NCBI RefSeq assembly: GCF_900456975.1
Contig: NZ_UGYM01000002.1
Location: 3,658,001-3,722,000, forward strand
Reading direction: 5' to 3'
Source: Shewanella baltica
Lineage (GTDB): Bacteria > Pseudomonadota > Gammaproteobacteria > Enterobacterales > Shewanellaceae
Length of the DNA stretch: 64,000 nucleotides
This document shows, piece by piece, positions 1 to 64,000 of this stretch; the stretch's first letter is position 1; the number at the start of each line of letters is the position of its first letter. The notes under the pieces were generated by a model. It searched no databases. It saw only the letters and a program-made list of their open reading frames with translations, and was not told the DNA's origin. The translations under genes were made by a program, and so were the position numbers.

Positions 1-1551
1 TTCCTGCCGCAGGTGGTGAAATCGGCGCGGGTGATGAAAAAAGCCGTGGCTTACTTAAACCCCTATATCGAGCAGGAAAAGGTCGAAGGCCAATCTAACG
101 GCAAGATCTTGATGGTGACGGTAAAAGGCGACGTGCATGATATCGGCAAGAATATCGTCGGCGTGGTGCTCGCCTGTAACGGTTTTGAGGTATTTGATTT
201 AGGCGTGATGGTGTCGGTGGAGAGAATTCTCGACGCCGTGAAAGAACACAATATCGATATCATCGGCATGTCGGGCCTCATCACACCGAGTCTGGACGAG
301 ATGGTGCATAACGTGAAAACCTTCCACCGCGAAGGCTTAACCATTCCGGCGATCATCGGCGGTGCCACTTGCTCGAAAATCCACACAGCGGTGAAAATTG
401 CGCCCCATTATCCCCATGGCGCTATCTATATTGCCGATGCGTCCCGCGCCGTGCCTATGGTGAGTAAGCTCATCAACAACGAGACTCGCCAAGCGACCAT
501 AGACGAAACCTATGCCGAATACGACGACATGCGCACTAAGCGTTTATCCCAAGCCAAGCGCAAAGAGATAGTGTCACTCGAAGCGGCGCGCGATAACCGC
601 TGCCAACACGATTGGGCGAACTACACTCCGTTCACGCCAAACGTGCTCGGGCGCCAAGTATTTGATAATTATCCATTAGAAGACTTAGTTGAGCGTATCG
701 ACTGGACACCGTTTTTCCGCTCGTGGGAACTGCACGGCCACTACCCTGAAATCCTCACCGATAAAGTCGTCGGTGAAGAAGCGCAAAAGCTGTTCGCCGA
801 TGGTCAGGCCATGCTCAAGCAAATCATCGAAGAAAAGTGGCTCACGGCGAAAGCGGTTATCGGCTTATTCCCTGCCAATACCGTCAATTACGACGACATT
901 GAGCTGTATACCGATGAGTCGCGCACCACAGTTGAAATGACCACACATCACCTGCGGATGCAGCTTGAGCGTGTCGGTAACGACAACTTCTGCCTATCCG
1001 ACTTTGTCGCGCCAAAAGATTCAGGCGTCGCCGATTACATGGGCGGCTTTGCGGTGACCACGGGCCACGGCATAGACGAACATGTGGCACGTTTTGAAGC
1101 CAACCACGACGACTACAACGCCATCATGCTCAAATGCTTAGCCGACCGTTTGGCCGAAGCCTTTGCCGAGCGGATGCACGAACGCGTGCGTAAAGAGTTT
1201 TGGGGTTATGCGGCCGATGAGCAGTTAAGCAACGAAGCCTTAATCCGCGAGAAATACAAAGGTATACGCCCCGCACCCGGTTACCCAGCATGCCCTGATC
1301 ACACAGAAAAAGGCTTGTTATGGGACTTGCTCAAGCCCGATGAGACTATCGACTTGAACATCACCGAAAGCTACGCCATGTTCCCCACAGCGGCAGTATC
1401 GGGCTGGTATTTCGCCCACCCGAAATCGCGCTACTTTGGCGTGAGTAACATAGGCCGCGATCAAGTGGAAGATTATGCGAAGCGTAAAGGAATGACTGTA
1501 GCTGAGACGGAGAAGTGGCTAGCGCCAGTGCTTGATTATGATCCTGAATAA
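1..1551 (+). CDS. metH: Cobalamin-dependent methionine synthase, C-terminal part (5' end outside window)
   Basis: The open frame runs in from base 1, so this is the last ~516 codons of a protein of about 1,230 residues. It transfers a methyl group from methyltetrahydrofolate via cobalamin to homocysteine in the cytosol. Visible parts are the end of the four-helix cap, the cobalamin-binding Rossmann domain with the DxHxxG signature (GDVHDIGKN, base ~130) and the SGLITPSLDEM segment, then the AdoMet-binding reactivation domain with RPAPGYPACP near base 1270. It follows E. coli MetH closely to the C-terminus (RDQVEDYAKRKGM). The catalytic zinc and folate modules lie upstream of the window. The stop codon sits inside a terminator hairpin. 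Identification is very secure. Confidence 0.97.
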   Translation, partial: FLPQVVKSARVMKKAVAYLNPYIEQEKVEGQSNGKILMVTVKGDVHDIGKNIVGVVLACNGFEVFDLGVMVSVERILDAVKEHNIDIIGMSGLITPSLDEMVHNVKTFHREGLTIPAIIGGATCSKIHTAVKIAPHYPHGAIYIADASRAVPMVSKLINNETRQATIDETYAEYDDMRTKRLSQAKRKEIVSLEAARDNRCQHDWANYTPFTPNVLGRQVFDNYPLEDLVERIDWTPFFRSWELHGHYPEILTDKVVGEEAQKLFADGQAMLKQIIEEKWLTAKAVIGLFPANTVNYDDIELYTDESRTTVEMTTHHLRMQLERVGNDNFCLSDFVAPKDSGVADYMGGFAVTTGHGIDEHVARFEANHDDYNAIMLKCLADRLAEAFAERMHERVRKEFWGYAADEQLSNEALIREKYKGIRPAPGYPACPDHTEKGLLWDLLKPDETIDLNITESYAMFPTAAVSGWYFAHPKSRYFGVSNIGRDQVEDYAKRKGMTVAETEKWLAPVLDYDPE

Positions 1552-1565
1552 TCAGGATCTTTATT
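1540..1565 (+). terminator. Rho-independent terminator overlapping the metH stop codon
   Basis: A perfect 8-bp inverted repeat (GATCCTGA / TCAGGATC) encloses a 4-nt loop and is followed by a short T-rich run. The TAA stop of metH forms the end of the loop, so the left arm is coding sequence. Base pairing is read directly; terminator function is inferred. Confidence 0.7.
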
Positions 1566-1608
1566 ACGCTAACGCGGTATGAGATCTAAGATCGGTCTTG
1601 CGACCGAA

Positions 1609-1837
1609 AAGGTCGTGGGGCTTCACCCCACACCCGACCAAGGAGGACTGCTCGTCCTATCCTCCTTGGATTCTCCAAGACGCCCCTAGCGAAGTTACAT
1701 GCATTGATTAGTGGCTTCGTGCTTATTCGAAAATAGCTAACGCTTCCGATGGGGCGTCCCTTCCCCCCGAAAGCTACGCAGACGTCCTGTCTGCGTCACG
1801 CTATTTTCTTCAACGCCCTTCAGCAACTTCGCAGGGG
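1609..1837 (+). repeat. Structured dispersed repeat, copy 1
   Basis: About 229 bp rich in nested hairpins: GGTCG..GGGG/CCCC..CGACC, AAGGAGGA/TCCTCCTT, GACGCCCC/GGGGCGTC, GAAAATAGC/GCTATTTTC, and a terminal ACGCAGAC/GTCTGCGT stem. The reverse complement of 5365-5586 aligns along nearly its whole length, with differences mainly in loops and compensating stem positions. Together the two copies flank the AT-rich NTPase locus. It has no convincing coding content. It fits a REP- or MITE-like non-autonomous element typical of Shewanella intergenic DNA, which is inference. The rest of the 1552-1991 gap shows nothing else recognisable. Confidence 0.7.
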
Positions 1838-1991
1838 ATCGGTGAACTTCTGTGGCACTAGGGTAAAGTTTTAGCATTCAAAGAGTTATATATCTCTCGG
1901 CTTATTTAAAGCAAGACCAAAACATAGCTGGAAATCGACTACAGTGCAATTGACGATGAGAGTCCCTTTTTATCAACTAATTACGTAAAAA

Positions 1992-4691
1992 CTAAATATA
2001 AAACAATGTTGTTTGGTAAACAATTTTTTTACTCGAATCATTCAAATCTGGTCGATGTTTTATACACAATGGAAATCCGGTATCAATTTGTTCCCAACAT
2101 CTTGATGCTCCAGAAGTTAGCGTTTTTTTATGAACTAAATATGTTTCCGAATTTTTATCAACACAAATTACAAAATTCCTAGAATCTCTAGCATGTATTG
2201 AACTAACTTTAACAACTGTAAATCCATTGTTTACGGCTTTACTATCATTCATAAAGCAATCTAATAGCTCATGCCAATAATCACTATCAAAAAAATTACC
2301 CTCAACTTTAAGACGATACAACGTTCCAATTACACTCTTAAACTTATAACAAAAATCTGAATCTGCAACCATTTGAGTCATAACTTGATGTGCATGGGCA
2401 GATACAAACTTAGTAACACTTGACGCAAATCCCGAATCTTTAAAGTAATTATAAAAGCAATACTGTGCAAGCTCGCTTGTAAGTTTACGGAATTCAACAC
2501 AAGACTTATTCTTATAGCCATACTCTCTAAATATAATGGAAAAAATCTCCATACTTTTAGTTAGCTTTTGCTTACAATCATCACCTCCTAAATGGACTTT
2601 ATTCTCAACACTACGCTTAAATGCTGCAGCACGAAAAAGAAGTAACATCTCTCGATACCTGTGAGAGCCAATATCTTCAGTTCTATCAAAAATAACTTCA
2701 TACTCTCCTAGGTATAGCAAAGAAATAAAATACCCATATATAACATCATTTGAAAATCTTGCTGAAGAGTTTTCTGGCTCTGCATAACGACCGTCAATTA
2801 ACTGTTCATATAACTTCAATGCATTAGGCGTCTCATTTTGAGAACCATATAATTTAGCTAACTGCAGCATAACTACTGGATTTTTTGTCAATACGATTGA
2901 ACGCCCATATGCTTTTACCGCACCAGGATAATCACTAACCATTTGAAAAACACGACCATGCTGGAAGAAAAAAAATGCATTTTTATCAATTTCATTAAAA
3001 CGATCAAGCGAGCTAAATATAGCTGCAGCATTTTCTATTGAAATATTTTTACTCGCACATAACGAGTTAATTTTTTTAGAAACAATTTTCAATTCAGGAC
3101 TGATATCATCTGGTATATAATTAGCATCAAACCTATCAATATTAAGCCCTTCTTGCTCTTTGCTTATCTGAGAAATTTCCATATTTCGACGTCTTATTTT
3201 CTCATTTAACTGCGTCCTAACCTCTAAATTTCTTGGATTTAGAACCAATAACTCTCGGATGGAGTCACTTAAACTATATACCTCATCAGATTTACTTTTA
3301 TAAATTAATGTTGTTGCAGTCAATTCTTTTATTGATTCAGCCAATTCATCAGTAGTCAATTCAAGAAAGCTAGATAAATCCCTCCTAGATAAAGCACCAC
3401 CAGCAAGTAGAGACTCTAGAATTCTTATAGAGTCATGTGACAACTTATCAATTAAATTATCATATGAAAATTTTACAATTTCACTTTTAGTATGTGAAAT
3501 AGAATCAGGAACTGAGTACCCCTTCCCAATCAAGTCAATAGATAATCTTATTGCCAAGGGATTGTTGTTTGAGTTTTTTACTAAAGTATTAATATCATTT
3601 TTATGACTGTGTGTTATCCCCCTCTTGAGCATGTACTCTCTAGCCAAATTAAAACATAACCCATCTGTCAAACCGGGGAGAGGCATATTTGATGAATCAT
3701 AAACTGTGACTCTACTTGTTACTATTACTTTCCAATTTCGTGGTAAATCATCAATAAATGGCTGAAAGGTTTCAGGACTTTCAACTAGCAAAGTTTCTAA
3801 GTTATCAATGCACAATATTAACTTCATTTCATTATACTTTTCTTTTACATCCTCAAAAATTATAGATTCATCACCATGGTACTCAACAAAGTAATCTTCA
3901 ATTTCTTTTTCGATTTCAGATATTGTTTTAATGGCATCAAAACATACAAGTCCATCTGCCGTCAGACTTACTCTTTTCAATGTAACAAAACATATCCCAT
4001 CAACTACATCAGAAAAGTCGGGACTTAAACTAATATCTTGTAAAACATCAAGAACTAATGCAGTTTTCCCAATCCCTCCTGGAGCAATAATTGAGATAAA
4101 ATCAGCCCTTGGAGATCTAATCTTTGCTTTCAATAATTCACTTTCTTTATTTCTTCCAATTAGAGATGTAATCGAATGCTCAAACTGTTCAGGTAGATTA
4201 TTAGGTATTGACCAGCAAATCTTTTCCAACCACTCCTCTGGCGGCTCTTTTAGCTCATTATTCTCAGCACAATACAGAGCCTCTTGTAACATTTCAAAGT
4301 TTAACTTCTCTATTGTAGGATGAGTTGCAATCGCTGCGGCTCTATACCAATAATTGACATGAAAGTCCTTTGTCGAATGACTAACAGCATTACGTATTTC
4401 AAAAATATCATTTGCAAAACAAAAGCTTTTTAACTCTATTAAATAGTCATGAACTGACTTATCTTTGCTTACACTTATAGCAAAATCAAAAAGCTCTCCA
4501 AAGTAACTAGCCTTAACTAACATTTTGGCATCTAAGACTTTATTTCTCTTCTTGGACTCTTCACGTTCAGAAATAGTATCAATAGCTGAAGAATCAATTA
4601 ATGAGGAATCATTATTCAGAACTAAATTCCCTAACTCTTTTTCAAGAGCAAAGACAATCATTGATGTTTTTATGCGATCAAAGTCTAGCAT
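1992..4691 (-). CDS. HEPN / STAND (NB-ARC-like) NTPase / TPR protein, candidate antiphage defence
   Basis: An 899-residue multidomain protein. Residues ~1-160 are helical and carry R100-N-A-V-S-H105, matching the RN-x3-H signature of HEPN ribonucleases. A STAND NTPase follows: GRNKE near 179, Walker A PGGIGKT (204-210), Walker B LILCIDNLE (291-299), sensor-like VTSR (324-327) and an NPLA motif near 377, all NB-ARC-style. A winged-helix-like stretch, then TPR-type helices (~565-640 and beyond) would sense a trigger. The last ~77 residues resemble a cold-shock/OB fold. The start is ATG with AAGGA seven bases upstream. The gene is visibly AT-richer than its neighbours and stands alone between inverted repeats, suggesting horizontal acquisition. 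STAND proteins with HEPN effectors are known in phage defence; that role here is inferred. Exact family not assigned. Confidence 0.8.
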   Translation of the reverse strand: MLDFDRIKTSMIVFALEKELGNLVLNNDSSLIDSSAIDTISEREESKKRNKVLDAKMLVKASYFGELFDFAISVSKDKSVHDYLIELKSFCFANDIFEIRNAVSHSTKDFHVNYWYRAAAIATHPTIEKLNFEMLQEALYCAENNELKEPPEEWLEKICWSIPNNLPEQFEHSITSLIGRNKESELLKAKIRSPRADFISIIAPGGIGKTALVLDVLQDISLSPDFSDVVDGICFVTLKRVSLTADGLVCFDAIKTISEIEKEIEDYFVEYHGDESIIFEDVKEKYNEMKLILCIDNLETLLVESPETFQPFIDDLPRNWKVIVTSRVTVYDSSNMPLPGLTDGLCFNLAREYMLKRGITHSHKNDINTLVKNSNNNPLAIRLSIDLIGKGYSVPDSISHTKSEIVKFSYDNLIDKLSHDSIRILESLLAGGALSRRDLSSFLELTTDELAESIKELTATTLIYKSKSDEVYSLSDSIRELLVLNPRNLEVRTQLNEKIRRRNMEISQISKEQEGLNIDRFDANYIPDDISPELKIVSKKINSLCASKNISIENAAAIFSSLDRFNEIDKNAFFFFQHGRVFQMVSDYPGAVKAYGRSIVLTKNPVVMLQLAKLYGSQNETPNALKLYEQLIDGRYAEPENSSARFSNDVIYGYFISLLYLGEYEVIFDRTEDIGSHRYREMLLLFRAAAFKRSVENKVHLGGDDCKQKLTKSMEIFSIIFREYGYKNKSCVEFRKLTSELAQYCFYNYFKDSGFASSVTKFVSAHAHQVMTQMVADSDFCYKFKSVIGTLYRLKVEGNFFDSDYWHELLDCFMNDSKAVNNGFTVVKVSSIHARDSRNFVICVDKNSETYLVHKKTLTSGASRCWEQIDTGFPLCIKHRPDLNDSSKKIVYQTTLFYI

Positions 4692-4792
4692 CTCAATTCC
4701 TTACTAAATTTATTATAAAAAAGTTCACACTCTAGCTTTATAAAATAAAGCATAGACATTATCGTTTACCATAACCTTAATATAAAAGCATA

Positions 4793-5209
4793 CTAAGGTA
4801 ATGATTTTTCTAAATCGTATATTCTATCAAATTCTGCTTTTGCATCGGCTTTGTGGTTGATGCAGTTGACCATGTGTTCGTCGGACTTAAAGTTTTTACA
4901 GTCTTCGGGGACAAGATAATACTTGCGCCATGCTTCGGCTTTACGTAGTCGCGCGGCCTCGTTTTGCTTGGCTAGTCTGGATTTTTCAGCCGCATTTTGT
5001 TGTAACTCTTGCTGAATCTGATACTCAGCAAGCTGGCGATCTTTCGCAGCCTGCTGGCGAGCAAGTTCCGTTTGCTTTTGCTGCATAGCAAACTCATTAA
5101 GTCCTTGTGTCAGGCGGTATTCGACATAACTCAAATAGCCAATTCGCACTAATAAAGTGACCAAGCCCGCTAACAAGATCCCCAACGTAATTTGTAAAAC
5201 TGATTTCAT
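4793..5209 (-). CDS. Small membrane-anchored coiled-coil protein, unknown function
   Basis: 138 residues. An N-terminal hydrophobic helix (residues ~5-28) would anchor it in the inner membrane. It is followed by a charged Gln/Ala/Glu/Arg-rich segment (~40-95) with coiled-coil character, and a short C-terminal region with two cysteines about 12 residues apart (DCKNF and MVNCINHKA). The ATG follows a purine-rich stretch. Base composition resembles core genome rather than the NTPase gene next to it, so it need not belong to the same transferred unit. No family recognised. Confidence 0.65.
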   Translation of the reverse strand: MKSVLQITLGILLAGLVTLLVRIGYLSYVEYRLTQGLNEFAMQQKQTELARQQAAKDRQLAEYQIQQELQQNAAEKSRLAKQNEAARLRKAEAWRKYYLVPEDCKNFKSDEHMVNCINHKADAKAEFDRIYDLEKSLP

Positions 5210-5364
5210 CCCTAACTTCCAAAGTCCATTACCGATAAAAATGCGATTTATGCCGTTAAAATCCGAGCAACATTAAGATGTTGCTGACTGTACCTATCAA
5301 GCCCAGTATCAAAACTTTAATCACACCAAACACTAAGCGAACACAGTAGCCGCGGAATACATTT

Positions 5365-5586
5365 CCCCTTGGAGTTGCCGCAGGGCGAATAGGCAAATTG
5401 CGTGAGTCTCGCCATGGATGGCGAGCTAGTTTTCGCAGGTGCAGGGATGCATCCTTCGGAAGCGATAGCAAATTTGCCAATGAGCACAAGGGGCTTTCAA
5501 CTCCGTTGGGGGCGGCAAGGGAGATCCAAGAGGGAATTGCTGTTGATCCCCTCTTGGTCGGGTGTGGGTTGAAGACCCACGACCTT
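5365..5586 (-). repeat. Structured dispersed repeat, copy 2 (inverted relative to copy 1)
   Basis: The reverse complement of this 222-bp stretch matches 1609-1837: the same opening (AAGGTCGTGGG), CACACCCGACCAAG, CTTGGAT..TCC, CGCTTCCGA and closing GGCAACT..AGGGG. The terminal hairpin keeps position but not sequence (CTCGCCAT/ATGGCGAG here, ACGCAGAC/GTCTGCGT in copy 1), as expected if structure is conserved. A hydrophobic open frame running from inside it to 5256 is probably not a gene. Confidence 0.7.
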
Positions 5587-5613
5587 GATTCACCTCGGCC
5601 GTTAGGCCGCACT

Positions 5614-5640
5614 AACTCAACGAACTCAACGAACTCAACG
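5614..5640. repeat. Three perfect tandem copies of a 9-mer
   Basis: AACTCAACG occurs three times head to tail, immediately beyond repeat copy 2 and a CGGCC-GTTA-GGCCG hairpin (5596-5609). It looks like a slippage-prone microsatellite at the edge of the repeat element. Confidence 0.8.
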
Positions 5641-5648
5641 CGAAACGG

Positions 5649-5765
5649 TTAACCCATAACACTCAGTACAGTGCTACAAACACAGAGCAACAAGAAAATA
5701 AGTGCCAAAGCATATTCACCAATTTGCAGGAGGAGTTGGGTATCTAAGAAAGAGAAAAGACACAT
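5649..5765 (-). CDS. Possible 38-residue single-span membrane peptide
   Basis: A short frame starting at ATG 5765 encodes a Leu-rich hydrophobic segment and ends four codons later. An AGGA lies very close to the ATG. The frame stays open upstream to 5891 but that part looks non-coding. No homologue recognised; it may be chance. Confidence 0.2.
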   Translation of the reverse strand: MCLFSFLDTQLLLQIGEYALALIFLLLCVCSTVLSVMG

Positions 5766-5891
5766 CGTCCTGATGCAAGTGACTCGAATCGCGGGTACGC
5801 GATTAAAGCTCATCCTTGTTAAAAACCTAAGATAGCGACATAGCGTACACTTGTCTATAACTTTAGCATTACAAATCAAGTGATTAAGCAA

Positions 5892-6378
5892 ACACTGATT
5901 TAACGATATGGGTATGAATGTATATGACTAAACCTGTCGCCATCAAATAGCACTATCTCTTTATCTTGCAGTGGCATGAAGTCTCGATGTGTCAGGCGGT
6001 CTTATTTTGGCAAGCGAGCTAATTTTGACATGGGAAAATGGGTTCAGTGAATGCATTAGCTAAGGGAGACTAAGCAAAGGGCTCTGAGCAAAATTCAGCC
6101 ATAACGTAACTGAGTTGAATCACAGTGCGAACATCACTGTAGAAGCCTGATAACACAGGCGCTACACACGGATTTAGCTTGATTAAAACTGCTGCAATTT
6201 GCGACCTAAATTTGCATTTTCAGCCCTACATGCTAACGTGGCTAATGTAAATTTACATTCAGTGTTTATCAAAGTTATGTCGCAACAATCAATAAAAAGT
6301 CGATCGACAACAAGCCTATATCGGGCGATACCAAGCAGCGCGGCTGATATGACACGGAAGCACAACTGAGGTTGAGAT
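5892..6378. other. Intergenic region upstream of the molybdenum hydroxylase operon
   Basis: No gene is supported. Two neighbouring imperfect hairpins occur: ACAGTG/CACTGT (about 6122-6140) and GTAG..GCCTG/CAGGC..CTAC (about 6139-6165). They could be regulatory or the end of a minus-strand transcript. A frame on the minus strand (6183-6515) overlaps the next gene and is judged a shadow. Confidence 0.4.
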
Positions 6379-9276
6379 ATGGAACCATCTAATACATCAC
6401 GCCGGACCTTTATCAAGCAATGTGTGATTGGCGGGGTTGCCGTATATTCGGCCCCTTTGTTGTGGGAAATGAGTCGCGCGAATGCGGCAATTGTCTCACC
6501 TGAACTGGCAGCCAAATGGCAAACTCAGGTTAATGGTCAATCCAAACCTAAGTTTCGTAACGACGGCATAGCGAAAGTCACAGGCCAAAAGGTCTATGGC
6601 CGTGATTACCGCGCTATGGACATGGAAGGCTGGCCCAAGCAGCAAGGTTACGCTTTTATACTTCGCGCCGCCGATGCCTCCCATGTTTATCAAGGCTTTT
6701 CCCTCGACCATCTGCCCGCGTCGGCTAAGCCCTATAAAGTGATCACTGCGGCCGATCTGGCCCGTGATAAGGTTAAGCTGCCCGATTTTTACGGTGACAA
6801 CATGTTGCTGGCCGAGGGGCAAACCGCCGACTACTTAGGTCATGCGGTGGCGATATTATTGTTCGACAGTTTCCCCGCCTTTAAGCAAGCTAAGTCCTTG
6901 CTGCAATTTGATCAGACCTTACTGCGCTTTGGTGAGCAAACGCCGTTTGTGTCGGACACCAAAGACCCTTACGCCAGCTGGCGCCTTATTCGAGTTGAAG
7001 GTGAAAATGGCGCAAGGGAAGATTTATATAGCCCGCTCCACGATGGGCTATTTTTCCCCAGCGTAAAAGATCGCAAGCCAGAATGGTTAGGCAATCCGAA
7101 TGCCAAAGGGACAGTATCTGAGCGCGGGCTTTATTATGCGGGCGAGATAGATAAGCAGATTGCTAGCGCCCAAGCTAATCAACAATGGCAAGTGTTAGAG
7201 CGGGAATATCGCACCCAGATCATCGATCCTATGATGATGGAACCCGAAGCCTTTAATGGCTGGTATGACGCAACGAGCCAAACATTTCATACTGTGATTA
7301 CCTCGCAGTCGCCGCAGGACTTTCAAGAGATGGCAGTGCACATGCTGTTATCTGGCCCACTGGCAGGCAAGGTAAAACATTTGGTGGTGCACTCGCCTTA
7401 TATCGGCGGTGGATTTGGCGCGAAAGACCATTCGATATTCCCCTATTACGGCGTGCTCGCGGCCATTTATGCCAAGGGGCCAATCCGACTCGCCAATGAC
7501 AGATTCGAGCAATTCCAATCTGGGCTTAAACGTCATCCGTTCATCATGAAAAGCCGCTTAGCGGTGGATAAATCGACCTTAAAAATCCAAGCCTTAACTT
7601 CGCAGATGACAGTCGATGGCGGCGGACGAGTGAACTTCACTCCGTCTGTCACTTCGGTTGGCGCGACGGCGATGCAAAGTATTTACTACACACCGCGCAA
7701 CGATATTATCGCCACCGCCTATGCGTCGCGTAACCCAGATGCGGGCTCGATGCGCGGTTATGGCACGTTGCAATCGATGACGGCGATGGAATGCATGATC
7801 CACGAGATAGCCGACGAGTTAAAGGTTGATCCCTTTAAACTGCGCGCCGCCAACGTGATGGAGTCCGGCCAGCGTAATACGCAAGGCGCAATTCCTAACG
7901 GCACTTTGCGTTACCGCGAAATGCTCGACATGGCCGAACAAGATCCCGTGTGGCAAAACCGTGCGGTGAATAAAAAGGACTATGAGGCCAAACATCCGGG
8001 GATGCGTTACGGCGTCGGTTTTGGTATCGCCACTAAAGATTATGGTACAGGTGCAGCGGCGCCAAGTGCGGCGGTTCGCCTAGCGAAAGACGGTAAAATC
8101 ACCCTAGAAATCGGCTTTATCGAAATGGGCACTGGCACGCAAACCTCCCAAGCCGTGGTGGTCAGCGATGCCCTCGGCAACTTTGCCGATGAAGTAAAAC
8201 TCGCCGAAGTGGATATTTGGGATGCGATGCAATTAGTGCAAACCGATAATCCTTATATTATTTCGCAGCAACGCCAAGATGAAATGGCGGCCAATCCACG
8301 CTGGACACCGGTTAAAGCCATGGCCTCGTCGGCATCTATGTCGGCCTATTATCAAAGCCATGTCACCCGCATCGCCGCCGACGTGATCTACCGTCACGGC
8401 CTGTGGCCTGCGGCGGTATCGATTTGGAACGAGTTGTATTTTAACACGCCAATGGGCTCGACTAATTTGCATAACGCCCGCGATGGTCGCTGGGTCGATG
8501 GCAAGTTAACCGCCTTGGGCTTTCCGCCACTGTCGATCGATATTCTCGCGAAACGCGCCCACGACATGGGCTTAGTGGTCGGCGTGATGGGCCATGCCTT
8601 TAATCGCTGGGCTTGGGCCGAGGCCGATTTCGACATTCTTGGCACTAAAGAACGTTTAGCACTCGATGCGCTGGCACTGCAATACGGCGAAGGTAACGCG
8701 ACGTTTGCGGCTACTTCCGACACGACTATGAGTATCAAAGCGCGCCAAGCCAGCATGAAGTCTAACGGCTATCACTTGATCGATCGTCAAGCCATGAGTT
8801 ATCCCAAGGCCGAACTGAACAATGCCATGGTGACCTACTACGCCCCCTGCGCTACTTTGGTTGAAGTGGCCGTTAACGAAGGCAATGGCGAAGTCACGCT
8901 GCTGAGCTCTCATACTTGGTTAGAGGCGGGCAAAGTGATCGTGAAAGAACTGGTCGAAGGGCAAATTCAAGGTGGCCTTGCGATGGGAATTGGCCATGCA
9001 CTGCATGAAGGCTTACCGCCATTTGAAGCTGGCGCTGGCAATGGTACGTGGAACCTCAATCGCTATCAGGTGCCGTTAGCGCGCCATGTGGGCGTGTGGG
9101 ATCAACGTCATACCATATTGCCACAGTTATCTGATAACGATCCCAGCCGTGGTATCGCCGAAGTGGTGATGATCCCTGTGGTCGCGGCGCTGATTGAAGC
9201 CGTGTATCAAGCGACCCATGTCCGTTTTTACGATTTACCTATGACAGCGAAAAAAATTAAGGAGGCCATGGCATGA
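6379..9276 (+). CDS. Molybdenum hydroxylase large subunit (xanthine dehydrogenase/IorB family), Tat-exported
   Basis: 965 residues. The N-terminus has a twin-arginine signal (SRRTFIK, residues 8-14) followed by a hydrophobic stretch ending near ANA, so the folded cofactor-bearing enzyme is exported to the periplasm. The body matches the molybdopterin-binding subunit of the aldehyde oxidase/isoquinoline 1-oxidoreductase family: GGGFGAKD near 345, the RGYG motif near 460, and the conserved C-terminal Glu (E928 in RGIAEVVMIP), which acts as catalytic base in the family. It should hydroxylate aldehydes or N-heterocycles using water. Its ATG overlaps nothing upstream and follows GAGG. The downstream 2Fe-2S subunit overlaps by 4 bp. 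No FAD subunit is present; electrons presumably go to the cytochrome c encoded next. Substrate unknown. Confidence 0.9.
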   Translation: MEPSNTSRRTFIKQCVIGGVAVYSAPLLWEMSRANAAIVSPELAAKWQTQVNGQSKPKFRNDGIAKVTGQKVYGRDYRAMDMEGWPKQQGYAFILRAADASHVYQGFSLDHLPASAKPYKVITAADLARDKVKLPDFYGDNMLLAEGQTADYLGHAVAILLFDSFPAFKQAKSLLQFDQTLLRFGEQTPFVSDTKDPYASWRLIRVEGENGAREDLYSPLHDGLFFPSVKDRKPEWLGNPNAKGTVSERGLYYAGEIDKQIASAQANQQWQVLEREYRTQIIDPMMMEPEAFNGWYDATSQTFHTVITSQSPQDFQEMAVHMLLSGPLAGKVKHLVVHSPYIGGGFGAKDHSIFPYYGVLAAIYAKGPIRLANDRFEQFQSGLKRHPFIMKSRLAVDKSTLKIQALTSQMTVDGGGRVNFTPSVTSVGATAMQSIYYTPRNDIIATAYASRNPDAGSMRGYGTLQSMTAMECMIHEIADELKVDPFKLRAANVMESGQRNTQGAIPNGTLRYREMLDMAEQDPVWQNRAVNKKDYEAKHPGMRYGVGFGIATKDYGTGAAAPSAAVRLAKDGKITLEIGFIEMGTGTQTSQAVVVSDALGNFADEVKLAEVDIWDAMQLVQTDNPYIISQQRQDEMAANPRWTPVKAMASSASMSAYYQSHVTRIAADVIYRHGLWPAAVSIWNELYFNTPMGSTNLHNARDGRWVDGKLTALGFPPLSIDILAKRAHDMGLVVGVMGHAFNRWAWAEADFDILGTKERLALDALALQYGEGNATFAATSDTTMSIKARQASMKSNGYHLIDRQAMSYPKAELNNAMVTYYAPCATLVEVAVNEGNGEVTLLSSHTWLEAGKVIVKELVEGQIQGGLAMGIGHALHEGLPPFEAGAGNGTWNLNRYQVPLARHVGVWDQRHTILPQLSDNDPSRGIAEVVMIPVVAALIEAVYQATHVRFYDLPMTAKKIKEAMA

Positions 9277-9806
9277 GCCAGTCTATTAAACTGACCATTA
9301 ATAACCAAGCCGTAGGCCCGATTGAAGTCGCCGATGGCGTGATGATGATTGAGTTTCTACATGAATACTTAAACCTCACAGGTACTAAGTTTGGTTGCGG
9401 CGCGGGCGTATGCCACGCCTGTACAGTGATCGTCGACGACGAGCAAGGCATGAGCGAAGTGGTGCGTACCTGCATCAATGGCGTCGAGCGTTTTAATGGT
9501 AAACGCGTCCGCACAGTCGAAGGTCATGCTAGACAAAACTCCCTTGGTGAAATCACCGCCCTGAGCCCAGTGCAAGAGGCTTTTTTGGAACATTTCTCGT
9601 TTCAATGTGGCTGGTGTACCTCGGGCTTTGTCAACGAATCGACTGCGCTGCTTGAGCGATTAGAGCGACAACCTATCGCTAAAGATCAAGTTGAAAAAGT
9701 CGTAGAAGATGCCTTGAGTGAACACGTATGCCGCTGTACTGGCTACGTAAAATACTATGCGGCGGTCAAAGATCTGATCCTCAACACTAAGGGGTTAACC
9801 CTGTGA
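9273..9806 (+). CDS. 2Fe-2S subunit of the molybdenum hydroxylase (IorA-like)
   Basis: 177 residues. An N-terminal plant-type 2Fe-2S ferredoxin domain has FGCGAGVCHAC (residues ~46-56) with a later Cys near 71. The C-terminal helical 2Fe-2S domain has CGWC (~113) and CRCTGY (~151), the standard pairing for this family's small subunit. It passes electrons from the molybdenum centre to an outside acceptor. It has no signal of its own and is probably carried through the Tat system bound to the large subunit. Translationally coupled at both ends: ATGA overlap with the large subunit and TGATG with the cytochrome. Confidence 0.93.
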   Translation: MSQSIKLTINNQAVGPIEVADGVMMIEFLHEYLNLTGTKFGCGAGVCHACTVIVDDEQGMSEVVRTCINGVERFNGKRVRTVEGHARQNSLGEITALSPVQEAFLEHFSFQCGWCTSGFVNESTALLERLERQPIAKDQVEKVVEDALSEHVCRCTGYVKYYAAVKDLILNTKGLTL

Positions 9807-11086
9807 TGACATCAGCCAATCTGCGCCATTTCCCGCATATTAGTAGGATAAAAAATCTGTTGAGCCACAATCTACTCCTGAGTTTAGGGCTAGGTTTGCT
9901 CGCCTGTTCCAGCAGCGTTGCCGATGAAGGTGGCAATACAACAAATAGTGACATCGAACGCGGCGCGTATCTGATGAAGATAGGCGACTGCGTGGCCTGC
10001 CATACTGCGGTGGGCGGGCGTGAACTCGCGGGCGGTTTGCCGTTCGAAACGCCCTTTGGCGCTGTGTACTCGACCAATATCACTTCTGATAAAGAAACTG
10101 GGATTGGCAAATACAGTTACGAGGACTTTTTTGATGCCATGCACCACGGTGTTGGCGTCAACGGCAACCTCTACCCTGCTATGCCCTACACGTCATACAG
10201 CCTGCTGACGGACGACGACACTAAGGCGATTTATGCCTATTTGATGAGTACTAAACCCATCAAGCAAGCCAATCGCGACAATGATGTGTACTTTCCGTTT
10301 AACCTGCGTTTTGGCCTAAAAGCCTGGAACTTAGTCGCCCACGATGCCAAGGAATTTACCCCGAGCAAGGAAAAAAGCGAGCATTGGAATCGCGGCAATT
10401 ACTTAGTCAATGCCCTAGGGCATTGCGGTGAATGCCACACCCCAAGAGACACGATGTTTGCCATGGAGCAGGACAAGCACTTTGAAGGCGCGATTATCGA
10501 AGGACTTGAAGCATCGGACATTAGACCCGCCGAGCTTAACAGGCAAAACTGGACCCATGAGGATCTTAAGTCGCTGTTTACTGAAGGCTATTCCCGCAAA
10601 GGTACAGTCTTTGGCGGCATGTATCCCGTGGTGTATCACAGCTTCAGCCACTTAACCGATGATGATATGCGCGCGGTAAGCAGTTATCTGCTCGATACCG
10701 ACGAAGATATTAAACCACAAGCGCTCACCTTTAACGGCCATAAACCTGAACTGCCAGGCTATACGCTCTACAAAGGTTACTGCGCCGGTTGCCATGGTCA
10801 AAATGGTGAAGGTCGCCCCAACGTCGCCCCCGCGATGGCTGGTAACGCCACCTTAGATAAAGCGAGTCCCCATAATATCGTCGCCGTGATGCTAAAAGGC
10901 ATTAAGAGCCAGCATTACAACCTCACCACCAGCTTTTATGCCATGCCGGGATATGCTGATGAGTTAAGCGACGAGCAGATTAAAGACTTAGCCAATTACC
11001 TAAGACTCACCTGGAGCACACAACCCGGTAATCTCGATGTGAAGACTATCCAAAGCTTGAAAGAAGTGATCCTCGAGCACGACTAA
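9806..11086 (+). CDS. Lipoprotein tri-haem cytochrome c, electron acceptor of the hydroxylase
   Basis: 426 residues from ATG at 9806, which overlaps the preceding TGA; a GTG one codon earlier is the alternative start. A hydrophobic leader ends in a lipobox (LLAC, Cys ~34), so the protein is probably lipid-anchored facing the periplasm. Three CxxCH haem sites are visible: CVACH (~62), CGECH (~210) and CAGCH (~328), the layout of the cytochrome subunit of membrane alcohol/aldehyde dehydrogenases. It replaces the usual FAD subunit as electron outlet to the respiratory chain. Last gene of the operon, followed by a strong terminator. Confidence 0.9.
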   Translation: MTSANLRHFPHISRIKNLLSHNLLLSLGLGLLACSSSVADEGGNTTNSDIERGAYLMKIGDCVACHTAVGGRELAGGLPFETPFGAVYSTNITSDKETGIGKYSYEDFFDAMHHGVGVNGNLYPAMPYTSYSLLTDDDTKAIYAYLMSTKPIKQANRDNDVYFPFNLRFGLKAWNLVAHDAKEFTPSKEKSEHWNRGNYLVNALGHCGECHTPRDTMFAMEQDKHFEGAIIEGLEASDIRPAELNRQNWTHEDLKSLFTEGYSRKGTVFGGMYPVVYHSFSHLTDDDMRAVSSYLLDTDEDIKPQALTFNGHKPELPGYTLYKGYCAGCHGQNGEGRPNVAPAMAGNATLDKASPHNIVAVMLKGIKSQHYNLTTSFYAMPGYADELSDEQIKDLANYLRLTWSTQPGNLDVKTIQSLKEVILEHD

Positions 11087-11115
11087 CCCGCATGGATATG
11101 TGGGAAATTTAAGAT

Positions 11116-11141
11116 AAAAGCCGACGCTAGCGTCGGCTTTT
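11116..11141. terminator. Bidirectional terminator between convergent genes
   Basis: A near-palindrome (AAAAGCCGACGC / GCGTCGGCTTTT) with only a TA centre, flanked by A-run on the left and T-run on the right. It can end both the hydroxylase operon and the minus-strand hydrolase gene. Confidence 0.85.
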
Positions 11142-11193
11142 GCTTGATTGATATAGAGCACGAAAATCTGTCAGTCAACGGCGTTTACTCTCA

Positions 11194-12174
11194 CTAACCA
11201 CGCAGTCGATTATCGAAGAAGGCTAAGCTGCGCGCCCATGCGAGCTCGGCGGTAGCTTTATCGTATCGTCCTGTTGAGTCGTTATGGAAACCGTGATTCA
11301 CATTCGGGTAAAGATAGGCGACGTAATCGGCTTTACTGGTTTTTAGCTGGGTTTCATACTCGGCCCAAGTGTCGTTCACCCGCTGATCCAATCCAGCAAA
11401 CTGCAACATTAGCGGCCCTTTCACGCGGCTACGCAGTTCCGCTGCCGCGGGTGTGCCATAGAAAGGTACGCCAGCATTAAGCTCATCGGGAATGGTCGCG
11501 GCCAGCATATTGACGATATAGCCGCCAAAACAAAAGCCCACGGCACCGAGTTTGCCATTGCTCTGAGGATGGGATTTTAAAAACTGCGCGGCGGCAATAA
11601 AGTCTTGTTCAATTTTGGCTCTGTCTAAACTGCTTTGCATGGCGCGGCCCGCATCATCATTGCCCGGATAACCACCGAGGGAATAAAGTGCATCGGGGGC
11701 GAAGGCGATATACCCCTGCGCCGCTAATCGGCGAGCAACATCTTCGATATAGGGATTTAGGCCACGGTTCTCGTGCACCACCAATACCACGGCGGCTTTT
11801 TTAGTGGGATCTAAAGTCTTGGGCTCACCAGCGGCACTGCCAGCAAGCAATAACTCATTAGGTATTACTAAATAGCCGCGCCCTTCACCGTAGCCATTGG
11901 GCGAGGGAAATTTAACATAGCTGGCTTGAATACTGGGGTCATTAAACGACACTTGTTCGGCAAGGGCATAGTTCGGCATGAGTGCGCCCGTGAGCGTTGT
12001 CATGGTAAACCCTAGCGCCACAAGTCCTGCAAGCCGCCCCATAAACTCACGGCGGTCGATAATGCCATGGGCATATTCGTCATACCAGTCAAAGGCTTCC
12101 TGCGGTATCGGTTGTATTTTCTGAACACTCATCTGGCTTTTTTCTGCTACGGCTTGCTTGTCTTGCTGTGTCAT
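11194..12174 (-). CDS. Dienelactone hydrolase family protein, probably exported
   Basis: 326 residues from ATG 12174, chosen because GGAGGA lies seven bases upstream; the frame stays open ten more codons. The alpha/beta-hydrolase core shows the Cys nucleophile in GFCFGGY, an Asp in GLDQRVND and the His in VNHGFHND, the Cys-Asp-His triad of carboxymethylenebutenolidases. Before the core is DRREFMGRLAGLVALGF, a twin-arginine-like hydrophobic stretch that suggests periplasmic export or membrane anchoring, although it begins unusually deep (residue ~40). Convergent with the hydroxylase operon and divergent from a LysR gene. Substrate unknown. Confidence 0.85.
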   Translation of the reverse strand: MTQQDKQAVAEKSQMSVQKIQPIPQEAFDWYDEYAHGIIDRREFMGRLAGLVALGFTMTTLTGALMPNYALAEQVSFNDPSIQASYVKFPSPNGYGEGRGYLVIPNELLLAGSAAGEPKTLDPTKKAAVVLVVHENRGLNPYIEDVARRLAAQGYIAFAPDALYSLGGYPGNDDAGRAMQSSLDRAKIEQDFIAAAQFLKSHPQSNGKLGAVGFCFGGYIVNMLAATIPDELNAGVPFYGTPAAAELRSRVKGPLMLQFAGLDQRVNDTWAEYETQLKTSKADYVAYLYPNVNHGFHNDSTGRYDKATAELAWARSLAFFDNRLRG

Positions 12175-12394
12175 CGTTATTCCTCCGTTGAACAAGCTAA
12201 CCACAGGTCACTTCCCTAGCTTGTGGGTGTTAAGATTTAACTCAAGAGTAAAGGAAGAATCGTACTTAGGGCAACTGACTTTAACGTGCGCTGTTTTGTA
12301 AGCTTGGTTTGAAATAACACACGATTGGCACAAACGGCTGTCGGTTAGGGCTAGGCTAGCTTAAAATAGCGATTTAGATTCTAGAGGGCTTGGC

Positions 12395-13342
12395 GTGATA
12401 CAACATAGAGCTAGCCAGATGGTGATATTTCACACTCTGGTGACCAGTGGCAGTTTTACCCAAGCGGCAGCTAAGTTAAAAACCTCGACCTCCTATGTCA
12501 GCAAACAAATTGGCGCGTTGGAAGCTGAGCTGAACTTGCTGTTAGTGCAACGCACTACTCGCACCTTAGTGTTAACTGACGCTGGCCAACAGTTTGCCCA
12601 TTACTGTGAGCAAGTGTTTGAAGCGACACAAAATGCCGATGCGATAATGCTAGATGCCCGCGACGACATTAGCGGCACGATTCGCCTCGGTTCCTCCCAA
12701 TCCTTTGGCACCTTACACATCATCCCCGCGCTGGAAGTGTTGCAGCAAAAGTATCCCGAATTACGATTTGAACTAAGCCTATTCGACCATAAGGCCGACA
12801 TGCTAGAGGAAGGTCTCGATCTGTGGATCACTAACCATGAGCAGCTAAACGAAGGCTATATCGCCCAGCACCTCGCCGAGACGAACTTTGTGGTGGTCGC
12901 CTCTCCCGATTATTTGCTCAAGCACGGCGTGCCACACCATCCGCGGGAGTTAGCTCAGCACAATTGTGTTATCTATCAAAGCAAAAGCCGTAATTATGAT
13001 CGCTGGAGTTTTGCTAAGGATGACCTAGAACAAACCGTGCATGTGGCGGGGAATTACCGTGTCGACTTAGCAGAAGCCGTGCGCAATGCCGTGATTGCAG
13101 GAAGAGGTATAGGCTACGTGGCCACGTATTTACTCAGTGATGAGTTTCAAAGCGGCAAACTCATTCAACTCTTACCCGATTGGAAACCACTGCAGCAGAT
13201 GCCCGTCTATGTGGTTTACCCAAGGCGGCGCCATTTACCGACTAAGTACAAAGTGATTATCGAATGTTTAAAGTCCCATATCGGCCACCCGCCCTACTGG
13301 GATAAAAAGCTCAAACCTTGGTTAGGTAAGACTGTCATTTAA
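12395..13342 (+). CDS. LysR-family transcriptional regulator
   Basis: 315 residues starting at GTG with GAGGG upstream. The N-terminal winged helix-turn-helix is clear (SGSFTQAAAKLKTSTSYVSK, residues 19-38), followed by the periplasmic-binding-like effector domain. It is divergent from the dienelactone hydrolase gene with a ~220-bp gap, the usual arrangement for a LysR regulator and its target, so it may control that gene. The effector is unknown. Its stop codon lies inside a short tandem array. Confidence 0.9.
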   Translation: MIQHRASQMVIFHTLVTSGSFTQAAAKLKTSTSYVSKQIGALEAELNLLLVQRTTRTLVLTDAGQQFAHYCEQVFEATQNADAIMLDARDDISGTIRLGSSQSFGTLHIIPALEVLQQKYPELRFELSLFDHKADMLEEGLDLWITNHEQLNEGYIAQHLAETNFVVVASPDYLLKHGVPHHPRELAQHNCVIYQSKSRNYDRWSFAKDDLEQTVHVAGNYRVDLAEAVRNAVIAGRGIGYVATYLLSDEFQSGKLIQLLPDWKPLQQMPVYVVYPRRRHLPTKYKVIIECLKSHIGHPPYWDKKLKPWLGKTVI

Positions 13343-13405
13343 ACTGCAACCACTTAAACTGCAGCCACTTAAGCTACTGTCATTTAAGCAACAGTCACTT
13401 AAGCT
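13331..13405. repeat. Degenerate tandem array, ~15-bp unit
   Basis: Units of the form ACTG(C/T)(A)..CA(C/T)TTAA recur at 13331, 13343, 13358, 13376 and 13391, so the array begins in the last codons of the LysR gene. The remainder of the gap to 13667 is AT-rich with no clear promoter match. Confidence 0.7.
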
Positions 13406-13667
13406 GCATTTCAAACCAGCACTGACTACTGCACCAGCCTAAAGTCGTCTGTGGCGTGATTTCTATTATTGCCGCAGACACAAATATTATTTCCTCTGGG
13501 CAACAGTAGCCAAAATAACTTTTATTATCCAACATAAACAGCAACTTAAATAGTTGCTATTTTCGACGCTTTTATCGTAACAGCCCAGTAACGCCCTCGA
13601 CTTGCCCTTACGCTGACTCGGCCTACAATGCGCGACTTCTTCTATCACTCAAAAGAATAAACCCATT

Positions 13668-14876
13668 ATGACCGCGATATTAGGCATGATTAGCATCTTG
13701 TTTTTTGCTTGGTTACTGTCAGTGAACCGCAAGAACATTCCCTACCGCACTGTGATTTTAGCCCTAGGCCTACAAATTATATTTGCCCTGTTAGTGCTCT
13801 ACGTCCCTGCGGGTAAGGCCGTATTGCAATCTGTTACGGCGGGCGTGTCGAGCGTGATTGCCTATGGCAACCAAGGGATAGGCTTTCTGTTTGGCGATCT
13901 CGCCACGGGTAAAGTCGGCTTCGTATTTGCGATCAATGTGTTAGGTATCATCATCTTCTTCTCGGCGCTGATTTCGGCCCTGTACCATATTGGGTTAATG
14001 CCTAAGGTGATCAACATTATTGGTGGCGGTCTGCAACGTTTACTGGGCACGGGCCGCGCCGAGTCTTTATCAGCCACGGCAAATATCTTCGTCGGCATGA
14101 TTGAAGCGCCGCTGGTGATCAAGCCCTATTTAAAGCACATGAGCGATTCGCAATTCTTCGCGGTCATGAGCTGTGGTTTAGCCTCAGTTGCGGGCGGTAC
14201 TTTAGTGGGGTATGCAGCTTTAGGTGTCGATCTTAACTATCTGATTGCCGCTGCCTTTATGTCAGCACCTGCGGGTCTGTTGATGGCGAAAATTCTCATG
14301 CCACCCAACGAAAACGATAAAAACAGCTCAGATGAAATCACCTCAGTCGAACTGCCCCGCGCCACCAATGTGGTTGAAGCCTTAGCCGATGGCGCTATGT
14401 CTGGCATGCGGATTTCTGTGGGGATCGGTGCCACGCTACTGGCTTTTGTCAGTGTTATCGCCCTGCTGAACGGCATGTTAGGCGCTGTGGGTGAATGGTT
14501 CGGTTACCAGTTAAGCTTCGAATTTTTGCTCGGTTATCTGTTCGCACCTATGGCGTGGCTACTGGGTATCCCTTGGCATGAAGCCATTACTGCGGGCTCA
14601 CTGATCGGCCAAAAAATCGTGGTCAATGAGTTTGTGGCCTTTATCCAGTTAATGAAAGTCGAAGACCAACTGAGCGCCCATTCTCAGGCCGTTGTGACTT
14701 TTGCCCTGTGTGGTTTTGCGAACATTTCAACCATGGCAATTTTGATCGGTGGACTGGGTAGCATGGTGCCAGAGCGCCGCGAATTTATCGCCCGTAATGG
14801 TTTTCGCGCCATTGCCGCTGGCGTATTCGCTAACCTGATGAGTGCGGCAATCGCCAGCGTGATCCTCTCGCTGTAA
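13668..14876 (+). CDS. nupC: Concentrative nucleoside transporter (NupC/CNT family)
   Basis: 402 residues, nearly all hydrophobic helices, the usual length for bacterial CNT proteins. Family signatures are visible: TARAESLS-type loop here as GTGRAESLSATANIFVGMIEAPLVIKPY (split over residues ~124-151), the GG-rich re-entrant segment, and the conserved LIGQKIVVNEFVAF near 310-325. It imports nucleosides with H+ or Na+ across the inner membrane. It stands alone and ends in a strong terminator. Function secure; ion coupling and preferred substrate are not determined from sequence. Confidence 0.93.
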   Translation: MTAILGMISILFFAWLLSVNRKNIPYRTVILALGLQIIFALLVLYVPAGKAVLQSVTAGVSSVIAYGNQGIGFLFGDLATGKVGFVFAINVLGIIIFFSALISALYHIGLMPKVINIIGGGLQRLLGTGRAESLSATANIFVGMIEAPLVIKPYLKHMSDSQFFAVMSCGLASVAGGTLVGYAALGVDLNYLIAAAFMSAPAGLLMAKILMPPNENDKNSSDEITSVELPRATNVVEALADGAMSGMRISVGIGATLLAFVSVIALLNGMLGAVGEWFGYQLSFEFLLGYLFAPMAWLLGIPWHEAITAGSLIGQKIVVNEFVAFIQLMKVEDQLSAHSQAVVTFALCGFANISTMAILIGGLGSMVPERREFIARNGFRAIAAGVFANLMSAAIASVILSL

Positions 14877-14958
14877 CTTGTTTTCGATAACAGCTTTCTG
14901 TCCTCGAGTATCAATCACTGATCTCGAGCATCGAAATAGAAAAAGCTGATCCCAGCGC

Positions 14959-14999
14959 AAACCCAAATCAAGCACGCCTTGGTTTGGGTTTTGTTTTAT
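14959..14999 (+). terminator. Strong Rho-independent terminator after nupC
   Basis: A 14-bp stem with one mismatch (AAACCCAAATCAAG / CTTGGTTTGGGTTT) and a 5-nt loop, followed by a T-rich run. Confidence 0.85.
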
Positions 15000-15138
15000 T
15001 TCCAGCTTAATTATCCGCTTAAGCTCGTCTTTACTGCCGCAAGACTGACCTAAACCTCGTCGCAAACAAATAAGCACGGACATTCTCTTTACCTTGCTTA
15101 CTCGCCTTTTAAGCTCACATTTTGATGACGTCGTTTTA

Positions 15139-15165
15139 TTGCCTCAGATAGTTTTTGTGTATAAT
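15139..15165 (+). promoter_or_regulatory. Candidate sigma-70 promoter for the lipoprotein/MORN cluster
   Basis: TTGCCT (15139-15144) and a consensus TATAAT (15160-15165) are separated by 15 bp, about 60 bp upstream of the first gene of the cluster. The spacing is slightly short; the -10 box is the strongest part. Confidence 0.5.
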
Positions 15166-15226
15166 GTCGCCAAACCAAGATTAATACATTTACATTTCAA
15201 TAACATGCGTAGCCAAGGGAGTACAA

Positions 15227-17524
15227 ATGGCCACAGGGAAATACAAGGCAGTTCACGCAGCAATCGCACTGACAGTGGCAAGTATCACACTCTTGTTAAC
15301 CGCCTGCGATGACTCAACGACGTCCTCAGAATCGGTTACGGCGAATATACCCACAGATCGCGAGTATCAGATTATTTCTACCATAAGCCTCAACGATGGT
15401 TTCGAAACTCGCAAGGTGTTGCAGGCACGATTACTGCTGGATTACCAATTACAAGATGTAGAGGGTAAGGCGGCCAGCTTAACCGCACCGTTAACCCATA
15501 ACGCCCGCTTTTTTATCCAACCTAACCTGTTGCAAATTAGCGATTATGGCATGCCGATCCCGGTGAGCAATATTGACCCCAAAGGCAAGTCCAATGAAAT
15601 CTTTCAGTTGGTTAAAGATGGCTTTAATGTGGAATTTAGTAATGGTGAAGTCCGCGAACTGACCCCCATTGCCAAGATGGATCAAAAAGATATCAAGGAG
15701 TTATTTGAGCGCTGGCAAAATCTTAATCACTTGTTTAAACAAGCCCCAATCATGCCTGTAGCGCTTGAGCCTAGCGTCGGTTATAGCATCAACGCCCCCA
15801 TGGATGGGCGCTTAACTTGGACGGTTGAGCAGGTCAGTGAAGATAAGTTGATCGCCGTATTACAAGGGGAGAAAGACAAGTATAAGGCCTATGGCAAGTT
15901 CGAAGTTAACCGCAAAACCGGTTGGTTAGAGAGCATGGCGTTTTTTCAACGGGAAGAGCGCCAAGGGCGTACCTTTACTCACCGAACCGTAATGGCGCCT
16001 AAGGATCGCCCTTACATCATGAGCACGCTTTGGCATGCCGATGATAGCTTTGATGCTGAGCGCGATAGGGATGATAGGCAAAAGGAGCTGTACCGCATTA
16101 GCGATGTAGCGCAGGAATATCGCCCCAATAATGAGGCATTTATAAAATCCTTATTACCTGATCAACAAGGTATTTTAGATAATCTTGGCCCTTGGGGCAC
16201 TGATACCCCTGAAGATCTGCAATTGCGCTTTGTCCACAATATGAGTCCGCAATATGTGGAAGCCGATGTGCGTTATGAGGACTTAACCGCCTTTGATGCT
16301 AACGGCAAACCGATTGACATTCACTTCTGGCAGCACGGTAAAGGTTGGGCGAGGAATTACCATCCCTCGATTGAATCTGCAACCGATATTATTGCGACTG
16401 GGTGGGATAACATCGCGAATAAACTCAAACAGATAGACCATATTACTGCCAAGCTAACACTTATCCCACAGACGAATAAGATAGTCGAAAAGTCGTGGGA
16501 TGAACTGCTGGCAACACCTTACAGGGTTGGCGATGCCAGCCTAACAATCCAAGTACTCGATGCCGAGGCGAAACTCTTTAAAGTCGTGTCAAAACAGAGT
16601 GAGGATCAGAGTATTAATCTGCCTTTCCAACAATTTAAAGGCATGATGGCTGAGGCCCGTCGCGAAGGTAATTATCCCTCTTGGCTAACGGCGACGGAAA
16701 AGGAGCTGCTAGAACAATTGATAGGGGCCGATGAGAGCCATCACCTTACCAGCAACGCACTGTTACTCAAGCTGGATGAAATTCCTAAAACCCTGATGTT
16801 AATTGAGCAACAACCCCAGCCGGAGTTGACTCAAACCAAAACGATCCGCTTTGTACAATTTAGCGACTACAACAAAAATCTGGCTAATCCTCCCACCGAG
16901 TTTGGTAACGCTGGCCTAGGTAGCTTTATCAATCCGGCGCTAGATGCTGCAAAAAATGAATTCAATACGATCCAAGGGATAAAACCTGTAACTGACAATG
17001 GTCATAATCTGTATATTCCCATGTCAGCTGCCTTGGCAACCGCCTGCAAACCTGAAATAGATCAAGGTTTTAATGAGGGTAAAAATCCCGTCACTTGGCA
17101 GTTTGATCCCAACGCCCCAAACGGGGCAGCCTATAGTTTGATGACCCCAGACCGCGTGCGGCAGTTTTTCTACGATAAACAGATCAAGGGTAAGATCCGT
17201 TGCCAAGGTGATATCCATTGGCAGCCTTTAGAACTGGCTGTAACCGACCGCCCTTGGTTAATCGATTTAGAGTCTTGGCTGACGCAAACCGGATATGGCA
17301 ATGAGCCAAGTAGCGATCTTAAAAATTACTTTAAGGTCGAAGATGCCCAAGGCAATCTGTTAACCATTCGACTCCCCGAAAATACTGAGCAGCGGATAAA
17401 CGAGTTGCTGGTCGATGGTCGCTATTTAAGTATCGCAGGCCCCGCCGCCAAGGTGAGTTATATGACGGTCACCAAAGAGCCCGTCGATATCCCCTATGAA
17501 TTCACCTTTAAACCTTTGCCATAA
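15227..17524 (+). CDS. Large lipoprotein of unknown function
   Basis: 765 residues. A signal peptide ends in a clear lipobox (LLTAC, Cys27), followed by Asp-Asp; the +2 aspartate would favour inner-membrane retention if E. coli sorting rules apply. AAGGGAG precedes the ATG. The mature protein is soluble-looking, without repeats or familiar catalytic motifs; two cysteines occur late (ACKPE and IRCQGD), possibly a disulfide. It is 12 bp from a secreted MORN-repeat protein and close to a second one, so the three probably act together at the cell envelope. No family recognised. Confidence 0.75.
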   Translation: MATGKYKAVHAAIALTVASITLLLTACDDSTTSSESVTANIPTDREYQIISTISLNDGFETRKVLQARLLLDYQLQDVEGKAASLTAPLTHNARFFIQPNLLQISDYGMPIPVSNIDPKGKSNEIFQLVKDGFNVEFSNGEVRELTPIAKMDQKDIKELFERWQNLNHLFKQAPIMPVALEPSVGYSINAPMDGRLTWTVEQVSEDKLIAVLQGEKDKYKAYGKFEVNRKTGWLESMAFFQREERQGRTFTHRTVMAPKDRPYIMSTLWHADDSFDAERDRDDRQKELYRISDVAQEYRPNNEAFIKSLLPDQQGILDNLGPWGTDTPEDLQLRFVHNMSPQYVEADVRYEDLTAFDANGKPIDIHFWQHGKGWARNYHPSIESATDIIATGWDNIANKLKQIDHITAKLTLIPQTNKIVEKSWDELLATPYRVGDASLTIQVLDAEAKLFKVVSKQSEDQSINLPFQQFKGMMAEARREGNYPSWLTATEKELLEQLIGADESHHLTSNALLLKLDEIPKTLMLIEQQPQPELTQTKTIRFVQFSDYNKNLANPPTEFGNAGLGSFINPALDAAKNEFNTIQGIKPVTDNGHNLYIPMSAALATACKPEIDQGFNEGKNPVTWQFDPNAPNGAAYSLMTPDRVRQFFYDKQIKGKIRCQGDIHWQPLELAVTDRPWLIDLESWLTQTGYGNEPSSDLKNYFKVEDAQGNLLTIRLPENTEQRINELLVDGRYLSIAGPAAKVSYMTVTKEPVDIPYEFTFKPLP

Positions 17525-17536
17525 AAAGGAGCAGTC

Positions 17537-19267
17537 ATGCGTATATTTACAGTAAAACGGCTCCTTGGAGCACTCGTACTTATCAGTACCCATGCCAATG
17601 CAGAAAACGTGCTGCTCGATGCCCATTGGAAGGTTGTCAAAGATGAAAAACAGGCTCAGTACTATTTTGAGCAACCAGTTGATCAGACAGATGGCTACTA
17701 TAAGGTCGAGGTTTACTACAAAGAAAAGAATATGCTTTTCTGCTCAACGGCCATTGCCGATAAAAATATCGGTAAGGCCCTCACTAGCGAGCAATTTCGC
17801 GGGCCTTATCAATGTAACTTCGACGATGGAAAGCCCTACGAACAGGGCTTTCGTAACGCGCAAGGTCAGCTCGATAGCGTAATCAAAAAGTACAATGCCA
17901 CTGGCCAATTATATACTGAGTCACACTATGAAAATGGTGTGAAACAAGGCCCTGAAACGGGTTATTGGAATGGCGGCAATATCCGCTACAAAACCGATTT
18001 TAAAGATGGTCAACAAGTCGGCATCAGCGAACATTTTGGCCCCGAAGGCGAAGTCACTGCCAAAATTTGCCATGACCCTACCTGTGTGAGCCAATATTTT
18101 AACCTTGGCAAACTTAACCGTGAGGAGCACAAGGTCGATGGCCTACTGCAAGGCACTGAGACCACTTGGGGCCTGAACGGGCAAGTCATCTCGACCCAAG
18201 AGTGGCTTAAGGATAAAAAACACGGCGACTATTTTGAATATTTTGACAATGGTAAAGTAAAGCGGCACTTTCAATATCAAGCTGATTATAAGGTCGGTGA
18301 GCAGCTGACTTATTATGAAAATGGTCAGATCAAATTAAAGGAAGTCACCAACGATAAGGGTGATGTCCTCCAAGCTATCGAATACGATGAACAAGGGCAA
18401 ATTAAAAAAACCACAGACAGCAAATACCAAGGTAATAGCTGGGTTTATCGTAAACAGCAGCGCTATCGCGATGGCCAATTGATTGAGACCCAAGAAGAAG
18501 ACAAACTCAAAAACTGGTCACTCTCCGAAACCTTCAAAAAAGGCTTGTTAATCGAGCGCCAGGAGCGACTCAATAAGCAATTGAATGGCTTACAGATAAA
18601 ATCTTTCGACTACAACGATGTCATCACCCTCTCCCGCGAATATTATCAGGCGGGTAAGCGTGAAGGCGCCTATGAGACGGTGAAAATTGAGCCTGCCACA
18701 GGGAAAACTCAGCTAGTAGAGCAAGGTCAATATGCCAAGGATAAACAAGCAGGCACTTGGAAGAAATTTCAGGACGACGCCACCCTCACCTATAGCCACG
18801 ATGATAATGGTGAGCTCCACGGTGAATACCTCAACAAGACCAACTCTGGCCAGTTGCTTGAATCTATTCACTTTAAACATGGCAAGCCCGATGGATTAGT
18901 CCAGCGTTACGCCAGTAACGGCCAAGTGTATGAAAAAGGCGAATACCGTAATGGTGAACAGGATGGCGATTGGATATTTACCGATGGTGAGTACGGTTTC
19001 CGCCCAATTCCCAACCCTGAAAGACGCTATTGGTATGGTCGCTTCGACCAAGGTAAACGAGTCGGCCATTGGGAATTACGCTCATCTGAAGACTATGTGC
19101 TCCAAATCGCCAATTATGACGAACTAGGCAGGCTTGATGGTAAACAATACGAGTTTAAGGATCATGGCTGGATACGGGTGATTAATAGCTACCATAATGG
19201 CCAGTTTTTAAATCAGGAAATGCCACCCCCTGTGGTCACTTCTGATGATGTTTTCCCTCGGTTTTAG
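17537..19267 (+). CDS. Secreted MORN-repeat protein 1
   Basis: 576 residues with a signal peptide (cleavage near ANA-EN, residue ~23). Repeats of ~23-24 residues of the MORN_2/YwqK type fill the protein from ~90 onward, for example YFDNGKVKRHF, YYENGQIKLKE, YASNGQVYEKGEYRNGEQDGDW. Such repeats form an extended beta-hairpin ladder used for binding. Automated pipelines often label these YwqK-type antitoxins, but no toxin is adjacent and the protein is exported. Immediately downstream of the lipoprotein and presumably cotranscribed. Confidence 0.85.
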   Translation: MRIFTVKRLLGALVLISTHANAENVLLDAHWKVVKDEKQAQYYFEQPVDQTDGYYKVEVYYKEKNMLFCSTAIADKNIGKALTSEQFRGPYQCNFDDGKPYEQGFRNAQGQLDSVIKKYNATGQLYTESHYENGVKQGPETGYWNGGNIRYKTDFKDGQQVGISEHFGPEGEVTAKICHDPTCVSQYFNLGKLNREEHKVDGLLQGTETTWGLNGQVISTQEWLKDKKHGDYFEYFDNGKVKRHFQYQADYKVGEQLTYYENGQIKLKEVTNDKGDVLQAIEYDEQGQIKKTTDSKYQGNSWVYRKQQRYRDGQLIETQEEDKLKNWSLSETFKKGLLIERQERLNKQLNGLQIKSFDYNDVITLSREYYQAGKREGAYETVKIEPATGKTQLVEQGQYAKDKQAGTWKKFQDDATLTYSHDDNGELHGEYLNKTNSGQLLESIHFKHGKPDGLVQRYASNGQVYEKGEYRNGEQDGDWIFTDGEYGFRPIPNPERRYWYGRFDQGKRVGHWELRSSEDYVLQIANYDELGRLDGKQYEFKDHGWIRVINSYHNGQFLNQEMPPPVVTSDDVFPRF

Positions 19268-19279
19268 CTTAAGCCTAGA

Positions 19280-19307
19280 CGCTGTGCACTGCATTGAGTG
19301 CACAGCG
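19280..19307. promoter_or_regulatory. Perfect 11-bp hairpin between the two MORN genes
   Basis: CGCTGTGCACT and AGTGCACAGCG are exact inverted repeats around a 6-nt loop, 13 bp after the first MORN gene. No T-run follows, so it is not a classical terminator; an RNA stability element, an operator or a weak terminator are all possible. Confidence 0.5.
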
Positions 19308-19388
19308 CAATAGATAATTAAAATTAGGATTCTTACATAGGCCGCACATACCTTGGCCTTAAGACCCAGAACAGAGCAAGGAATCAGC

Positions 19389-21701
19389 ATGTTCAATACG
19401 CCATTTCGCTTTATCAGCCTCGCGATTGCGGGAGCCAGCTTAACCAGTGTCCATGTACAAGCAGCGCAAAATCTCTCCTCCATGATGGTCGAAATTCGTC
19501 AGCAAGACGGAATTCCCAGCTATTACAATCTCGCCACTGGCATGCCATTAAATGGCGATATCGCCATAGTCCGCGATAACCAAGGATATACCTTAGGGCA
19601 ATTTTCCCAGGGGATACCTAATGGTAAATGGCAAGTATTTCATACCAATAACAGCAAGCTTATCGAAGGAAACTATCAGCAGGGTTATCAAGATGGCACT
19701 TGGCGACTGTTCGATTTAAGCGGTGCAGTCACAGAGGAGCAGCAATTTACCAAAGGCGTGCCCACGGGCGAATGGAAGGAATACAACAGCAGCGGCCAAC
19801 TCACCCAAACAACACACTATAAAGACGGTAAAAAAGAGCAGGTAAAACGCTTCTATGCCAGTGGCAAACTGCAAGCCCAAGAAAGCTACCTCGACAACCT
19901 GCGCCACGGTAAATGGGAAAGTTTCTATGAAAACGGCACCTTATCCCAAAGCCAAAGCTATGCAAACAACCAACTCTCCGGCCCCTATTTAGAACAAAAT
20001 CCCGACGGGCAAGTTTCTGTGACAGGTCGCTTCGATGCCGAAGGCCGCCGCCAAGGATTGTGGGAAACCTTCTTCGACGACGGGACTAAATCGAGTGCCA
20101 GTCAGTTCAATCTTAATCAGCTCGATGGTGAAGAACGGACATTTTACCCCAATGGCGAACTCGCTAGCCTCTGCCAATATAAGGCAGGGCAACGCCAAGG
20201 CAAGTGTCAGCAATTTAACGATGCGGGTAAATTACAAGTTGAAGAACAGTATGTTAACGACGCTTTAGATGGGCAGCAGCAATATTTTAATGCCGAAGGA
20301 AACCTCACCAGCGATCTCAGCTATAAGCAGAACCAACTTGCCGGTACGCAAAAGTATTTCTACGACAATGGCCAACTTAAGGAACTGCGCAGTTATCAAG
20401 ACTCAACGCTAGCTGAAAATGGCCAATATCCGCTTCATGGACCATCGGAGCGTTATGATGCCGAAGGTAATTTACTCGAAAAAAGCCACTACAACATGGG
20501 CATTCGAGATGGGCTATTTGAGCGCTATAGCGCAGGCAAACTGCAATCTTCTGAGCAATGGCAACAGGGGCAGCGACACGGTGAATCACGCCGTTACCAT
20601 AGCAACGGTCAACTGCGCAGCTTAGATGAATATGTCGAAGGTAAACTGACGGGTAAATCAGAGTCCTACTTTGAGGATGGCACTGTTAATGAGCGGGGCA
20701 AACGCATTAACGGTCAATGGGTTGGTCAATATGAATCCTTTTATGACAATGGCAAACCTCGCGAACTCGCCCATTACGCCTCAAAGAAAAAGGAGGATGC
20801 CAGCCGTTATCCGCTCGATGGCCATTTTGCCCGCTGGTATGCCAATGGCGACCCTAATGAGGAAGGCGAATATCAAAACGGCAACAAACAAGGCTTATGG
20901 ATCCAGTACCGCGAAGGCCTAAAACAACGGGAGCAAACCTTTGACGCTGGCAAGCTAAATGGTGACTATATTGAGTATTACCACGGACGTCGCCGTGTGG
21001 CAGGGCAATATCTCGATAATCAAAAAACAGGTCTGTGGATTGACTACCGCTACGAAGAAAAAGACCCGACCTATGGCGCTATTCCAGAAGGGAATATCCA
21101 ACAAAAAAGCCATTGGCAGGAAAACAAGCGTCACGGCGTTAGGGAGTTTTACAGCTTTAAGCAAGTGGTTTACCGCTCCGAAACCTATGATAAAAATGAC
21201 AAAACAGGCCCGTATGCCGAATATTATCCCAATAATGGCCAGCTAAAACTCAGCGGCACTATGGATAAAGGCAATCAAACTGGACTATGGGAAAGCTGGT
21301 TTGAGGATGGGATGCAAGCGGCCAGCACTGAGTTTTTAGACGGACAAAACCATGGTCAATCGAAGGAATACTACAGTAACGGCCAACTCAAACTAGAGGC
21401 CACTTATGCCAAAGGCTCGTTCGATGGTCAAGTTAAACAATATCACCAGAACGGTAAGCCACAACTCGTTGAAACCTGGGTTAAAGGCCAAAAAGAAGGC
21501 GATGCCAGCTATTATCACAATAATGGCAAACTAGCCGAACAAGGTACATATCTGAGGGATCGCAAAGAAGGTCTATGGCAAAGCTTTTGGCCTAATGGCG
21601 AAAAACGCACCGAAGGCAGTTACATCAGCGACCGAGAATCAGGGGATTGGAATCACTATGATCAACTCGGCAAACTGATTAAAACCGAGCACCACGGCTA
21701 A
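19389..21701 (+). CDS. Secreted MORN-repeat protein 2
   Basis: 770 residues from ATG 19389, preceded by AAGGA; the frame is open 12 codons earlier but without a start signal. A signal peptide (cleavage near VQA-AQ) is followed by an almost uninterrupted series of ~23-24-residue MORN_2 repeats to the C-terminus (such as GKWESFYENGTLSQSQSYANN, split here only as an illustration, and GLWESWFEDGMQA). I estimate more than 25 units. Paralogous to the protein encoded just upstream. Likely a long rigid periplasmic or surface binding scaffold; partner unknown. Confidence 0.85.
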   Translation: MFNTPFRFISLAIAGASLTSVHVQAAQNLSSMMVEIRQQDGIPSYYNLATGMPLNGDIAIVRDNQGYTLGQFSQGIPNGKWQVFHTNNSKLIEGNYQQGYQDGTWRLFDLSGAVTEEQQFTKGVPTGEWKEYNSSGQLTQTTHYKDGKKEQVKRFYASGKLQAQESYLDNLRHGKWESFYENGTLSQSQSYANNQLSGPYLEQNPDGQVSVTGRFDAEGRRQGLWETFFDDGTKSSASQFNLNQLDGEERTFYPNGELASLCQYKAGQRQGKCQQFNDAGKLQVEEQYVNDALDGQQQYFNAEGNLTSDLSYKQNQLAGTQKYFYDNGQLKELRSYQDSTLAENGQYPLHGPSERYDAEGNLLEKSHYNMGIRDGLFERYSAGKLQSSEQWQQGQRHGESRRYHSNGQLRSLDEYVEGKLTGKSESYFEDGTVNERGKRINGQWVGQYESFYDNGKPRELAHYASKKKEDASRYPLDGHFARWYANGDPNEEGEYQNGNKQGLWIQYREGLKQREQTFDAGKLNGDYIEYYHGRRRVAGQYLDNQKTGLWIDYRYEEKDPTYGAIPEGNIQQKSHWQENKRHGVREFYSFKQVVYRSETYDKNDKTGPYAEYYPNNGQLKLSGTMDKGNQTGLWESWFEDGMQAASTEFLDGQNHGQSKEYYSNGQLKLEATYAKGSFDGQVKQYHQNGKPQLVETWVKGQKEGDASYYHNNGKLAEQGTYLRDRKEGLWQSFWPNGEKRTEGSYISDRESGDWNHYDQLGKLIKTEHHG

Positions 21702-21826
21702 CGTAGAAATGGGGTTGGGGATTACAGCGATCTAGCTCAAATATTTATCCTTAACCCCAAATCTAAAAGAAGTTTCATGCAAAGTGTGCCATAACAAGTG
21801 TCTATACTAACGGCCTTTTTTTCGCT

Positions 21827-22939
21827 TTGGACAAACTGCCTATGAAGACATTTATGAAAGACGAGTTCGCCCTGCTACTGGGAATACTGACCTTAGTATT
21901 CTTTAAAACCGGTGGCGATAGCCTACTCGCCGATGGCACTGCGCTTTCGACCTATATTCCCGTATCACTCGCCCTATTAGGCGTTGTCACTTGGGCCATC
22001 TTCTCAGTGGTGCGCCACTCTGATGCGCTAGCGATTAAGCTTGGCGATCCCTATGGCACTTTAATCTTAACCCTGTCGGTAATATCACTCGAAGTGGTGA
22101 TGATCTCCTCCGTGATGCTGACAGGGGAACCTAACCCTGTGATGGCGCGCGACACTATGTTCGCCGTGGTCATGTTGATTATCAACGGCTTAGTGGGATT
22201 CACCTTATTACTTGGCGGCTGGCGTTACCACACCCAGCTTTTTAATTTAGATGGCGTAAAATCCTATTTGGTCGTCATTATCCCCCTCGCCTTACTCTGT
22301 TTAGTGCTGCCCAATTTTACCGAAGGCGGCACTATCGGCAGCATGTCTAAAGCCATGTCTTGGATGCTGATCATTATTTCGATTCTGCTCTATGGCGTAT
22401 TTTTAGTGGTGCAAACCAAGAGCCACAGCCATTTCTTTGTCGATGCTGACCATGAAGATCACGAGGAGCACCACGGTATATTACGCAGTAATGCCTATCA
22501 TACCGTGCTATTAATTGGTTACTTGTTGGTGGTGATTTTATTAGCAAAAACCTTAGCTATGCCAATCAATTACAGTGTCGCTACCTTAGGCGCACCGCAG
22601 GCATTAGGTGGCTTTATCGTGGCCTGTTTGATCTTGTCACCCGAAGCAGTGGGCGGATTTAAGGCGGCGTTAAACAATCAATTACAACGGGCGATGAATC
22701 TGTATTTCGGCTCAGTGCTCGCCACGATTGCCCTTACCGTTCCCGCAGTCTTAATTATTGGCAGCGTGATAGATCAAGAAGTGCATTTAGGCTTGTCACC
22801 CGCCGACATGGTGCTGTTAATCACCAGTTTAATGGTCTGCAAGGTCAGCTTCAGCAGCGGTCGCACCAATGCCCTGCACGGCGCGACGCATATAGTGCTG
22901 TTTATCGTTTACTTGTTCTTAATGTTTGAACACGCCTAA
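21827..22939 (+). CDS. chaA: Calcium/proton antiporter (ChaA/CaCA family)
   Basis: About 370 residues with ~10 membrane segments. Two diverged alpha-repeats carry the ion-binding acidic motifs typical of Ca2+/H+ exchangers: GDPYGTLILTLSVISLEV (near 75-92) and LSPEAVGGFKAALNNQ (near 268-283). Between them lies a loop rich in His, Asp and Glu (DADHEDHEEHHG, ~205), plausibly a metal sensor or buffer. It exports Ca2+ (and perhaps Na+/K+) at alkaline pH. Start uncertain: TTG 21827, ATG 21842 or ATG 21854; I see no strong ribosome site for any, so the frame's outer limit is given. Confidence 0.88.
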   Translation: MDKLPMKTFMKDEFALLLGILTLVFFKTGGDSLLADGTALSTYIPVSLALLGVVTWAIFSVVRHSDALAIKLGDPYGTLILTLSVISLEVVMISSVMLTGEPNPVMARDTMFAVVMLIINGLVGFTLLLGGWRYHTQLFNLDGVKSYLVVIIPLALLCLVLPNFTEGGTIGSMSKAMSWMLIIISILLYGVFLVVQTKSHSHFFVDADHEDHEEHHGILRSNAYHTVLLIGYLLVVILLAKTLAMPINYSVATLGAPQALGGFIVACLILSPEAVGGFKAALNNQLQRAMNLYFGSVLATIALTVPAVLIIGSVIDQEVHLGLSPADMVLLITSLMVCKVSFSSGRTNALHGATHIVLFIVYLFLMFEHA

Positions 22940-22968
22940 ATCTTCTTAAATCCAAAGCCGAGCGCGAC

Positions 22969-24624
22969 TTATTTGCGTCTCGGCTTACGTTTTTTAGCTG
23001 GACTATGGCCCTCAATCTTCCGAGCTCTCTGAGCACCTCGATCCCCCTGAGCACCTCGAGCATAGCGCAGCGAAAGGTAACCAACCCCTAACCCACTCAA
23101 CAATCCGCCAATATGGGCAGCATTGTCCACTCCACCCAATAATCCTGCGACTAGACTTATGGTCACAAAAAATGCCAAGTTAATACTCAGTACCCAGTTG
23201 ATATCCTCAGGGAAAATCTTTTTCCAAGCCCAAATCACGAGTATTCCTAATAGCCCCATAATGGCGCCCGATGCACCGACACTCACAGTGGCATCATACC
23301 AACAGATACTGGCAATACTTGCCAATACCCCAGTGATCAAATACGCCAAAAATAGTCGCCACTTACCGAGTACAGGTTCAAGAAAGCTGCCGACAAAAAA
23401 CAAGCCGTAAAGATTCAGCGCTAAGTGGGCTAAACCGCCATGGATAAAGGTACTCGTGATTAAGCGCCACCACTCACCAGCAAGCACTTTAGGTCGAAAG
23501 TTAGCCCCCCATTCAAGCATGAAACTACCCTGTAAATTAATAAAATGTTGGCTTGACCATGCCATAAGGATAAACACTAAAACATTGAGATACATCAGAA
23601 TAGGAGTTGCAATAAAACCCGGCTTGGGCCGTATCATTTCAAAAAAATCGTTAAGCTCGGCGATTGTGCCCGCATGGTTCAAACGCTTTGTAACTGTTTC
23701 AGCTTTAAGCGCTTCTTCATCCAGTTTCACCCGTAGCAAGAGCACAAACCAGACTAAAGCACCTGCAACAAACCAAATCAGCATCCAAGCGAGTTTATTG
23801 CCATTACGGGCTTCAAATGGCTCAAACTTCGGCATAAAAATCGTTGGGTATTCAGCTTGATAAAGCGGACTTTTTTCCGCTGCGCTAAGTAAGCCTCTCT
23901 GGAGAGATGAAGGGGCTAATCGTTCAAGGTAAACAAACGTTTGCGGGTCAAACTTATCAAACTCACGTTGGGATTGAGTCAAAAACGCCTTGTATGCTTG
24001 TTCTTTTTCATCGGGTTCGAGTCTATTACTGATCTCCTGCTGATAAATTTTGCCATACCAAGCTAAGACAGAAGTTCGGCGACGATCGGCGCCACTCGCA
24101 AAAATCGGCATCGCAATATAGAGCGTCATATTCAAGTGACTGTTACTTTTTCCTGTAACCTCAATATTTCGCTGCACACCAATTTGCGTCTTATCAATAT
24201 AAGCTTGCTGTAACTGGTAATACTGTGTCTTTTTATGCAGATACAATTCTTGGATCGATGCTAATTGGGTTAACTGACCCGTTGCTGTTTTAAGATATTC
24301 CTGCGCAATAATACAAGGCACAGCCACGAGCTGCACGGCGAAAAGTAGATAGAAAAAGCGTGAATTATCCTTAACAAACTTCAGCAGTTTTAGCCTTGGC
24401 CTCAGAAAAACAAGCAACAAGAGCCATGACAGTATCAGCGGTAATCCCAAATTGGCCAGATCTTCATCTAAGCTAAAAAACTCAAATTTAATCAACAACA
24501 GCCAATGGATTAAGCTATAGCCAGAGATAAATAACAGGCTCGTGAATAAGAAGGGAAAATAGATCAGTTGAAGTTTTTTTTGCAGTACAGCCACACGTAT
24601 TTCTTCCTTGAGTACATCAATCAC
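22969..24624 (-). CDS. Rhomboid intramembrane serine protease with long N-terminal extension
   Basis: 551 residues. The C-terminal ~200 residues form the rhomboid core: WWRLITSTFIHGGLAHLALN (the H..x..H..N segment), catalytic Ser452 in GASGA and His504 in NAAHIGG. The first ~330 residues hold membrane segments near 20-90 and 95-120, a large soluble domain, and another helix near 280-300, so this is an atypically large member. The tail is very basic (KKRKPRRK). Tail-to-tail with the antiporter gene. Substrates are unknown. It is larger than and distinct from the compact rhombosortases that process GlyGly-CTERM proteins, although such a protein is encoded at 39 kb. Confidence 0.88.
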   Translation of the reverse strand: MIDVLKEEIRVAVLQKKLQLIYFPFLFTSLLFISGYSLIHWLLLIKFEFFSLDEDLANLGLPLILSWLLLLVFLRPRLKLLKFVKDNSRFFYLLFAVQLVAVPCIIAQEYLKTATGQLTQLASIQELYLHKKTQYYQLQQAYIDKTQIGVQRNIEVTGKSNSHLNMTLYIAMPIFASGADRRRTSVLAWYGKIYQQEISNRLEPDEKEQAYKAFLTQSQREFDKFDPQTFVYLERLAPSSLQRGLLSAAEKSPLYQAEYPTIFMPKFEPFEARNGNKLAWMLIWFVAGALVWFVLLLRVKLDEEALKAETVTKRLNHAGTIAELNDFFEMIRPKPGFIATPILMYLNVLVFILMAWSSQHFINLQGSFMLEWGANFRPKVLAGEWWRLITSTFIHGGLAHLALNLYGLFFVGSFLEPVLGKWRLFLAYLITGVLASIASICWYDATVSVGASGAIMGLLGILVIWAWKKIFPEDINWVLSINLAFFVTISLVAGLLGGVDNAAHIGGLLSGLGVGYLSLRYARGAQGDRGAQRARKIEGHSPAKKRKPRRK

Positions 24625-24680
24625 TATGGTAATAATACCACGGGGAATTTACCAAAAATCATCAATGACTTACAGTATTA

Positions 24681-24727
24681 AAAAACCAAAGGCCAGATTG
24701 ATTGCTCATCTGGCCTTTGGTTTTTTT
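24681..24727 (-). terminator. Rho-independent terminator of pbpG
   Basis: A 13-bp perfect stem (CCAAAGGCCAGAT / ATCTGGCCTTTGG) with a 9-nt loop, with A-run on one side and T-run on the other; on the minus strand it ends the PBP7 transcript. Confidence 0.85.
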
Positions 24728-24792
24728 AGTCTTTATAAAGCCGTTAAAGCAAGAGAGTCGCTCCAGCTCGACGTCTAAGTAAAAGCCTAGCC

Positions 24793-25758
24793 CTAGGTCT
24801 CACTCAACTTAGCTAATTGCTGCTGGCTACGCTGTTTCTTATATTGCTTAGCTTCGGCTGGGATCGGGGTGACTTTACCTGTTTCTAACCAGTTACGTAA
24901 ACGGTTTGCATCGGCGATATGGGTATATTTGCCGTAGGCATCGAGCACCACAAAGGCCACTTGGCGTTTTGCCATTTCGGTGCGCATCACTAAGCAATGC
25001 CCCGCTTCGTTAGTAAAACCGGTTTTGGTGAGATGGATATTCCAGTTATCTTTATAAACCAAACGGTTAGTGTTACGAAAATCTAAGCTGTATCTAGGTT
25101 TAGCAAAGGTGACCGTCTTTTTCTCGGTCGAACTCAATTGGCCTAGCATAGGGTAACCTTCACTGGCCTTAAGCAGCACAATTAGATCGCTGGCACTGGA
25201 GACGTTTTTGTACGACAAACCCGTCGGCTCAACATAACGGGTATTCTTCATGCCCAGTGCTTTAGCTTTGGCATTCATCGCCTTAATAAAGGCTTTATGA
25301 CCACCGGGATAATGGTGGGCAAGGCTGGCTGCTGCGCGGTTTTCTGATGACATCAAAGTCAGCAATAACATGTCTTTACGGCTAATTTCACTGCCGATAC
25401 GCACTCTAGAATACACGCCGCGCATTTCTTTGGTGTCGTTAATATTAACCGCTAACTTTTCGTCCATCGCCAGCTTTGCATCTAAGGTCACCATGGCCGT
25501 CATCAGCTTAGTCACTGAGGCGATGGGCACCACGGCATTAGGGTTACTCGAATATAAAACTTCATTGGTTTTAAGGTCGACCACCATAGCGCTACTCGAT
25601 GCCACTTCTTGCTGTTTTGCAGGCGCTTTTTTAGCGGGTGCATTTTTGCTGGCATGTTTAGTAGTGACAGAGGCCGAATCGGCTGAATGCGCTGTCGCGG
25701 CAACAGTGAGACTGCTGCATACAAGGATAAAACTACTGAGCAGAAAACGGATCTTCAT
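24793..25758 (-). CDS. pbpG: D-alanyl-D-alanine endopeptidase (penicillin-binding protein 7)
   Basis: 321 residues with a signal peptide (cleavage near AHS/A, ~25). A Lys/Ala-rich linker precedes the S11 peptidase domain. All three active-site motifs are present: S81-V-T-K84, S138-E-N140 and K245-T-G247. It cleaves D-Ala-meso-DAP cross-links in periplasmic peptidoglycan. The C-terminal tail is Gln/Lys-rich and lacks the extra domain of PBP5-type carboxypeptidases, supporting the PBP7 assignment. Monocistronic. Confidence 0.93.
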
Positions 25759-26153
25759 TTAGATTTCACTGAATAGATAAGGGATCGATTGTGCTATGGC
25801 ACAAGGTTTGGCTAAGTATAGGAGTTCTACCGTGAAAGAAATAGAATACAATTAGACTTTTATCTGCAAGATCAGCAGTTTCTCCTCAATTTTTATTATG
25901 TAAAACCAGCTTAACCTGTCACTAATCTTGAATAATCAAGCGGCTAGATCCAGCCTTTTGACTTACTACAGCGACTACGTCTTTAAAAGAGGGTTTTGGC
26001 AGTAGAATCATTGGCAATAAAAATAATGGACGACTTTTTGCACTTTTAACAAATGCGGCCGCTGTTCAGGGGTTTTAAGGATTGGAAGACGTGATTTATG
26101 GCATATAAACGCATTAACATACGCCATAAATACCGCAATTGAGCCGTTATAAG
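25759..26153. other. Intergenic region with an inverted repeat
   Basis: No gene is seen. ATTTATGGC (26094-26102) and GCCATAAAT (26123-26131) form a 9-bp inverted repeat with a 20-nt loop just downstream of the minus-strand acetyltransferase gene; it could slow or end that transcript but lacks a U-run. Confidence 0.4.
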
Positions 26154-26645
26154 CTAACGTAAAACAAATTCGAGCAATGCTTCAGTATCTTGGCTCTCTT
26201 GAATTAATTGACCCGTCAGCACAAACCCGTATTTTAAGAGGACTCGCTGGGAGGCCAGATTATGCTTAGCCACTTCGGCAAAGAGTGGCCTTGCACTCAC
26301 TAAAGGCAAGAATTGCGCTAAGGTTTGGGTCGCGATGCCTTTACCCCAGTAGTCACGGTCAATCCAATATCCTATCAGCGCTTGCCCGTCACTGTGCCAA
26401 TGGCCTATGTTGCCCACAAACTTGCCATCAAAATCGATAGCCCTCGCTAGCACATTGACTTGCCCAAGAATATTCCCATGCCAATGCTTAAAAAAAGCTT
26501 CCCGATCCCTTGGCGGAAACTGAGCGAGCTGATTAGCAATAGGATCGCTTTGATGGGCAAAAATCGCCTCAAGATCAGTTTCATCAACCGGACGTAAACT
26601 CACGTTTTGTTGTGTTTTTAGCGGTTTATCTCGCTCATTAGACAT
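26154..26645 (-). CDS. GNAT-family N-acetyltransferase (RimJ/RimL-like)
   Basis: 163 residues. The GNAT fold is recognisable: RPVDETDLEAIF at the start, IGYWIDRDYWGKGIATQTL carrying the acetyl-CoA-binding Gly-rich loop (~115), and VAKHNLASQRVLLKYGF near the end. It resembles enzymes that acetylate ribosomal proteins, amino acids or antibiotics; the target cannot be read from the sequence. Apparently monocistronic. Confidence 0.85.
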   Translation of the reverse strand: MSNERDKPLKTQQNVSLRPVDETDLEAIFAHQSDPIANQLAQFPPRDREAFFKHWHGNILGQVNVLARAIDFDGKFVGNIGHWHSDGQALIGYWIDRDYWGKGIATQTLAQFLPLVSARPLFAEVAKHNLASQRVLLKYGFVLTGQLIQESQDTEALLEFVLR

Positions 26646-26714
26646 CTGTAATCATCCTGAATACTTTGTATTTCAACTGGGTACAGCATGCCATATTTAG
26701 GACGGGTCACAAGC

Positions 26715-26752
26715 AAAAAAAAAAGGCGCATAACTGAGAAGGTGTTAGCGCC
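26715..26752 (-). terminator. Rho-independent terminator of lrgAB
   Basis: On the minus strand a GGCGCTAAC / GTTA(T)GCGCC stem is followed by ten T residues, about 70 bp after the lrgB stop. Confidence 0.8.
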
Positions 26753-26824
26753 CGAAGAGGCAAATTTGCCAAAATTGAGGTGTGTAAATTCAAGCCATAA
26801 AACTCACACGATAAAATTCAAAAC

Positions 26825-27544
26825 CTAGATAAAAATCAACGCAAAAACAGGTGCGCCTAATACCATAGCGATACCAATGAAAATCATCGTCAAACTGGCG
26901 ATAACGCCTTCTTGCTGGCCGATTTCAGTGGCTTTTGCCGCGCCAGCACCGTGGGCCGAGGCGCCGAGTGCCACACCTTTACCTAACGAAGTACGAATCC
27001 GCATAAATTTGAATAGTGGCTCGCACACCAACATACCAATCACGCCTGTGATTAACACCATCATGGCCGTCAACTCAGGTACGCCGCCAAAGGCACTGGT
27101 GGCCTCCATAGCGAAGGGCGTCGACACCGAACGCACCAGCAAACTCTTAGACAATTCCACCGGCAGAGGCACAAACTTCACCAACAACCAAGAAGAAATC
27201 ATCCCCAGAAATAATCCGGCCGTTACACCTAACCCTATCGTCAGCGGATATTGGCGGATCAAGTTACGCTCACGATAAATCGGCAAAGCAAAGGCGATAG
27301 TCGCGGGCGCTAACATGGCCATCAACCAATGGGTGTATTCAAAATAGGTTGGCAGTGGGATCTTAAGATTAAACACCAATAAGGTAATCACTATCGGCGC
27401 CAACACTATGGGCGCTAACCACCAGACTCTGTGGTACTTATAGAGACGCTTAGCGCCGAAGTAACAAAATACCGTCAGCAATAAACTAAATAGGGCTAAT
27501 CCGGTCTGCGACAACACAAAATCCACTACTTTTGAGTCAGTCAT
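26825..27544 (-). CDS. lrgB: LrgB/CidB (YohK) family membrane protein
   Basis: 239 residues, multi-spanning. Family features include the conserved RSVSTPFAMEAT segment (~138-149) and the glycine-rich GVALGASAHGAGAAKA stretch (~191-206). LrgB partners LrgA in a holin/antiholin-like pair that affects murein hydrolase export and, in some bacteria, pyruvate or glycolate transport. It starts 2 bp after the lrgA stop, so the two are one operon. Symbol by family, physiological role inferred. Confidence 0.9.
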   Translation of the reverse strand: MTDSKVVDFVLSQTGLALFSLLLTVFCYFGAKRLYKYHRVWWLAPIVLAPIVITLLVFNLKIPLPTYFEYTHWLMAMLAPATIAFALPIYRERNLIRQYPLTIGLGVTAGLFLGMISSWLLVKFVPLPVELSKSLLVRSVSTPFAMEATSAFGGVPELTAMMVLITGVIGMLVCEPLFKFMRIRTSLGKGVALGASAHGAGAAKATEIGQQEGVIASLTMIFIGIAMVLGAPVFALIFI

Positions 27545-27546
27545 AA

Positions 27547-27981
27547 CTAAGCTGCCTTAGCGTGGCGACGGGCCTGCTTTTTGATGTTCAGTTGGCGCTC
27601 AAAACGAAACACTCTGTCGACCACAAAGCCAGTACCAAACATCACGCACACACTGCCCATCACTAAAGTGAACAATATATTGGTGCCGTATTGCTCAAAC
27701 AAACCTTCGTACTTAATGACCGAAATCACAGGCGGGATAAAAAACAGCAATAATTCACCAATCAACCAAGCGGCGCCCAGTTGCACGGCATTTTCGGGAA
27801 TGAGTTTAAAACCTAATAAAAATAAGAGTATGCCTAAGCCAATCACACTCCCAGGAATAGGAGAATGTGCCCAAGTGGCGAACCAGTGACAAGCGAAGGA
27901 CAGTAAACAGAAGAGGCCGATTTGGGTTAATAACAAAGCCCAATGTCGACACTGACGTATTGCGGCTTGTGGGAATGACAT
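27547..27981 (-). CDS. lrgA: LrgA/CidA (YohJ) holin-like membrane protein
   Basis: 144 residues with four hydrophobic segments and the family's PIPGSVIGLGILLFLL motif (~41-56), followed by a very basic C-terminal tail (NIKKQARRHAKA). It is the small partner of LrgB. Divergently oriented to a LysR gene, as in cidABR-type loci. Confidence 0.9.
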   Translation of the reverse strand: MSFPQAAIRQCRHWALLLTQIGLFCLLSFACHWFATWAHSPIPGSVIGLGILLFLLGFKLIPENAVQLGAAWLIGELLLFFIPPVISVIKYEGLFEQYGTNILFTLVMGSVCVMFGTGFVVDRVFRFERQLNIKKQARRHAKAA

Positions 27982-28103
27982 GATTTTCTCGGTTAGAACA
28001 AAGTTTTCTATGGAGCTATTCTAGGCTTGCTTATTTGATAAAAAAAATGAATATTAAGAATGTAATACATGAATTTTAAGAATGCATTTAAAGGTGAAGC
28101 CCA

Positions 28104-28994
28104 ATGGACCTCAAAGTTATTCGCTATTTTATCGAAATCGTCGATGCCGGAGGCTTTGGTAAAGCCAGCGAAAAAGTCCATCTCACCCAACCTGCGTTAT
28201 CAAAAGCCGTGCGCCAGTTAGAACAAGAACTCGATCTCACCCTGCTTGAGCGCGGTAAACGCGGCACCCAAGTCAAACTCACTCCCGCAGGCGAAGTCGT
28301 TTATCGACACGGTAAAGACCTGCTCGCAGGGCGACAACGCATGCTCGCCGAACTCACGGCGCAGCGCAGCTTAACTGCGGGCGAACTCAATCTGGGATTA
28401 GCGCCGCTGGGCAGCGCCGAGATTTTTGCTCCCATTATTGCTAAGTATCGCCAGCAATATCCGCAAATTGACATGCACTTGCTCGTCCGTGGCGGTGTAG
28501 AACAAACTTCGGCGATCCAAAAGGGTGAGATTGAACTAGCCACAGGGATTATCGATTTTGATGATGGCTATGATGGTATTCGGGTGTTTAACGATCCTAT
28601 GGTAGTGGTGCTTCCCAAGGAAAATCCGTTATCCACCCGACAGATATTGTCGTTTAGGGATCTCAGCGCCGATCCTCAAGTGATGTTCGAAACCGAATAT
28701 ACCCTCTATCAATTAGTGCTCAATGCCTGCCGACACGCCGGATTTGTCCCGAAAAACATTACCCGCGTCAGCCAAGCCGATTTCGGGATTGCCTTAGTCG
28801 CGGCGGGCACTGGGGTGATGGTATTGCCGCGCTCCATCGCGCGGCGCTACAGTGTACCCGGCGTCGTGAATATCCCGCTGGCGAGTGACGAGCTGCGCTG
28901 GGAGTTATCGCTCTTTTGGCGCAAAGACCAAGTATTGTCCTTTGCAGCTCAAGCCATGATCGCTTTAGTCGAGAAGCACTTAACTCATAAGTGA
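28104..28994 (+). CDS. LysR-family regulator, likely controller of lrgAB
   Basis: 296 residues. The helix-turn-helix is clear (GGFGKASEKVHLTQPALSKA, residues 17-36), with a type-2 periplasmic-binding effector domain after it. It is divergent from lrgAB with a 122-bp gap, the arrangement of CidR regulators, which respond to acetate/pyruvate metabolism in other bacteria; that role here is inferred. It ends 7 bp before the stop of the convergent outer-membrane protein gene. Confidence 0.88.
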   Translation: MDLKVIRYFIEIVDAGGFGKASEKVHLTQPALSKAVRQLEQELDLTLLERGKRGTQVKLTPAGEVVYRHGKDLLAGRQRMLAELTAQRSLTAGELNLGLAPLGSAEIFAPIIAKYRQQYPQIDMHLLVRGGVEQTSAIQKGEIELATGIIDFDDGYDGIRVFNDPMVVVLPKENPLSTRQILSFRDLSADPQVMFETEYTLYQLVLNACRHAGFVPKNITRVSQADFGIALVAAGTGVMVLPRSIARRYSVPGVVNIPLASDELRWELSLFWRKDQVLSFAAQAMIALVEKHLTHK

Positions 28995-29001
28995 CACTCT
29001 G

Positions 29002-29820
29002 TTACCAAGGGATCACTAAGCTCAAACGCACTAGCGTATCGCTATCCCATGGCAGAATAGGCAAATACTCAGCCGAGTTAATATCGACTTTAGCATAGTG
29101 ATCTAAATTGTATTGCGTGTGCTCGGCGCTCAACACGAGCATGCTGTTAGGCCGCCAAAAATCGGTTTGGTAACTCAGCTCAAAGCGATATTGATTCTCT
29201 AACCATTTGCCCTCGTCTTGCCACGTCTGAGCGGCCACTTGCATATGTAGCTTAGGCGTCACATCCGCACCGACACTTCCCATAAAGGTATAAGCAAACG
29301 TACCGTTGCCAAAATCGCCACGATCGTAACCTCGGGTTCTAGGCACATCGTCATCGATTTCGAGATAGTAATAACCCGGCCCCGCCTTCAACTGGGCCTG
29401 TAATTGTTGTCCGTCAAAGTTAGCCGTCAGCCCAGGAAATACCTTAGCTTGTTTCTCCACCGAGCTAACGGTATTACGCTTTCCTTGTAAGTCGAACTGC
29501 CAACCCAATGAAAATTCAGGATTAATACGATACAACTCACCACTCGCAGCATAGGTGGACTTAAACCAAACTGGGATATGGTCAGGGTCGAGTTTATCGA
29601 CATCTACATCTATATAGGCATCCAGCGCCGCCGTCAGCAAAATATCACTTTGGGTTTTATATTCTAACAATAGACTCGCATTCACCCCTAAGGTGTGAGA
29701 ATCCTCGACCACAAAATCATGGCTGCCTAAGCTGTAATGCCACTGAGTTTGCTCTTCGGCCTGCAGTGCACTCGATAAGCACAGGGCTAAACACACTAAT
29801 GCTGAGTTGAGATAGTTCAC
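29002..29820 (-). CDS. Outer-membrane beta-barrel protein, unknown function
   Basis: 273 residues from GTG 29820, chosen because AGGAG lies seven bases upstream and translation then begins directly with a signal peptide (VNYLNSALVCLALCLSSALQA); an upstream ATG at 29883 would add a non-signal prefix. The mature protein alternates polar and hydrophobic residues, is rich in aromatic residues and ends in SLVIPW, a terminal aromatic typical of barrels inserted by the BAM complex. No specific family recognised. Confidence 0.72.
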   Translation of the reverse strand: MNYLNSALVCLALCLSSALQAEEQTQWHYSLGSHDFVVEDSHTLGVNASLLLEYKTQSDILLTAALDAYIDVDVDKLDPDHIPVWFKSTYAASGELYRINPEFSLGWQFDLQGKRNTVSSVEKQAKVFPGLTANFDGQQLQAQLKAGPGYYYLEIDDDVPRTRGYDRGDFGNGTFAYTFMGSVGADVTPKLHMQVAAQTWQDEGKWLENQYRFELSYQTDFWRPNSMLVLSAEHTQYNLDHYAKVDINSAEYLPILPWDSDTLVRLSLVIPW

Positions 29821-30153
29821 TTTTGACTCCTGAAACATCGTTTCTGGCTTGATGATCAAATCAACCAGAGGGTTAAACTGCATAAAATAGGAATAACACC
29901 AACTAAGGTTGCCGTTAAAGAGCGGCTAAACTAGCCAATTTAATCGAAGAATAATAGGCGATAGTGCAAATTATGACACTCTCATTGAGAAGCTGCTAAT
30001 AAACACCACAGAAGTACAGATAGCCAAAAACCTAACAGTAACAATAGATACAGACCAAGGCACAAGAATTCAACCCAGAAAAAACAACTTATACACAAAT
30101 CTGTACGGGAAAGCAGCGCCCCTCATTCTTGCGACTGAAAACCGTAAAAATAA

Positions 30154-30215
30154 AATGAATTTTTAATCAAATTAACAGCATAATTATTGACACAACATGC
30201 TCATCTGCCTATAGT
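30154..30215 (+). promoter_or_regulatory. Promoter and possible ArgR box upstream of the amino-acid ABC operon
   Basis: TTGACA (30187-30192) and TATAGT (30210-30215) are 17 bp apart, a near-consensus sigma-70 promoter. Just upstream, TGAAT-TTTT-AATCA (30156-30169) resembles one half of an ArgR operator, which would fit an arginine importer. The promoter is well supported, the operator weakly. The rest of the gap from 29884 is AT-rich and unremarkable. Confidence 0.55.
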
Positions 30216-30252
30216 CGCCACACTGATAGTGAAATCGACAAGAGAGTCTTAA

Positions 30253-30987
30253 ATGAAAAAATCCATGTTATTAGGCGGCCTGACCTTAACTGCCACCTTG
30301 TTGTTAGCTGGATGCGGAAAAAGCGATGACGTGTTAGTCGTTGGCACTAATGCCGCCTTCCCTCCTTTTGAATATGTTGGCGGCCAAAGTGGTGATGAAA
30401 TCAAAGGCTTTGATATCGATCTGGCCAAGCAAATCGCTAAAGATGCCGGCAAGACGCTGAAAGTCGAAAACATGAAATTCGATTCACTGATCGTCGCGCT
30501 TAACTCAGGCAAGATTGATTTTATCGCCTCAGGCATGACGATTACCGCTGAACGTCAAGCAAACGTAAACTTCTCTGACCCTTACTACGAAGCGACTCAA
30601 GTTGTACTGGTTAACAAAGATAACGATAGTATTCATACGCTTGAAGATATTAAAGGCAAACACTTTGCGGTGCAGTTAGGCACAACCGCTGACATTATGT
30701 CGAAGAAATACACCCAAAATATCACCGCCTTTAATACGGGTTTCGAAGCCATTATGGAGCTTAAAAATTCAAAGGTAGATTTAGTGTTATTCGACAGCGA
30801 ACCTGCCGCTAACTATCTGGCTAAAAATCCTGAATTAAAGATGATTAAACTGGATTTTCCTGCTGAGTTTTATGGTTTCGCCGTGTCAAAAGAGCAGCCT
30901 GAACTGTTGGCGAGCATCAATAAAACACTGGCTAACATGAAAGCCGACGGCCAATATCAGACGCTCGTTTCTGCCCATATAAAGTGA
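30253..30987 (+). CDS. Polar amino-acid ABC transporter, substrate-binding lipoprotein
   Basis: 244 residues. A lipobox (LLAGC, Cys21) makes it a lipoprotein; solute-binding family 3 features follow: VGTNAAFPPFEY, GFDIDLAKQIAK and DFIASGMTIT. It closely resembles ArtJ/GlnH/HisJ-type proteins that deliver arginine, glutamine or histidine to the membrane complex. First gene of a three-gene operon. Ligand uncertain; arginine is favoured by the possible ArgR site. Confidence 0.92.
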   Translation: MKKSMLLGGLTLTATLLLAGCGKSDDVLVVGTNAAFPPFEYVGGQSGDEIKGFDIDLAKQIAKDAGKTLKVENMKFDSLIVALNSGKIDFIASGMTITAERQANVNFSDPYYEATQVVLVNKDNDSIHTLEDIKGKHFAVQLGTTADIMSKKYTQNITAFNTGFEAIMELKNSKVDLVLFDSEPAANYLAKNPELKMIKLDFPAEFYGFAVSKEQPELLASINKTLANMKADGQYQTLVSAHIK

Positions 30988-30994
30988 TATCAGC

Positions 30995-31675
30995 ATGATA
31001 GACGCAATTAACAGCTCGCTGTTCAGCCCAATTGGCGAAGATGGCATGATAGGTATACTGCTGATATTAAATGGTTTGAAGGTGACGTTAATCGTCACTT
31101 TCTTCGCCATGTTATTAGGCGCAGTGTTAGGCATTGGCACCACCTTTATGAAGATGTCGTCTAAGTGGTACATCCGCTTCCCCGCCAATCTTTATGTCGG
31201 TGTTATCCGTGGCACGCCAGTGGTTGTGCAGTTAGTGATCCTTTACTTCATCGTGCTTTCAGCCTTAGATGTCGATAAAATCACCGCCGCCATCATCGCC
31301 TTTGGTCTCAATAGCGGCGCGTATATCTCTGAGATAATCCGCGCAGGGATTCAAGCCGTCGACAAAGGTCAAACCGAAGCGGCCCGTTCGCTCGGTTTAT
31401 CCCAAGCCATGACCATGAAATCGATTATTTTGCCCCAAGCAGTCAAGAATATTCTGCCCGCACTTGGTAATGAATTTATCGTGCTCCTCAAGGAAACCGC
31501 CGTTATTGGCTTTATCGGTGGCGTCGACCTGATGCGCGCCGGTGAAATCATCCGTAGCCGTACCTTCGAGGACAGTGTGCCCTTATTTACCTGCGCCCTT
31601 ATTTACCTATTCCTGACCTACAGCTTCACGTTTGTGCTGTCGAAATTTGAAAAGAGGTTGAAACAAAGTGATTAA
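30995..31675 (+). CDS. Polar amino-acid ABC transporter permease
   Basis: 226 residues with about five membrane spans. The HisM/GlnP signature is present: [19 protein letters not shown] near 67-85 and the ATPase-contacting EAA loop [22 protein letters not shown] near 129-150. One permease is encoded, so it likely works as a homodimer. Seven bases after the binding protein; overlaps the ATPase gene by 8 bp. Confidence 0.93.
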
Positions 31676-32393
31676 AATAACCAACCTGCATAAAAACTTC
31701 GGCGATAACCAAGTGCTCAAGGGTATTAGCGAGCATATTCGTCAGGGTGAAGTGGTGAGTGTGATTGGCCCAAGCGGCAGCGGCAAGAGTACCTTTTTGC
31801 GTTGTATCAATCTGTTAGAGCAGCCAAGCCAAGGCGATATCGAAATTGAGGGTCAATTGATCACAGCGCCAAACGCCTGCGTCGATAAACTGCGGCAAAA
31901 AGTGGGCATGGTGTTTCAAAACTTTAACCTGTTCCCACATAAAACTGTCATCCAAAACATCACCTTAGCGCCCATTAGTCTAAAACTAATGACGCCCGCT
32001 CTGGCCGAAACGAAAGCCCTAGACCTATTGGCACAGGTTGGTTTAAGTGACAAAGCCAATGCCTATCCCGCCAGTTTATCGGGCGGCCAAAAACAAAGAG
32101 TCGCCATTGCCCGTGCATTAGCAATGGAACCTGATTTGATGCTGTTTGATGAGCCAACATCGGCACTCGACCCAGAAATGGTCGGCGATGTGCTAGACGT
32201 GATGAAAGACTTAGCGCTAAAGGGCATGACCATGGTGATTGTTACCCACGAAATGGGCTTTGCGCGCGATGTATCCGATCGAGTGATCTTTATGGATGGC
32301 GGTTATGTAGTCGAATCTAGTCCACCCGATGAGCTATTTAGCCATCCCAAAGAAGCCCGTACCCAAGCGTTTTTAAGCAAAGTATTGCGCTAG
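31668..32393 (+). CDS. Polar amino-acid ABC transporter ATP-binding protein
   Basis: 241 residues from a GTG that overlaps the end of the permease gene. Walker [10 protein letters not shown] (~33-41), Q-loop [10 protein letters not shown], signature LSGGQKQR (~136-143), Walker [14 protein letters not shown] and the H-loop VTHE are all intact. It powers uptake by the two preceding gene products. Closest to the GlnQ/ArtP group. Confidence 0.95.
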
Positions 32394-32654
32394 CTAATGC
32401 GGATTCAGTTAAATTCATCATTGGATGCAGGTATGCCCCATCTGATGTGAAAGGATTAACAAATGCCACGATGGCATGAATGCCAAAAAGCGGCCATGGG
32501 GCGGACGGTCGTCTCGCCAATCACCATTACTCACCTTTTTGGCTTTCGCATAACCTGTAGATTTAAAAGACACCGGACATACGCAACATACTTTTGGACA
32601 AAAGTGAGTTAGTTTTTTACTCGAATCAGTGGGCTTCGGATAAATATTTCTATG

Positions 32655-32757
32655 GACTAACACCCTGCTAACAGGTAAATGATGTTTGACTATAATTTTG
32701 AAACGTAGAGATAAAAAGCCAAACAGTATTTCTCCCTGTCGAACAGCTTGTATATTA
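32655..32757 (-). repeat. Degenerate attC-like site at the left end of the cassette array
   Basis: On the minus strand, directly after the stop codon of the interrupted cassette gene, ATATACAAG looks like the ATATAACAAG box of the site at 35183-35281 with one base lost. CTGTTCGACAGG pairs with CCTGTTAGCAG with one unpaired base, the extrahelical base expected of attC, and the site ends in GTGTTAGTC. Total ~103 bp. Less certain than the sites to the right. Confidence 0.5.
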
Positions 32758-32801
32758 CCGCTTCTTGATTACGTTACCGTATCTATCTCTCCAACCTTCA
32801 A

Positions 32802-32810
32802 TTTCAGGCG
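32802..32810. repeat. Target-site duplication, left copy
   Basis: TTTCAGGCG directly abuts the left end of the IS element and recurs exactly at 34129-34137. Nine base pairs is the duplication size of the IS10 group. Confidence 0.88.
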
Positions 32811-34128
32811 CTGGGGGATCCCCTCATAATTGAGGTCTTCCAGCGTCATGAACTAAGTTTATATATTCGATTAATGCCCAGCGAAAAATTGTCTCCTTTA
32901 CCGGATATTTGTCTCTTTTGCGTACTTCCTTTCCAAGTCTGACAATTGATAGCACTGCCCGCTTTCTCACTGTATTGGCTTGAAAATATCTTTGCCATCC
33001 GAGGTGTTGTGCCGCTAACCCAATACACCACAACACGATTTCAGCCAGCATAGCGATGAGCAGCAATACATCATATCGCTTTGGACAACGGCTGCGGCTT
33101 TGTCTAAGGCCCATGCCATATTGCGGACTTTTTAAATCGCGGAAGGTTTCTTCAATTTGCATTCGCTTAGCATATAAATCGACGACCTTTGAAGGGCCAA
33201 AGTAGTCCGGCGGTAGATTTGTTGCGAGTAGCCAAGGCTCTTTACTCCCTAAGCTGTAACTCTTTTGTGCGGTGTGATTTCGCCCAGCTTTAGAAGAACG
33301 TTTATCCTTACGCAGCTTAGGTTTAGCTTTAAACAAGTGCAGGCAACATTGTAGCGGAGACTTGCGCGCTAACTTGACGCTACCTATGTATTTCGCGGTT
33401 GAATTCGCCTTAGGGTAGAGGGATTTATTTGACTGCCATGATGTTTGGCCGTTGAGCATAAAACTGACATCACCGCGAACTCGACCTAGCCAAAACCAGC
33501 CATGGCGCTCGACTTCCCTAAACCAAGTATTGCGATAACCTGCATCGGTGACGATGAGCGGGCAGCATCTTGGCGGCAATACGTTAGCAAGCTCAGCTAA
33601 GAAAGTGTTATGACTGCGCGGGGCATTGTAATCTTCAAATAGAAAAGTGCGTTCGTACAAAGTAATGGAGCGACCTTTAACACTGATTGATGCGCGTAAG
33701 GTCATCATTCGCAGTTGCTCGCGTACATCAGACCAATCCACAAGAATAATGGGCATCGGATTTGAGCCGCAGAGATACTGTGCATGCCATTGATAAATAG
33801 CGAACTTATCTTTGACAACATGTAGATTTCCGAGCAGTCGGTCAATACGCTTGATATTGTGTTTTGGTGCAACGTTACCCGTTATGTTCCGTCCTAACTG
33901 GGTTAACGAGAGTTGATTGCCATCGAGTAAAGACTCAGTAGCAACCATCAGAGAATTAAGGCGTTTTTGGTGTATTTGAGGGCATTGTTTTTTGAGTAAA
34001 TCGTGTAATATGTCGATATCACGCATGATGTTGGATCTAGTAGGTTTTTGGCGAAATTGATTAGATCAAACAGCATCATGCGTGTCTACTTATTTGAATC
34101 CCATCGAATTTATCTGGGGATTCGCTAG
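32811..34128 (-). mobile_element. IS4-family, IS10-group insertion sequence
   Basis: A complete 1,318-bp element. The ends are imperfect inverted repeats: CTGGGGGATCCCCTCATAA on the left and CTAGCGAATCCCCAGATAA reading in from the right, both resembling the IS10 terminus. The element carries a single intact transposase gene and is bordered by 9-bp direct repeats. Its size is close to IS10 (1,329 bp). Insertion is within a cassette gene. Confidence 0.9.
32824..34026 (-). CDS. IS10-group (IS4 family) DDE transposase
   Basis: 400 residues, clearly similar to the IS10 transposase over its length: DILHDLLKKQCPQIH at the start, KHNIKRIDRLLGN, then the DDE catalytic residues in LVDWSD (~97), IVTDAGY (~159) and the YREK signature Y-x2-R-x3-E-x6-K in YAKRMQIEETFRDLK (~288-302), and FQANTVRKRAVLS near the end. 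The reading frame is undamaged, so the element may be active. The stop lies 13 bp from the left inverted-repeat end. Confidence 0.95.
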   Translation of the reverse strand: MRDIDILHDLLKKQCPQIHQKRLNSLMVATESLLDGNQLSLTQLGRNITGNVAPKHNIKRIDRLLGNLHVVKDKFAIYQWHAQYLCGSNPMPIILVDWSDVREQLRMMTLRASISVKGRSITLYERTFLFEDYNAPRSHNTFLAELANVLPPRCCPLIVTDAGYRNTWFREVERHGWFWLGRVRGDVSFMLNGQTSWQSNKSLYPKANSTAKYIGSVKLARKSPLQCCLHLFKAKPKLRKDKRSSKAGRNHTAQKSYSLGSKEPWLLATNLPPDYFGPSKVVDLYAKRMQIEETFRDLKSPQYGMGLRQSRSRCPKRYDVLLLIAMLAEIVLWCIGLAAQHLGWQRYFQANTVRKRAVLSIVRLGKEVRKRDKYPVKETIFRWALIEYINLVHDAGRPQL

Positions 34129-34137
34129 TTTCAGGCG
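34129..34137. repeat. Target-site duplication, right copy
   Basis: Exact repeat of the 9-mer at 32802-32810, directly abutting the right end of the IS; this fixes the right boundary at 34128. Confidence 0.88.
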
Positions 34138-34430
34138 TTGAGAGTAAATATGCGTGAAAAGTGATAATACCATGTGTTTTTCGAATATTTTCAGCCCACC
34201 AAATACCCACAATAAAACCGAGACCTGATGCTCCGTACACAATGTTCCATGCCGTATTGAATTCGAAAAAATAAAAGCTAAATAAACTGGGAATGCAAAA
34301 TAATGCTGTTGCCGAAAGAATTATTTGGAAATACAACCAAGCGAATATAAGCCAAGCTGTTAAATGTAGGTAGCCCTCAAGTGGCTTTATTATGATTAAT
34401 TTTAGATACTTCATGCAATTCCATTTGGTA

Positions 34431-34490
34431 ACATAACGTCTTAGTATTTATGCGCTGCGCTGTTTGCAGGGCATAAATCGCTTGTTTACT
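34431..34490 (-). repeat. attC recombination site, short type (60 bp)
   Basis: On the minus strand it starts AGTAAAC and ends GTTATGT. Inside, ATTTATGC pairs exactly with GCATAAAT and CTGC with GCAG, giving the imperfect hairpin expected of an integron attC. The membrane-protein cassette gene starts 17 bp beyond the GTT end. Confidence 0.65.
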
Positions 34491-34522
34491 AAATCTCAAA
34501 TATGGCCACTACCACATCCATG

Positions 34523-34627
34523 TCAATTGGTATAAATGATGCTATAGGAATTTATTTTTTTGAGGTAAGGTCTGAGCTGCAGAGCTGTTTTGAGCAAATA
34601 ATATTGCATGGTTTCTGCGTATTTCAT
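34523..34627 (-). CDS. 34-codon cassette ORF
   Basis: A small minus-strand frame starting with ATG 34627 and preceded by AAAGGA at good spacing. It encodes a Tyr/Leu/Lys-rich peptide (MKYAETMQYYLLKTALQL...) with an amphipathic-helix look. It lies between two attC sites and is the only frame with a good ribosome site in that cassette. Whether it is translated is unknown; the cassette could alternatively be non-coding. Confidence 0.35.
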   Translation of the reverse strand: MKYAETMQYYLLKTALQLRPYLKKINSYSIIYTN

Positions 34628-34737
34628 TGATAATCCTTTGTCATGGTTGTGTTCCATCGCATCTTTTTTAAGTCTAGCTGATTCGAGCAGGCTTAATCAT
34701 TCCACTAAATCGCAGTTAAGCTCCGCGCAGCGGCTTA

Positions 34738-34844
34738 GTTCAACGCCGCATTCAGGGGCGCCGGCACTACAGAAGTGACCGCACAACGCCCTAAACACTA
34801 AACCAAACCACGCGTACCAAGTCCCACTTTAACGCCTGTTAGCT
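34738..34844 (-). repeat. attC recombination site, Vibrio-repeat-like (107 bp)
   Basis: Read on the minus strand it begins AGCTAACAGGCGTTAAAGTG and ends GGCGTTGAAC, whose last seven bases fit the R' consensus GTTRRRY exactly. It shares the layout and many bases with Vibrio cholerae repeats: TAAC, GGGACT, ACGCGTGG, a TTTAGTGTT segment, GTTGT, then CCCCT..GGCGTT. The two ends are partly complementary. The stop codon of the upstream gene (TAA) lies inside the R'' box, as is usual in tightly packed cassettes. The strongest attC of the window. Confidence 0.8.
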
Positions 34845-35147
34845 GTTAATTTCACTGAAAATTTCGACCCACTGTTTCGGATTAGCCGTGATAAAAACAA
34901 ACGTTGACTCATTTGATAAAGTGATTCGAATTGCATCAGTTGTGATCGGAATGATTCCACCACCCTTACCCACATCTTGAATCACTAACTTTATTTCATC
35001 ACGCTTGATATGGTAGGGACCGAGGCCAAGCTGCTCGTTAAATGGGACAAAAACAACCTCTGTATCCGTCAATGACAGCTTACCGTCCGCCCTAGCCACA
35101 CCTATTTGTACTGTTGCAAATGATGACTTTATCGGTTCTTTAAACAT
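34839..35147 (-). CDS. Cassette-encoded protein with GRAM/PH-like fold
   Basis: 102 residues from ATG 35147, chosen for AAGGA seven bases upstream; the frame is open ten codons further to a GTG. Beta-rich sequence with GKLSLTDTEVVFVPFN, then KRDEIKLV and IRITLSNESTFVFITANPKQWVEIFSEI, the strand pattern and ending helix of GRAM domains. These bind lipids or partners in eukaryotes; bacterial roles are little known. The assignment is from pattern only. It fills a cassette bounded by two attC sites and its stop codon is inside one. Confidence 0.7.
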   Translation of the reverse strand: MFKEPIKSSFATVQIGVARADGKLSLTDTEVVFVPFNEQLGLGPYHIKRDEIKLVIQDVGKGGGIIPITTDAIRITLSNESTFVFITANPKQWVEIFSEINS

Positions 35148-35182
35148 AGACAATCCTTTTTCTGATGAGTCTTCCACTTACC

Positions 35183-35281
35183 TGCTAACGCATTACTAAT
35201 GGGCTGCCGCAGCGCAGCGTAGGCAGTCCCGTGGAGGCCACGCTTTTTGTGGCCGGAACGAAATTAAGTAACTTGTTATAT
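35183..35281 (-). repeat. attC recombination site (99 bp)
   Basis: Minus strand: begins ATATAACAAGTTAC and ends TAATGCGTTAGCA. Internal stems include GGCCAC/GTGGCC and CTGCC/GGCAG. The TAA of the Imm33-like gene is within the R'' box. Typical attC ending (GCGTTAGC), non-Vibrio-like interior. Confidence 0.7.
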
Positions 35282-35608
35282 GCCGATAAGCGAAGGATCA
35301 TGCCATACATCCTCAACACCAGCAGCAACCAAAAACCTATATCCAGAAGGCAAGCCAAGATACTTTTCAATTTCCTGTAAGTACTTATTGATGTGACTCA
35401 CGTGCAGAGGTTTAAAGAAATCTGCATCATCACTAAGTTCTTCACCACACCAAATATACCAACCACAAGTTTCATTTTCAGCTATGTGGCGCAGACCATT
35501 GATAGGGAATTTACCGATAGTTTCAATCGCAATACCTAGCTTATCGCCGCTGTTACAAGGCGCAAATTCCGCTTCAAATTTAGCGCAGATAACTTGCTGG
35601 CTAACCAT
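35276..35608 (-). CDS. Imm33-like immunity protein on an integron cassette
   Basis: 110 residues from ATG 35608, with TAAGGA six bases upstream; an open frame continues 29 codons further through attC-like DNA and is not used. The sequence matches my knowledge of the Imm33/DUF2185-type family: GIAIETIGKFPINGLRHI, GWYIWCGEELSDDADFF, PLHVSHI and KYLGLPSGYRFL..GVEDVWHDPSL. Such proteins neutralise polymorphic toxins delivered by neighbours or phage-linked systems. No toxin is adjacent, so it would be an orphan immunity gene. Cytosolic, no signal. Its TAA is part of attC. Confidence 0.75.
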   Translation of the reverse strand: MVSQQVICAKFEAEFAPCNSGDKLGIAIETIGKFPINGLRHIAENETCGWYIWCGEELSDDADFFKPLHVSHINKYLQEIEKYLGLPSGYRFLVAAGVEDVWHDPSLIGI

Positions 35609-35622
35609 AACTTTCCTTAGGC

Positions 35623-35690
35623 ATGTAACGCCGCCAGCAGCGGCCGAGTGAAACAAGGTCCAGCGACCGCTGGGCAGAAAAATCTGGCCA
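35623..35690 (-). repeat. Possible attC remnant at the right end of the array
   Basis: On the minus strand CTGCCCAGCGGTCG can pair with CGGCCGCTGCTGGCGG, followed by CGTTACAT, then the Imm33-like gene. The R'' (AAC) box is not recognisable, so this is a degenerate site or a junction with host DNA. Beyond it, 35700-35899 is AT-rich and holds nothing recognisable. Confidence 0.4.
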
Positions 35691-35899
35691 TCCATTTTAG
35701 ATCAACAACATAATGCACTTTTGGTTTGTCTACAACTTGTACGATCTAAAATTGCTTAAAGTAGAGTCATCAAAAGTTGAAGGGCTAAAGCTGAGGCATA
35801 AAAATGAGCTAACTCATTAAAAAATGGTGTATTTAAGACATGCTAATCCACCCTATAGAACAAATGGGTAGTGATTGGTCTGGTTAAGCAGGATTACAG

Positions 35900-36337
35900 T
35901 TAGTTGCTGTGAAAGTACTGACAGCTTGCCGCAAAGTGCCGTCGTCGTTTTTCTAAATGTTCGCAGTAATCGGTCAGTTCTTGCAGCGTACCCACTGGGC
36001 CATGAAATAGCTTGCCAAACTCAGTAGTGAGCTTGAGCCAATTGTCATAGGGGATATTTAATCTTGTCAGTAACTTGGCGCTATTTTCACTGATAGCACC
36101 TCGTTTGTCGCTTCGAATAATTCGGCCAGTATCTTCCACCAATTCGAGGTAGTCCGTTAAGGAAAACGCAATGCCATTGGGCTGGTTATCACATTCATTA
36201 CCGATAAAAGGCAGTAGATTTTTGGGCTGCTCACCTTTTAATGCGGCCCGAATGCGCAGCTGGATACTGGTATAGTCGAATTGTTCTGGCGTATCAGCCA
36301 GTTGGACTCTGATGGGACTTCTTTTAATAAAGAGTAA
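35900..36337 (-). pseudogene. REP-associated tyrosine transposase, 3' remnant
   Basis: A minus-strand frame opens just after a stop at 36338-36340 and encodes KRSPIRVQLADTPEQF, then QPKNLLPFIGNE, DYLELVEDTGRIIRSDKRGAI and LNIPYDNWLKLTTEFGKLF, the C-terminal part of the large Y1-type (IS200-like, RayT) transposases common in Shewanella and Vibrio. The N-terminal HUH and catalytic tyrosine region is missing and no start codon is available at the break. A short unrelated frame overlaps the break. A decayed gene. Confidence 0.7.
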
Positions 36338-36422
36338 TCAGCATAGGCCATACAGGCTAAAAGCTTTGCCTTAATCAACCTAAGCCCTATATCTAAAGCC
36401 AGATCATAACTTAGCACTAAGC

Positions 36423-36962
36423 TCATCCATTGATCTTTGCTGTCAATACGTGATCCCGCCATTGCCCTGCAATCATCAAGTAATCTCGGGCAAAACCTTC
36501 CTTTTCAAATCCTTGTTGCGCCAAAACCGCAGCACTGCGCTTATTTTCAGGCATATAATTTGCCATGATCCGATGAAGCCCAACTTCCTTGAACATGTAA
36601 TCTATTCCTGCAGATAAGATCTCAGTCATCAACCCCTGCCCCTCAAATCTTTGCGAAATAGAATAGCCAAGGAAACAGGCTTGAAAAGCTCCGCGGGTAA
36701 CGCCTGTAAAATTACAGATGCCTATGACTTCCTGCCTGTTTTTTGTCAGTGCGACAAACTTAAACTCACTACCATTGCTAAAAGCTTGCTCCGACGCAGT
36801 TAACGACTCTTGCCAATATTCAAGTGTTAAATACTGACTTCCACGAATAGGTTCCCAAGGCGCTAAATGTTGTTGATTATCTTGATAGTAGTTCAACAAC
36901 AAATGCGCAGAATCCCTATCTAGCACTTCAATTAAGCTTCTTTGTGTTTCAATTATTTTCAT
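36423..36962 (-). CDS. GNAT acetyltransferase, RimJ-like
   Basis: 179 residues from ATG 36962 (AGGAT upstream; a GTG one codon earlier is open). RimJ/RimL features: the N-terminal TQRSLIEVLDRDSAHLLL, APWEP, CFLGYSISQRFEGQGLMTEIL with the acetyl-CoA loop (~95-115), LHRIMANYMPENKRSAAVL and GFEKEGFARDYLMIAGQWRDHV at the end. Likely acetylates the N-terminus of a ribosomal protein or a small molecule. Next to the transposase remnant but not inside the cassette array. Confidence 0.9.
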   Translation of the reverse strand: MKIIETQRSLIEVLDRDSAHLLLNYYQDNQQHLAPWEPIRGSQYLTLEYWQESLTASEQAFSNGSEFKFVALTKNRQEVIGICNFTGVTRGAFQACFLGYSISQRFEGQGLMTEILSAGIDYMFKEVGLHRIMANYMPENKRSAAVLAQQGFEKEGFARDYLMIAGQWRDHVLTAKING

Positions 36963-37090
36963 CACTTATCCTAAATCCAGTTTCAAATTTTTTTTGAAAC
37001 TAATACCTGTCTTGATCACATTGTTTTTTACTTGAACCTGCTTAAAATGCTGCCATTGAATTTGTATTCCTGATGATTTGGAGCTGTTAC

Positions 37091-37744
37091 ATGAGTGATT
37101 TAAGTTTCTTCGCCAAAAAACGTTACACCACTAAAGCCTTTGATCCAACAAAGACGATTCCAGCGGAAAAAATTGCAGATATCAAAACCCTGCTACAATT
37201 CAGCCCTTCGTCAGTTAACTCACAGCCTTGGCATTTTGTACTAGCAAGCACGGCCGAAGGAAAAGCTTTAATCGCCCAAGCAACCGAGAATTATGCCTTT
37301 AATACCCAAAAAATCCTCAATGCTTCCCATGTGGTGGTGCTCTGCACTCGCACTCAATTAGATGAAGCGTATTTGCTGCAAATCCTTGAACAAGAGGAAA
37401 AAGATGGCCGCTTAGCTAATGAGGAAGCAAAACAAGCCCAGCATAATGGCCGTTCTTTCTTCGCCAACATGCATAAATTTGAGATGAAAGATGCACAACA
37501 TTGGATGGAGAAACAGGTCTATTTAGCGCTCGGCACTTTAATGCTCGGCGCAAGCGTGTTAGATATCGATACTTGTCCGATTGAAGGTTTTGATGCCACT
37601 AAAATGAATCAAGTCTTAGGCTTAAGAGAGCAAGGTCTATGCGCCTGCGTAGTTGTCGCCATGGGTTATCACGCAGAGGATGATTTCAACGCTAAATTGC
37701 CTAAATCTCGCTTAGATCAAGAGGTGATTTTTACTGAAATCTAG
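37091..37744 (+). CDS. nfsB: Oxygen-insensitive NAD(P)H nitroreductase (NfsB-like)
   Basis: 217 residues from ATG 37091, giving the same length as E. coli NfsB; the frame is open six codons earlier without a better start. FMN-binding features are the N-terminal KKRYTTKAFDP, FSPSSVNSQPWHFV (~34-47) and the C-terminal helix GLCACVVVAMGYH. The cytosolic dimer performs two-electron reductions of nitro-compounds and quinones. Monocistronic, followed by a clear terminator. Confidence 0.93.
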   Translation: MSDLSFFAKKRYTTKAFDPTKTIPAEKIADIKTLLQFSPSSVNSQPWHFVLASTAEGKALIAQATENYAFNTQKILNASHVVVLCTRTQLDEAYLLQILEQEEKDGRLANEEAKQAQHNGRSFFANMHKFEMKDAQHWMEKQVYLALGTLMLGASVLDIDTCPIEGFDATKMNQVLGLREQGLCACVVVAMGYHAEDDFNAKLPKSRLDQEVIFTEI

Positions 37745-37770
37745 CCCTCATCTTAAGTGAATAATAAACA

Positions 37771-37812
37771 TGCCCTTGATTTAATGTGATATAAACAAGG
37801 GCATAATTTTTT
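37771..37812 (+). terminator. Rho-independent terminator of nfsB
   Basis: TGCCCTTG and CAAGGGCA form an 8-bp stem with a 17-nt loop, followed by TAATTTTTT. Confidence 0.75.
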
Positions 37813-38088
37813 GCACCCTAGCGCTCTTCGCCGACAATATCCTAAAACTTGCCTGCTATTAACGGCTTATTTGCACAAGAAGCCATCTAAAGTAGGAGTA
37901 AACCACCACGGTATTGCTCTAAAATTCATCTTTGCCTACACTTTGCCTCTATGGCATGATTTACTGCACAGTCCAGAACGGCATAGCTTAGTGGATCATC
38001 GTTTATCGTAGTTTCGAGTCATTTTTTTGCAGCCAGTGGTTTTATCGGCGCATTGGTCACACTCACTATTTAGGATGGGACAGTCAGT

Positions 38089-38733
38089 ATGTTATTTGCC
38101 AAACCCTCGCTCACTGAAGAACCTCAATCGATTCGAGTTGCAAACACTAAGGGCGATAACCCACTGATTTGGCCGTTACTCACGGTTTTACAAGCCTCGA
38201 ACCAAAGTTGGAAAATCCATCACTTAGCCACAGAATTACAAACTCAAGGGCTGATCCACCAGCTTGATGAAAATCCGGGTAACGATTTATTCAAACGTAA
38301 CTTCCTGCTGATGAACGCCTTGTTTGAACTGCAGGAAATATTACTGCCCAAGCAATGGCTGCAAGTCAAAGCCATGGAAATCCAAATCTTCCGCTTAGTC
38401 CCATCAAACGTTAACCTTCTGATTATGCAAGATACTTCCCTACGTGAGTATTATCTCGATTGGAATAACTACGACACCAGCGAAAACGTAGTGCGTGAAT
38501 TACTTGAGGCTTTCTGGAGCAATTATAAGAGCTATATTGGCTTAAATATCAATCTGATGAACAAGGGCAATGCACTGCGAGTTTTCGAATTAGACGAGAG
38601 CGCCACCGCCCGCGATATCCGCAAGCAATGGCGCCGTTTAGCGCTCAAGTGGCACCCAGACCGACCCGATGGTGATGCGGCGCGTTTTCGCGAAGTGTGC
38701 GAGGCGTGGCAGTCACTAAGGGACATTGCCTAA
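38089..38733 (+). CDS. J-domain protein (DNA-J related)
   Basis: 214 residues. The N-terminal ~150 residues match the DNA-J-related family found in Shewanella and Vibrio (PLLTVLQ near the start, FKRNFLLMNALFELQ near 66-80). The C-terminus (~160-214) is a compact J domain with the invariant HPD at 189-191 (KWHPDRPDGD), so it should stimulate an Hsp70. The J domain at the C-terminal end, without a Gly/Phe or zinc region, marks it as a class-C co-chaperone. Monocistronic. Confidence 0.88.
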   Translation: MLFAKPSLTEEPQSIRVANTKGDNPLIWPLLTVLQASNQSWKIHHLATELQTQGLIHQLDENPGNDLFKRNFLLMNALFELQEILLPKQWLQVKAMEIQIFRLVPSNVNLLIMQDTSLREYYLDWNNYDTSENVVRELLEAFWSNYKSYIGLNINLMNKGNALRVFELDESATARDIRKQWRRLALKWHPDRPDGDAARFREVCEAWQSLRDIA

Positions 38734-39085
38734 GCATTTCACCAGCGATAGTACTTGCCATTAATCAACACCTATCGAATCGTTACCTATCGACACCTAT
38801 CGCTTTAGCGGTGTGATCCTGTCTGCACTATTGCGACGCCAAGGCAATGCTAAAGCAAATCTTAGGTAAAACTTCCATTGGGGTCACAGATTTAGCCCAG
38901 TCACAACGAGCCAATTCAGTCATAATTAAGCCTTTCCATTTAACCTGAACCTATGCGTTACGCTGGCATTTTGGCTAGCTAAACTTCTAGATTGAAGCTC
39001 ACTTTATGGCTTCTGTTGGCCGTTAAATATCGACGATACCCACAACTGACACAGTGAATTCAATCCCACCGAATTTGAGGAAACT
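38734..39085. other. Intergenic region with short direct repeats
   Basis: No gene is seen. ACCTATCG appears three times within about 30 bp (38770-38802). No convincing promoter boxes were found upstream of the dsbA-like gene. Confidence 0.4.
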
Positions 39086-39841
39086 ATGATTAAACAATTA
39101 GCCTTGGCTGTAACCTTAGCAATTGCGCCCTTGAGCAGCTTTGCCGCCAATTTTGTTGAAGGCACACACTACACTCAAATCTCGGCAAAAGCACCTAGCA
39201 GTGAACCTAAACTCACTGAATTCTATTCATTTTATTGCCATAACTGCTTCAATATGGAAACCAACTATTTGCCAGATATCAAGGCAAACCTCAACAAACA
39301 GATAAGTTTCGACAATAAGCATGTCGACTTTATGAATAGCGATATTGGTACCGAAGTGATGCGCTCTTTGGCCGTGATCCAAAGCCTTGATAACAAAGAC
39401 GCCTTAACCCATGCCATGTTTACCGCAATCCAAGGCACAGAGGGCGCAAACGGTCACGATCACAGTGCACCAGGCCATCAACACGAGCCGCAAATTAACA
39501 ACCGCGACGACATCAAAAAAGTCTTCGCCCAATTTGGTGTCGATGCCACTAAGTACGACGCGTTAGCCGACAGCAAAAGCACCGGTGAAAAACTGGCCCT
39601 GTGGCGAACTCAGCAAAATGAATTCAAAATCGACAGCGTACCCGCCTTTATCGTGAACGATAAATATGCAGTAAACTTAAACAGCATCAAAACCTTAGAT
39701 GAGTTAATTGGATTAATTAACTATCTTGCCATTGAGAAAGATGCCGCAGCCGCTAAAACCTCATCGGGTGGCAGCATAGGCTGGTTATTTTTAGTCTTTG
39801 CCGCCGCAATTGGTGTGACACGTCAGCAGCGTCTTAGCTAA
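39086..39841 (+). CDS. DsbA-family thiol:disulfide oxidoreductase with GlyGly-CTERM tail
   Basis: 251 residues. Signal peptide (cleavage after SFA, ~20), thioredoxin fold with active site C51-H-N-C54, and cis-proline segment IDSVPAFIV. It oxidises or shuffles disulfides in the periplasm. Two unusual additions: a His-rich insertion GHDHSAPGHQHEP near residue 128 in the helical domain, suggesting metal binding, and a C-terminal SSGGSIGWLFLVFAAAIG followed by basic residues, the pattern of GlyGly-CTERM sorting signals that rhombosortase cleaves. Ends with a strong terminator. It is probably an additional DsbA rather than a plain housekeeping one. Confidence 0.88.
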   Translation: MIKQLALAVTLAIAPLSSFAANFVEGTHYTQISAKAPSSEPKLTEFYSFYCHNCFNMETNYLPDIKANLNKQISFDNKHVDFMNSDIGTEVMRSLAVIQSLDNKDALTHAMFTAIQGTEGANGHDHSAPGHQHEPQINNRDDIKKVFAQFGVDATKYDALADSKSTGEKLALWRTQQNEFKIDSVPAFIVNDKYAVNLNSIKTLDELIGLINYLAIEKDAAAAKTSSGGSIGWLFLVFAAAIGVTRQQRLS

Positions 39842-39880
39842 ATCCAGACACAAGCGTTAAAGTAAGGCACCGTCAGCATA

Positions 39881-39912
39881 AAAAATGGCCTCCAAATTAG
39901 GAGGCCATTTTT
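39881..39912 (+). terminator. Rho-independent terminator after the DsbA gene
   Basis: AAAAATGGCCTCC and GGAGGCCATTTTT form a 13-bp perfect stem with a 6-nt loop; it can work in both directions. Confidence 0.88.
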
Positions 39913-39998
39913 ATTCGCATTCGAAACACGCTTGCAATATAAGAACTTAATTCAATCGTCTATATAAACACAGTCATTTAGTGTTATTTTCCAATCTG

Positions 39999-40526
39999 TT
40001 ATTGGCGAATGAAATCGAGAATATGACTCGCCGCTAAGATTAAATGTACGATCAAGAAACCGATAAAAGCCTGCGCAAAAATTTGATGATAACCGCGCCA
40101 CGCCAGCGCCGTTGGCGTCCCTTGAACAACAAACCAAACGAGGCCCGTAACCCCTGTCGCCACCAGCAACAGCATACCGATACCTTCTATTGCACTAAAC
40201 AGCCCTTTACCACCTGCGACGGGGAATTTGCCTTTTGTGAGTCCAAGCATATCCTGTTTTAATTGCGTCCAATCGCCAGCTAGCCAACCAAAGTATTGGC
40301 GCCATTTACCATGCAAGGTATTGCTGAGTAAGAACAATATCCCCAGCACTGCGCACGCTAAACCTAAATACACATGCAAATAGTCCCAAAAACCGGCGTT
40401 ATCGGGTATCCGTCGGCCCATAAAAATCCACGGGCTGGCACAGACGAGTAAACTGCTTGATAGCACAACCCACACATGTAGATGCGCCATCATGACTCGG
40501 AACAAGGAGCTGAGTTTACTCATCAT
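39999..40526 (-). CDS. Cytochrome b561-type membrane protein
   Basis: About 175 residues from ATG 40526 (AGGA eight bases upstream; the frame is open 13 codons more). Four hydrophobic spans with paired histidines fit a di-haem cytochrome b: HLHVW in the first, LHVYLGL in the second, then GYHQIFAQAF and IVHLILAASH in the last two. It would shuttle electrons between quinol and a partner at the inner membrane. Partner unknown; it is followed on the same strand by no obvious dehydrogenase. Confidence 0.8.
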   Translation of the reverse strand: MMSKLSSLFRVMMAHLHVWVVLSSSLLVCASPWIFMGRRIPDNAGFWDYLHVYLGLACAVLGILFLLSNTLHGKWRQYFGWLAGDWTQLKQDMLGLTKGKFPVAGGKGLFSAIEGIGMLLLVATGVTGLVWFVVQGTPTALAWRGYHQIFAQAFIGFLIVHLILAASHILDFIRQ

Positions 40527-40662
40527 ATTTTTCATCCTACTTAATGCTTCCTTTGCCCTTTGCATGATTGAAGTTTGAAGATTAAATGCATTCGCGGCGG
40601 CTTAGTGAGCGCGAATAAAGTGGGCTAGGGGCAAAACGCGGCGCCACGATTTAATGCCCAAA

Positions 40663-41184
40663 TTAGGCACGGTGGATCTGCTCACCAAATTCAGCCACTT
40701 TCTGCCAATCCGTGTATTCCACATTGGTAACTGGATCCGTTGGTCCTTTCGTTAACCACATGATGAAACGGATGATATTTCTATCTAAGGCGTTATAACC
40801 TTGGTAATTCAGGTTACCCCCAAAAACGCGCAACAACTGTGGCCGCCAAGTGGTTTTACTTAAGAATGCCTGCATATAAGGATTGGTTTCTGGGGTATTT
40901 TTCTCAGGTTTACGCGCGACTAAACTAACGGAGAAAAAACCGCTGACCTTACCCGTCAACACAGCTTGATGTTTTTCAATAAATTCGTACAAGCTAGGAT
41001 TATGTTTACCATGGCGAATACTGGCGCCAATGATGATTTTATCGAACTCAGCGAGTGCAGGAACAGCCTTGATATCGGCGGTAACCACCTCATTGTCCAA
41101 GGCCGTTAACTGCTGCGCGAGCTTAGTTGCAATTTTTTGGGTCTGGCCGTGAACACTAGAATAAATGATGAGAATTCTTTTCAA
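40663..41184 (-). CDS. hemG: Menaquinone-dependent protoporphyrinogen IX dehydrogenase
   Basis: 173 residues from TTG 41184, chosen because GAGG precedes it and the protein then starts MKRILIIYSS like E. coli HemG; an upstream TTG adds seven residues. Flavodoxin fold with the FMN phosphate loop SSVHGQTQKIA (~9-19) and the HemG-specific insertion around NPYMQAFLSKTTWRP. It oxidises protoporphyrinogen IX to protoporphyrin IX in haem synthesis, passing electrons to quinone. Consistent with a cytochrome-rich organism. Confidence 0.92.
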   Translation of the reverse strand: MKRILIIYSSVHGQTQKIATKLAQQLTALDNEVVTADIKAVPALAEFDKIIIGASIRHGKHNPSLYEFIEKHQAVLTGKVSGFFSVSLVARKPEKNTPETNPYMQAFLSKTTWRPQLLRVFGGNLNYQGYNALDRNIIRFIMWLTKGPTDPVTNVEYTDWQKVAEFGEQIHRA

Positions 41185-41205
41185 TTTAGCCTCGATTAAT
41201 CCCAA

Positions 41206-41574
41206 GTAAAATAACCATAAGCGGCCTAAAAAATACTGTTACTGGCGGCTTAATTTCGACTCTCTATGCCCGTTTTGCACATCAAGTGACATCACCACGC
41301 ACAGACTAAATACACAAAAAGCAGCGATAGACACTCAGAGTCATTGGCATTCCAGTGGGGTTTAACTGGATATGCAAACGTAAAATAACCATTAAGATAT
41401 TTCATATTAGGTGATTTACCCTGCAATTTACATGAAATAGATCACGGGCTTAGCCCCAAACCACTCAGGTATATGCGGTAGTTTTAGCAAGCTCACAAAA
41501 AAAGGCAAACCCTGAGGTTTGCCCATACTGAAATACAGTAAACAGGATGAATCGACAAATCATCCTGTCACGCT
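41206..41574. other. Intergenic region upstream of hemG
   Basis: Contains the terminator of the di-haem oxidoreductase gene at 41497-41523 and otherwise no gene. TCCAGT/ACTGGA near 41351-41370 forms a weak hairpin. No convincing operator. Confidence 0.4.
41497..41523 (-). terminator. Terminator of the porin/imelysin/di-haem cluster
   Basis: On the minus strand GGCAAACC-TCAG-GGTTTGCC is a perfect 8-bp stem with tetraloop followed by seven T residues. Confidence 0.88.
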
Positions 41575-43200
41575 TTACAAAGACATTAAAAATGCAATGA
41601 CTTGCTCACGTTCATTTTTAGATAAATTCATAAAGGCAATTTGACTCTTTTCAGCTTCACCACCATGCCACAATATCGCTTCTTCTAGGGTTGCGGCTCG
41701 TCCATCATGTAAGAAACCGGCTTGAGGATTAACCGTCTGAGTTAAACCTATACCCCATAGTGGCCTTGTACGCCATTCGCTTCCCGAGGCTAAAAAGTCT
41801 GGTCGGCCATCGGCGAGCCCTTCGCCCATATCGTGTAATAATAAATCAGTGAAGGGATATATCTTCTGTCCTTTTAAGCTATCACTCATGGCTCGTCCAC
41901 CAATGTCGCCACTCGTTTTAGTGGTATAAGAGGGCACATGACAAGCAGTACAATTAAGTTGAGTGAATAATCTCGCCCCCTCTCTTACATTCGGTTGAGC
42001 GACATTCCGCCTTGCAGGAACGGCCAAGGTTTCAGCATAAAAAACAACAGCATCACTGAACTCAGCTCCGACTTCAGGCGCACCATTTTCATCTTCCCCT
42101 GTATCAATAAAACCTGTTCGAGTGAGATAAGCATCATGTAGCGCCGTACCTTTGATACTTTCATTGGGGAATAAAGGATTGGTTATGCCAATATCGCCAC
42201 GCAGTGCACCTAGGGATTGTACACGCACACTTGGGGTATTCGCCTTCCAACCAAAACGGCCTAAAGACACAGGTTCCTGATCACCCGCTTGTGCCTTCAC
42301 AGCATCAAAAACATAGTTTGCCCTTGCAGAAATCCCATCATGATTTGCATCATTTTCATCGACATGTTGCAAAATATCCTCCTGCGCAATCGCTTCGAGC
42401 AAACCTAAGCCAAATACTGGCATTCCATTACGCCATCCCATTAACACATCGTCTTGCAAAAGATTTGAGGTCAAATTGGGGCTTTGCTTAGTTTCTCCTG
42501 GCGCATCATAGGGGTTTTCCACTTCAAATAGCGGCTTCTTCAATAAGACTTCAGTACTGTCTGGGTAAGTCACTGATTTTGTCTCATAAGATAAGTAAAC
42601 ATCCGCTTGCCCAATAAACTGATTCTGTTGCCAATCACCACGTGCTTGCAGTACGCCTCGATGAAACAGTTGTCCGCCGAAATCAGGTACTGGAATGGGT
42701 GCACAATAATCATTACTCACATCGCCTTTAATACAGACGTCATTGGCAGCCTTACTTATCCGCAAAAAGATGCCCGCATCTGATCCCAGTTTGACTCGTG
42801 CCTGACCTGCGCTGACTTGTGGAGTCGAGTTGCGTCCATCACGTTGATGGCATGCATTGCAGTTAGCGTTATTAAATACGGGGCCTAAACCATCTAACTC
42901 AGGGTGTTCAGCGTTTGGCGCCGTGGTAAAAGAAGTCTCAAAAAACTTATCGCCCGCCATGTGCAGCGCAAGTTCTGTCGCTGTTAGATTTACCGATGGT
43001 GTAGAGAAACCATGTCCTGAATTGCCTGCATCAAAGGTTGTCGTTGCGCCGCCGCTGGCAGTGATATCCGTATATTCAGGATAAACAATAGGTTCAGGTA
43101 TGGGTGTATCAACATCTTGTGCATCGCCACTGCCACCACAGGCGCTCAGCTGTAAACAGCCAATGAAAAATGCAGGTAATAAAACGTGTCTGTTATTCAT
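41575..43200 (-). CDS. Di-haem thiol oxidoreductase-like lipoprotein
   Basis: 541 residues from ATG 43200, which opens a signal peptide ending in lipobox LSAC (Cys ~20); the frame continues 12 codons upstream. Two CxxCH sites, CNACH (~120) and CTACH (~450), with the surrounding pattern of the di-haem oxidoreductase family usually encoded beside imelysin genes. It sits on the periplasmic side of a membrane and probably works in iron acquisition or redox handling of its neighbour's ligand. Last gene of the cluster. Confidence 0.88.
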   Translation of the reverse strand: MNNRHVLLPAFFIGCLQLSACGGSGDAQDVDTPIPEPIVYPEYTDITASGGATTTFDAGNSGHGFSTPSVNLTATELALHMAGDKFFETSFTTAPNAEHPELDGLGPVFNNANCNACHQRDGRNSTPQVSAGQARVKLGSDAGIFLRISKAANDVCIKGDVSNDYCAPIPVPDFGGQLFHRGVLQARGDWQQNQFIGQADVYLSYETKSVTYPDSTEVLLKKPLFEVENPYDAPGETKQSPNLTSNLLQDDVLMGWRNGMPVFGLGLLEAIAQEDILQHVDENDANHDGISARANYVFDAVKAQAGDQEPVSLGRFGWKANTPSVRVQSLGALRGDIGITNPLFPNESIKGTALHDAYLTRTGFIDTGEDENGAPEVGAEFSDAVVFYAETLAVPARRNVAQPNVREGARLFTQLNCTACHVPSYTTKTSGDIGGRAMSDSLKGQKIYPFTDLLLHDMGEGLADGRPDFLASGSEWRTRPLWGIGLTQTVNPQAGFLHDGRAATLEEAILWHGGEAEKSQIAFMNLSKNEREQVIAFLMSL

Positions 43201-43355
43201 CAAAAATCTCACACAAATAAAATGACAAAGCAGCAACTATGCAATTGCATCCTTGCTGCTTAAGACATAACTCACCAAACGGGTTCCGTCGTTTAGCGTC
43301 ATTTCATGACAATGCCAAGAACCTCTATTGCCTTAGCATTGCTCTGAATATGAAA

Positions 43356-44516
43356 TTAAGATTTCCAACGAGAAAGTAATGGTATGACATCAGACTCAAG
43401 TGTGGTTTTCAGCTTAGTCAAGGCATCCACAGCCACTTGAATTCGCGCTCTTCCCGCATCATCTTTAATCGCTTGGCGGAAAGGCTGTTGATTGCTGCCG
43501 GCAATAGCGCGGATCTTGATAATGGCATCATCGATTTCACTGCTAACACGTGTCGCTAAGTTCGCATCGGCAGCGGCCACGAAGTTAATGATGCCCTGAC
43601 GATCACTGTTACCGGTAAACTCTCCTTGATATACATTTCGTACACCAATGATGTTATTGGCAAAGTCATCTAATGAGTTCCAAGAATATTGCGACTCCAC
43701 CTTTGAAGTATCGGCGGTGGCAAGGGAATCACCAAAGGGATCAGCAATCTTACCGTTACCGACCTCATCGACAATCGCAATCATGCCATTGATCAACTCT
43801 TCAACTACAGCCAATTGCGATGAGTAAATAGTATTGCCTGCTACACCGGGATTCTTCAGCAACTCAGCGTAGGGTTTAGCGGCAGCATCTTGCGGATTGT
43901 GGTTTATCTGCCAAGCATCGTCGAGCTGCTTAGTGTAATCACGGAACACTTCGGCCAGTGCAATGAGATACTCACGTTCTTTTGCTGTTAACTGACTGAT
44001 AGGTTTAGTATTACCATTCACACCATCGCCGAATAATAAAAATTCAATGGTATGAAAACCTTGTACATCATCGTTCCAGCCCTTAATCGTCTCAGCATCA
44101 AAACCTGAGTTAGTATTTAGCTGTGTTTGTAGATCGGTCGTATTGAGTGGCCAGCTATCAAGATGTGGATCGATGCTAAGTGAGTCAACTGGGCCAAAAA
44201 TATGTGATTCACCTTGTTCCCAAGGTAAACGTGCCGCTTTCCACGCAGCTTGAGCTGCGTCTAAATCCGCTTGTGCTGTTGAGTTAGTTAGCTTCTGAGT
44301 CGCCAGTAAAAGTGCTTCCGCTTTCGCGGCTAAGTCCGCATAACCAGCCACGATAACGTCATCGGTCAAGTTAATGATCATCTCAGTGGCGGCGTAACTA
44401 AAGCGATTATCCGGTGTAGTTGGTGTTGTGGGCGTTGAATCATCCGATCCAGAACCACCACAGGCAGCTAAGGTACTCATAAGGGCGATGGCTATTGCCG
44501 TTTTACGTAATGTCAT
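43356..44516 (-). CDS. Imelysin-family (M75-like, iron-regulated) lipoprotein
   Basis: 386 residues. Lipobox LAAC (Cys19) then a Thr/Pro-rich linker. The imelysin signature G153-F-H-x-x-E158 (GFHTIEFLLFG) is intact, and the paired four-helix-bundle organisation fits IcmP/IrpA/EfeO-related proteins, which are tied to iron uptake. Sandwiched between a porin and a di-haem oxidoreductase gene, a recurring iron-regulated arrangement. Peptidase activity is not expected. Confidence 0.92.
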   Translation of the reverse strand: MTLRKTAIAIALMSTLAACGGSGSDDSTPTTPTTPDNRFSYAATEMIINLTDDVIVAGYADLAAKAEALLLATQKLTNSTAQADLDAAQAAWKAARLPWEQGESHIFGPVDSLSIDPHLDSWPLNTTDLQTQLNTNSGFDAETIKGWNDDVQGFHTIEFLLFGDGVNGNTKPISQLTAKEREYLIALAEVFRDYTKQLDDAWQINHNPQDAAAKPYAELLKNPGVAGNTIYSSQLAVVEELINGMIAIVDEVGNGKIADPFGDSLATADTSKVESQYSWNSLDDFANNIIGVRNVYQGEFTGNSDRQGIINFVAAADANLATRVSSEIDDAIIKIRAIAGSNQQPFRQAIKDDAGRARIQVAVDALTKLKTTLESDVIPLLSRWKS

Positions 44517-44557
44517 AGTGCTTAATGTCCTATTTGTTCCATCAAAAGTGAATGTGA

Positions 44558-45964
44558 CTAGAGCGAAAATTGATAACCCACGCCAAGGGCGAAGAAATTA
44601 GTATCTGGAATGCTCGCGACAGCCACTTGTTGTAAGCCTGCTTCCGCTTTAATCACTATCTGTGGGATAGGGAAATAGTTAATACCGACACTGGTCCAAG
44701 TATTTTCAAAACGCTGAGTCGCTGTGCCAGTTTCGACTTCCATCAAAGGATTGGAATAATCTATGTTGGCAAATACGGTTAACGGAAGAGAGGTGAAATG
44801 ATTCAAATCGATGCCAGCTTCAACAAAGAAAGCCTGTGACTGCGATCCTAACTGTGCGAAGTTACCGGGCCTTAAGCCTGGCGTTGTTTTATTTGCTTGA
44901 GTAATGGCATCGCTGTCGCTCAAGGTACCGTAGAGATACTGACCGCGTAAGATCCAAGGACCTTCAACATAAGCCGCTGCGACGGACACTATGCTAACTG
45001 TGCCATCCACATTGATTTTATTACTCTTGTGACGATTACCACTGGTATTGCCATAGTAGTAAGCGACACCAACGGCGGAACCTTTCTTAAAGTTGCCGTA
45101 ATCTAAACGTCCTGCAAATGCTAAATCGTCGCCATTAACATGCTCGAATCGTTTTTGATGACCCGACGCTGCCCAATCATAGGTTCTAAAATATTCTGAA
45201 TTGAGACCACTGATAATTTGGGCCTGATAGTGGAAATCAGCCATTTCACCATATATACCGATACCGTTTTCATTCCAAACGGCGGGGATCATGGCGGCTT
45301 CGCTTCGATGACGCATCACGGTAAGATATTGATTTGGTTTGTGCAGCATACTGGTCAAGCCAATAGGAACATGGATATTACCAAATTTAATACCAAAGGC
45401 TTTAGACGGACGATAACGCAGCTCAGCCTTTTCGATCATCACCTCTCCGCCAGCTTCGACTTCTGTTTCAAATTCACCGAACTCATCAAAACCATCGTAT
45501 TCTAAAGCGACGCCTGTGCCGCCATGCTCATACTCTATTTCGACTTCCATGCTCCAAGCATCGGTAAATTGATAGCCGAACTCAGTTACAACACGTTCTA
45601 AATCGAAACGATTACGGCGCTCTGGTGTGGTGTCTTGGACGTTATCAAAGTACTCATCACTGGTATAAACGGCGGTACCGTAGGATTCAAATGAAAACTT
45701 GCTAAGTTTATCGGCGGCGGTTTCAACACGATCTACCGCGACACTGGTCTTAGTTTGATAGTCTGTCTGCTGAACTTGCTGCTGTTTCTGTTGCGCAGCT
45801 AATTCTGATAACTGCTGCTTTAATTCTTGTAATTGAGCCTCTTGCCTTGCGATAGCCTGCTCTAAAATCGCAGGGTCCGTCGCTGCCTGTGCAGTGCAAT
45901 TAACCCCACCTATGAACGCAGTGACCAAGATGGCCAGTGAACTCAACTTTAACTCTGCTCTCAT
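44558..45964 (-). CDS. Outer-membrane porin, probably iron-regulated
   Basis: 468 residues from ATG 45964 (GGAG upstream); the open frame extends further but crosses the Fur-box-like operator. Signal peptide to AQA (~27), then a coiled-coil segment rich in Gln (LEQAIARQEAQLQELKQQ, ~33-50), then a beta-barrel with alternating strands ending in GVGYQFSL, a C-terminal aromatic-x-Leu typical of porins. The N-terminal coiled coil resembles trimeric or peptidoglycan-linked porins of the LbtU/OprP type. First gene of a cluster with imelysin and a di-haem protein, so a role in iron-complex uptake is inferred. Confidence 0.82.
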   Translation of the reverse strand: MRAELKLSSLAILVTAFIGGVNCTAQAATDPAILEQAIARQEAQLQELKQQLSELAAQQKQQQVQQTDYQTKTSVAVDRVETAADKLSKFSFESYGTAVYTSDEYFDNVQDTTPERRNRFDLERVVTEFGYQFTDAWSMEVEIEYEHGGTGVALEYDGFDEFGEFETEVEAGGEVMIEKAELRYRPSKAFGIKFGNIHVPIGLTSMLHKPNQYLTVMRHRSEAAMIPAVWNENGIGIYGEMADFHYQAQIISGLNSEYFRTYDWAASGHQKRFEHVNGDDLAFAGRLDYGNFKKGSAVGVAYYYGNTSGNRHKSNKINVDGTVSIVSVAAAYVEGPWILRGQYLYGTLSDSDAITQANKTTPGLRPGNFAQLGSQSQAFFVEAGIDLNHFTSLPLTVFANIDYSNPLMEVETGTATQRFENTWTSVGINYFPIPQIVIKAEAGLQQVAVASIPDTNFFALGVGYQFSL

Positions 45965-46018
45965 TTCTTTCTCCGCGCTGTGTAACAGCTTCCCCGTAAA
46001 TGCGCGAACAAAATAGAT

Positions 46019-46042
46019 CAATTGAGAATGATTTGCATTAGA
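46019..46042 (-). promoter_or_regulatory. Candidate Fur box upstream of the porin cluster
   Basis: Minus strand TAATGCAAATCATTCTCAAT closely resembles the Fur consensus (GATAATGATAATCATTATC): AATG, AATCATT and the terminal TCA align. It lies about 55-75 bp upstream of the porin start. Read from the sequence; binding is inferred. Confidence 0.6.
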
Positions 46043-46230
46043 ATTTACAATTAAATTTACAAACAAATTACATTAGTATCTGATTGTATACCGGATCTGA
46101 TGCCCGTATTTTTATTCAAAGAAATCGCTATATTGATTCATAAACCACACACTCTTTAAGCGTTAAGTGATCTAGCCTATTAGCCAAAAAAGCATTAGCA
46201 TTTGCACACTTATCGCCTGAGTCCATATCC

Positions 46231-47439
46231 ATGAAATCCATTCAAACCAAAGATCCTAAAGCACTCTTGCTGTGGATGACCTTTGTGATGTCGCTTGTGT
46301 TTGCCGTTTGGCAGGCACTGCTCAATAACTTCGTGATTGAAAAAGCCCAGTTCACCGGTGCTGAAATCGGCATGTTACAAAGCCTGCGCGAGATCCCAGG
46401 TTTCTTGGCTTTCACCGCCATTTTTGTGCTTTTACTCATTCGAGAACAAGCCTTCGCCCTGCTCTCGCTGGCCTTGCTTTGTATCGGCGTGGCGGTGACA
46501 GGTTTCTTTCCTCAAGTCATCGGCTTGTATCTGACGACGGTATTGATGTCCGTCGGGTTTCACTATTTTGAAACCATCAACCAATCACTGACGCTGCAGT
46601 GGGTCGATAAAAAAGATGCGGCGGGTTTTATGGGTAAAGCACTGGCGTGGCGCTCGGCCGCAGCCTTAGTGGGTTATGCCAGTATTTGGTTAGTGATGAC
46701 CTGGTTGAAGTTAGACTATCAACACATGTATCTGATTATTGGCGCGTTAGGTCTGGTCATGGTGCTAACCATGACTTGGTATTACCCCAAATTTGAGACT
46801 ACGGAAGTCCAACATAAGAAAATCATTCTGCGTAAGCGCTATTGGCTCTATTACCTGCTGACCTTTTTCTCGGGTGCGAGACGGCAAATTTTTATGGTGT
46901 TTGCGGGCTTTATGATGGTCGAAAAGTTTGGTTATAGCGTGAGTGAAATTACTGCGCTGTTCTTAATAAACTATGTCGTTAATCTGTTGTTTGCGCCTGC
47001 AATTGGGCGGTTTATTGGCCGAATTGGTGAGCGTAATGCGCTGACAGTGGAATACGTTGGACTCATCATAGTCTTCATCAGTTACGCCTTAGTCGAGCAA
47101 GCACACATGGCGGCAGCGCTGTATGTGATCGACCATTTACTGTTTGCGATGGCTATCGCGATGAAAACCTATTTTCAAAAAATTGCCGACAGCAAAGATA
47201 TTGCCGCCACTATGTCGGTCAGTTTCACCATTAATCACATTGCCGCAGTGATTATTCCTGTGCTTTTGGGCTTATTATGGTTAACCGATCCCGCCTTGGT
47301 ATTTTACATAGGCGCAGGCTTTGCCGTATGTTCGTTAATTCTGGCGCTCAATGTACCGCGCCATCCTGAACCGGGTAATGAAACCTTATGGTCTTGGACG
47401 AGCAAAAAAGCGAAATCCATCGCTAAAGCGATCGAATAA
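46231..47439 (+). CDS. MFS transporter
   Basis: 402 residues with 11-12 hydrophobic spans and charged loops between them (VQHKKIILRKRYW in the central loop), the major-facilitator layout. LQSLREIPGFLAF in the first loop and GRIGERNALTVEY in the second half match a family of uncharacterised proteobacterial MFS proteins. Substrate unknown. Divergent from the porin cluster. Its stop lies inside a 13-bp tandem duplication. Confidence 0.88.
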   Translation: MKSIQTKDPKALLLWMTFVMSLVFAVWQALLNNFVIEKAQFTGAEIGMLQSLREIPGFLAFTAIFVLLLIREQAFALLSLALLCIGVAVTGFFPQVIGLYLTTVLMSVGFHYFETINQSLTLQWVDKKDAAGFMGKALAWRSAAALVGYASIWLVMTWLKLDYQHMYLIIGALGLVMVLTMTWYYPKFETTEVQHKKIILRKRYWLYYLLTFFSGARRQIFMVFAGFMMVEKFGYSVSEITALFLINYVVNLLFAPAIGRFIGRIGERNALTVEYVGLIIVFISYALVEQAHMAAALYVIDHLLFAMAIAMKTYFQKIADSKDIAATMSVSFTINHIAAVIIPVLLGLLWLTDPALVFYIGAGFAVCSLILALNVPRHPEPGNETLWSWTSKKAKSIAKAIE

Positions 47440-47456
47440 AGCGATCGAATAAAGCG
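47425..47456. repeat. 13-bp tandem duplication across the MFS stop codon
   Basis: AAAGCGATCGAAT occurs twice head to tail (47425-47437, 47438-47450), with AAAGCG starting a third copy. The first copy ends in the last codon of the MFS gene. Confidence 0.85.
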
Positions 47457-47663
47457 GCATAATAACGGTCTCAGGAATAAGCTAAGCTCAATGTTGAGTC
47501 TAGAACGAACGCTAAAGCGATCGCCATCTAAGCTAGGCACTCAAGCGAGCTATTCAAACAAGATATTCAAGTTAAATGCTAAAGCTAGGCAAACAAGTTA
47601 GACAGATAAAGGTGAGCGCTTTGCTCTCACCTCCCCACCAATGCAGGCTCAAGGATTAACGCG

Positions 47664-48503
47664 ATGAAGGATTCAGATATTTTAATGTTGGCAGAAGAAG
47701 GCGAGTCAACATCCGAGGCATCTGCTCGCAAAAAAGCCCTGCTACTCGGCCGTCAATTAGGCTTAGCCAGTGAGCAAGAATATCGCCCTGCGAATGCTTC
47801 CATCGCCGAACGCGCCCAACATAGAGCCCGCAAGTTATCGAGCCAGTATCAAGCCAATGTAGAAACCATTTTTGCCTTAGCCCTCAGTTATACGCCATCG
47901 GATGTGACTGGAGTCGATCTCGATCCCGATTGGAGTCATCAATTCTTTTTGATGGCGGAGCAAATCCATAACCGTAGGATGCAAGACTTGTGGGCACGGA
48001 TATTATCGAGCGAGATAGTTAATCCCGGCAACTTCAGTCTGCGCACCTTAGCGCTACTTAAGCAGCTGACCCACAGGGAAGCGCAAATCCTTGAAAAAGC
48101 CCTCGGAATGGCGGCTAAGGTCAATAGCGAACAGCGCCTAAAACTCATCAGCGGCTATCGCTTATCCGGTGGTATTGGCCAGTATTTTCGTAAAACGACC
48201 TCAGTCAATTTAGGCTTATCCCAGTTTGGCCTACCCTACTCCAGCATTCTGACCTTAGTCGATGCGGGGATACTGCACAGCAGCGAGTTCGAAACCGGCT
48301 TGCTTAACAACAAAACGCCGATTCAATTTGCCCTGCAAGGCATACAAATGAAGCTCACGCCTAAGAGTGGCAATCTGCTTTTTAGCTATTATCGCTTCAC
48401 GCCGATTGGTGATGAACTCGCCCAACTCGTGCAACCTAAGCCGGATCAAGAATACCTCAAGGCCCTGCAACTCTTGTTCGCTAAGGATTTTAAGATCGAG
48501 TAG
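47664..48503 (+). CDS. Conserved protein of the TIGR03899 type
   Basis: 279 residues, soluble and without a signal. It matches a conserved Vibrio/Shewanella family (HRARKLSSQYQANVETIFALA, DPDWSHQFFLMAEQIHNRRMQDLWARIL). The helix-rich N-terminal half with the HNRRMQDLWARIL segment resembles DUF2806-like proteins. No function established. Alone on its strand before the signalling operon. Confidence 0.8.
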   Translation: MKDSDILMLAEEGESTSEASARKKALLLGRQLGLASEQEYRPANASIAERAQHRARKLSSQYQANVETIFALALSYTPSDVTGVDLDPDWSHQFFLMAEQIHNRRMQDLWARILSSEIVNPGNFSLRTLALLKQLTHREAQILEKALGMAAKVNSEQRLKLISGYRLSGGIGQYFRKTTSVNLGLSQFGLPYSSILTLVDAGILHSSEFETGLLNNKTPIQFALQGIQMKLTPKSGNLLFSYYRFTPIGDELAQLVQPKPDQEYLKALQLLFAKDFKIE

Positions 48504-48645
48504 CGACATAATCGCTTATATTATTGACTAATAAAAATATTTGCTTGAATAAACCCCATCTGTCGCAAATACTCTATGTATAAAAAATGCTCGTTTTATT
48601 TGCTGAGTGAATAAGGATGCGAATGGCATCTCAAGGATGGAGAGA

Positions 48646-50880
48646 ATGATTAGCCAAGAACAAGATGTCTTTTTTTTAGACGAACAGTCTTCACCACAAC
48701 ACCTCGAAAATCAAAAAACAGTCAAAATACTCGCGGTGGACGATGACTCAAACTTCCAACGTTCAACCGCCTTTGCGTTATCTACCCTCACCGTTCTCGG
48801 CTGCAAAATTGAGCTCACCCAAGCATTTAGTTATGCAGAAGCTTGCCAAGTATTAGCGAAGGAAAATGATTTTGCGATCGCCTTAGTCGATGTGGTGATG
48901 GAAACCGAAGATGCAGGGCTACGTTTGGTGCGTGGTATTAGGGAAGTGCTCGGCAACGAAAAAATCCGCATTATTCTGCTTACAGGTCAGCCCGGCATGG
49001 CCCCTATTTTCGACGTGATGCGTGATTACGACATCAACGACTATTGGACTAAATCTGAGTTATCGGCCGATAGGCTGCAAACTATCCTCACTACGAGTCT
49101 GCGTTCATATCAACAAATTAGCAGTATTGCCAATGCTAAGCGTGGCTTGCAACTGATTGCCGAGTCCAGCGGCGCACTCTACACCTCACGCAATATCAAA
49201 GAGCTTTCCGGCAAGATGTTGCGCCAGTTATCGACCTTATTGAACCTGCCCCATGGCGGCATTGTGTGCGTGAAATCGACAAATGAATTAACCGAACAGG
49301 GTATTTCCCACCAAATCATTGCCGCATCGTGTGAGTTTGAACCGTATTTTGGCCATTCGTTACAACAGCTTGAGCAGCAACACATACGAGCACAACTTGA
49401 ACTTTGCCTGAGCCGCAGGCAGTCTCGTATTGAAAATGACTTTACTTGCCTCTTCTTCCCCGACGAACTCGCTGGCGCCGACTATGCTGTCTATTTAGCG
49501 ACGGGTAGACCACTGGATATCACGGAAACTGAACTGATCCGTGTGTTTAGCATGAACATTTGTGGTGGCCTGCATAGCGTGTCGCTCATGAGCCAACTAG
49601 ACAAGATTGCTTTTGAAGATCCGCTCGTCAAAATCCCTAATCTCAACGTATTACTCCGCACCTTAGAAGGCGTGCTGGCGGAAGACATTCGCGAAAAATT
49701 CAACTTATTGCTCATAGATATCGATAAGTTTTCCGATTTTAATCGCGTATTTGGCTCGTCCCAAGGCAACGAGATGCTCAAACATGTCGCCTGTTGTTTA
49801 CGTGAACACTTTGATGCTTGTGTATTAGTCGCCCGCCTCAAGGATGATAAATTTGCCGTGCTCGGCCCTAAAACCTTAGTCACCGCCGACATTATTAGCC
49901 GACTCTTTATTCAACCCTATCAACAGGGGAAATCGAAGATCACGGTCAATATCAGCACAGTCACACTGCCGCTAGAATTAGCCGATGGCACTGCGGTTGA
50001 TGCCATCACTCAGGTGAATACCGCCCTCAAAACCGTAAAAAAACTGGGTATTCGGCAGCACGTGACTTACCAACAAGCCAATGACGATAATGTGGCCTAT
50101 CACTTCGAACTCTTACAATCGCTGCAACACAGTATTACCTGTAATGACATCCATATTGCACTGCAGCCGCAAGTCTGTATTAAAACAGGTGAAGTCGTCG
50201 GGGTTGAAGCGCTGGCTCGCTGGACCTTACCTAATGGTCAAAATGTGCCGCCGTTGGATTTTATCCCCATTGCCGAAGCGACAGGTTTGATCACCCAACT
50301 CGGTGAGCAACTATTCGTGCAATCTTGCCAAGCACTCTGCGCACTCAATGAAGCGGGTTATACCAATTTGTGTATGGGAGTGAATTTATCGGCCATGCAA
50401 TTTGAGCAGGAAAACATCGTTGATATTTTAAAGCAGCACATTGCCGACGCTAAAGTCCCGCCCAAGCAGATAGAAATCGAAGTCACCGAATCGATTGCGA
50501 TGCAAAATTTTGAGATCATCCGCAAGCAATTAAATGAGTTACGCTCAAAAGGCATTAGAATCGCAATTGACGATTTTGGTACCGGATTTTCCTCGTTAGC
50601 TTATCTCAGTAAACTGACCTTCGACCGCATTAAGATTGATAAATCCTTCATCGACAATGTCACCTCAGATGATGGCGCCGCTGCGATAGTCGATAGCATT
50701 ATCTTGTTAGGACAACGCTTCCACATGAATGTGATTGCCGAAGGCGTTGAGACTAAAGAGCAAGCAAAATGGCTAAGCGACCGCGGCTGCCACGATGCCC
50801 AAGGCTACTTTTATGCTAAGCCCATGCCACTACCGGAGTTATTAACTTGGCTTAAAAACTACCAAAAAACACCACTATGA
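48646..50880 (+). CDS. Response regulator with DUF3369-like, degenerate GGDEF and active-looking EAL domain
   Basis: 744 residues from ATG 48646 (AAGGA eight bases upstream; an earlier GTG at 48607 is in frame). N-terminal receiver with acidic pocket VDDD and phospho-acceptor Asp82 (ALVDVVM), then a DUF3369-type GAF-like domain, then a GGDEF domain whose signature reads LKDDKF, so cyclase activity is unlikely. The EAL domain (~500-740) keeps VEALARW, EVTES, DDFGTGFSS and IAEGVE, so it should hydrolyse cyclic di-GMP when phosphorylation permits. Cotranscribed with its probable kinase (4-bp ATGA overlap). Confidence 0.93.
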   Translation: MISQEQDVFFLDEQSSPQHLENQKTVKILAVDDDSNFQRSTAFALSTLTVLGCKIELTQAFSYAEACQVLAKENDFAIALVDVVMETEDAGLRLVRGIREVLGNEKIRIILLTGQPGMAPIFDVMRDYDINDYWTKSELSADRLQTILTTSLRSYQQISSIANAKRGLQLIAESSGALYTSRNIKELSGKMLRQLSTLLNLPHGGIVCVKSTNELTEQGISHQIIAASCEFEPYFGHSLQQLEQQHIRAQLELCLSRRQSRIENDFTCLFFPDELAGADYAVYLATGRPLDITETELIRVFSMNICGGLHSVSLMSQLDKIAFEDPLVKIPNLNVLLRTLEGVLAEDIREKFNLLLIDIDKFSDFNRVFGSSQGNEMLKHVACCLREHFDACVLVARLKDDKFAVLGPKTLVTADIISRLFIQPYQQGKSKITVNISTVTLPLELADGTAVDAITQVNTALKTVKKLGIRQHVTYQQANDDNVAYHFELLQSLQHSITCNDIHIALQPQVCIKTGEVVGVEALARWTLPNGQNVPPLDFIPIAEATGLITQLGEQLFVQSCQALCALNEAGYTNLCMGVNLSAMQFEQENIVDILKQHIADAKVPPKQIEIEVTESIAMQNFEIIRKQLNELRSKGIRIAIDDFGTGFSSLAYLSKLTFDRIKIDKSFIDNVTSDDGAAAIVDSIILLGQRFHMNVIAEGVETKEQAKWLSDRGCHDAQGYFYAKPMPLPELLTWLKNYQKTPL

Positions 50881-52775
50881 CAGCGCCATCGCAATTGACT
50901 CAGCCTACCTTCTGGGGCTACTGGCTCAGATTCATGCTGCCGTGGTTATTGTTGGTGCCGATACTCACCACTTTGCTTTATCAAAAGCGCCATGAAGATG
51001 CCATGGTGCCCTTATACCAAGAGGCGAACACCCTTTTAGGTGATGCAGCTAAAACCATTGCCTACCATATTGGTAATATTAAGCGCGACGCCCTATTTCT
51101 TGCTAAATATCAAACACTCCTCGATGCGGCGGCGGGAAATGAGCAAGATCTCACTCAGGTCGAACATTTCTTCGAAAGCTTTAGTGCCGCATCACAAAAC
51201 TACGATCAAGTACGTTGGCTCGATAATAACGCCTTAGAAAAAGTCAGAGTCAATCTTGTCCAGAATCTCCCACACATAGTTGCTAAACCATTATTGCAAT
51301 TGAAGGCTAAGCGATATTACGCCATCCAGAGTTTAAGCTTAGCCCCTAATAGCTTTTACTTTTCGCCCTTAGATTTGAATGTCGAAAAGGGAGAAATAGA
51401 AAACCCAATCAAGCCCGTATTAAGAGTCACCACTCCCGTGTTTTTACCTTCAGGCGAGCGCCAAGGCTTTATTGCCCTCAATTTTCTCGCCCAATCCATG
51501 TTAGACGCCATTGCCAAAATTACAGCTAACAGCAATGTTGAGCTTTCACTGCTGAATAAAGAGGGTTACTGGCTACTCTCATCCAATCCCGAACTCACCT
51601 GGGCATTTATGTTTAATCGCCCCGAATTAACCTTAGCTAAGCTCAATCCCGATGCTTGGCAACAGATTATCCAAGATAGCGAAGGCGCCTTTATCACCCC
51701 CGAAGGGCTCTGGGATTATGAAAATGTACAAGATGCGACCAACACTTCTGACCAAGATTGGAAACTCGTGATACGGGTTCCCAATGATCAACTCTCAAAG
51801 ATTAATCAACGCAGCCTGCTGGAAGCGCTCAGTCTAGGGATTTTATTACTGTTACTCGGCGGTGGGATCTGTTGGCGCGCTGCAAAGTCCATGCGAGAAC
51901 GGGACAAATTGAATCAAGAGTTAACCGAGCAACAGCAAAAACTCACCCAATCCAATGCCGCGTTAGCCGAATCGTTACAGCACTTACACGACACTCAGCA
52001 ACAACTAATCGAGACGGGAAAACTCTCATCCTTAGGCATGATGGTGGCTGGCGTCGCCCATGAACTCAATACCCCAGTCGGCGCAGCACAGGTCACGTTA
52101 TCGAGCATGAAAAATGAATGCACTAAGTTGCAAACCGCCTTCGAAACGGGTCTTAAGCGATCTGATGTTGATACTTACTTTATTCACTTCCATGAAGGCG
52201 CGGAGATAGTGCAAGCCAACTTAAGCAGAGCCGCAACCTTAGTCAGTAGTTTCAAACGCTTAGCCGTCGATAGAACAAGGGAAGAGCGCCGTAGTTTTAA
52301 GCTCACGAGCCTCGTTCAGGACATGCTACATACCTCATGGCTGCGGATGAAGAAGCAATCCCATGAGCTCGAAATCGACGTTGATGCCAATATCGAACTG
52401 AACAGCTACCCAGGCGCACTCGGACAATCCCTTGAAAACATCGTCACCAATGCGATAACTCACGCTTTTGAAGGGCGAGTTAATGGTCAAATCAAAATCT
52501 CGGCAAAGATGATAGAAGAGCAAATAGTCGAAATCACAGTCTCAGACAATGGCATAGGAATGAGCGAGGAAACAATGAAACAAATCTTCGATCCCTTCTT
52601 TACCACTCGTAGGGGAAATGGCGGAACTGGGCTGGGTTTACACTTAACCTATCAACTTGTCAGCCAACTTCTTGGCGGGAAAATTACGGTCAGCAGTACG
52701 TTAGGTAAAGGCAGCGTTTTTAGTCTAACAATCCCAGTAACAGCCCCAGAAGCCGCCGAGCTGAATCTGAATTAA
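50877..52775 (+). CDS. Sensor histidine kinase, partner of the EAL response regulator
   Basis: 632 residues. Membrane helices near 15-35 and 310-330 enclose a ~270-residue periplasmic sensor of the double-Cache type (FFSPLDLNVEKG, RVTTPVF). No clear HAMP; a coiled-coil linker leads to H395 in GVAHELNTPVG and a HATPase with N box ENIVTNAITHA, DNGIGM and GGTGLGLHL. It probably phosphorylates the regulator encoded upstream, linking an external signal to c-di-GMP breakdown. Ligand unknown. Start overlaps the preceding stop. Confidence 0.92.
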   Translation: MTAPSQLTQPTFWGYWLRFMLPWLLLVPILTTLLYQKRHEDAMVPLYQEANTLLGDAAKTIAYHIGNIKRDALFLAKYQTLLDAAAGNEQDLTQVEHFFESFSAASQNYDQVRWLDNNALEKVRVNLVQNLPHIVAKPLLQLKAKRYYAIQSLSLAPNSFYFSPLDLNVEKGEIENPIKPVLRVTTPVFLPSGERQGFIALNFLAQSMLDAIAKITANSNVELSLLNKEGYWLLSSNPELTWAFMFNRPELTLAKLNPDAWQQIIQDSEGAFITPEGLWDYENVQDATNTSDQDWKLVIRVPNDQLSKINQRSLLEALSLGILLLLLGGGICWRAAKSMRERDKLNQELTEQQQKLTQSNAALAESLQHLHDTQQQLIETGKLSSLGMMVAGVAHELNTPVGAAQVTLSSMKNECTKLQTAFETGLKRSDVDTYFIHFHEGAEIVQANLSRAATLVSSFKRLAVDRTREERRSFKLTSLVQDMLHTSWLRMKKQSHELEIDVDANIELNSYPGALGQSLENIVTNAITHAFEGRVNGQIKISAKMIEEQIVEITVSDNGIGMSEETMKQIFDPFFTTRRGNGGTGLGLHLTYQLVSQLLGGKITVSSTLGKGSVFSLTIPVTAPEAAELNLN

Positions 52776-52817
52776 CCGGTTATACGCAACGGCGATAGAT
52801 GGCCAATATGCTGGCCG

Positions 52818-52915
52818 AATATGATGCTAAAACTTGATGTCTAAACATGATGCTTGAACTATGGTGTTTGAACACGGCGCTTAAACCATGTTGCTTGAAT
52901 ATCAGCATTGAACAT
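52818..52915. repeat. Degenerate tandem array, ~14-15-bp unit
   Basis: Six to seven diverged units of the form (A/G)TG(A)TGCTTGAAC follow one another after the kinase gene. No coding potential. Confidence 0.65.
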
Positions 52916-52936
52916 AGCGGACGCATTGCGCCCAAA

Positions 52937-52967
52937 ACAAAACAGGAGTCCAAGGCTCCTGTTTTTT
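52937..52967. terminator. Bidirectional terminator between kinase gene and cysC
   Basis: AACAGGAG/CTCCTGTT stem with 7-nt loop, A-rich on the left and six T residues on the right. Confidence 0.8.
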
Positions 52968-53034
52968 ATGACCATTCAATCACTTGCTAAGGCATAACTT
53001 GGCTTGATATGGCTAGGTATAACTAGTCATAACA

Positions 53035-53652
53035 CTAGGCGAGCGCTTTAGCCTTATCGGCATTGATAACATTGATTGCCGTTAGATAATCGATTAAGGC
53101 GCGGACTTGAGTCGCTAAATCGCCTTTGCTGGTATCTATGGTCAATTCTGCCGCTAATGGCGCTTCATAGGGTGATGAAATACCAGTGAAATTACTGATT
53201 TCACCACTGCGTGCTTTCACATATAACCCCTTAGGATCACGCTGCTCGCACACACTTAATGGCGTCGACACATGCACTTCAATGAACTGACTGGCAGGGA
53301 AACGGGCACGAATGCTATCGCGCTCCTCACGGGTCGGGGAGATAAAGGCCGATAACACCACAAGCCCCGCATCCACCATCAATTTAGCCACTTCGCCGAC
53401 ACGGCGCAGGTTTTCGTCACGGTCTTCAACCGTAAACCCTAAGTCTTTACACAGTCCATGGCGTACATTGTCGCCATCGAGCAAATAAGTGTGGAATCCC
53501 GCCTCAAATAACGCCCGCTCTAATGCACCAGCCAGTGTCGACTTGCCCGCGCCAGACAGTCCGGTAAACCAGAGTAATACTGGATTTTGGCCTTTCTGTT
53601 CGGCTCTGGCGGCTTGATCTACAGGATGTTGATGCCACACGATATTTGTCAT
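53035..53652 (-). CDS. cysC: Adenylylsulfate (APS) kinase
   Basis: 205 residues. P-loop GLSGAGKST (31-39), [15 protein letters not shown] and [13 protein letters not shown] are diagnostic. It phosphorylates APS to PAPS in assimilatory sulfate reduction. Strong GAGGAG ribosome site. Last gene of the minus-strand operon with cobA, cysD, cysN and a sulfate permease. Confidence 0.96.
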
Positions 53653-53716
53653 AAAAACTCCTCAATCCCCATGTTGTTAAACGGCTAACATAAGGGCAAT
53701 AAACTCAAGCTAATCA

Positions 53717-55441
53717 CTAAAAAGGAAAGATGATCGGCACCATAAATATCACTATCAGGGAATACAGCACAGATAACGGCAATCCTAGGCGGACGAAGTC
53801 ACTGAAGCGATAATTACCCGCATTAAACACCATCAAATTGGTTTGATAGCCGTAGGGTGAAATAAAGCTCGCGCTGGCACCAAAAACCACGGCCATAATA
53901 AAGGGTCTTGCATCGACACCGTAATTAAGCGCAATCGCGTAGGCGATAGGGAAAGCCAGCGCTGCGGCAGCATTATTGGTAACTAATTCAGTCAACAACA
54001 AGGTCATAAAATACACACCGACAAAAGCGCCAAACACCCCATAACCATTGATAACCGAGAGTAATCCTTGGGCTAAACTGTCCGCAAGGCCAGTGCTCAT
54101 CATCAAGTTAGCGAGCCCTAACGCACTCCCCACTATCACCACTAGTTCCAATGGAAAACGGCGTTTAAGCTCTGCCAAAGTAACAGCGCCAATAACAAAA
54201 TAACTCAGCAGCAGGAGCACTAAACCTTTAGCCAATGGCAATACACCGGTGACACTCAAAACGATCGTGACCGCAAAGCCTAGCAATACCCAACGACCAC
54301 GGCGACTGTCTAAGCGCACATTCAAATCTAAGCCGCTGATCGCCGCAAATTCTGAACTCAATTTTGCGCTATTGCTGAAACCATCGCCTGGCGTCAATAA
54401 CAACACATCACCGGGTTGCAGAATAATGTCGCCAAGCCCGCCCTTCAGCGGATGATTTCCGCGGCGGATCGCCATCACGGCCGCATCGAACTGCTCACGA
54501 AAACGCGATTCTTTCAACGAACTGCCGACTAAACTGGATGATGGCGCGAGCACTGCTTCAACTAAATTTTGTCCCTTAGCTTGATGCTTACCAAACCAAT
54601 CTAAACCATCGAATTGATGCAATAACTCAACCGATTCGACTGCACCACTGAAGCGCAGCACGTCGTCCGCTTGCAGCACTAACTGGGGCGGCACAGGGCA
54701 AATACAAATGCCGCTGCGTTCTAGTTCAACCAGATATAACTTCTTCAGCGCCCTGAGTTTGTTATCCACCACACTGCGACCCACTAAGGATGAGCCTTTT
54801 GCCACATGGGCTTCGAGCAAGTAAGGCAGCGCCTCTTCACCCGACTCTTCCCGTCTGTCGGGCAGAATGTTCGCTAGTAAGATCAATAACAAGATGCCAG
54901 CGACGACGATCACAACAGCGACCGGCGTGAACTCGAAGAAACCTAAGGCGGGTAAGCCGGCGTTTTCCACAAAGGAGTTCACAATCAAGTTGGTCGAGGT
55001 ACCAATCAGGGTCAGTGTGCCACCTAAAATTGCCGCATAATTTAACGGCAATAATAACTTAGCGGGTGCGTGTGCTTGATTGCGACGCACAACCCCGATA
55101 AGCGACGCCACGACCGCAGTGTTATTGGTAAAGGACGACAGCAAGGCGGTCGATAGCCCAAGCTTTGCCATTGTCATAGGCAAAGAACTATTGCCTATGA
55201 CTTGACTCAACTTTCCCAGCAGGGAGGTTTTTTCTAACGCCGTCGCGGCCAACACCAATAGGACGAGTGTGACTAAGCCAATATTTGTAAAGCTTGTTAA
55301 TGCGGTATCGAGCGCAACCATGCCAAGCAAATAACAGAGCAAAAATGCAAATAAAAACAATACCGCTGGATTGATACGGCCGCTAATTAAGCCAGCCACA
55401 AGACCTAACAAAATAATCGCTAACAGCCACAAGTCACTCAC
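53717..55441 (-). CDS. SLC13/DASS-type permease with TrkA-C domains, probable sulfate transporter
   Basis: 574 residues from GTG 55441, three bases after the cysN stop, its ribosome site lying inside the cysN end. Membrane helices occupy both ends; two TrkA-C (RCK-C) domains fill the middle (~205-380: VAKGSSLVGRSV, APSSSLVGSSL). The NNTAVVASLIGV and TNNAAAALAFPIAYAIA loops are the paired ion/substrate motifs of the family. Position inside the cys operon indicates sulfate as substrate. Confidence 0.88.
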   Translation of the reverse strand: MSDLWLLAIILLGLVAGLISGRINPAVLFLFAFLLCYLLGMVALDTALTSFTNIGLVTLVLLVLAATALEKTSLLGKLSQVIGNSSLPMTMAKLGLSTALLSSFTNNTAVVASLIGVVRRNQAHAPAKLLLPLNYAAILGGTLTLIGTSTNLIVNSFVENAGLPALGFFEFTPVAVVIVVAGILLLILLANILPDRREESGEEALPYLLEAHVAKGSSLVGRSVVDNKLRALKKLYLVELERSGICICPVPPQLVLQADDVLRFSGAVESVELLHQFDGLDWFGKHQAKGQNLVEAVLAPSSSLVGSSLKESRFREQFDAAVMAIRRGNHPLKGGLGDIILQPGDVLLLTPGDGFSNSAKLSSEFAAISGLDLNVRLDSRRGRWVLLGFAVTIVLSVTGVLPLAKGLVLLLLSYFVIGAVTLAELKRRFPLELVVIVGSALGLANLMMSTGLADSLAQGLLSVINGYGVFGAFVGVYFMTLLLTELVTNNAAAALAFPIAYAIALNYGVDARPFIMAVVFGASASFISPYGYQTNLMVFNAGNYRFSDFVRLGLPLSVLYSLIVIFMVPIIFPF

Positions 55442-55444
55442 AAA

Positions 55445-56887
55445 TTAAGCTCCAAGCTTAGAGATATCTATCGCTTGCCAATGTGGGTAGTGTTTACGCA
55501 CTAAGGCATTAAACTCAACTTCAAAGGCACTAAATTGTGATGCTATTTGTTTGTTAACATGCTGACCCGACACCACCATCACTGCGGCAACCGTCGCATT
55601 GCTCAGGCGATCGATTAGGATCATTCCGCCGGTATCGCGTACTAACGAATACGCATCGAACACTATGTCTTCGGTCAGCTCTAAGGTCACGCGAGCAATC
55701 GCGTTTAACCCAAGCGTGTCCGTCGCGCTGCGCGCTAAAGTATTAACATCAACCACATAATCGATGCCAGTCACAGAGGCTTGCGTCTTCTTACCGGCCA
55801 CTTTGATGTCGTATAACTGGCCGAGTTGCAATGGCTTTTCATCCATCCACACTATGTCAGCGCTGATCACGTTAGCGACGGCAGGTGCAGAATCCGGTCT
55901 TGCCAGTAAATCGCCACGGGAAATATCAATTTCATCTTCCAGCGTGATGGTCACAGCTTGGCCAGCAACCGCTTCTTGTATGTCACCATCGAAGGTAACA
56001 ATGCGTTCAACCTTGCTGCGTTTGCCCGATGGCAAAGCGACTAACTCGTCGCCGACATTGATAATGCCAGAGGCTAAAGTGCCTGCAAAACCGCGAAAAT
56101 CTAAGTTAGGACGCGACACATATTGCACAGGGAAACGCACTGGCAATGAGCTGAGTTCACGTTGAGTATCAATGGTTTCTAGCAGTTCCAGCAGAGTACC
56201 ACCTTGATACCAGTCGCTTTGAGTACTGCGCTCAACCACGTTGTCACCATTAAGTGCCGATAACGGCACAAAGTGGATATCGAGGTTACCGAAATCTTTA
56301 ACGAAATCGGTAAAGTCAGCACGAATACGATTGAATACTTGCTCGTCAAACCCAAGCAAATCCATCTTGTTCACGGCAACAACGAAGTGACGAATCCCCA
56401 GTAATGACGCGATAAACGCATGGCGTTTAGTCTGAGTCTGCACGCCGTAGCGGGCATCGACTAAGATCACCGCCAAATCACAGGTCGATGCACCCGTTGC
56501 CATGTTGCGCGTGTACTGCTCATGCCCTGGCGTATCGGCGATGATGAACTTACGCTTATCACTTGAAAAGTAACGGTAAGCCACATCGATAGTGATGCCC
56601 TGCTCGCGCTCGGCTTGCAGACCATCCACCAGCAAGGCTAAGTCGATAGCTTCACCTGTGGTGCCCATCTTAGCGCTGTCGCTCTTTAGGCTCGCCAATT
56701 GATCTTCATAGATCTGGGCGCTGTCGTGTAACAGGCGGCCGATTAAGGTACTCTTGCCGTCATCCACACTGCCACAGGTTAAAAAGCGCAGTAAGCCTTT
56801 GTGCTGCTGCAGGGCTAGATATTCTTTCACACCATGGAGGGTAATTTCTGCCGCCATGAGATTGGTTTTATTGACCGCTTTGTCCAT
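55445..56887 (-). CDS. cysN: Sulfate adenylyltransferase subunit 1 (GTPase)
   Basis: 480 residues. EF-Tu-like GTPase with G1 GSVDDGKST (39-47), G3 DTPGHEQY, G4 NKMD, and the [14 protein letters not shown] switch region, followed by beta-barrel domains. With CysD it forms APS from sulfate and ATP, driven by GTP hydrolysis. No fused APS kinase domain; that is encoded separately as cysC. Confidence 0.97.
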
Positions 56888-56970
56888 CTTATTCTCACTC
56901 TTGATCTGCTTGGCTGAAGGTTGCGCTTTACTTGCGCCACCTTCGCGAAATAGGGTTAACCTTGCCGAGA

Positions 56971-57879
56971 TTAGAAGTAGCCTTGACGCTTCTTCTGCTC
57001 CATCGAGGCACTTTGATCTGAGTCAATCAATCGTCCCTGACGCTCGCTTGAACGGGTTAACAGCATTTCTTCAATAATCTTCTCTAGGCTGTCGGCCTCA
57101 GAATGCATGGCGGCCGTAAGTGGGTAGCAACCTAAGGTTCTAAAACGCACCAATTCTTCTTTAAACTGCTCGCCTTCGGCTAACTTCATCCGCTCGTCAT
57201 CGGCCATGATTAACTGACCGCCGCGCTCAACCACTTGACGTTTAGCCGCAAAATACAAAGGCACTAACTCAATGTTTTCTTGATAAATATATTGCCAAAT
57301 ATCCAGCTCAGTCCAGTTAGATAACGGGAACACGCGAATACTTTCGCCCTTGTTCACCGCGCCGTTATAGGTGCGCCATAATTCTGGACGTTGGTTTTTA
57401 GGATCCCATCGGTGGTGACGGTCGCGGAACGAATACACACGTTCTTTGGCGCGAGATTTTTCTTCATCGCGGCGAGCCCCACCGAAAGCGGCATCAAAAC
57501 CGTATTGGTTAAGTGCTTGCTTTAAACCTTGGGTTTTCATGATGTCAGTGTGTTTCGCACTGCCATGGTCGAAAGGGTTAATCCCCTGCGCCAACCCTTC
57601 TGGGTTGATGTGCGTCAGTAACTCGAAGCCAAATTTCTTTGCCTGCGCATCACGAAACGCGATCATCTCTTTGAATTTCCAACCCGTGTCGACATGCAGC
57701 AACGGGAATGGGATCTTGCCCGGATAAAAGGCTTTACGCGCTAAGTGCAACATAACGGAAGAATCTTTCCCGATGGAATACAACATCACAGGATTATCGA
57801 ATTCGGCTGCAACTTCACGAATGATCTGGATGCTCTCGGCTTCCAGTTGTTGTAAGTGGCTTAATTCACGCCCGGCCAT
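56971..57879 (-). CDS. cysD: Sulfate adenylyltransferase subunit 2
   Basis: 302 residues. PP-loop ATP pyrophosphatase motif [14 protein letters not shown] (~36-49), [16 protein letters not shown] and the conserved C-terminus ending KKRQGYF. Catalytic partner of CysN. ATG preceded by GGAG; 83 bp before cysN. Confidence 0.97.
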
Positions 57880-57943
57880 ACTATTCTCCGTTTACCTTAA
57901 ATTCGCCGTGTTGCCACAGCATGGGTTAGCTTAATTTTCTTAA

Positions 57944-58003
57944 TATCTTTAACTACTTAACATCTTTAACGCTTAGCATCTTTAACTGCTAAGTATCTTT
58001 AAC
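57944..58003. repeat. Four tandem ~17-bp repeats between cobA and cysD
   Basis: (C/T)ATCTTTAAC followed by a 6-7-nt variable spacer occurs four times (57944, 57961, 57977, 57994). On the operon's strand this reads AGTTAAAGAT. It lies within the transcribed leader of cysD. Confidence 0.8.
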
Positions 58004-58013
58004 TGTTTGTGGC

Positions 58014-58859
58014 TTAGCTTATCGACGCGGCGGCCGAGACTCTAACCGATTGAGTCTGCTCATCACTGGCATGACTCGATTCAACCGCTTCAGGGTTGAA
58101 CCAATGCAAAGTGTCACTCAGCGCAACCACTTCACCTATGATCATCAAGGCTGGCATTTGTAATTCAGGATCGGCGGCAAGCTGTTCGAGCTCACCTAAA
58201 CGGCCGATAAAACGACGTTGTTCTTTAGTGGTCGCCTTTGACACTATCGCAACGGGAGTGTCAGGGCTTCGGCCCGCATCGACTAAACCTTGGCGAATAA
58301 TGCCGGCGTTAAGAATCCCCATATACACGACTAAGGTATTGTTAGGATTTGCATAACCTTGCCAGTCCATAGGGCGACTCTCTAACTGACAATGGCCAGT
58401 GATAAAAGTGACACCTTGGGCATGGTCTCTGTGGGTCAGGGGAATTCCCGCATAGGCCGATGTGCCGCTGGCGGCGGTGATGCCGGGGACGACTTCAAAC
58501 TCAACCCCCGCTTCGACTAAGGTTTGTAACTCTTCGCCACCGCGACCGAAAATAAAAGGATCGCCGCCCTTAAGACGCACCACATTTTTACGGGTGTAGG
58601 CTTTAGTAACGAGTAACTGATTAATCTCGTCCTGTGCGGCGCTATGCTTACCCGCACGTTTACCTACGGCAATCTTTTCAGCGTCTTTTGGAATAAGATC
58701 GAGGATATCTTGACTGACTAAAGCGTCGTATAGCACAGCATCTGCGGTTTTAAGGATGCGCCATGCCTTTAACGTCAATAACTCAACGTCACCAGGACCT
58801 GCACCCACCAGCCAGACTTTGCCTTTGGCCGCTTGGCCCGGTAAAGATAAAATTTCCAT
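58014..58859 (-). CDS. cobA: Uroporphyrinogen-III C-methyltransferase (SUMT)
   Basis: 281 residues from ATG 58859 (GGGGA upstream; earlier in-frame starts exist at 58865 and 58877). Tetrapyrrole methylase motifs: VGAGPGDVELLTLKAWRIL, VRLKGGDPFIFGRGGEE and GITAASGTSAYAGIPLTHRD. It makes precorrin-2, the precursor of sirohaem for sulfite reductase, which explains its place at the head of the cys operon. It lacks the CysG N-terminal dehydrogenase/chelatase domain. Confidence 0.95.
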   Translation of the reverse strand: MEILSLPGQAAKGKVWLVGAGPGDVELLTLKAWRILKTADAVLYDALVSQDILDLIPKDAEKIAVGKRAGKHSAAQDEINQLLVTKAYTRKNVVRLKGGDPFIFGRGGEELQTLVEAGVEFEVVPGITAASGTSAYAGIPLTHRDHAQGVTFITGHCQLESRPMDWQGYANPNNTLVVYMGILNAGIIRQGLVDAGRSPDTPVAIVSKATTKEQRRFIGRLGELEQLAADPELQMPALMIIGEVVALSDTLHWFNPEAVESSHASDEQTQSVRVSAAASIS

Positions 58860-58877
58860 CAGCATCCCCAAGATCAC

Positions 58878-59304
58878 TTTAGTCTGTAGAAATATAGCGC
58901 GTCTTATATTCCATAATAAATAGATAATTATTAGTTTTTATATCATTTAGATATAAAAGAAATCACTGACGTCGATTTAAAGTGGAAAAATATTGAGTTT
59001 CAAAATCAAAAACGCCACAAAACACCAATAACCAGTTGAATTTAAATAACTTAATATGGATTCATCTGTTGTATAAAACGAACACCGCTCAGCTAAGTGT
59101 GTGATTCTGGCACTATGTTATTGCCAAAAATTCTACCCAAACCTGCCCCAACAGGGTGAAAACCTCACTAACAAGATAAATTGTCACCAAATGACGCAGA
59201 ATTTTTACATAACCATAAATTCACTTTCTAATGGTAAGCTGGGCATAACTATCTTTGTTGAGTACGACTGACAAATACACAAATAAGCACATCAAGGAGG
59301 GCCG
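58878..59304. other. AT-rich intergenic region between cobA and pldA
   Basis: Divergent promoter space for the sulfate operon and pldA. It is strongly AT-rich near cobA, as expected of CysB-controlled promoters, but I cannot assign a specific operator. No gene is seen. Confidence 0.4.
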
Positions 59305-60189
59305 ATGAAACGACTTTATTCAGGTATTGCAATGGCTGGGCTATTAGCTTGTACGAGTATAAATGCCGAAGAATCATTAGTAGAAGGAAGAGTCAAAGAT
59401 GAACTTGCCACGGCAGAACTGCCTTTTGTGATTACACCCCATAAAGTGAATTACATTTTACCTGCGACCTATAGCCCAGATCCCAACATGGCACCGTTCG
59501 CTGAAGATGCCCTCATCAATCCCTACACTTTGGATGAGTTCGAGGCTAAGTTTCAAATCAGTTTTAAATTCCCTATTTGGTACAATGTCTTTGGTGATAA
59601 TGGTCATTTATTCTTTGCCTATACCAATCAATCCTATTGGCAGGTTTATAACAAAGACACCTCATCTCCGTTCCGTGAGACCAATCACGAGCCTGAAGTC
59701 TTTATGCTGTTTAATAACGATTGGAAAATCGGCAGTGTGACCAATTCCTTTTGGGGCGTTGGTGCTGTGCATCAATCGAATGGTAAATCAGGACCGCTTT
59801 CTCGCAGCTGGAATCGACTCTATGCCACTATGATTTTTGATGCCGGTCCACTCGCCTTCTCAACTAAAGTCTGGTGGCGTATTCCTGAGGATGAAAAAAC
59901 AGATCCACATCAAGCCCGCGGTGACGATAATCCCAATATTGATGACTACATAGGAAGAGCTGAGTTTATTGGTGTCTATGGTATCGATGAACATAGATTC
60001 ACCTTAACCCTTAAAACAAACCTAGAAGATATCGACAGAGGCTCAGCAGAACTGACGTGGAGTTATCCTATCGTCGGTAACTTACGCCTTTACACTCAAT
60101 ACTTTAATGGCTATGGCGAGAGCCTAATCGATTACAACTATCACAACCAACGTATTGGTATCGGGATTTCGCTCAACGATATTCTGTAG
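59305..60189 (+). CDS. pldA: Outer-membrane phospholipase A
   Basis: 294 residues with a signal peptide (to NAE, ~21) and a very strong ribosome site (AAGGAGG). The OMPLA active site is complete: H156 and S158 in HQSNG and N170 in RSWNRLY; the SPFRETNHEPEVF segment is also diagnostic. A 12-strand barrel that hydrolyses phospholipids misplaced in the outer leaflet, active as a Ca2+-dependent dimer. Confidence 0.95.
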   Translation: MKRLYSGIAMAGLLACTSINAEESLVEGRVKDELATAELPFVITPHKVNYILPATYSPDPNMAPFAEDALINPYTLDEFEAKFQISFKFPIWYNVFGDNGHLFFAYTNQSYWQVYNKDTSSPFRETNHEPEVFMLFNNDWKIGSVTNSFWGVGAVHQSNGKSGPLSRSWNRLYATMIFDAGPLAFSTKVWWRIPEDEKTDPHQARGDDNPNIDDYIGRAEFIGVYGIDEHRFTLTLKTNLEDIDRGSAELTWSYPIVGNLRLYTQYFNGYGESLIDYNYHNQRIGIGISLNDIL

Positions 60190-60382
60190 CAAATATAAAA
60201 GTGACAGAGTACAAAAATCAGCCATAATTTGCTGCTAATCTACAAAACCTGCTGCTAAATTGCTCAGATGGACCTGAGTTTATGGCTCAGCGGGACGATT
60301 TACATTGATCCGAATGGCGTTTAAGCCGATAGTCGCACACCTTTTTGTGCCCTGAAGCCACGCCTTAACATCATGGAGGAAT

Positions 60383-61939
60383 ATGAGTTTTAGCTACCGC
60401 AGCATAGTCATGCTACTCAGTGTCATTATTTTCGCGAGCTTACTTAAGCTCGCGTTTTTCGCTGTGCCAAAAGATAACACTGCACCTATGCTTAATGCGC
60501 AAGAGGTACGCCAAGATCTCTATGCCTTATTAGATCAAATCGAGCAACACTCAGCGTTTTATGCGTTAACGCCCGATAAAGCCAGTCCGCAACTCAAATA
60601 TATGGCGAGCCTGATTGTCGAGCAGTATCAAGATATGACTCCCAATGACCGCTTTGCCGCTGAAATCACTAAACTGCTCAATAGCCTCAAAGATCCCGGC
60701 GCTCAAGTGCATGACTTCGATGATCAAAGTGGCGATCTCCCGTTAACCTTACGACCACTTAACGACCAGTGGTTAGCTTTGGATAGCAGTAATAGTCCAA
60801 TCAACAACGACTTTCCCTTTGTGACTCATATCGACGGTTTACCTATGAGTAAATGGGTAGCAGCCAGCCAAGCCTATTTATCTGAACCTGCAAAACAGAG
60901 CCAAGAAATGCAGTTACCTTGGCTGAAAAAACTGAACCTGCTGCGTGAAGACTTAGGGCTCAGCATCAAGCCCTATGTGCTCGTTACGCTGATTAATGAT
61001 GATCTGCAAAACCAGCAGGTGACTCTCGCCCTGCCAAGCCACGAACCGCAGGCGCAATTAGCGGCAAGTAATCAAGAAGATAAGACACAAGATATGAGTG
61101 TTTTAGAATTCATTAATCAGTTGTCTCAGTTTGAGCGCTCCGAATTTCAAGACGTTCCATATCAATTAGAGACGGTTAACAATACTACGGTCAAACTGAA
61201 AATCAGTGATCTGTACGCCTTTGAATTAAATAGAGATCTACAGCAAGAACTGCTCAAGGGCATGACGCATCCCCTACTGATCATTGACTTACGTGATGCT
61301 AGTGGTTTTAGCCCAAAGTTATTGACCCTATTATCGCGATATCAAGATGCTGATTTAAATAACACTTTAGCGCCGAACGTGATGGGATTTGCACACTATC
61401 GCCGCTCACCGGAACTGAGAAATGACTATCTGCAGCCACTCAACTTTAAGCCTTTAGCTGCGCTCGAATACAGTGTGCCTCGACTAAAATCCCTCACCCG
61501 CAACTTACCCTCAGTCGATGAAGATAAATTCAGCCCTTGGTATATTCGCACTAAACCTGCGGTGACTCCTGAAGGGCGAAATCGCTTAGCGCTGCTCGTG
61601 AGTCCCAAATGCCGCCAAGAATGTGAGTGGATTGCCTATCGCACTAAATCTTGGTCTAGGGCGAATTTAATTGGTGAAAAAACCTCGGGCGATTTTGCAC
61701 GTCAGTACCATTTCAAACTGCCAAACAGTGGGTTAGACATAAGATTCAGTAGTTCGTTAACCTATGACGCCCAGGGAAAACTCTTGTCAGGTGCTGGGAC
61801 TGAGCCCGATATTTGGCTCCCCCAAAACAGTGATATTCAATGGCAAGGACTGGTGAGTTTAGTACGTTCCGCTAAGCCAAAAACTCAGCTCATTCAAACA
61901 TCACAACCCACTAAGTTGGCTCAAGCTAAGCTGAATTAA
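60383..61939 (+). CDS. S41-protease-like protein lacking the canonical serine
   Basis: 518 residues, membrane-anchored by an N-terminal helix (~6-26), strong GGAGG site. The order LLIIDLRDASGF, then LALLVSPKCRQECEWIAYRTK and LIGEKTSGDF, with SSSLTYDAQGKLLSGAGTEPDIWLP at the end, matches the fold of C-terminal-processing (S41) peptidases. Where family members have the nucleophile Ser, here there is PKCRQECEW, so it is probably not a serine protease; a structural or binding role, or cysteine chemistry, are possible. Assignment by pattern only. Confidence 0.65.
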   Translation: MSFSYRSIVMLLSVIIFASLLKLAFFAVPKDNTAPMLNAQEVRQDLYALLDQIEQHSAFYALTPDKASPQLKYMASLIVEQYQDMTPNDRFAAEITKLLNSLKDPGAQVHDFDDQSGDLPLTLRPLNDQWLALDSSNSPINNDFPFVTHIDGLPMSKWVAASQAYLSEPAKQSQEMQLPWLKKLNLLREDLGLSIKPYVLVTLINDDLQNQQVTLALPSHEPQAQLAASNQEDKTQDMSVLEFINQLSQFERSEFQDVPYQLETVNNTTVKLKISDLYAFELNRDLQQELLKGMTHPLLIIDLRDASGFSPKLLTLLSRYQDADLNNTLAPNVMGFAHYRRSPELRNDYLQPLNFKPLAALEYSVPRLKSLTRNLPSVDEDKFSPWYIRTKPAVTPEGRNRLALLVSPKCRQECEWIAYRTKSWSRANLIGEKTSGDFARQYHFKLPNSGLDIRFSSSLTYDAQGKLLSGAGTEPDIWLPQNSDIQWQGLVSLVRSAKPKTQLIQTSQPTKLAQAKLN

Positions 61940-61943
61940 AGCT

Positions 61944-61975
61944 AAAAAAAGAGCCAGCAATCTGCTGGCTCATTT
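61944..61975. terminator. Bidirectional terminator
   Basis: GAGCCAGCA / TGCTGGCTC is a perfect 9-bp stem with a 3-nt loop; seven A residues to its left give a U-run for the minus-strand gene at 62028. Confidence 0.85.
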
Positions 61976-62027
61976 CAAACATTGATTCGTTAACTGATAT
62001 CAGTTAGCTAAAAAATGGATTCTAGAA

Positions 62028-63764
62028 TTATTTCTTTTCAGTCGCTTTAGAATTGGCAACTGAACCTATAACCAAACCTTGCTTATTCACATCGAAGCTC
62101 ATTTGAACTCGCATGTTGTAATCTTTAAGCATTTTCATTTCTTCAGGGATTGGCTCGCCGCTCATTTCTAACAACGTCAGCATTGGAGTGAACATCTTGC
62201 CGTAATCGGCAGATAAGCTATACATGCCATTCGCAGACAGTTTCTCGCCCGCTAATTTGTTTGCCAACGCCAGACCTTTATCACCGCTATACACCACTAA
62301 ATGCTGACCTTTAATCGCGAGCATAGGCTTAACACCTAACTCAGGAGGCAACATCAATATGGGTGATAAGTCAGTGGCATCGCCGTTATCGGCTAATTGC
62401 ACTTCGGCCAACATAGGGGCGAAAGGTTTCACCATATTGAACAACATAGACGGGTTTTCGGCGCTGAGGCTCACTAACGCATCTAAGCTTTCTAACTTAG
62501 GCTCTTGATCTTGTGTGCTCATTTTAAAGTCGAGCAATGAAACGCTCATGCCTTTCACACCGTTCGCCATACCAGTGAACATGCCTAGCATAGCTGGGCT
62601 CTGTTGGCTCAACTCAGCTTGCAACTCGGCCAGTGGCGCACAGGTCAATTGCGGCTTTTGCAGATCATCCCAAATAGCCGTTAATGAAGGTGCAACTTCG
62701 TTGACATCTAAGCCTATGCCCATAGAGAAAATAGTGCTGTCGATATCCGCCAGATGTGCAGGAATAAAGCCACGCATCTTTTGCATTGCCGCAAGAATTG
62801 GTTGATTCTTAGTTTCAACCACAAATGAGGCCGCCATATGGCTTTCTTTTTCTGTCACAGAAAACGCGGTTAAACCCGCAACCGTGCGCGGCCAATTAGC
62901 CGCAATAGCGGTTAATTCGGTGCGACATTCTGGTGTTCTAATTTGAGCTAATGGATCTTCGCCAACGCTTTCATTAGCAAAAAACTTTGTCAATTGCTTG
63001 GATAACATATTGCTATCGGCTGAAGTCAACGCCTTTACAATTTCCACATGGTTGATAAAGCTGATGCTGTCATCTTTAAAACCATGGGTCTTAATAATAT
63101 CGTCTAATATGCCAGAAGCGGCCAATGAGTGCGGTGCCTTCTTAATACCGAATGCCATTTCTAATAACTCAGGCTCGGTAATTGAGGTGCTGAAAGTAAT
63201 CGTTAATATGCCATCTTTCTGGGCAAATAACAGTTCAGCTTTCTCAGTTGAAGTCTCATCCGATAATGCATAAGCGCGATAATCAACATCACCCACTTTA
63301 CGCATTTCGTGGGTCACACCACTGTCTTTTTCGGCTTTATCTAATACAGCCCAAAAAGCATCGACTTGATTAACGTCAATCTTTAATACAGGCAAAGCGC
63401 CTAACGTGTAGATATAAGGCTTAACTTCATCTGGAAAACCAAAGGTTTTCAACAGTAAGGCAGGCTCTTTAATGCCATCCATATACTGCTGATAAATGCT
63501 GACGAAGAACTTACCCATAGGGCTATCCAGCTCACCAAATTCGGCAAGCGCGTTACTTGGATATTGCTGGTAATTTCCAGAAATAGACTGTAAATACGCT
63601 TTTAACGGGAAGGGTTTTAGCTGACCCGAAAATATCGGCGTATCGGCAGGCACATAGTCGAGCAAAGGATTTGCAGAGGCACTAGAGCCAGTACCATTCT
63701 GCGTATACCAATAACCACCCGCACCAGCTGCAATAATTGCCGCGGCAATCACAATCTTTTTCAT
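62028..63764 (-). CDS. Large exported protein of unknown function
   Basis: 578 residues with an N-terminal hydrophobic helix (MKKIVIAAAIIAAGAGGYW) that serves as signal or anchor. The body starts with LLDYVPADTPIFSGQLKPFPL, a pattern shared with DUF3352-like bacterial proteins that open with a statement of a low-threshold beta module, and contains two cysteines (TPECRTE and LTCAPL). Ribosome site GGAG. Function and family not established. Confidence 0.72.
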   Translation of the reverse strand: MKKIVIAAAIIAAGAGGYWYTQNGTGSSASANPLLDYVPADTPIFSGQLKPFPLKAYLQSISGNYQQYPSNALAEFGELDSPMGKFFVSIYQQYMDGIKEPALLLKTFGFPDEVKPYIYTLGALPVLKIDVNQVDAFWAVLDKAEKDSGVTHEMRKVGDVDYRAYALSDETSTEKAELLFAQKDGILTITFSTSITEPELLEMAFGIKKAPHSLAASGILDDIIKTHGFKDDSISFINHVEIVKALTSADSNMLSKQLTKFFANESVGEDPLAQIRTPECRTELTAIAANWPRTVAGLTAFSVTEKESHMAASFVVETKNQPILAAMQKMRGFIPAHLADIDSTIFSMGIGLDVNEVAPSLTAIWDDLQKPQLTCAPLAELQAELSQQSPAMLGMFTGMANGVKGMSVSLLDFKMSTQDQEPKLESLDALVSLSAENPSMLFNMVKPFAPMLAEVQLADNGDATDLSPILMLPPELGVKPMLAIKGQHLVVYSGDKGLALANKLAGEKLSANGMYSLSADYGKMFTPMLTLLEMSGEPIPEEMKMLKDYNMRVQMSFDVNKQGLVIGSVANSKATEKK

Positions 63765-64000
63765 TTAAGAAACTCCATTTAATGACAATTCAATTTTATG
63801 AAATCAATACCTAAAGTAATCCCTAGGTATTTGAATATTTATCCGCTCTTACATATCCCTTACGCAGATAATGCAAAATCAGAACCTTATTACTTTTAGT
63901 TTGGTCATGAAGACGAAGTAACGACCAAGGCTAACAAGGGCTAATCGCCCAGAAAATTTGGCGATAATTTAGCATTAAAACGCCTCTGATGCTAATTACG
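63765..64000. other. Intergenic end of the window
   Basis: AT-rich sequence upstream of the exported-protein gene. No gene or clear motif was recognised before the window ends. Confidence 0.4.

Follow-up and report, generated by a model that had tools for sequence, protein, structure and literature searches.

A four-cassette CALIN in Shewanella baltica and its possible origin as a satellite of a distant integron

A genuine four-cassette CALIN, that is, a cluster of attC sites without a neighbouring integrase gene, lies on the minus strand of Shewanella baltica contig NZ_UGYM01000002.1 (C2), within positions 32491..36362 of the window, the 64,000-nucleotide stretch that was analysed. It comprises four attC sites and one truncated attC. 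The array is probably what remains, without attI, of a satellite cassette array that was filled by an integrase encoded elsewhere.

attC sites and cassettes of the array

R2, the covariance model used to search all 64 kb of the window, was trained on 16 attC sites from the array linked to intI in this genome (L009); filters were off and matches of E up to 10 were reported. Seven matches were obtained, of which the best three all fell inside the array on the minus strand: attC A (35183..35281; 29.9 bits, E 4e-4), attC D (32655..32757; 20.5 bits, E 0.043) and attC B (34738..34844; 17.4 bits, E 0.21). The fourth-best match (12.6 bits, E 2.2) was outside the array. The three scored sites lie within 2.7 kb on one strand, together with attC C and the truncated site; the case for attC B and attC D, which R2 scores lower, relies on where they lie, their strand and the arrangement of the cassettes. 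R1, a model from joined attC arms that R2 superseded, was unable to bridge long loops and missed the window sites; an Rfam search at gathering thresholds yielded no match.

The short attC C (34432..34489, minus strand) was recognized by a census of its core and by folding; neither it nor its twin (L009:17614-17673) was scored by R2. Its 32-bp core, with up to 3 mismatches, occurs in 43 of 117 Shewanella genomes (0 control matches). The folding of the bottom strand, which the first-pass annotation had suggested as a check, was better than that of shuffled sequences for attC C (z -3.8) and only slightly better for A, B and D (z -1.2, -1.9 and -2.0). For comparison, two coding control stretches gave z values of 0.1 and -0.5, and two array attC sites gave -3.8 and -4.6. 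AAC and GTT are kept in the cores of attC A and B. The R'' box is altered in attC C, as is the R'' core of attC D, which reads GGTAAT where a paralogue at 4.05 Mb reads GGTAAC.

All features of the array are on the minus strand. At its upstream side is the 3' part of a transposase-like element (35680..36362; a C-terminal gene remnant plus tail), 88% identical to C2:2957025-2957693. The 325-aa ORF carried there had no Pfam match and scored 40 bits against REP_Tyr_transpos, below the cut-off of 80. The truncated attC (35623..35677), of which only the 3' part is present, lies upstream of cassette A; its positions 35623-35669 share 96% identity with the final 47 nt of a full-length attC (L094:6235-6312). 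The cassette A gene (35276..35608) encodes an Imm33-like protein (PF24719, 134 bits), and the cassette B gene (34839..35147) is without known family. Cassette C (34434..34740, ~305 bp) has a sole short ORF (34523-34627), and the whole cassette is 69-78% identical in three other genomes, as judged from 42 core-containing stretches. The cassette D gene is split by an IS4-family insertion element (32807..34139; NF033591, 409 bits) with a 9-bp repeat at its edges and a second copy at C2:2391369 (98% identity). The part of cassette D before the insertion (gene 34140..34414; 97.6% identity over 34140-34429) and the remainder past it (32758..32806; 100% identity) match an unbroken copy at L089 (C2:4.05 Mb). 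PADLOC and NCBIfam gave no name for the genes of cassettes A, B and D. Directly after attC D, at its end, begins RIGHT (32491..32659), a conserved sequence found after the final attC in many arrays.

A tblastn search with this genome's IntI found no intI in the window, and a search for the attI 28-mer with up to 5 mismatches found no attI; the window holds no complete integron with intI and attI at the array. The first-pass annotation had called the region a stranded or dispersed CALIN of four to five attC sites, with the stop codons of two genes (34839-34841 and 35276-35278) in R'' boxes and no integrase gene in the window. All of this is borne out, and a covariance search, which it had named as a possible refutation, does recover attC here. 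Its term 'integrase-less' is correct for the window and incorrect for the genome: an intact intI without stops (C2:1639662-1640600) lies on the same contig, 2.05 Mb away. This gene scored 399 bits against TIGR02249 (cut-off 265) and was the only intI above the cut-off in a family search of the genome.

attI and RIGHT as dispersed sequences

The attI of the genome's own integron is a repeat of ~149 bp ending at G^TTA. Copies of the attI pattern number 11 in this genome, the intI-linked one included, and occur in 42 of 117 Shewanella genomes, again counting this one; the reversed control gave 0. An earlier census (86 of 117 genomes, with copy numbers) was rough, only 7 candidates being scored per genome. 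The Shewanella-type 28-mer is found exactly at L009, L090, L094, L103 and L122, the last being the orthologous locus of the window; the arrays at L088 and L089 have no attI upstream. Scanning GTDB with one genome per species for the exact attI core returned 66 stretches, 59 from Shewanella, 5 from Pseudoalteromonas and 2 from Vibrio. Same-strand attC sites were present within 5 kb downstream of 58 of these 66 copies, with totals of 117 attC on the same strand and 0 on the opposite strand. Upstream, 46 of the 55 copies having at least 1.2 kb of sequence lacked an intI match, and ~250 bp upstream of attI are common to many copies. Matches to a promoter consensus within attI were at the level of chance (2 found, 1.6 expected).

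The GTDB scan rests on attI alone, unlike a separate same-strand attC count (71 of 71), which mixes attI heads with 'LEFT' heads at loci picked for their repeats, the window included. We initially read LEFT, a 140-bp repeat (34434-34567 in the window), as an attI variant, since several copies of attI end in the same 32-bp core, but it proved to be the 3' terminus of a cassette that is widespread and has a short attC. Copies of attI with the LEFT core (L090, L091, L097, L098 and L118) look like hybrids. Inverted repeats flank only 3 of 23 modules and so are no general feature.

Sequence 32396-32656 of the window, in the region of RIGHT, has 21 matches in the genome, its own included, and at 19 of the 35 loci tabulated no more than 4 bases separate RIGHT from the end of an attC. 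A same-strand RIGHT lies within 7 kb of 6 of the 11 attI copies here, compared to 0.11 expected and a maximum of 3 in 10,000 trials. A portion of RIGHT can also be found on its own as an intergenic repeat. A census placing it in 66 of 117 genomes is too high, since reversed controls reach 3 per genome, and one RIGHT string with 3 mismatches that recurs in at least 11 genomes is probably another locus.

Above the cut-off, intI is absent from 25 of the 42 attI-bearing Shewanella genomes, so that many arrays are now stranded. attI copy number and intI were associated at p 0.047, a value that ignores the relatedness of the genomes.

The locus in relatives and the origin of the array

We read the locus of the window in 13 relatives, with two of the loci (L119 and L120) ending at contig ends. 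By R2 (E up to 1), attC was present in 10 of the 13, several of the matches being weak (E up to 0.78), and was accompanied by other genes at the same place. In G083 and G006 the interval is short and without attC. The relatives thus do not carry the array's genes as plain host DNA, the second outcome that the first-pass annotation had set against its own reading. attI occurs at the locus in 5 of the 13 (G015, G024, G074, G038 and, as a hybrid, G081), and no intI was found there in the DNA read.

Two close relatives, G015 and G024, have flanks of 95-96% identity and an identical 149-bp attI. After attI, one cassette in G015 stands against two unrelated ones in G024, and the sequences rejoin at GGGCG^TTAAG. 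In this one strain pair, at one locus, the difference is a replacement of cassettes whose ends fall precisely on G^TT points. No clean empty site defining the module ends was seen among three pairs examined for G015 versus G024. The intI of G015 covers model positions 20-315 and that of G024 positions 13-315, with a partial one on another contig; neither genome has a whole-model intI.

According to the explanation we favour, the satellite array would originally have had a copy of the Shewanella attI at its head, no integrase of its own and RIGHT at its end. An integrase encoded elsewhere, acting in trans, would join the attC sites of cassettes to such arrays at G^TT points. The window retains the terminal RIGHT and lacks the attI head, which the five relatives possess. 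Its attI was presumably lost, its place now being occupied by a transposase-like remnant together with a truncated attC, and the array appears largely frozen, with altered cores at attC C and D and an insertion element in cassette D.

Loss of intI is a usual account of CALINs, and the array might be a plain relic of a complete chromosomal integron that decayed at this locus, in keeping with the attI and cassettes of the relatives. We consider this unlikely: intI is missing at the locus from the DNA read in all 13, and the layout of attI without intI is repeated at numerous distinct sites within single genomes, so that local decay would need equally many losses of intI. Homologous recombination at the shared repeats might instead copy whole blocks from one locus or strain to another, with the integrase playing no part today; this would draw on the common sequence upstream of attI and on the recurrence of cassette D with its leader at 4.05 Mb. 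It fits poorly, however, with the right junction between G015 and G024, which lies between two different attC sites with 6 common bases to its left, and we regard it as quite unlikely. Single cassettes could also have been inserted by IntI at attG, non-classical genomic sites, without attI, and then have piled up; use of attG has been reported for IntI1 (PMC12901181), and several arrays, such as L088 and L089, have no attI upstream. But scattered insertion does not predict the RIGHT terminus common to arrays, and attI is present at this very locus in relatives, making such an origin improbable. The E value of attC B alone and the weak folding of three sites might suggest that ordinary host DNA resembles attC here by chance. 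This is highly improbable given that the three best R2 matches share one region and strand, that relatives have attC beside different genes at this locus and that segments of the array are found again elsewhere.

Returning to the satellite explanation, we see about even chances for a wider form of it, in which Shewanella and some Pseudoalteromonas and Vibrio have a distributed integron: attI, the docking site, would have turned into a dispersed repeat, with one integrase feeding up to about a dozen short, separate arrays and the window a worn copy. If so, many so-called CALINs of Shewanella would be satellite stations, live where an integrase is present, rather than debris; each chromosome would offer cassette genes many points of entry rather than a single one; and integron counts confined to the vicinity of intI would miss most in this genus. 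A genome like this one, in which one intact intI is accompanied by some ten additional copies of attI at separate sites, allows a direct test of integrase action in trans, which bears on where CALINs come from and whether they are still alive.

Relation to described systems

In literature that included few subscription journals, nothing on attI as a dispersed repeat was found beyond PMC9229058 and PMC9892861. Most Shewanella strains contain attC sites with no intI beside them, in clusters (CALINs) or as single cassettes (SALINs), also where intI lies elsewhere in the genome (PMC9229058). The window resembles these in having an attC cluster with no intI beside it. The parts of that paper covered here, however, mention attI only for intI-linked integrons and do not describe attI heads, RIGHT or repetition along the chromosome.

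One precedent for a CALIN headed by attI has been published, in a Shewanella prophage (PMC9892861). The same Shewanella-type attI 28-mer occurs here as well, including at the orthologous locus L122. Whereas that report concerns one case in one prophage, the attI copies described here are spread across chromosomes in many species and are mostly far from intI; in contrast to the prophage CALIN, the copy in the window has presumably lost its attI. Delta-attI cassettes of class 1 and class 2 integrons (PMC12901181) contain pieces of attI that still recombine away from intI. They share with our arrays an attI sequence removed from its usual place beside intI. In Delta-attI cassettes, however, a short piece of attI replaces the attC downstream of a gene, while in Shewanella an attI of ~149 bp lies upstream of the arrays.

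attC sites and layout of the window array

A covariance model (R2) was trained on the intI-linked array, using 16 of its attC sites and excluding the window. In the covariation test, 77.7% of cells in the arms of these training sites were paired, compared to 59.4% in shuffled and 29-43% in slid alignments. When the 64 kb were searched with filters off, the three top matches all fell within 32655..35690 on a single strand, while the fourth was at chance level. The three top matches are at the same places at which the first-pass annotation had located attC sites. attC B was weak by itself (E 0.21), and attC C received no R2 score in this search. The 32-bp core of attC C is present in 43 of 117 Shewanella genomes, with 10 copies in its own genome (control matches, 0). 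Folding of attC A, B and D showed a slight gain over shuffles, weaker than that of two attC sites from the intI-linked array, and the core of attC D is altered; thus, some of the window sites are probably worn.

In minus-strand order, the region opens with the 3' portions of a transposase-like element and a truncated attC, in this sequence. Four minus-strand cassettes follow, each with its attC: A (Imm33-like, PF24719), B (a gene without known family), C (~305 bp; its single ORF and its attC are both short) and D (no known family, split by an IS4-family element, NF033591). RIGHT, a conserved sequence found after the last attC of many arrays (here 32491..32659, minus strand), comes last, after attC D. 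An uninterrupted copy of cassette D lies at 4.05 Mb in the genome. Judging from sequence, we take the flanking host genes to encode an ABC-transporter ATPase (31668-32393) and an acetyltransferase and a nitroreductase (36423-37744).

The ~305-bp cassette type (window 34434-34740; also in extracted stretches L312, L311 and L329) is conserved, contains only a 28-36 aa ORF and is common to distant Shewanella. Elsewhere, a single large cassette (L088:2142-3807; C2:2954.6-2956.3 kb) lies behind a cassette-C attC; its protein is presumably SIR2-like, and the gene is possibly a defence gene. Three places in the genome keep the 3' end of the transposase-like element (window 35678, L088:5194 and L093:5686); at each of them this end abuts attC-associated sequence, perhaps a sign that attC-like hairpins are preferred.

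The integrase and its linked array

The genome (5.3 Mb, two contigs, the window being C2:3658001-3722000) has a sole TIGR02249 match above cut-off, at C2:1639662-1640600 (without stop). The intI-linked array spans L009:4914-18075 (C2:1640.9-1654.1 kb) and contains 19 R2-scored attC sites, the 16 training sites and three more. It is broken by an element that we assume to be IS91-like, and also by an ORF-poor stretch of ~2.4 kb. The intI-linked integron may be part of a genomic island or adjoin one, given that a phage-type integrase gene (PF00589; L009:1409-2674) is found 1 kb away from intI. With 19 attC sites, the array is larger than the Shewanella integrons of up to nine cassettes stated in PMC9229058.

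attI as a dispersed repeat

The attI of the intI-linked integron forms a repeat unit of ~149 bp, with the insertion point G^TTA at its end. Allowing ≤3 mismatches, a 28-base part of it has 11 copies in its own genome and occurs in 42 of 117 genomes, its own included; a reversed pattern gave 0 matches in the 117. At least two copies were present in 35 of the 42 (maximum 14). The published Shewanella attI 28-mer occurs exactly in L009, L090, L094 and L103 of this genome. Copies at L090:7927, L091:13071, L097:5637, L098:7437 and L118:6482 end in cassette-C attC bases and are apparent attI/attC hybrids.

Scanning one genome per species for exact matches to the attI core returned 66 stretches: 59 from Shewanella (eight from the ANA-3 chromosome), five from Pseudoalteromonas and two from Vibrio. 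Since these were picked by attI alone, it is on them that the wider claim, beyond this window, chiefly leans. Same-strand attC sites lay ≤5 kb downstream of 58 of the 66 copies; within that range, 117 downstream sites were on the same strand and 0 on the opposite strand, and four lay upstream. Seven of the eight copies without downstream attC had <1.6 kb of downstream sequence; at the stretch L276, 3.5 kb gave no attC match. No intI match was obtained for 46 of the 55 copies having at least 1.2 kb of upstream sequence.

RIGHT is likewise repeated: window 32396-32656 has 21 genomic matches (its own included), and a 21-base part of RIGHT has 15 in its own genome. It starts ≤4 bases from an attC end in 19 of 35 tabulated loci, and lies within 7 kb on the same strand for six of the 11 attI copies of this genome (0.11 expected). 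Its distal part is also found alone and is not exclusive to arrays.

intI scored above cut-off in 17 of the 42 attI-bearing genomes (mean 6.1 attI copies, versus 3.8 in the other 25; p 0.047, uncorrected for relatedness). We infer that IntI serves these scattered arrays in trans. Because a full intI is missing from 25 of the 42 genomes, many arrays are now truly stranded.

The same locus in relatives and known systems

The orthologous interval was read in 13 relatives, of which 10 had attC at E ≤1 (R2). attI was present at the locus in G015, G024, G074 and G038, and as a hybrid in G081. No intI was found in the sequence read at the 13 loci, two of which (L119, L120) end at contig ends; no attC was seen in L119 (G029). 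In G083 and G006 the interval is short and attC absent.

G015 and G024 are 95-96% identical in both flanks, with identical 149-bp attI. After attI, G015 has one cassette and G024 two unrelated ones; the two strains become alike again at GGGCG^TTAAG, left of which they agree over six bases. For this single strain pair and locus, site-specific recombination would explain both ends of the exact replacement; the right end is not easily accounted for by homologous recombination. Neither strain's intI spans the whole family model. The first cassette of the G015 array is closed by a 129-nt attC (L115:5474-5602), which we take to resemble the Vibrio cholerae repeat.

On our reading, the window array is a satellite array, a cassette array headed by attI and filled by IntI encoded elsewhere, that lost its attI. 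The transposase-like remnant and truncated attC would occupy the place of attI in relatives, and IS insertion into cassette D and loss of a core base of attC D would be later events.

Most Shewanella are reported to carry CALINs and SALINs (PMC9229058), and for one Shewanella prophage a CALIN possessing its own attI has been described (PMC9892861). In the open-licence literature searched, nothing was found that describes attI as a dispersed repeat. By itself, the window array is of an already known kind, a CALIN; the dispersed attI system would be a new form of it.
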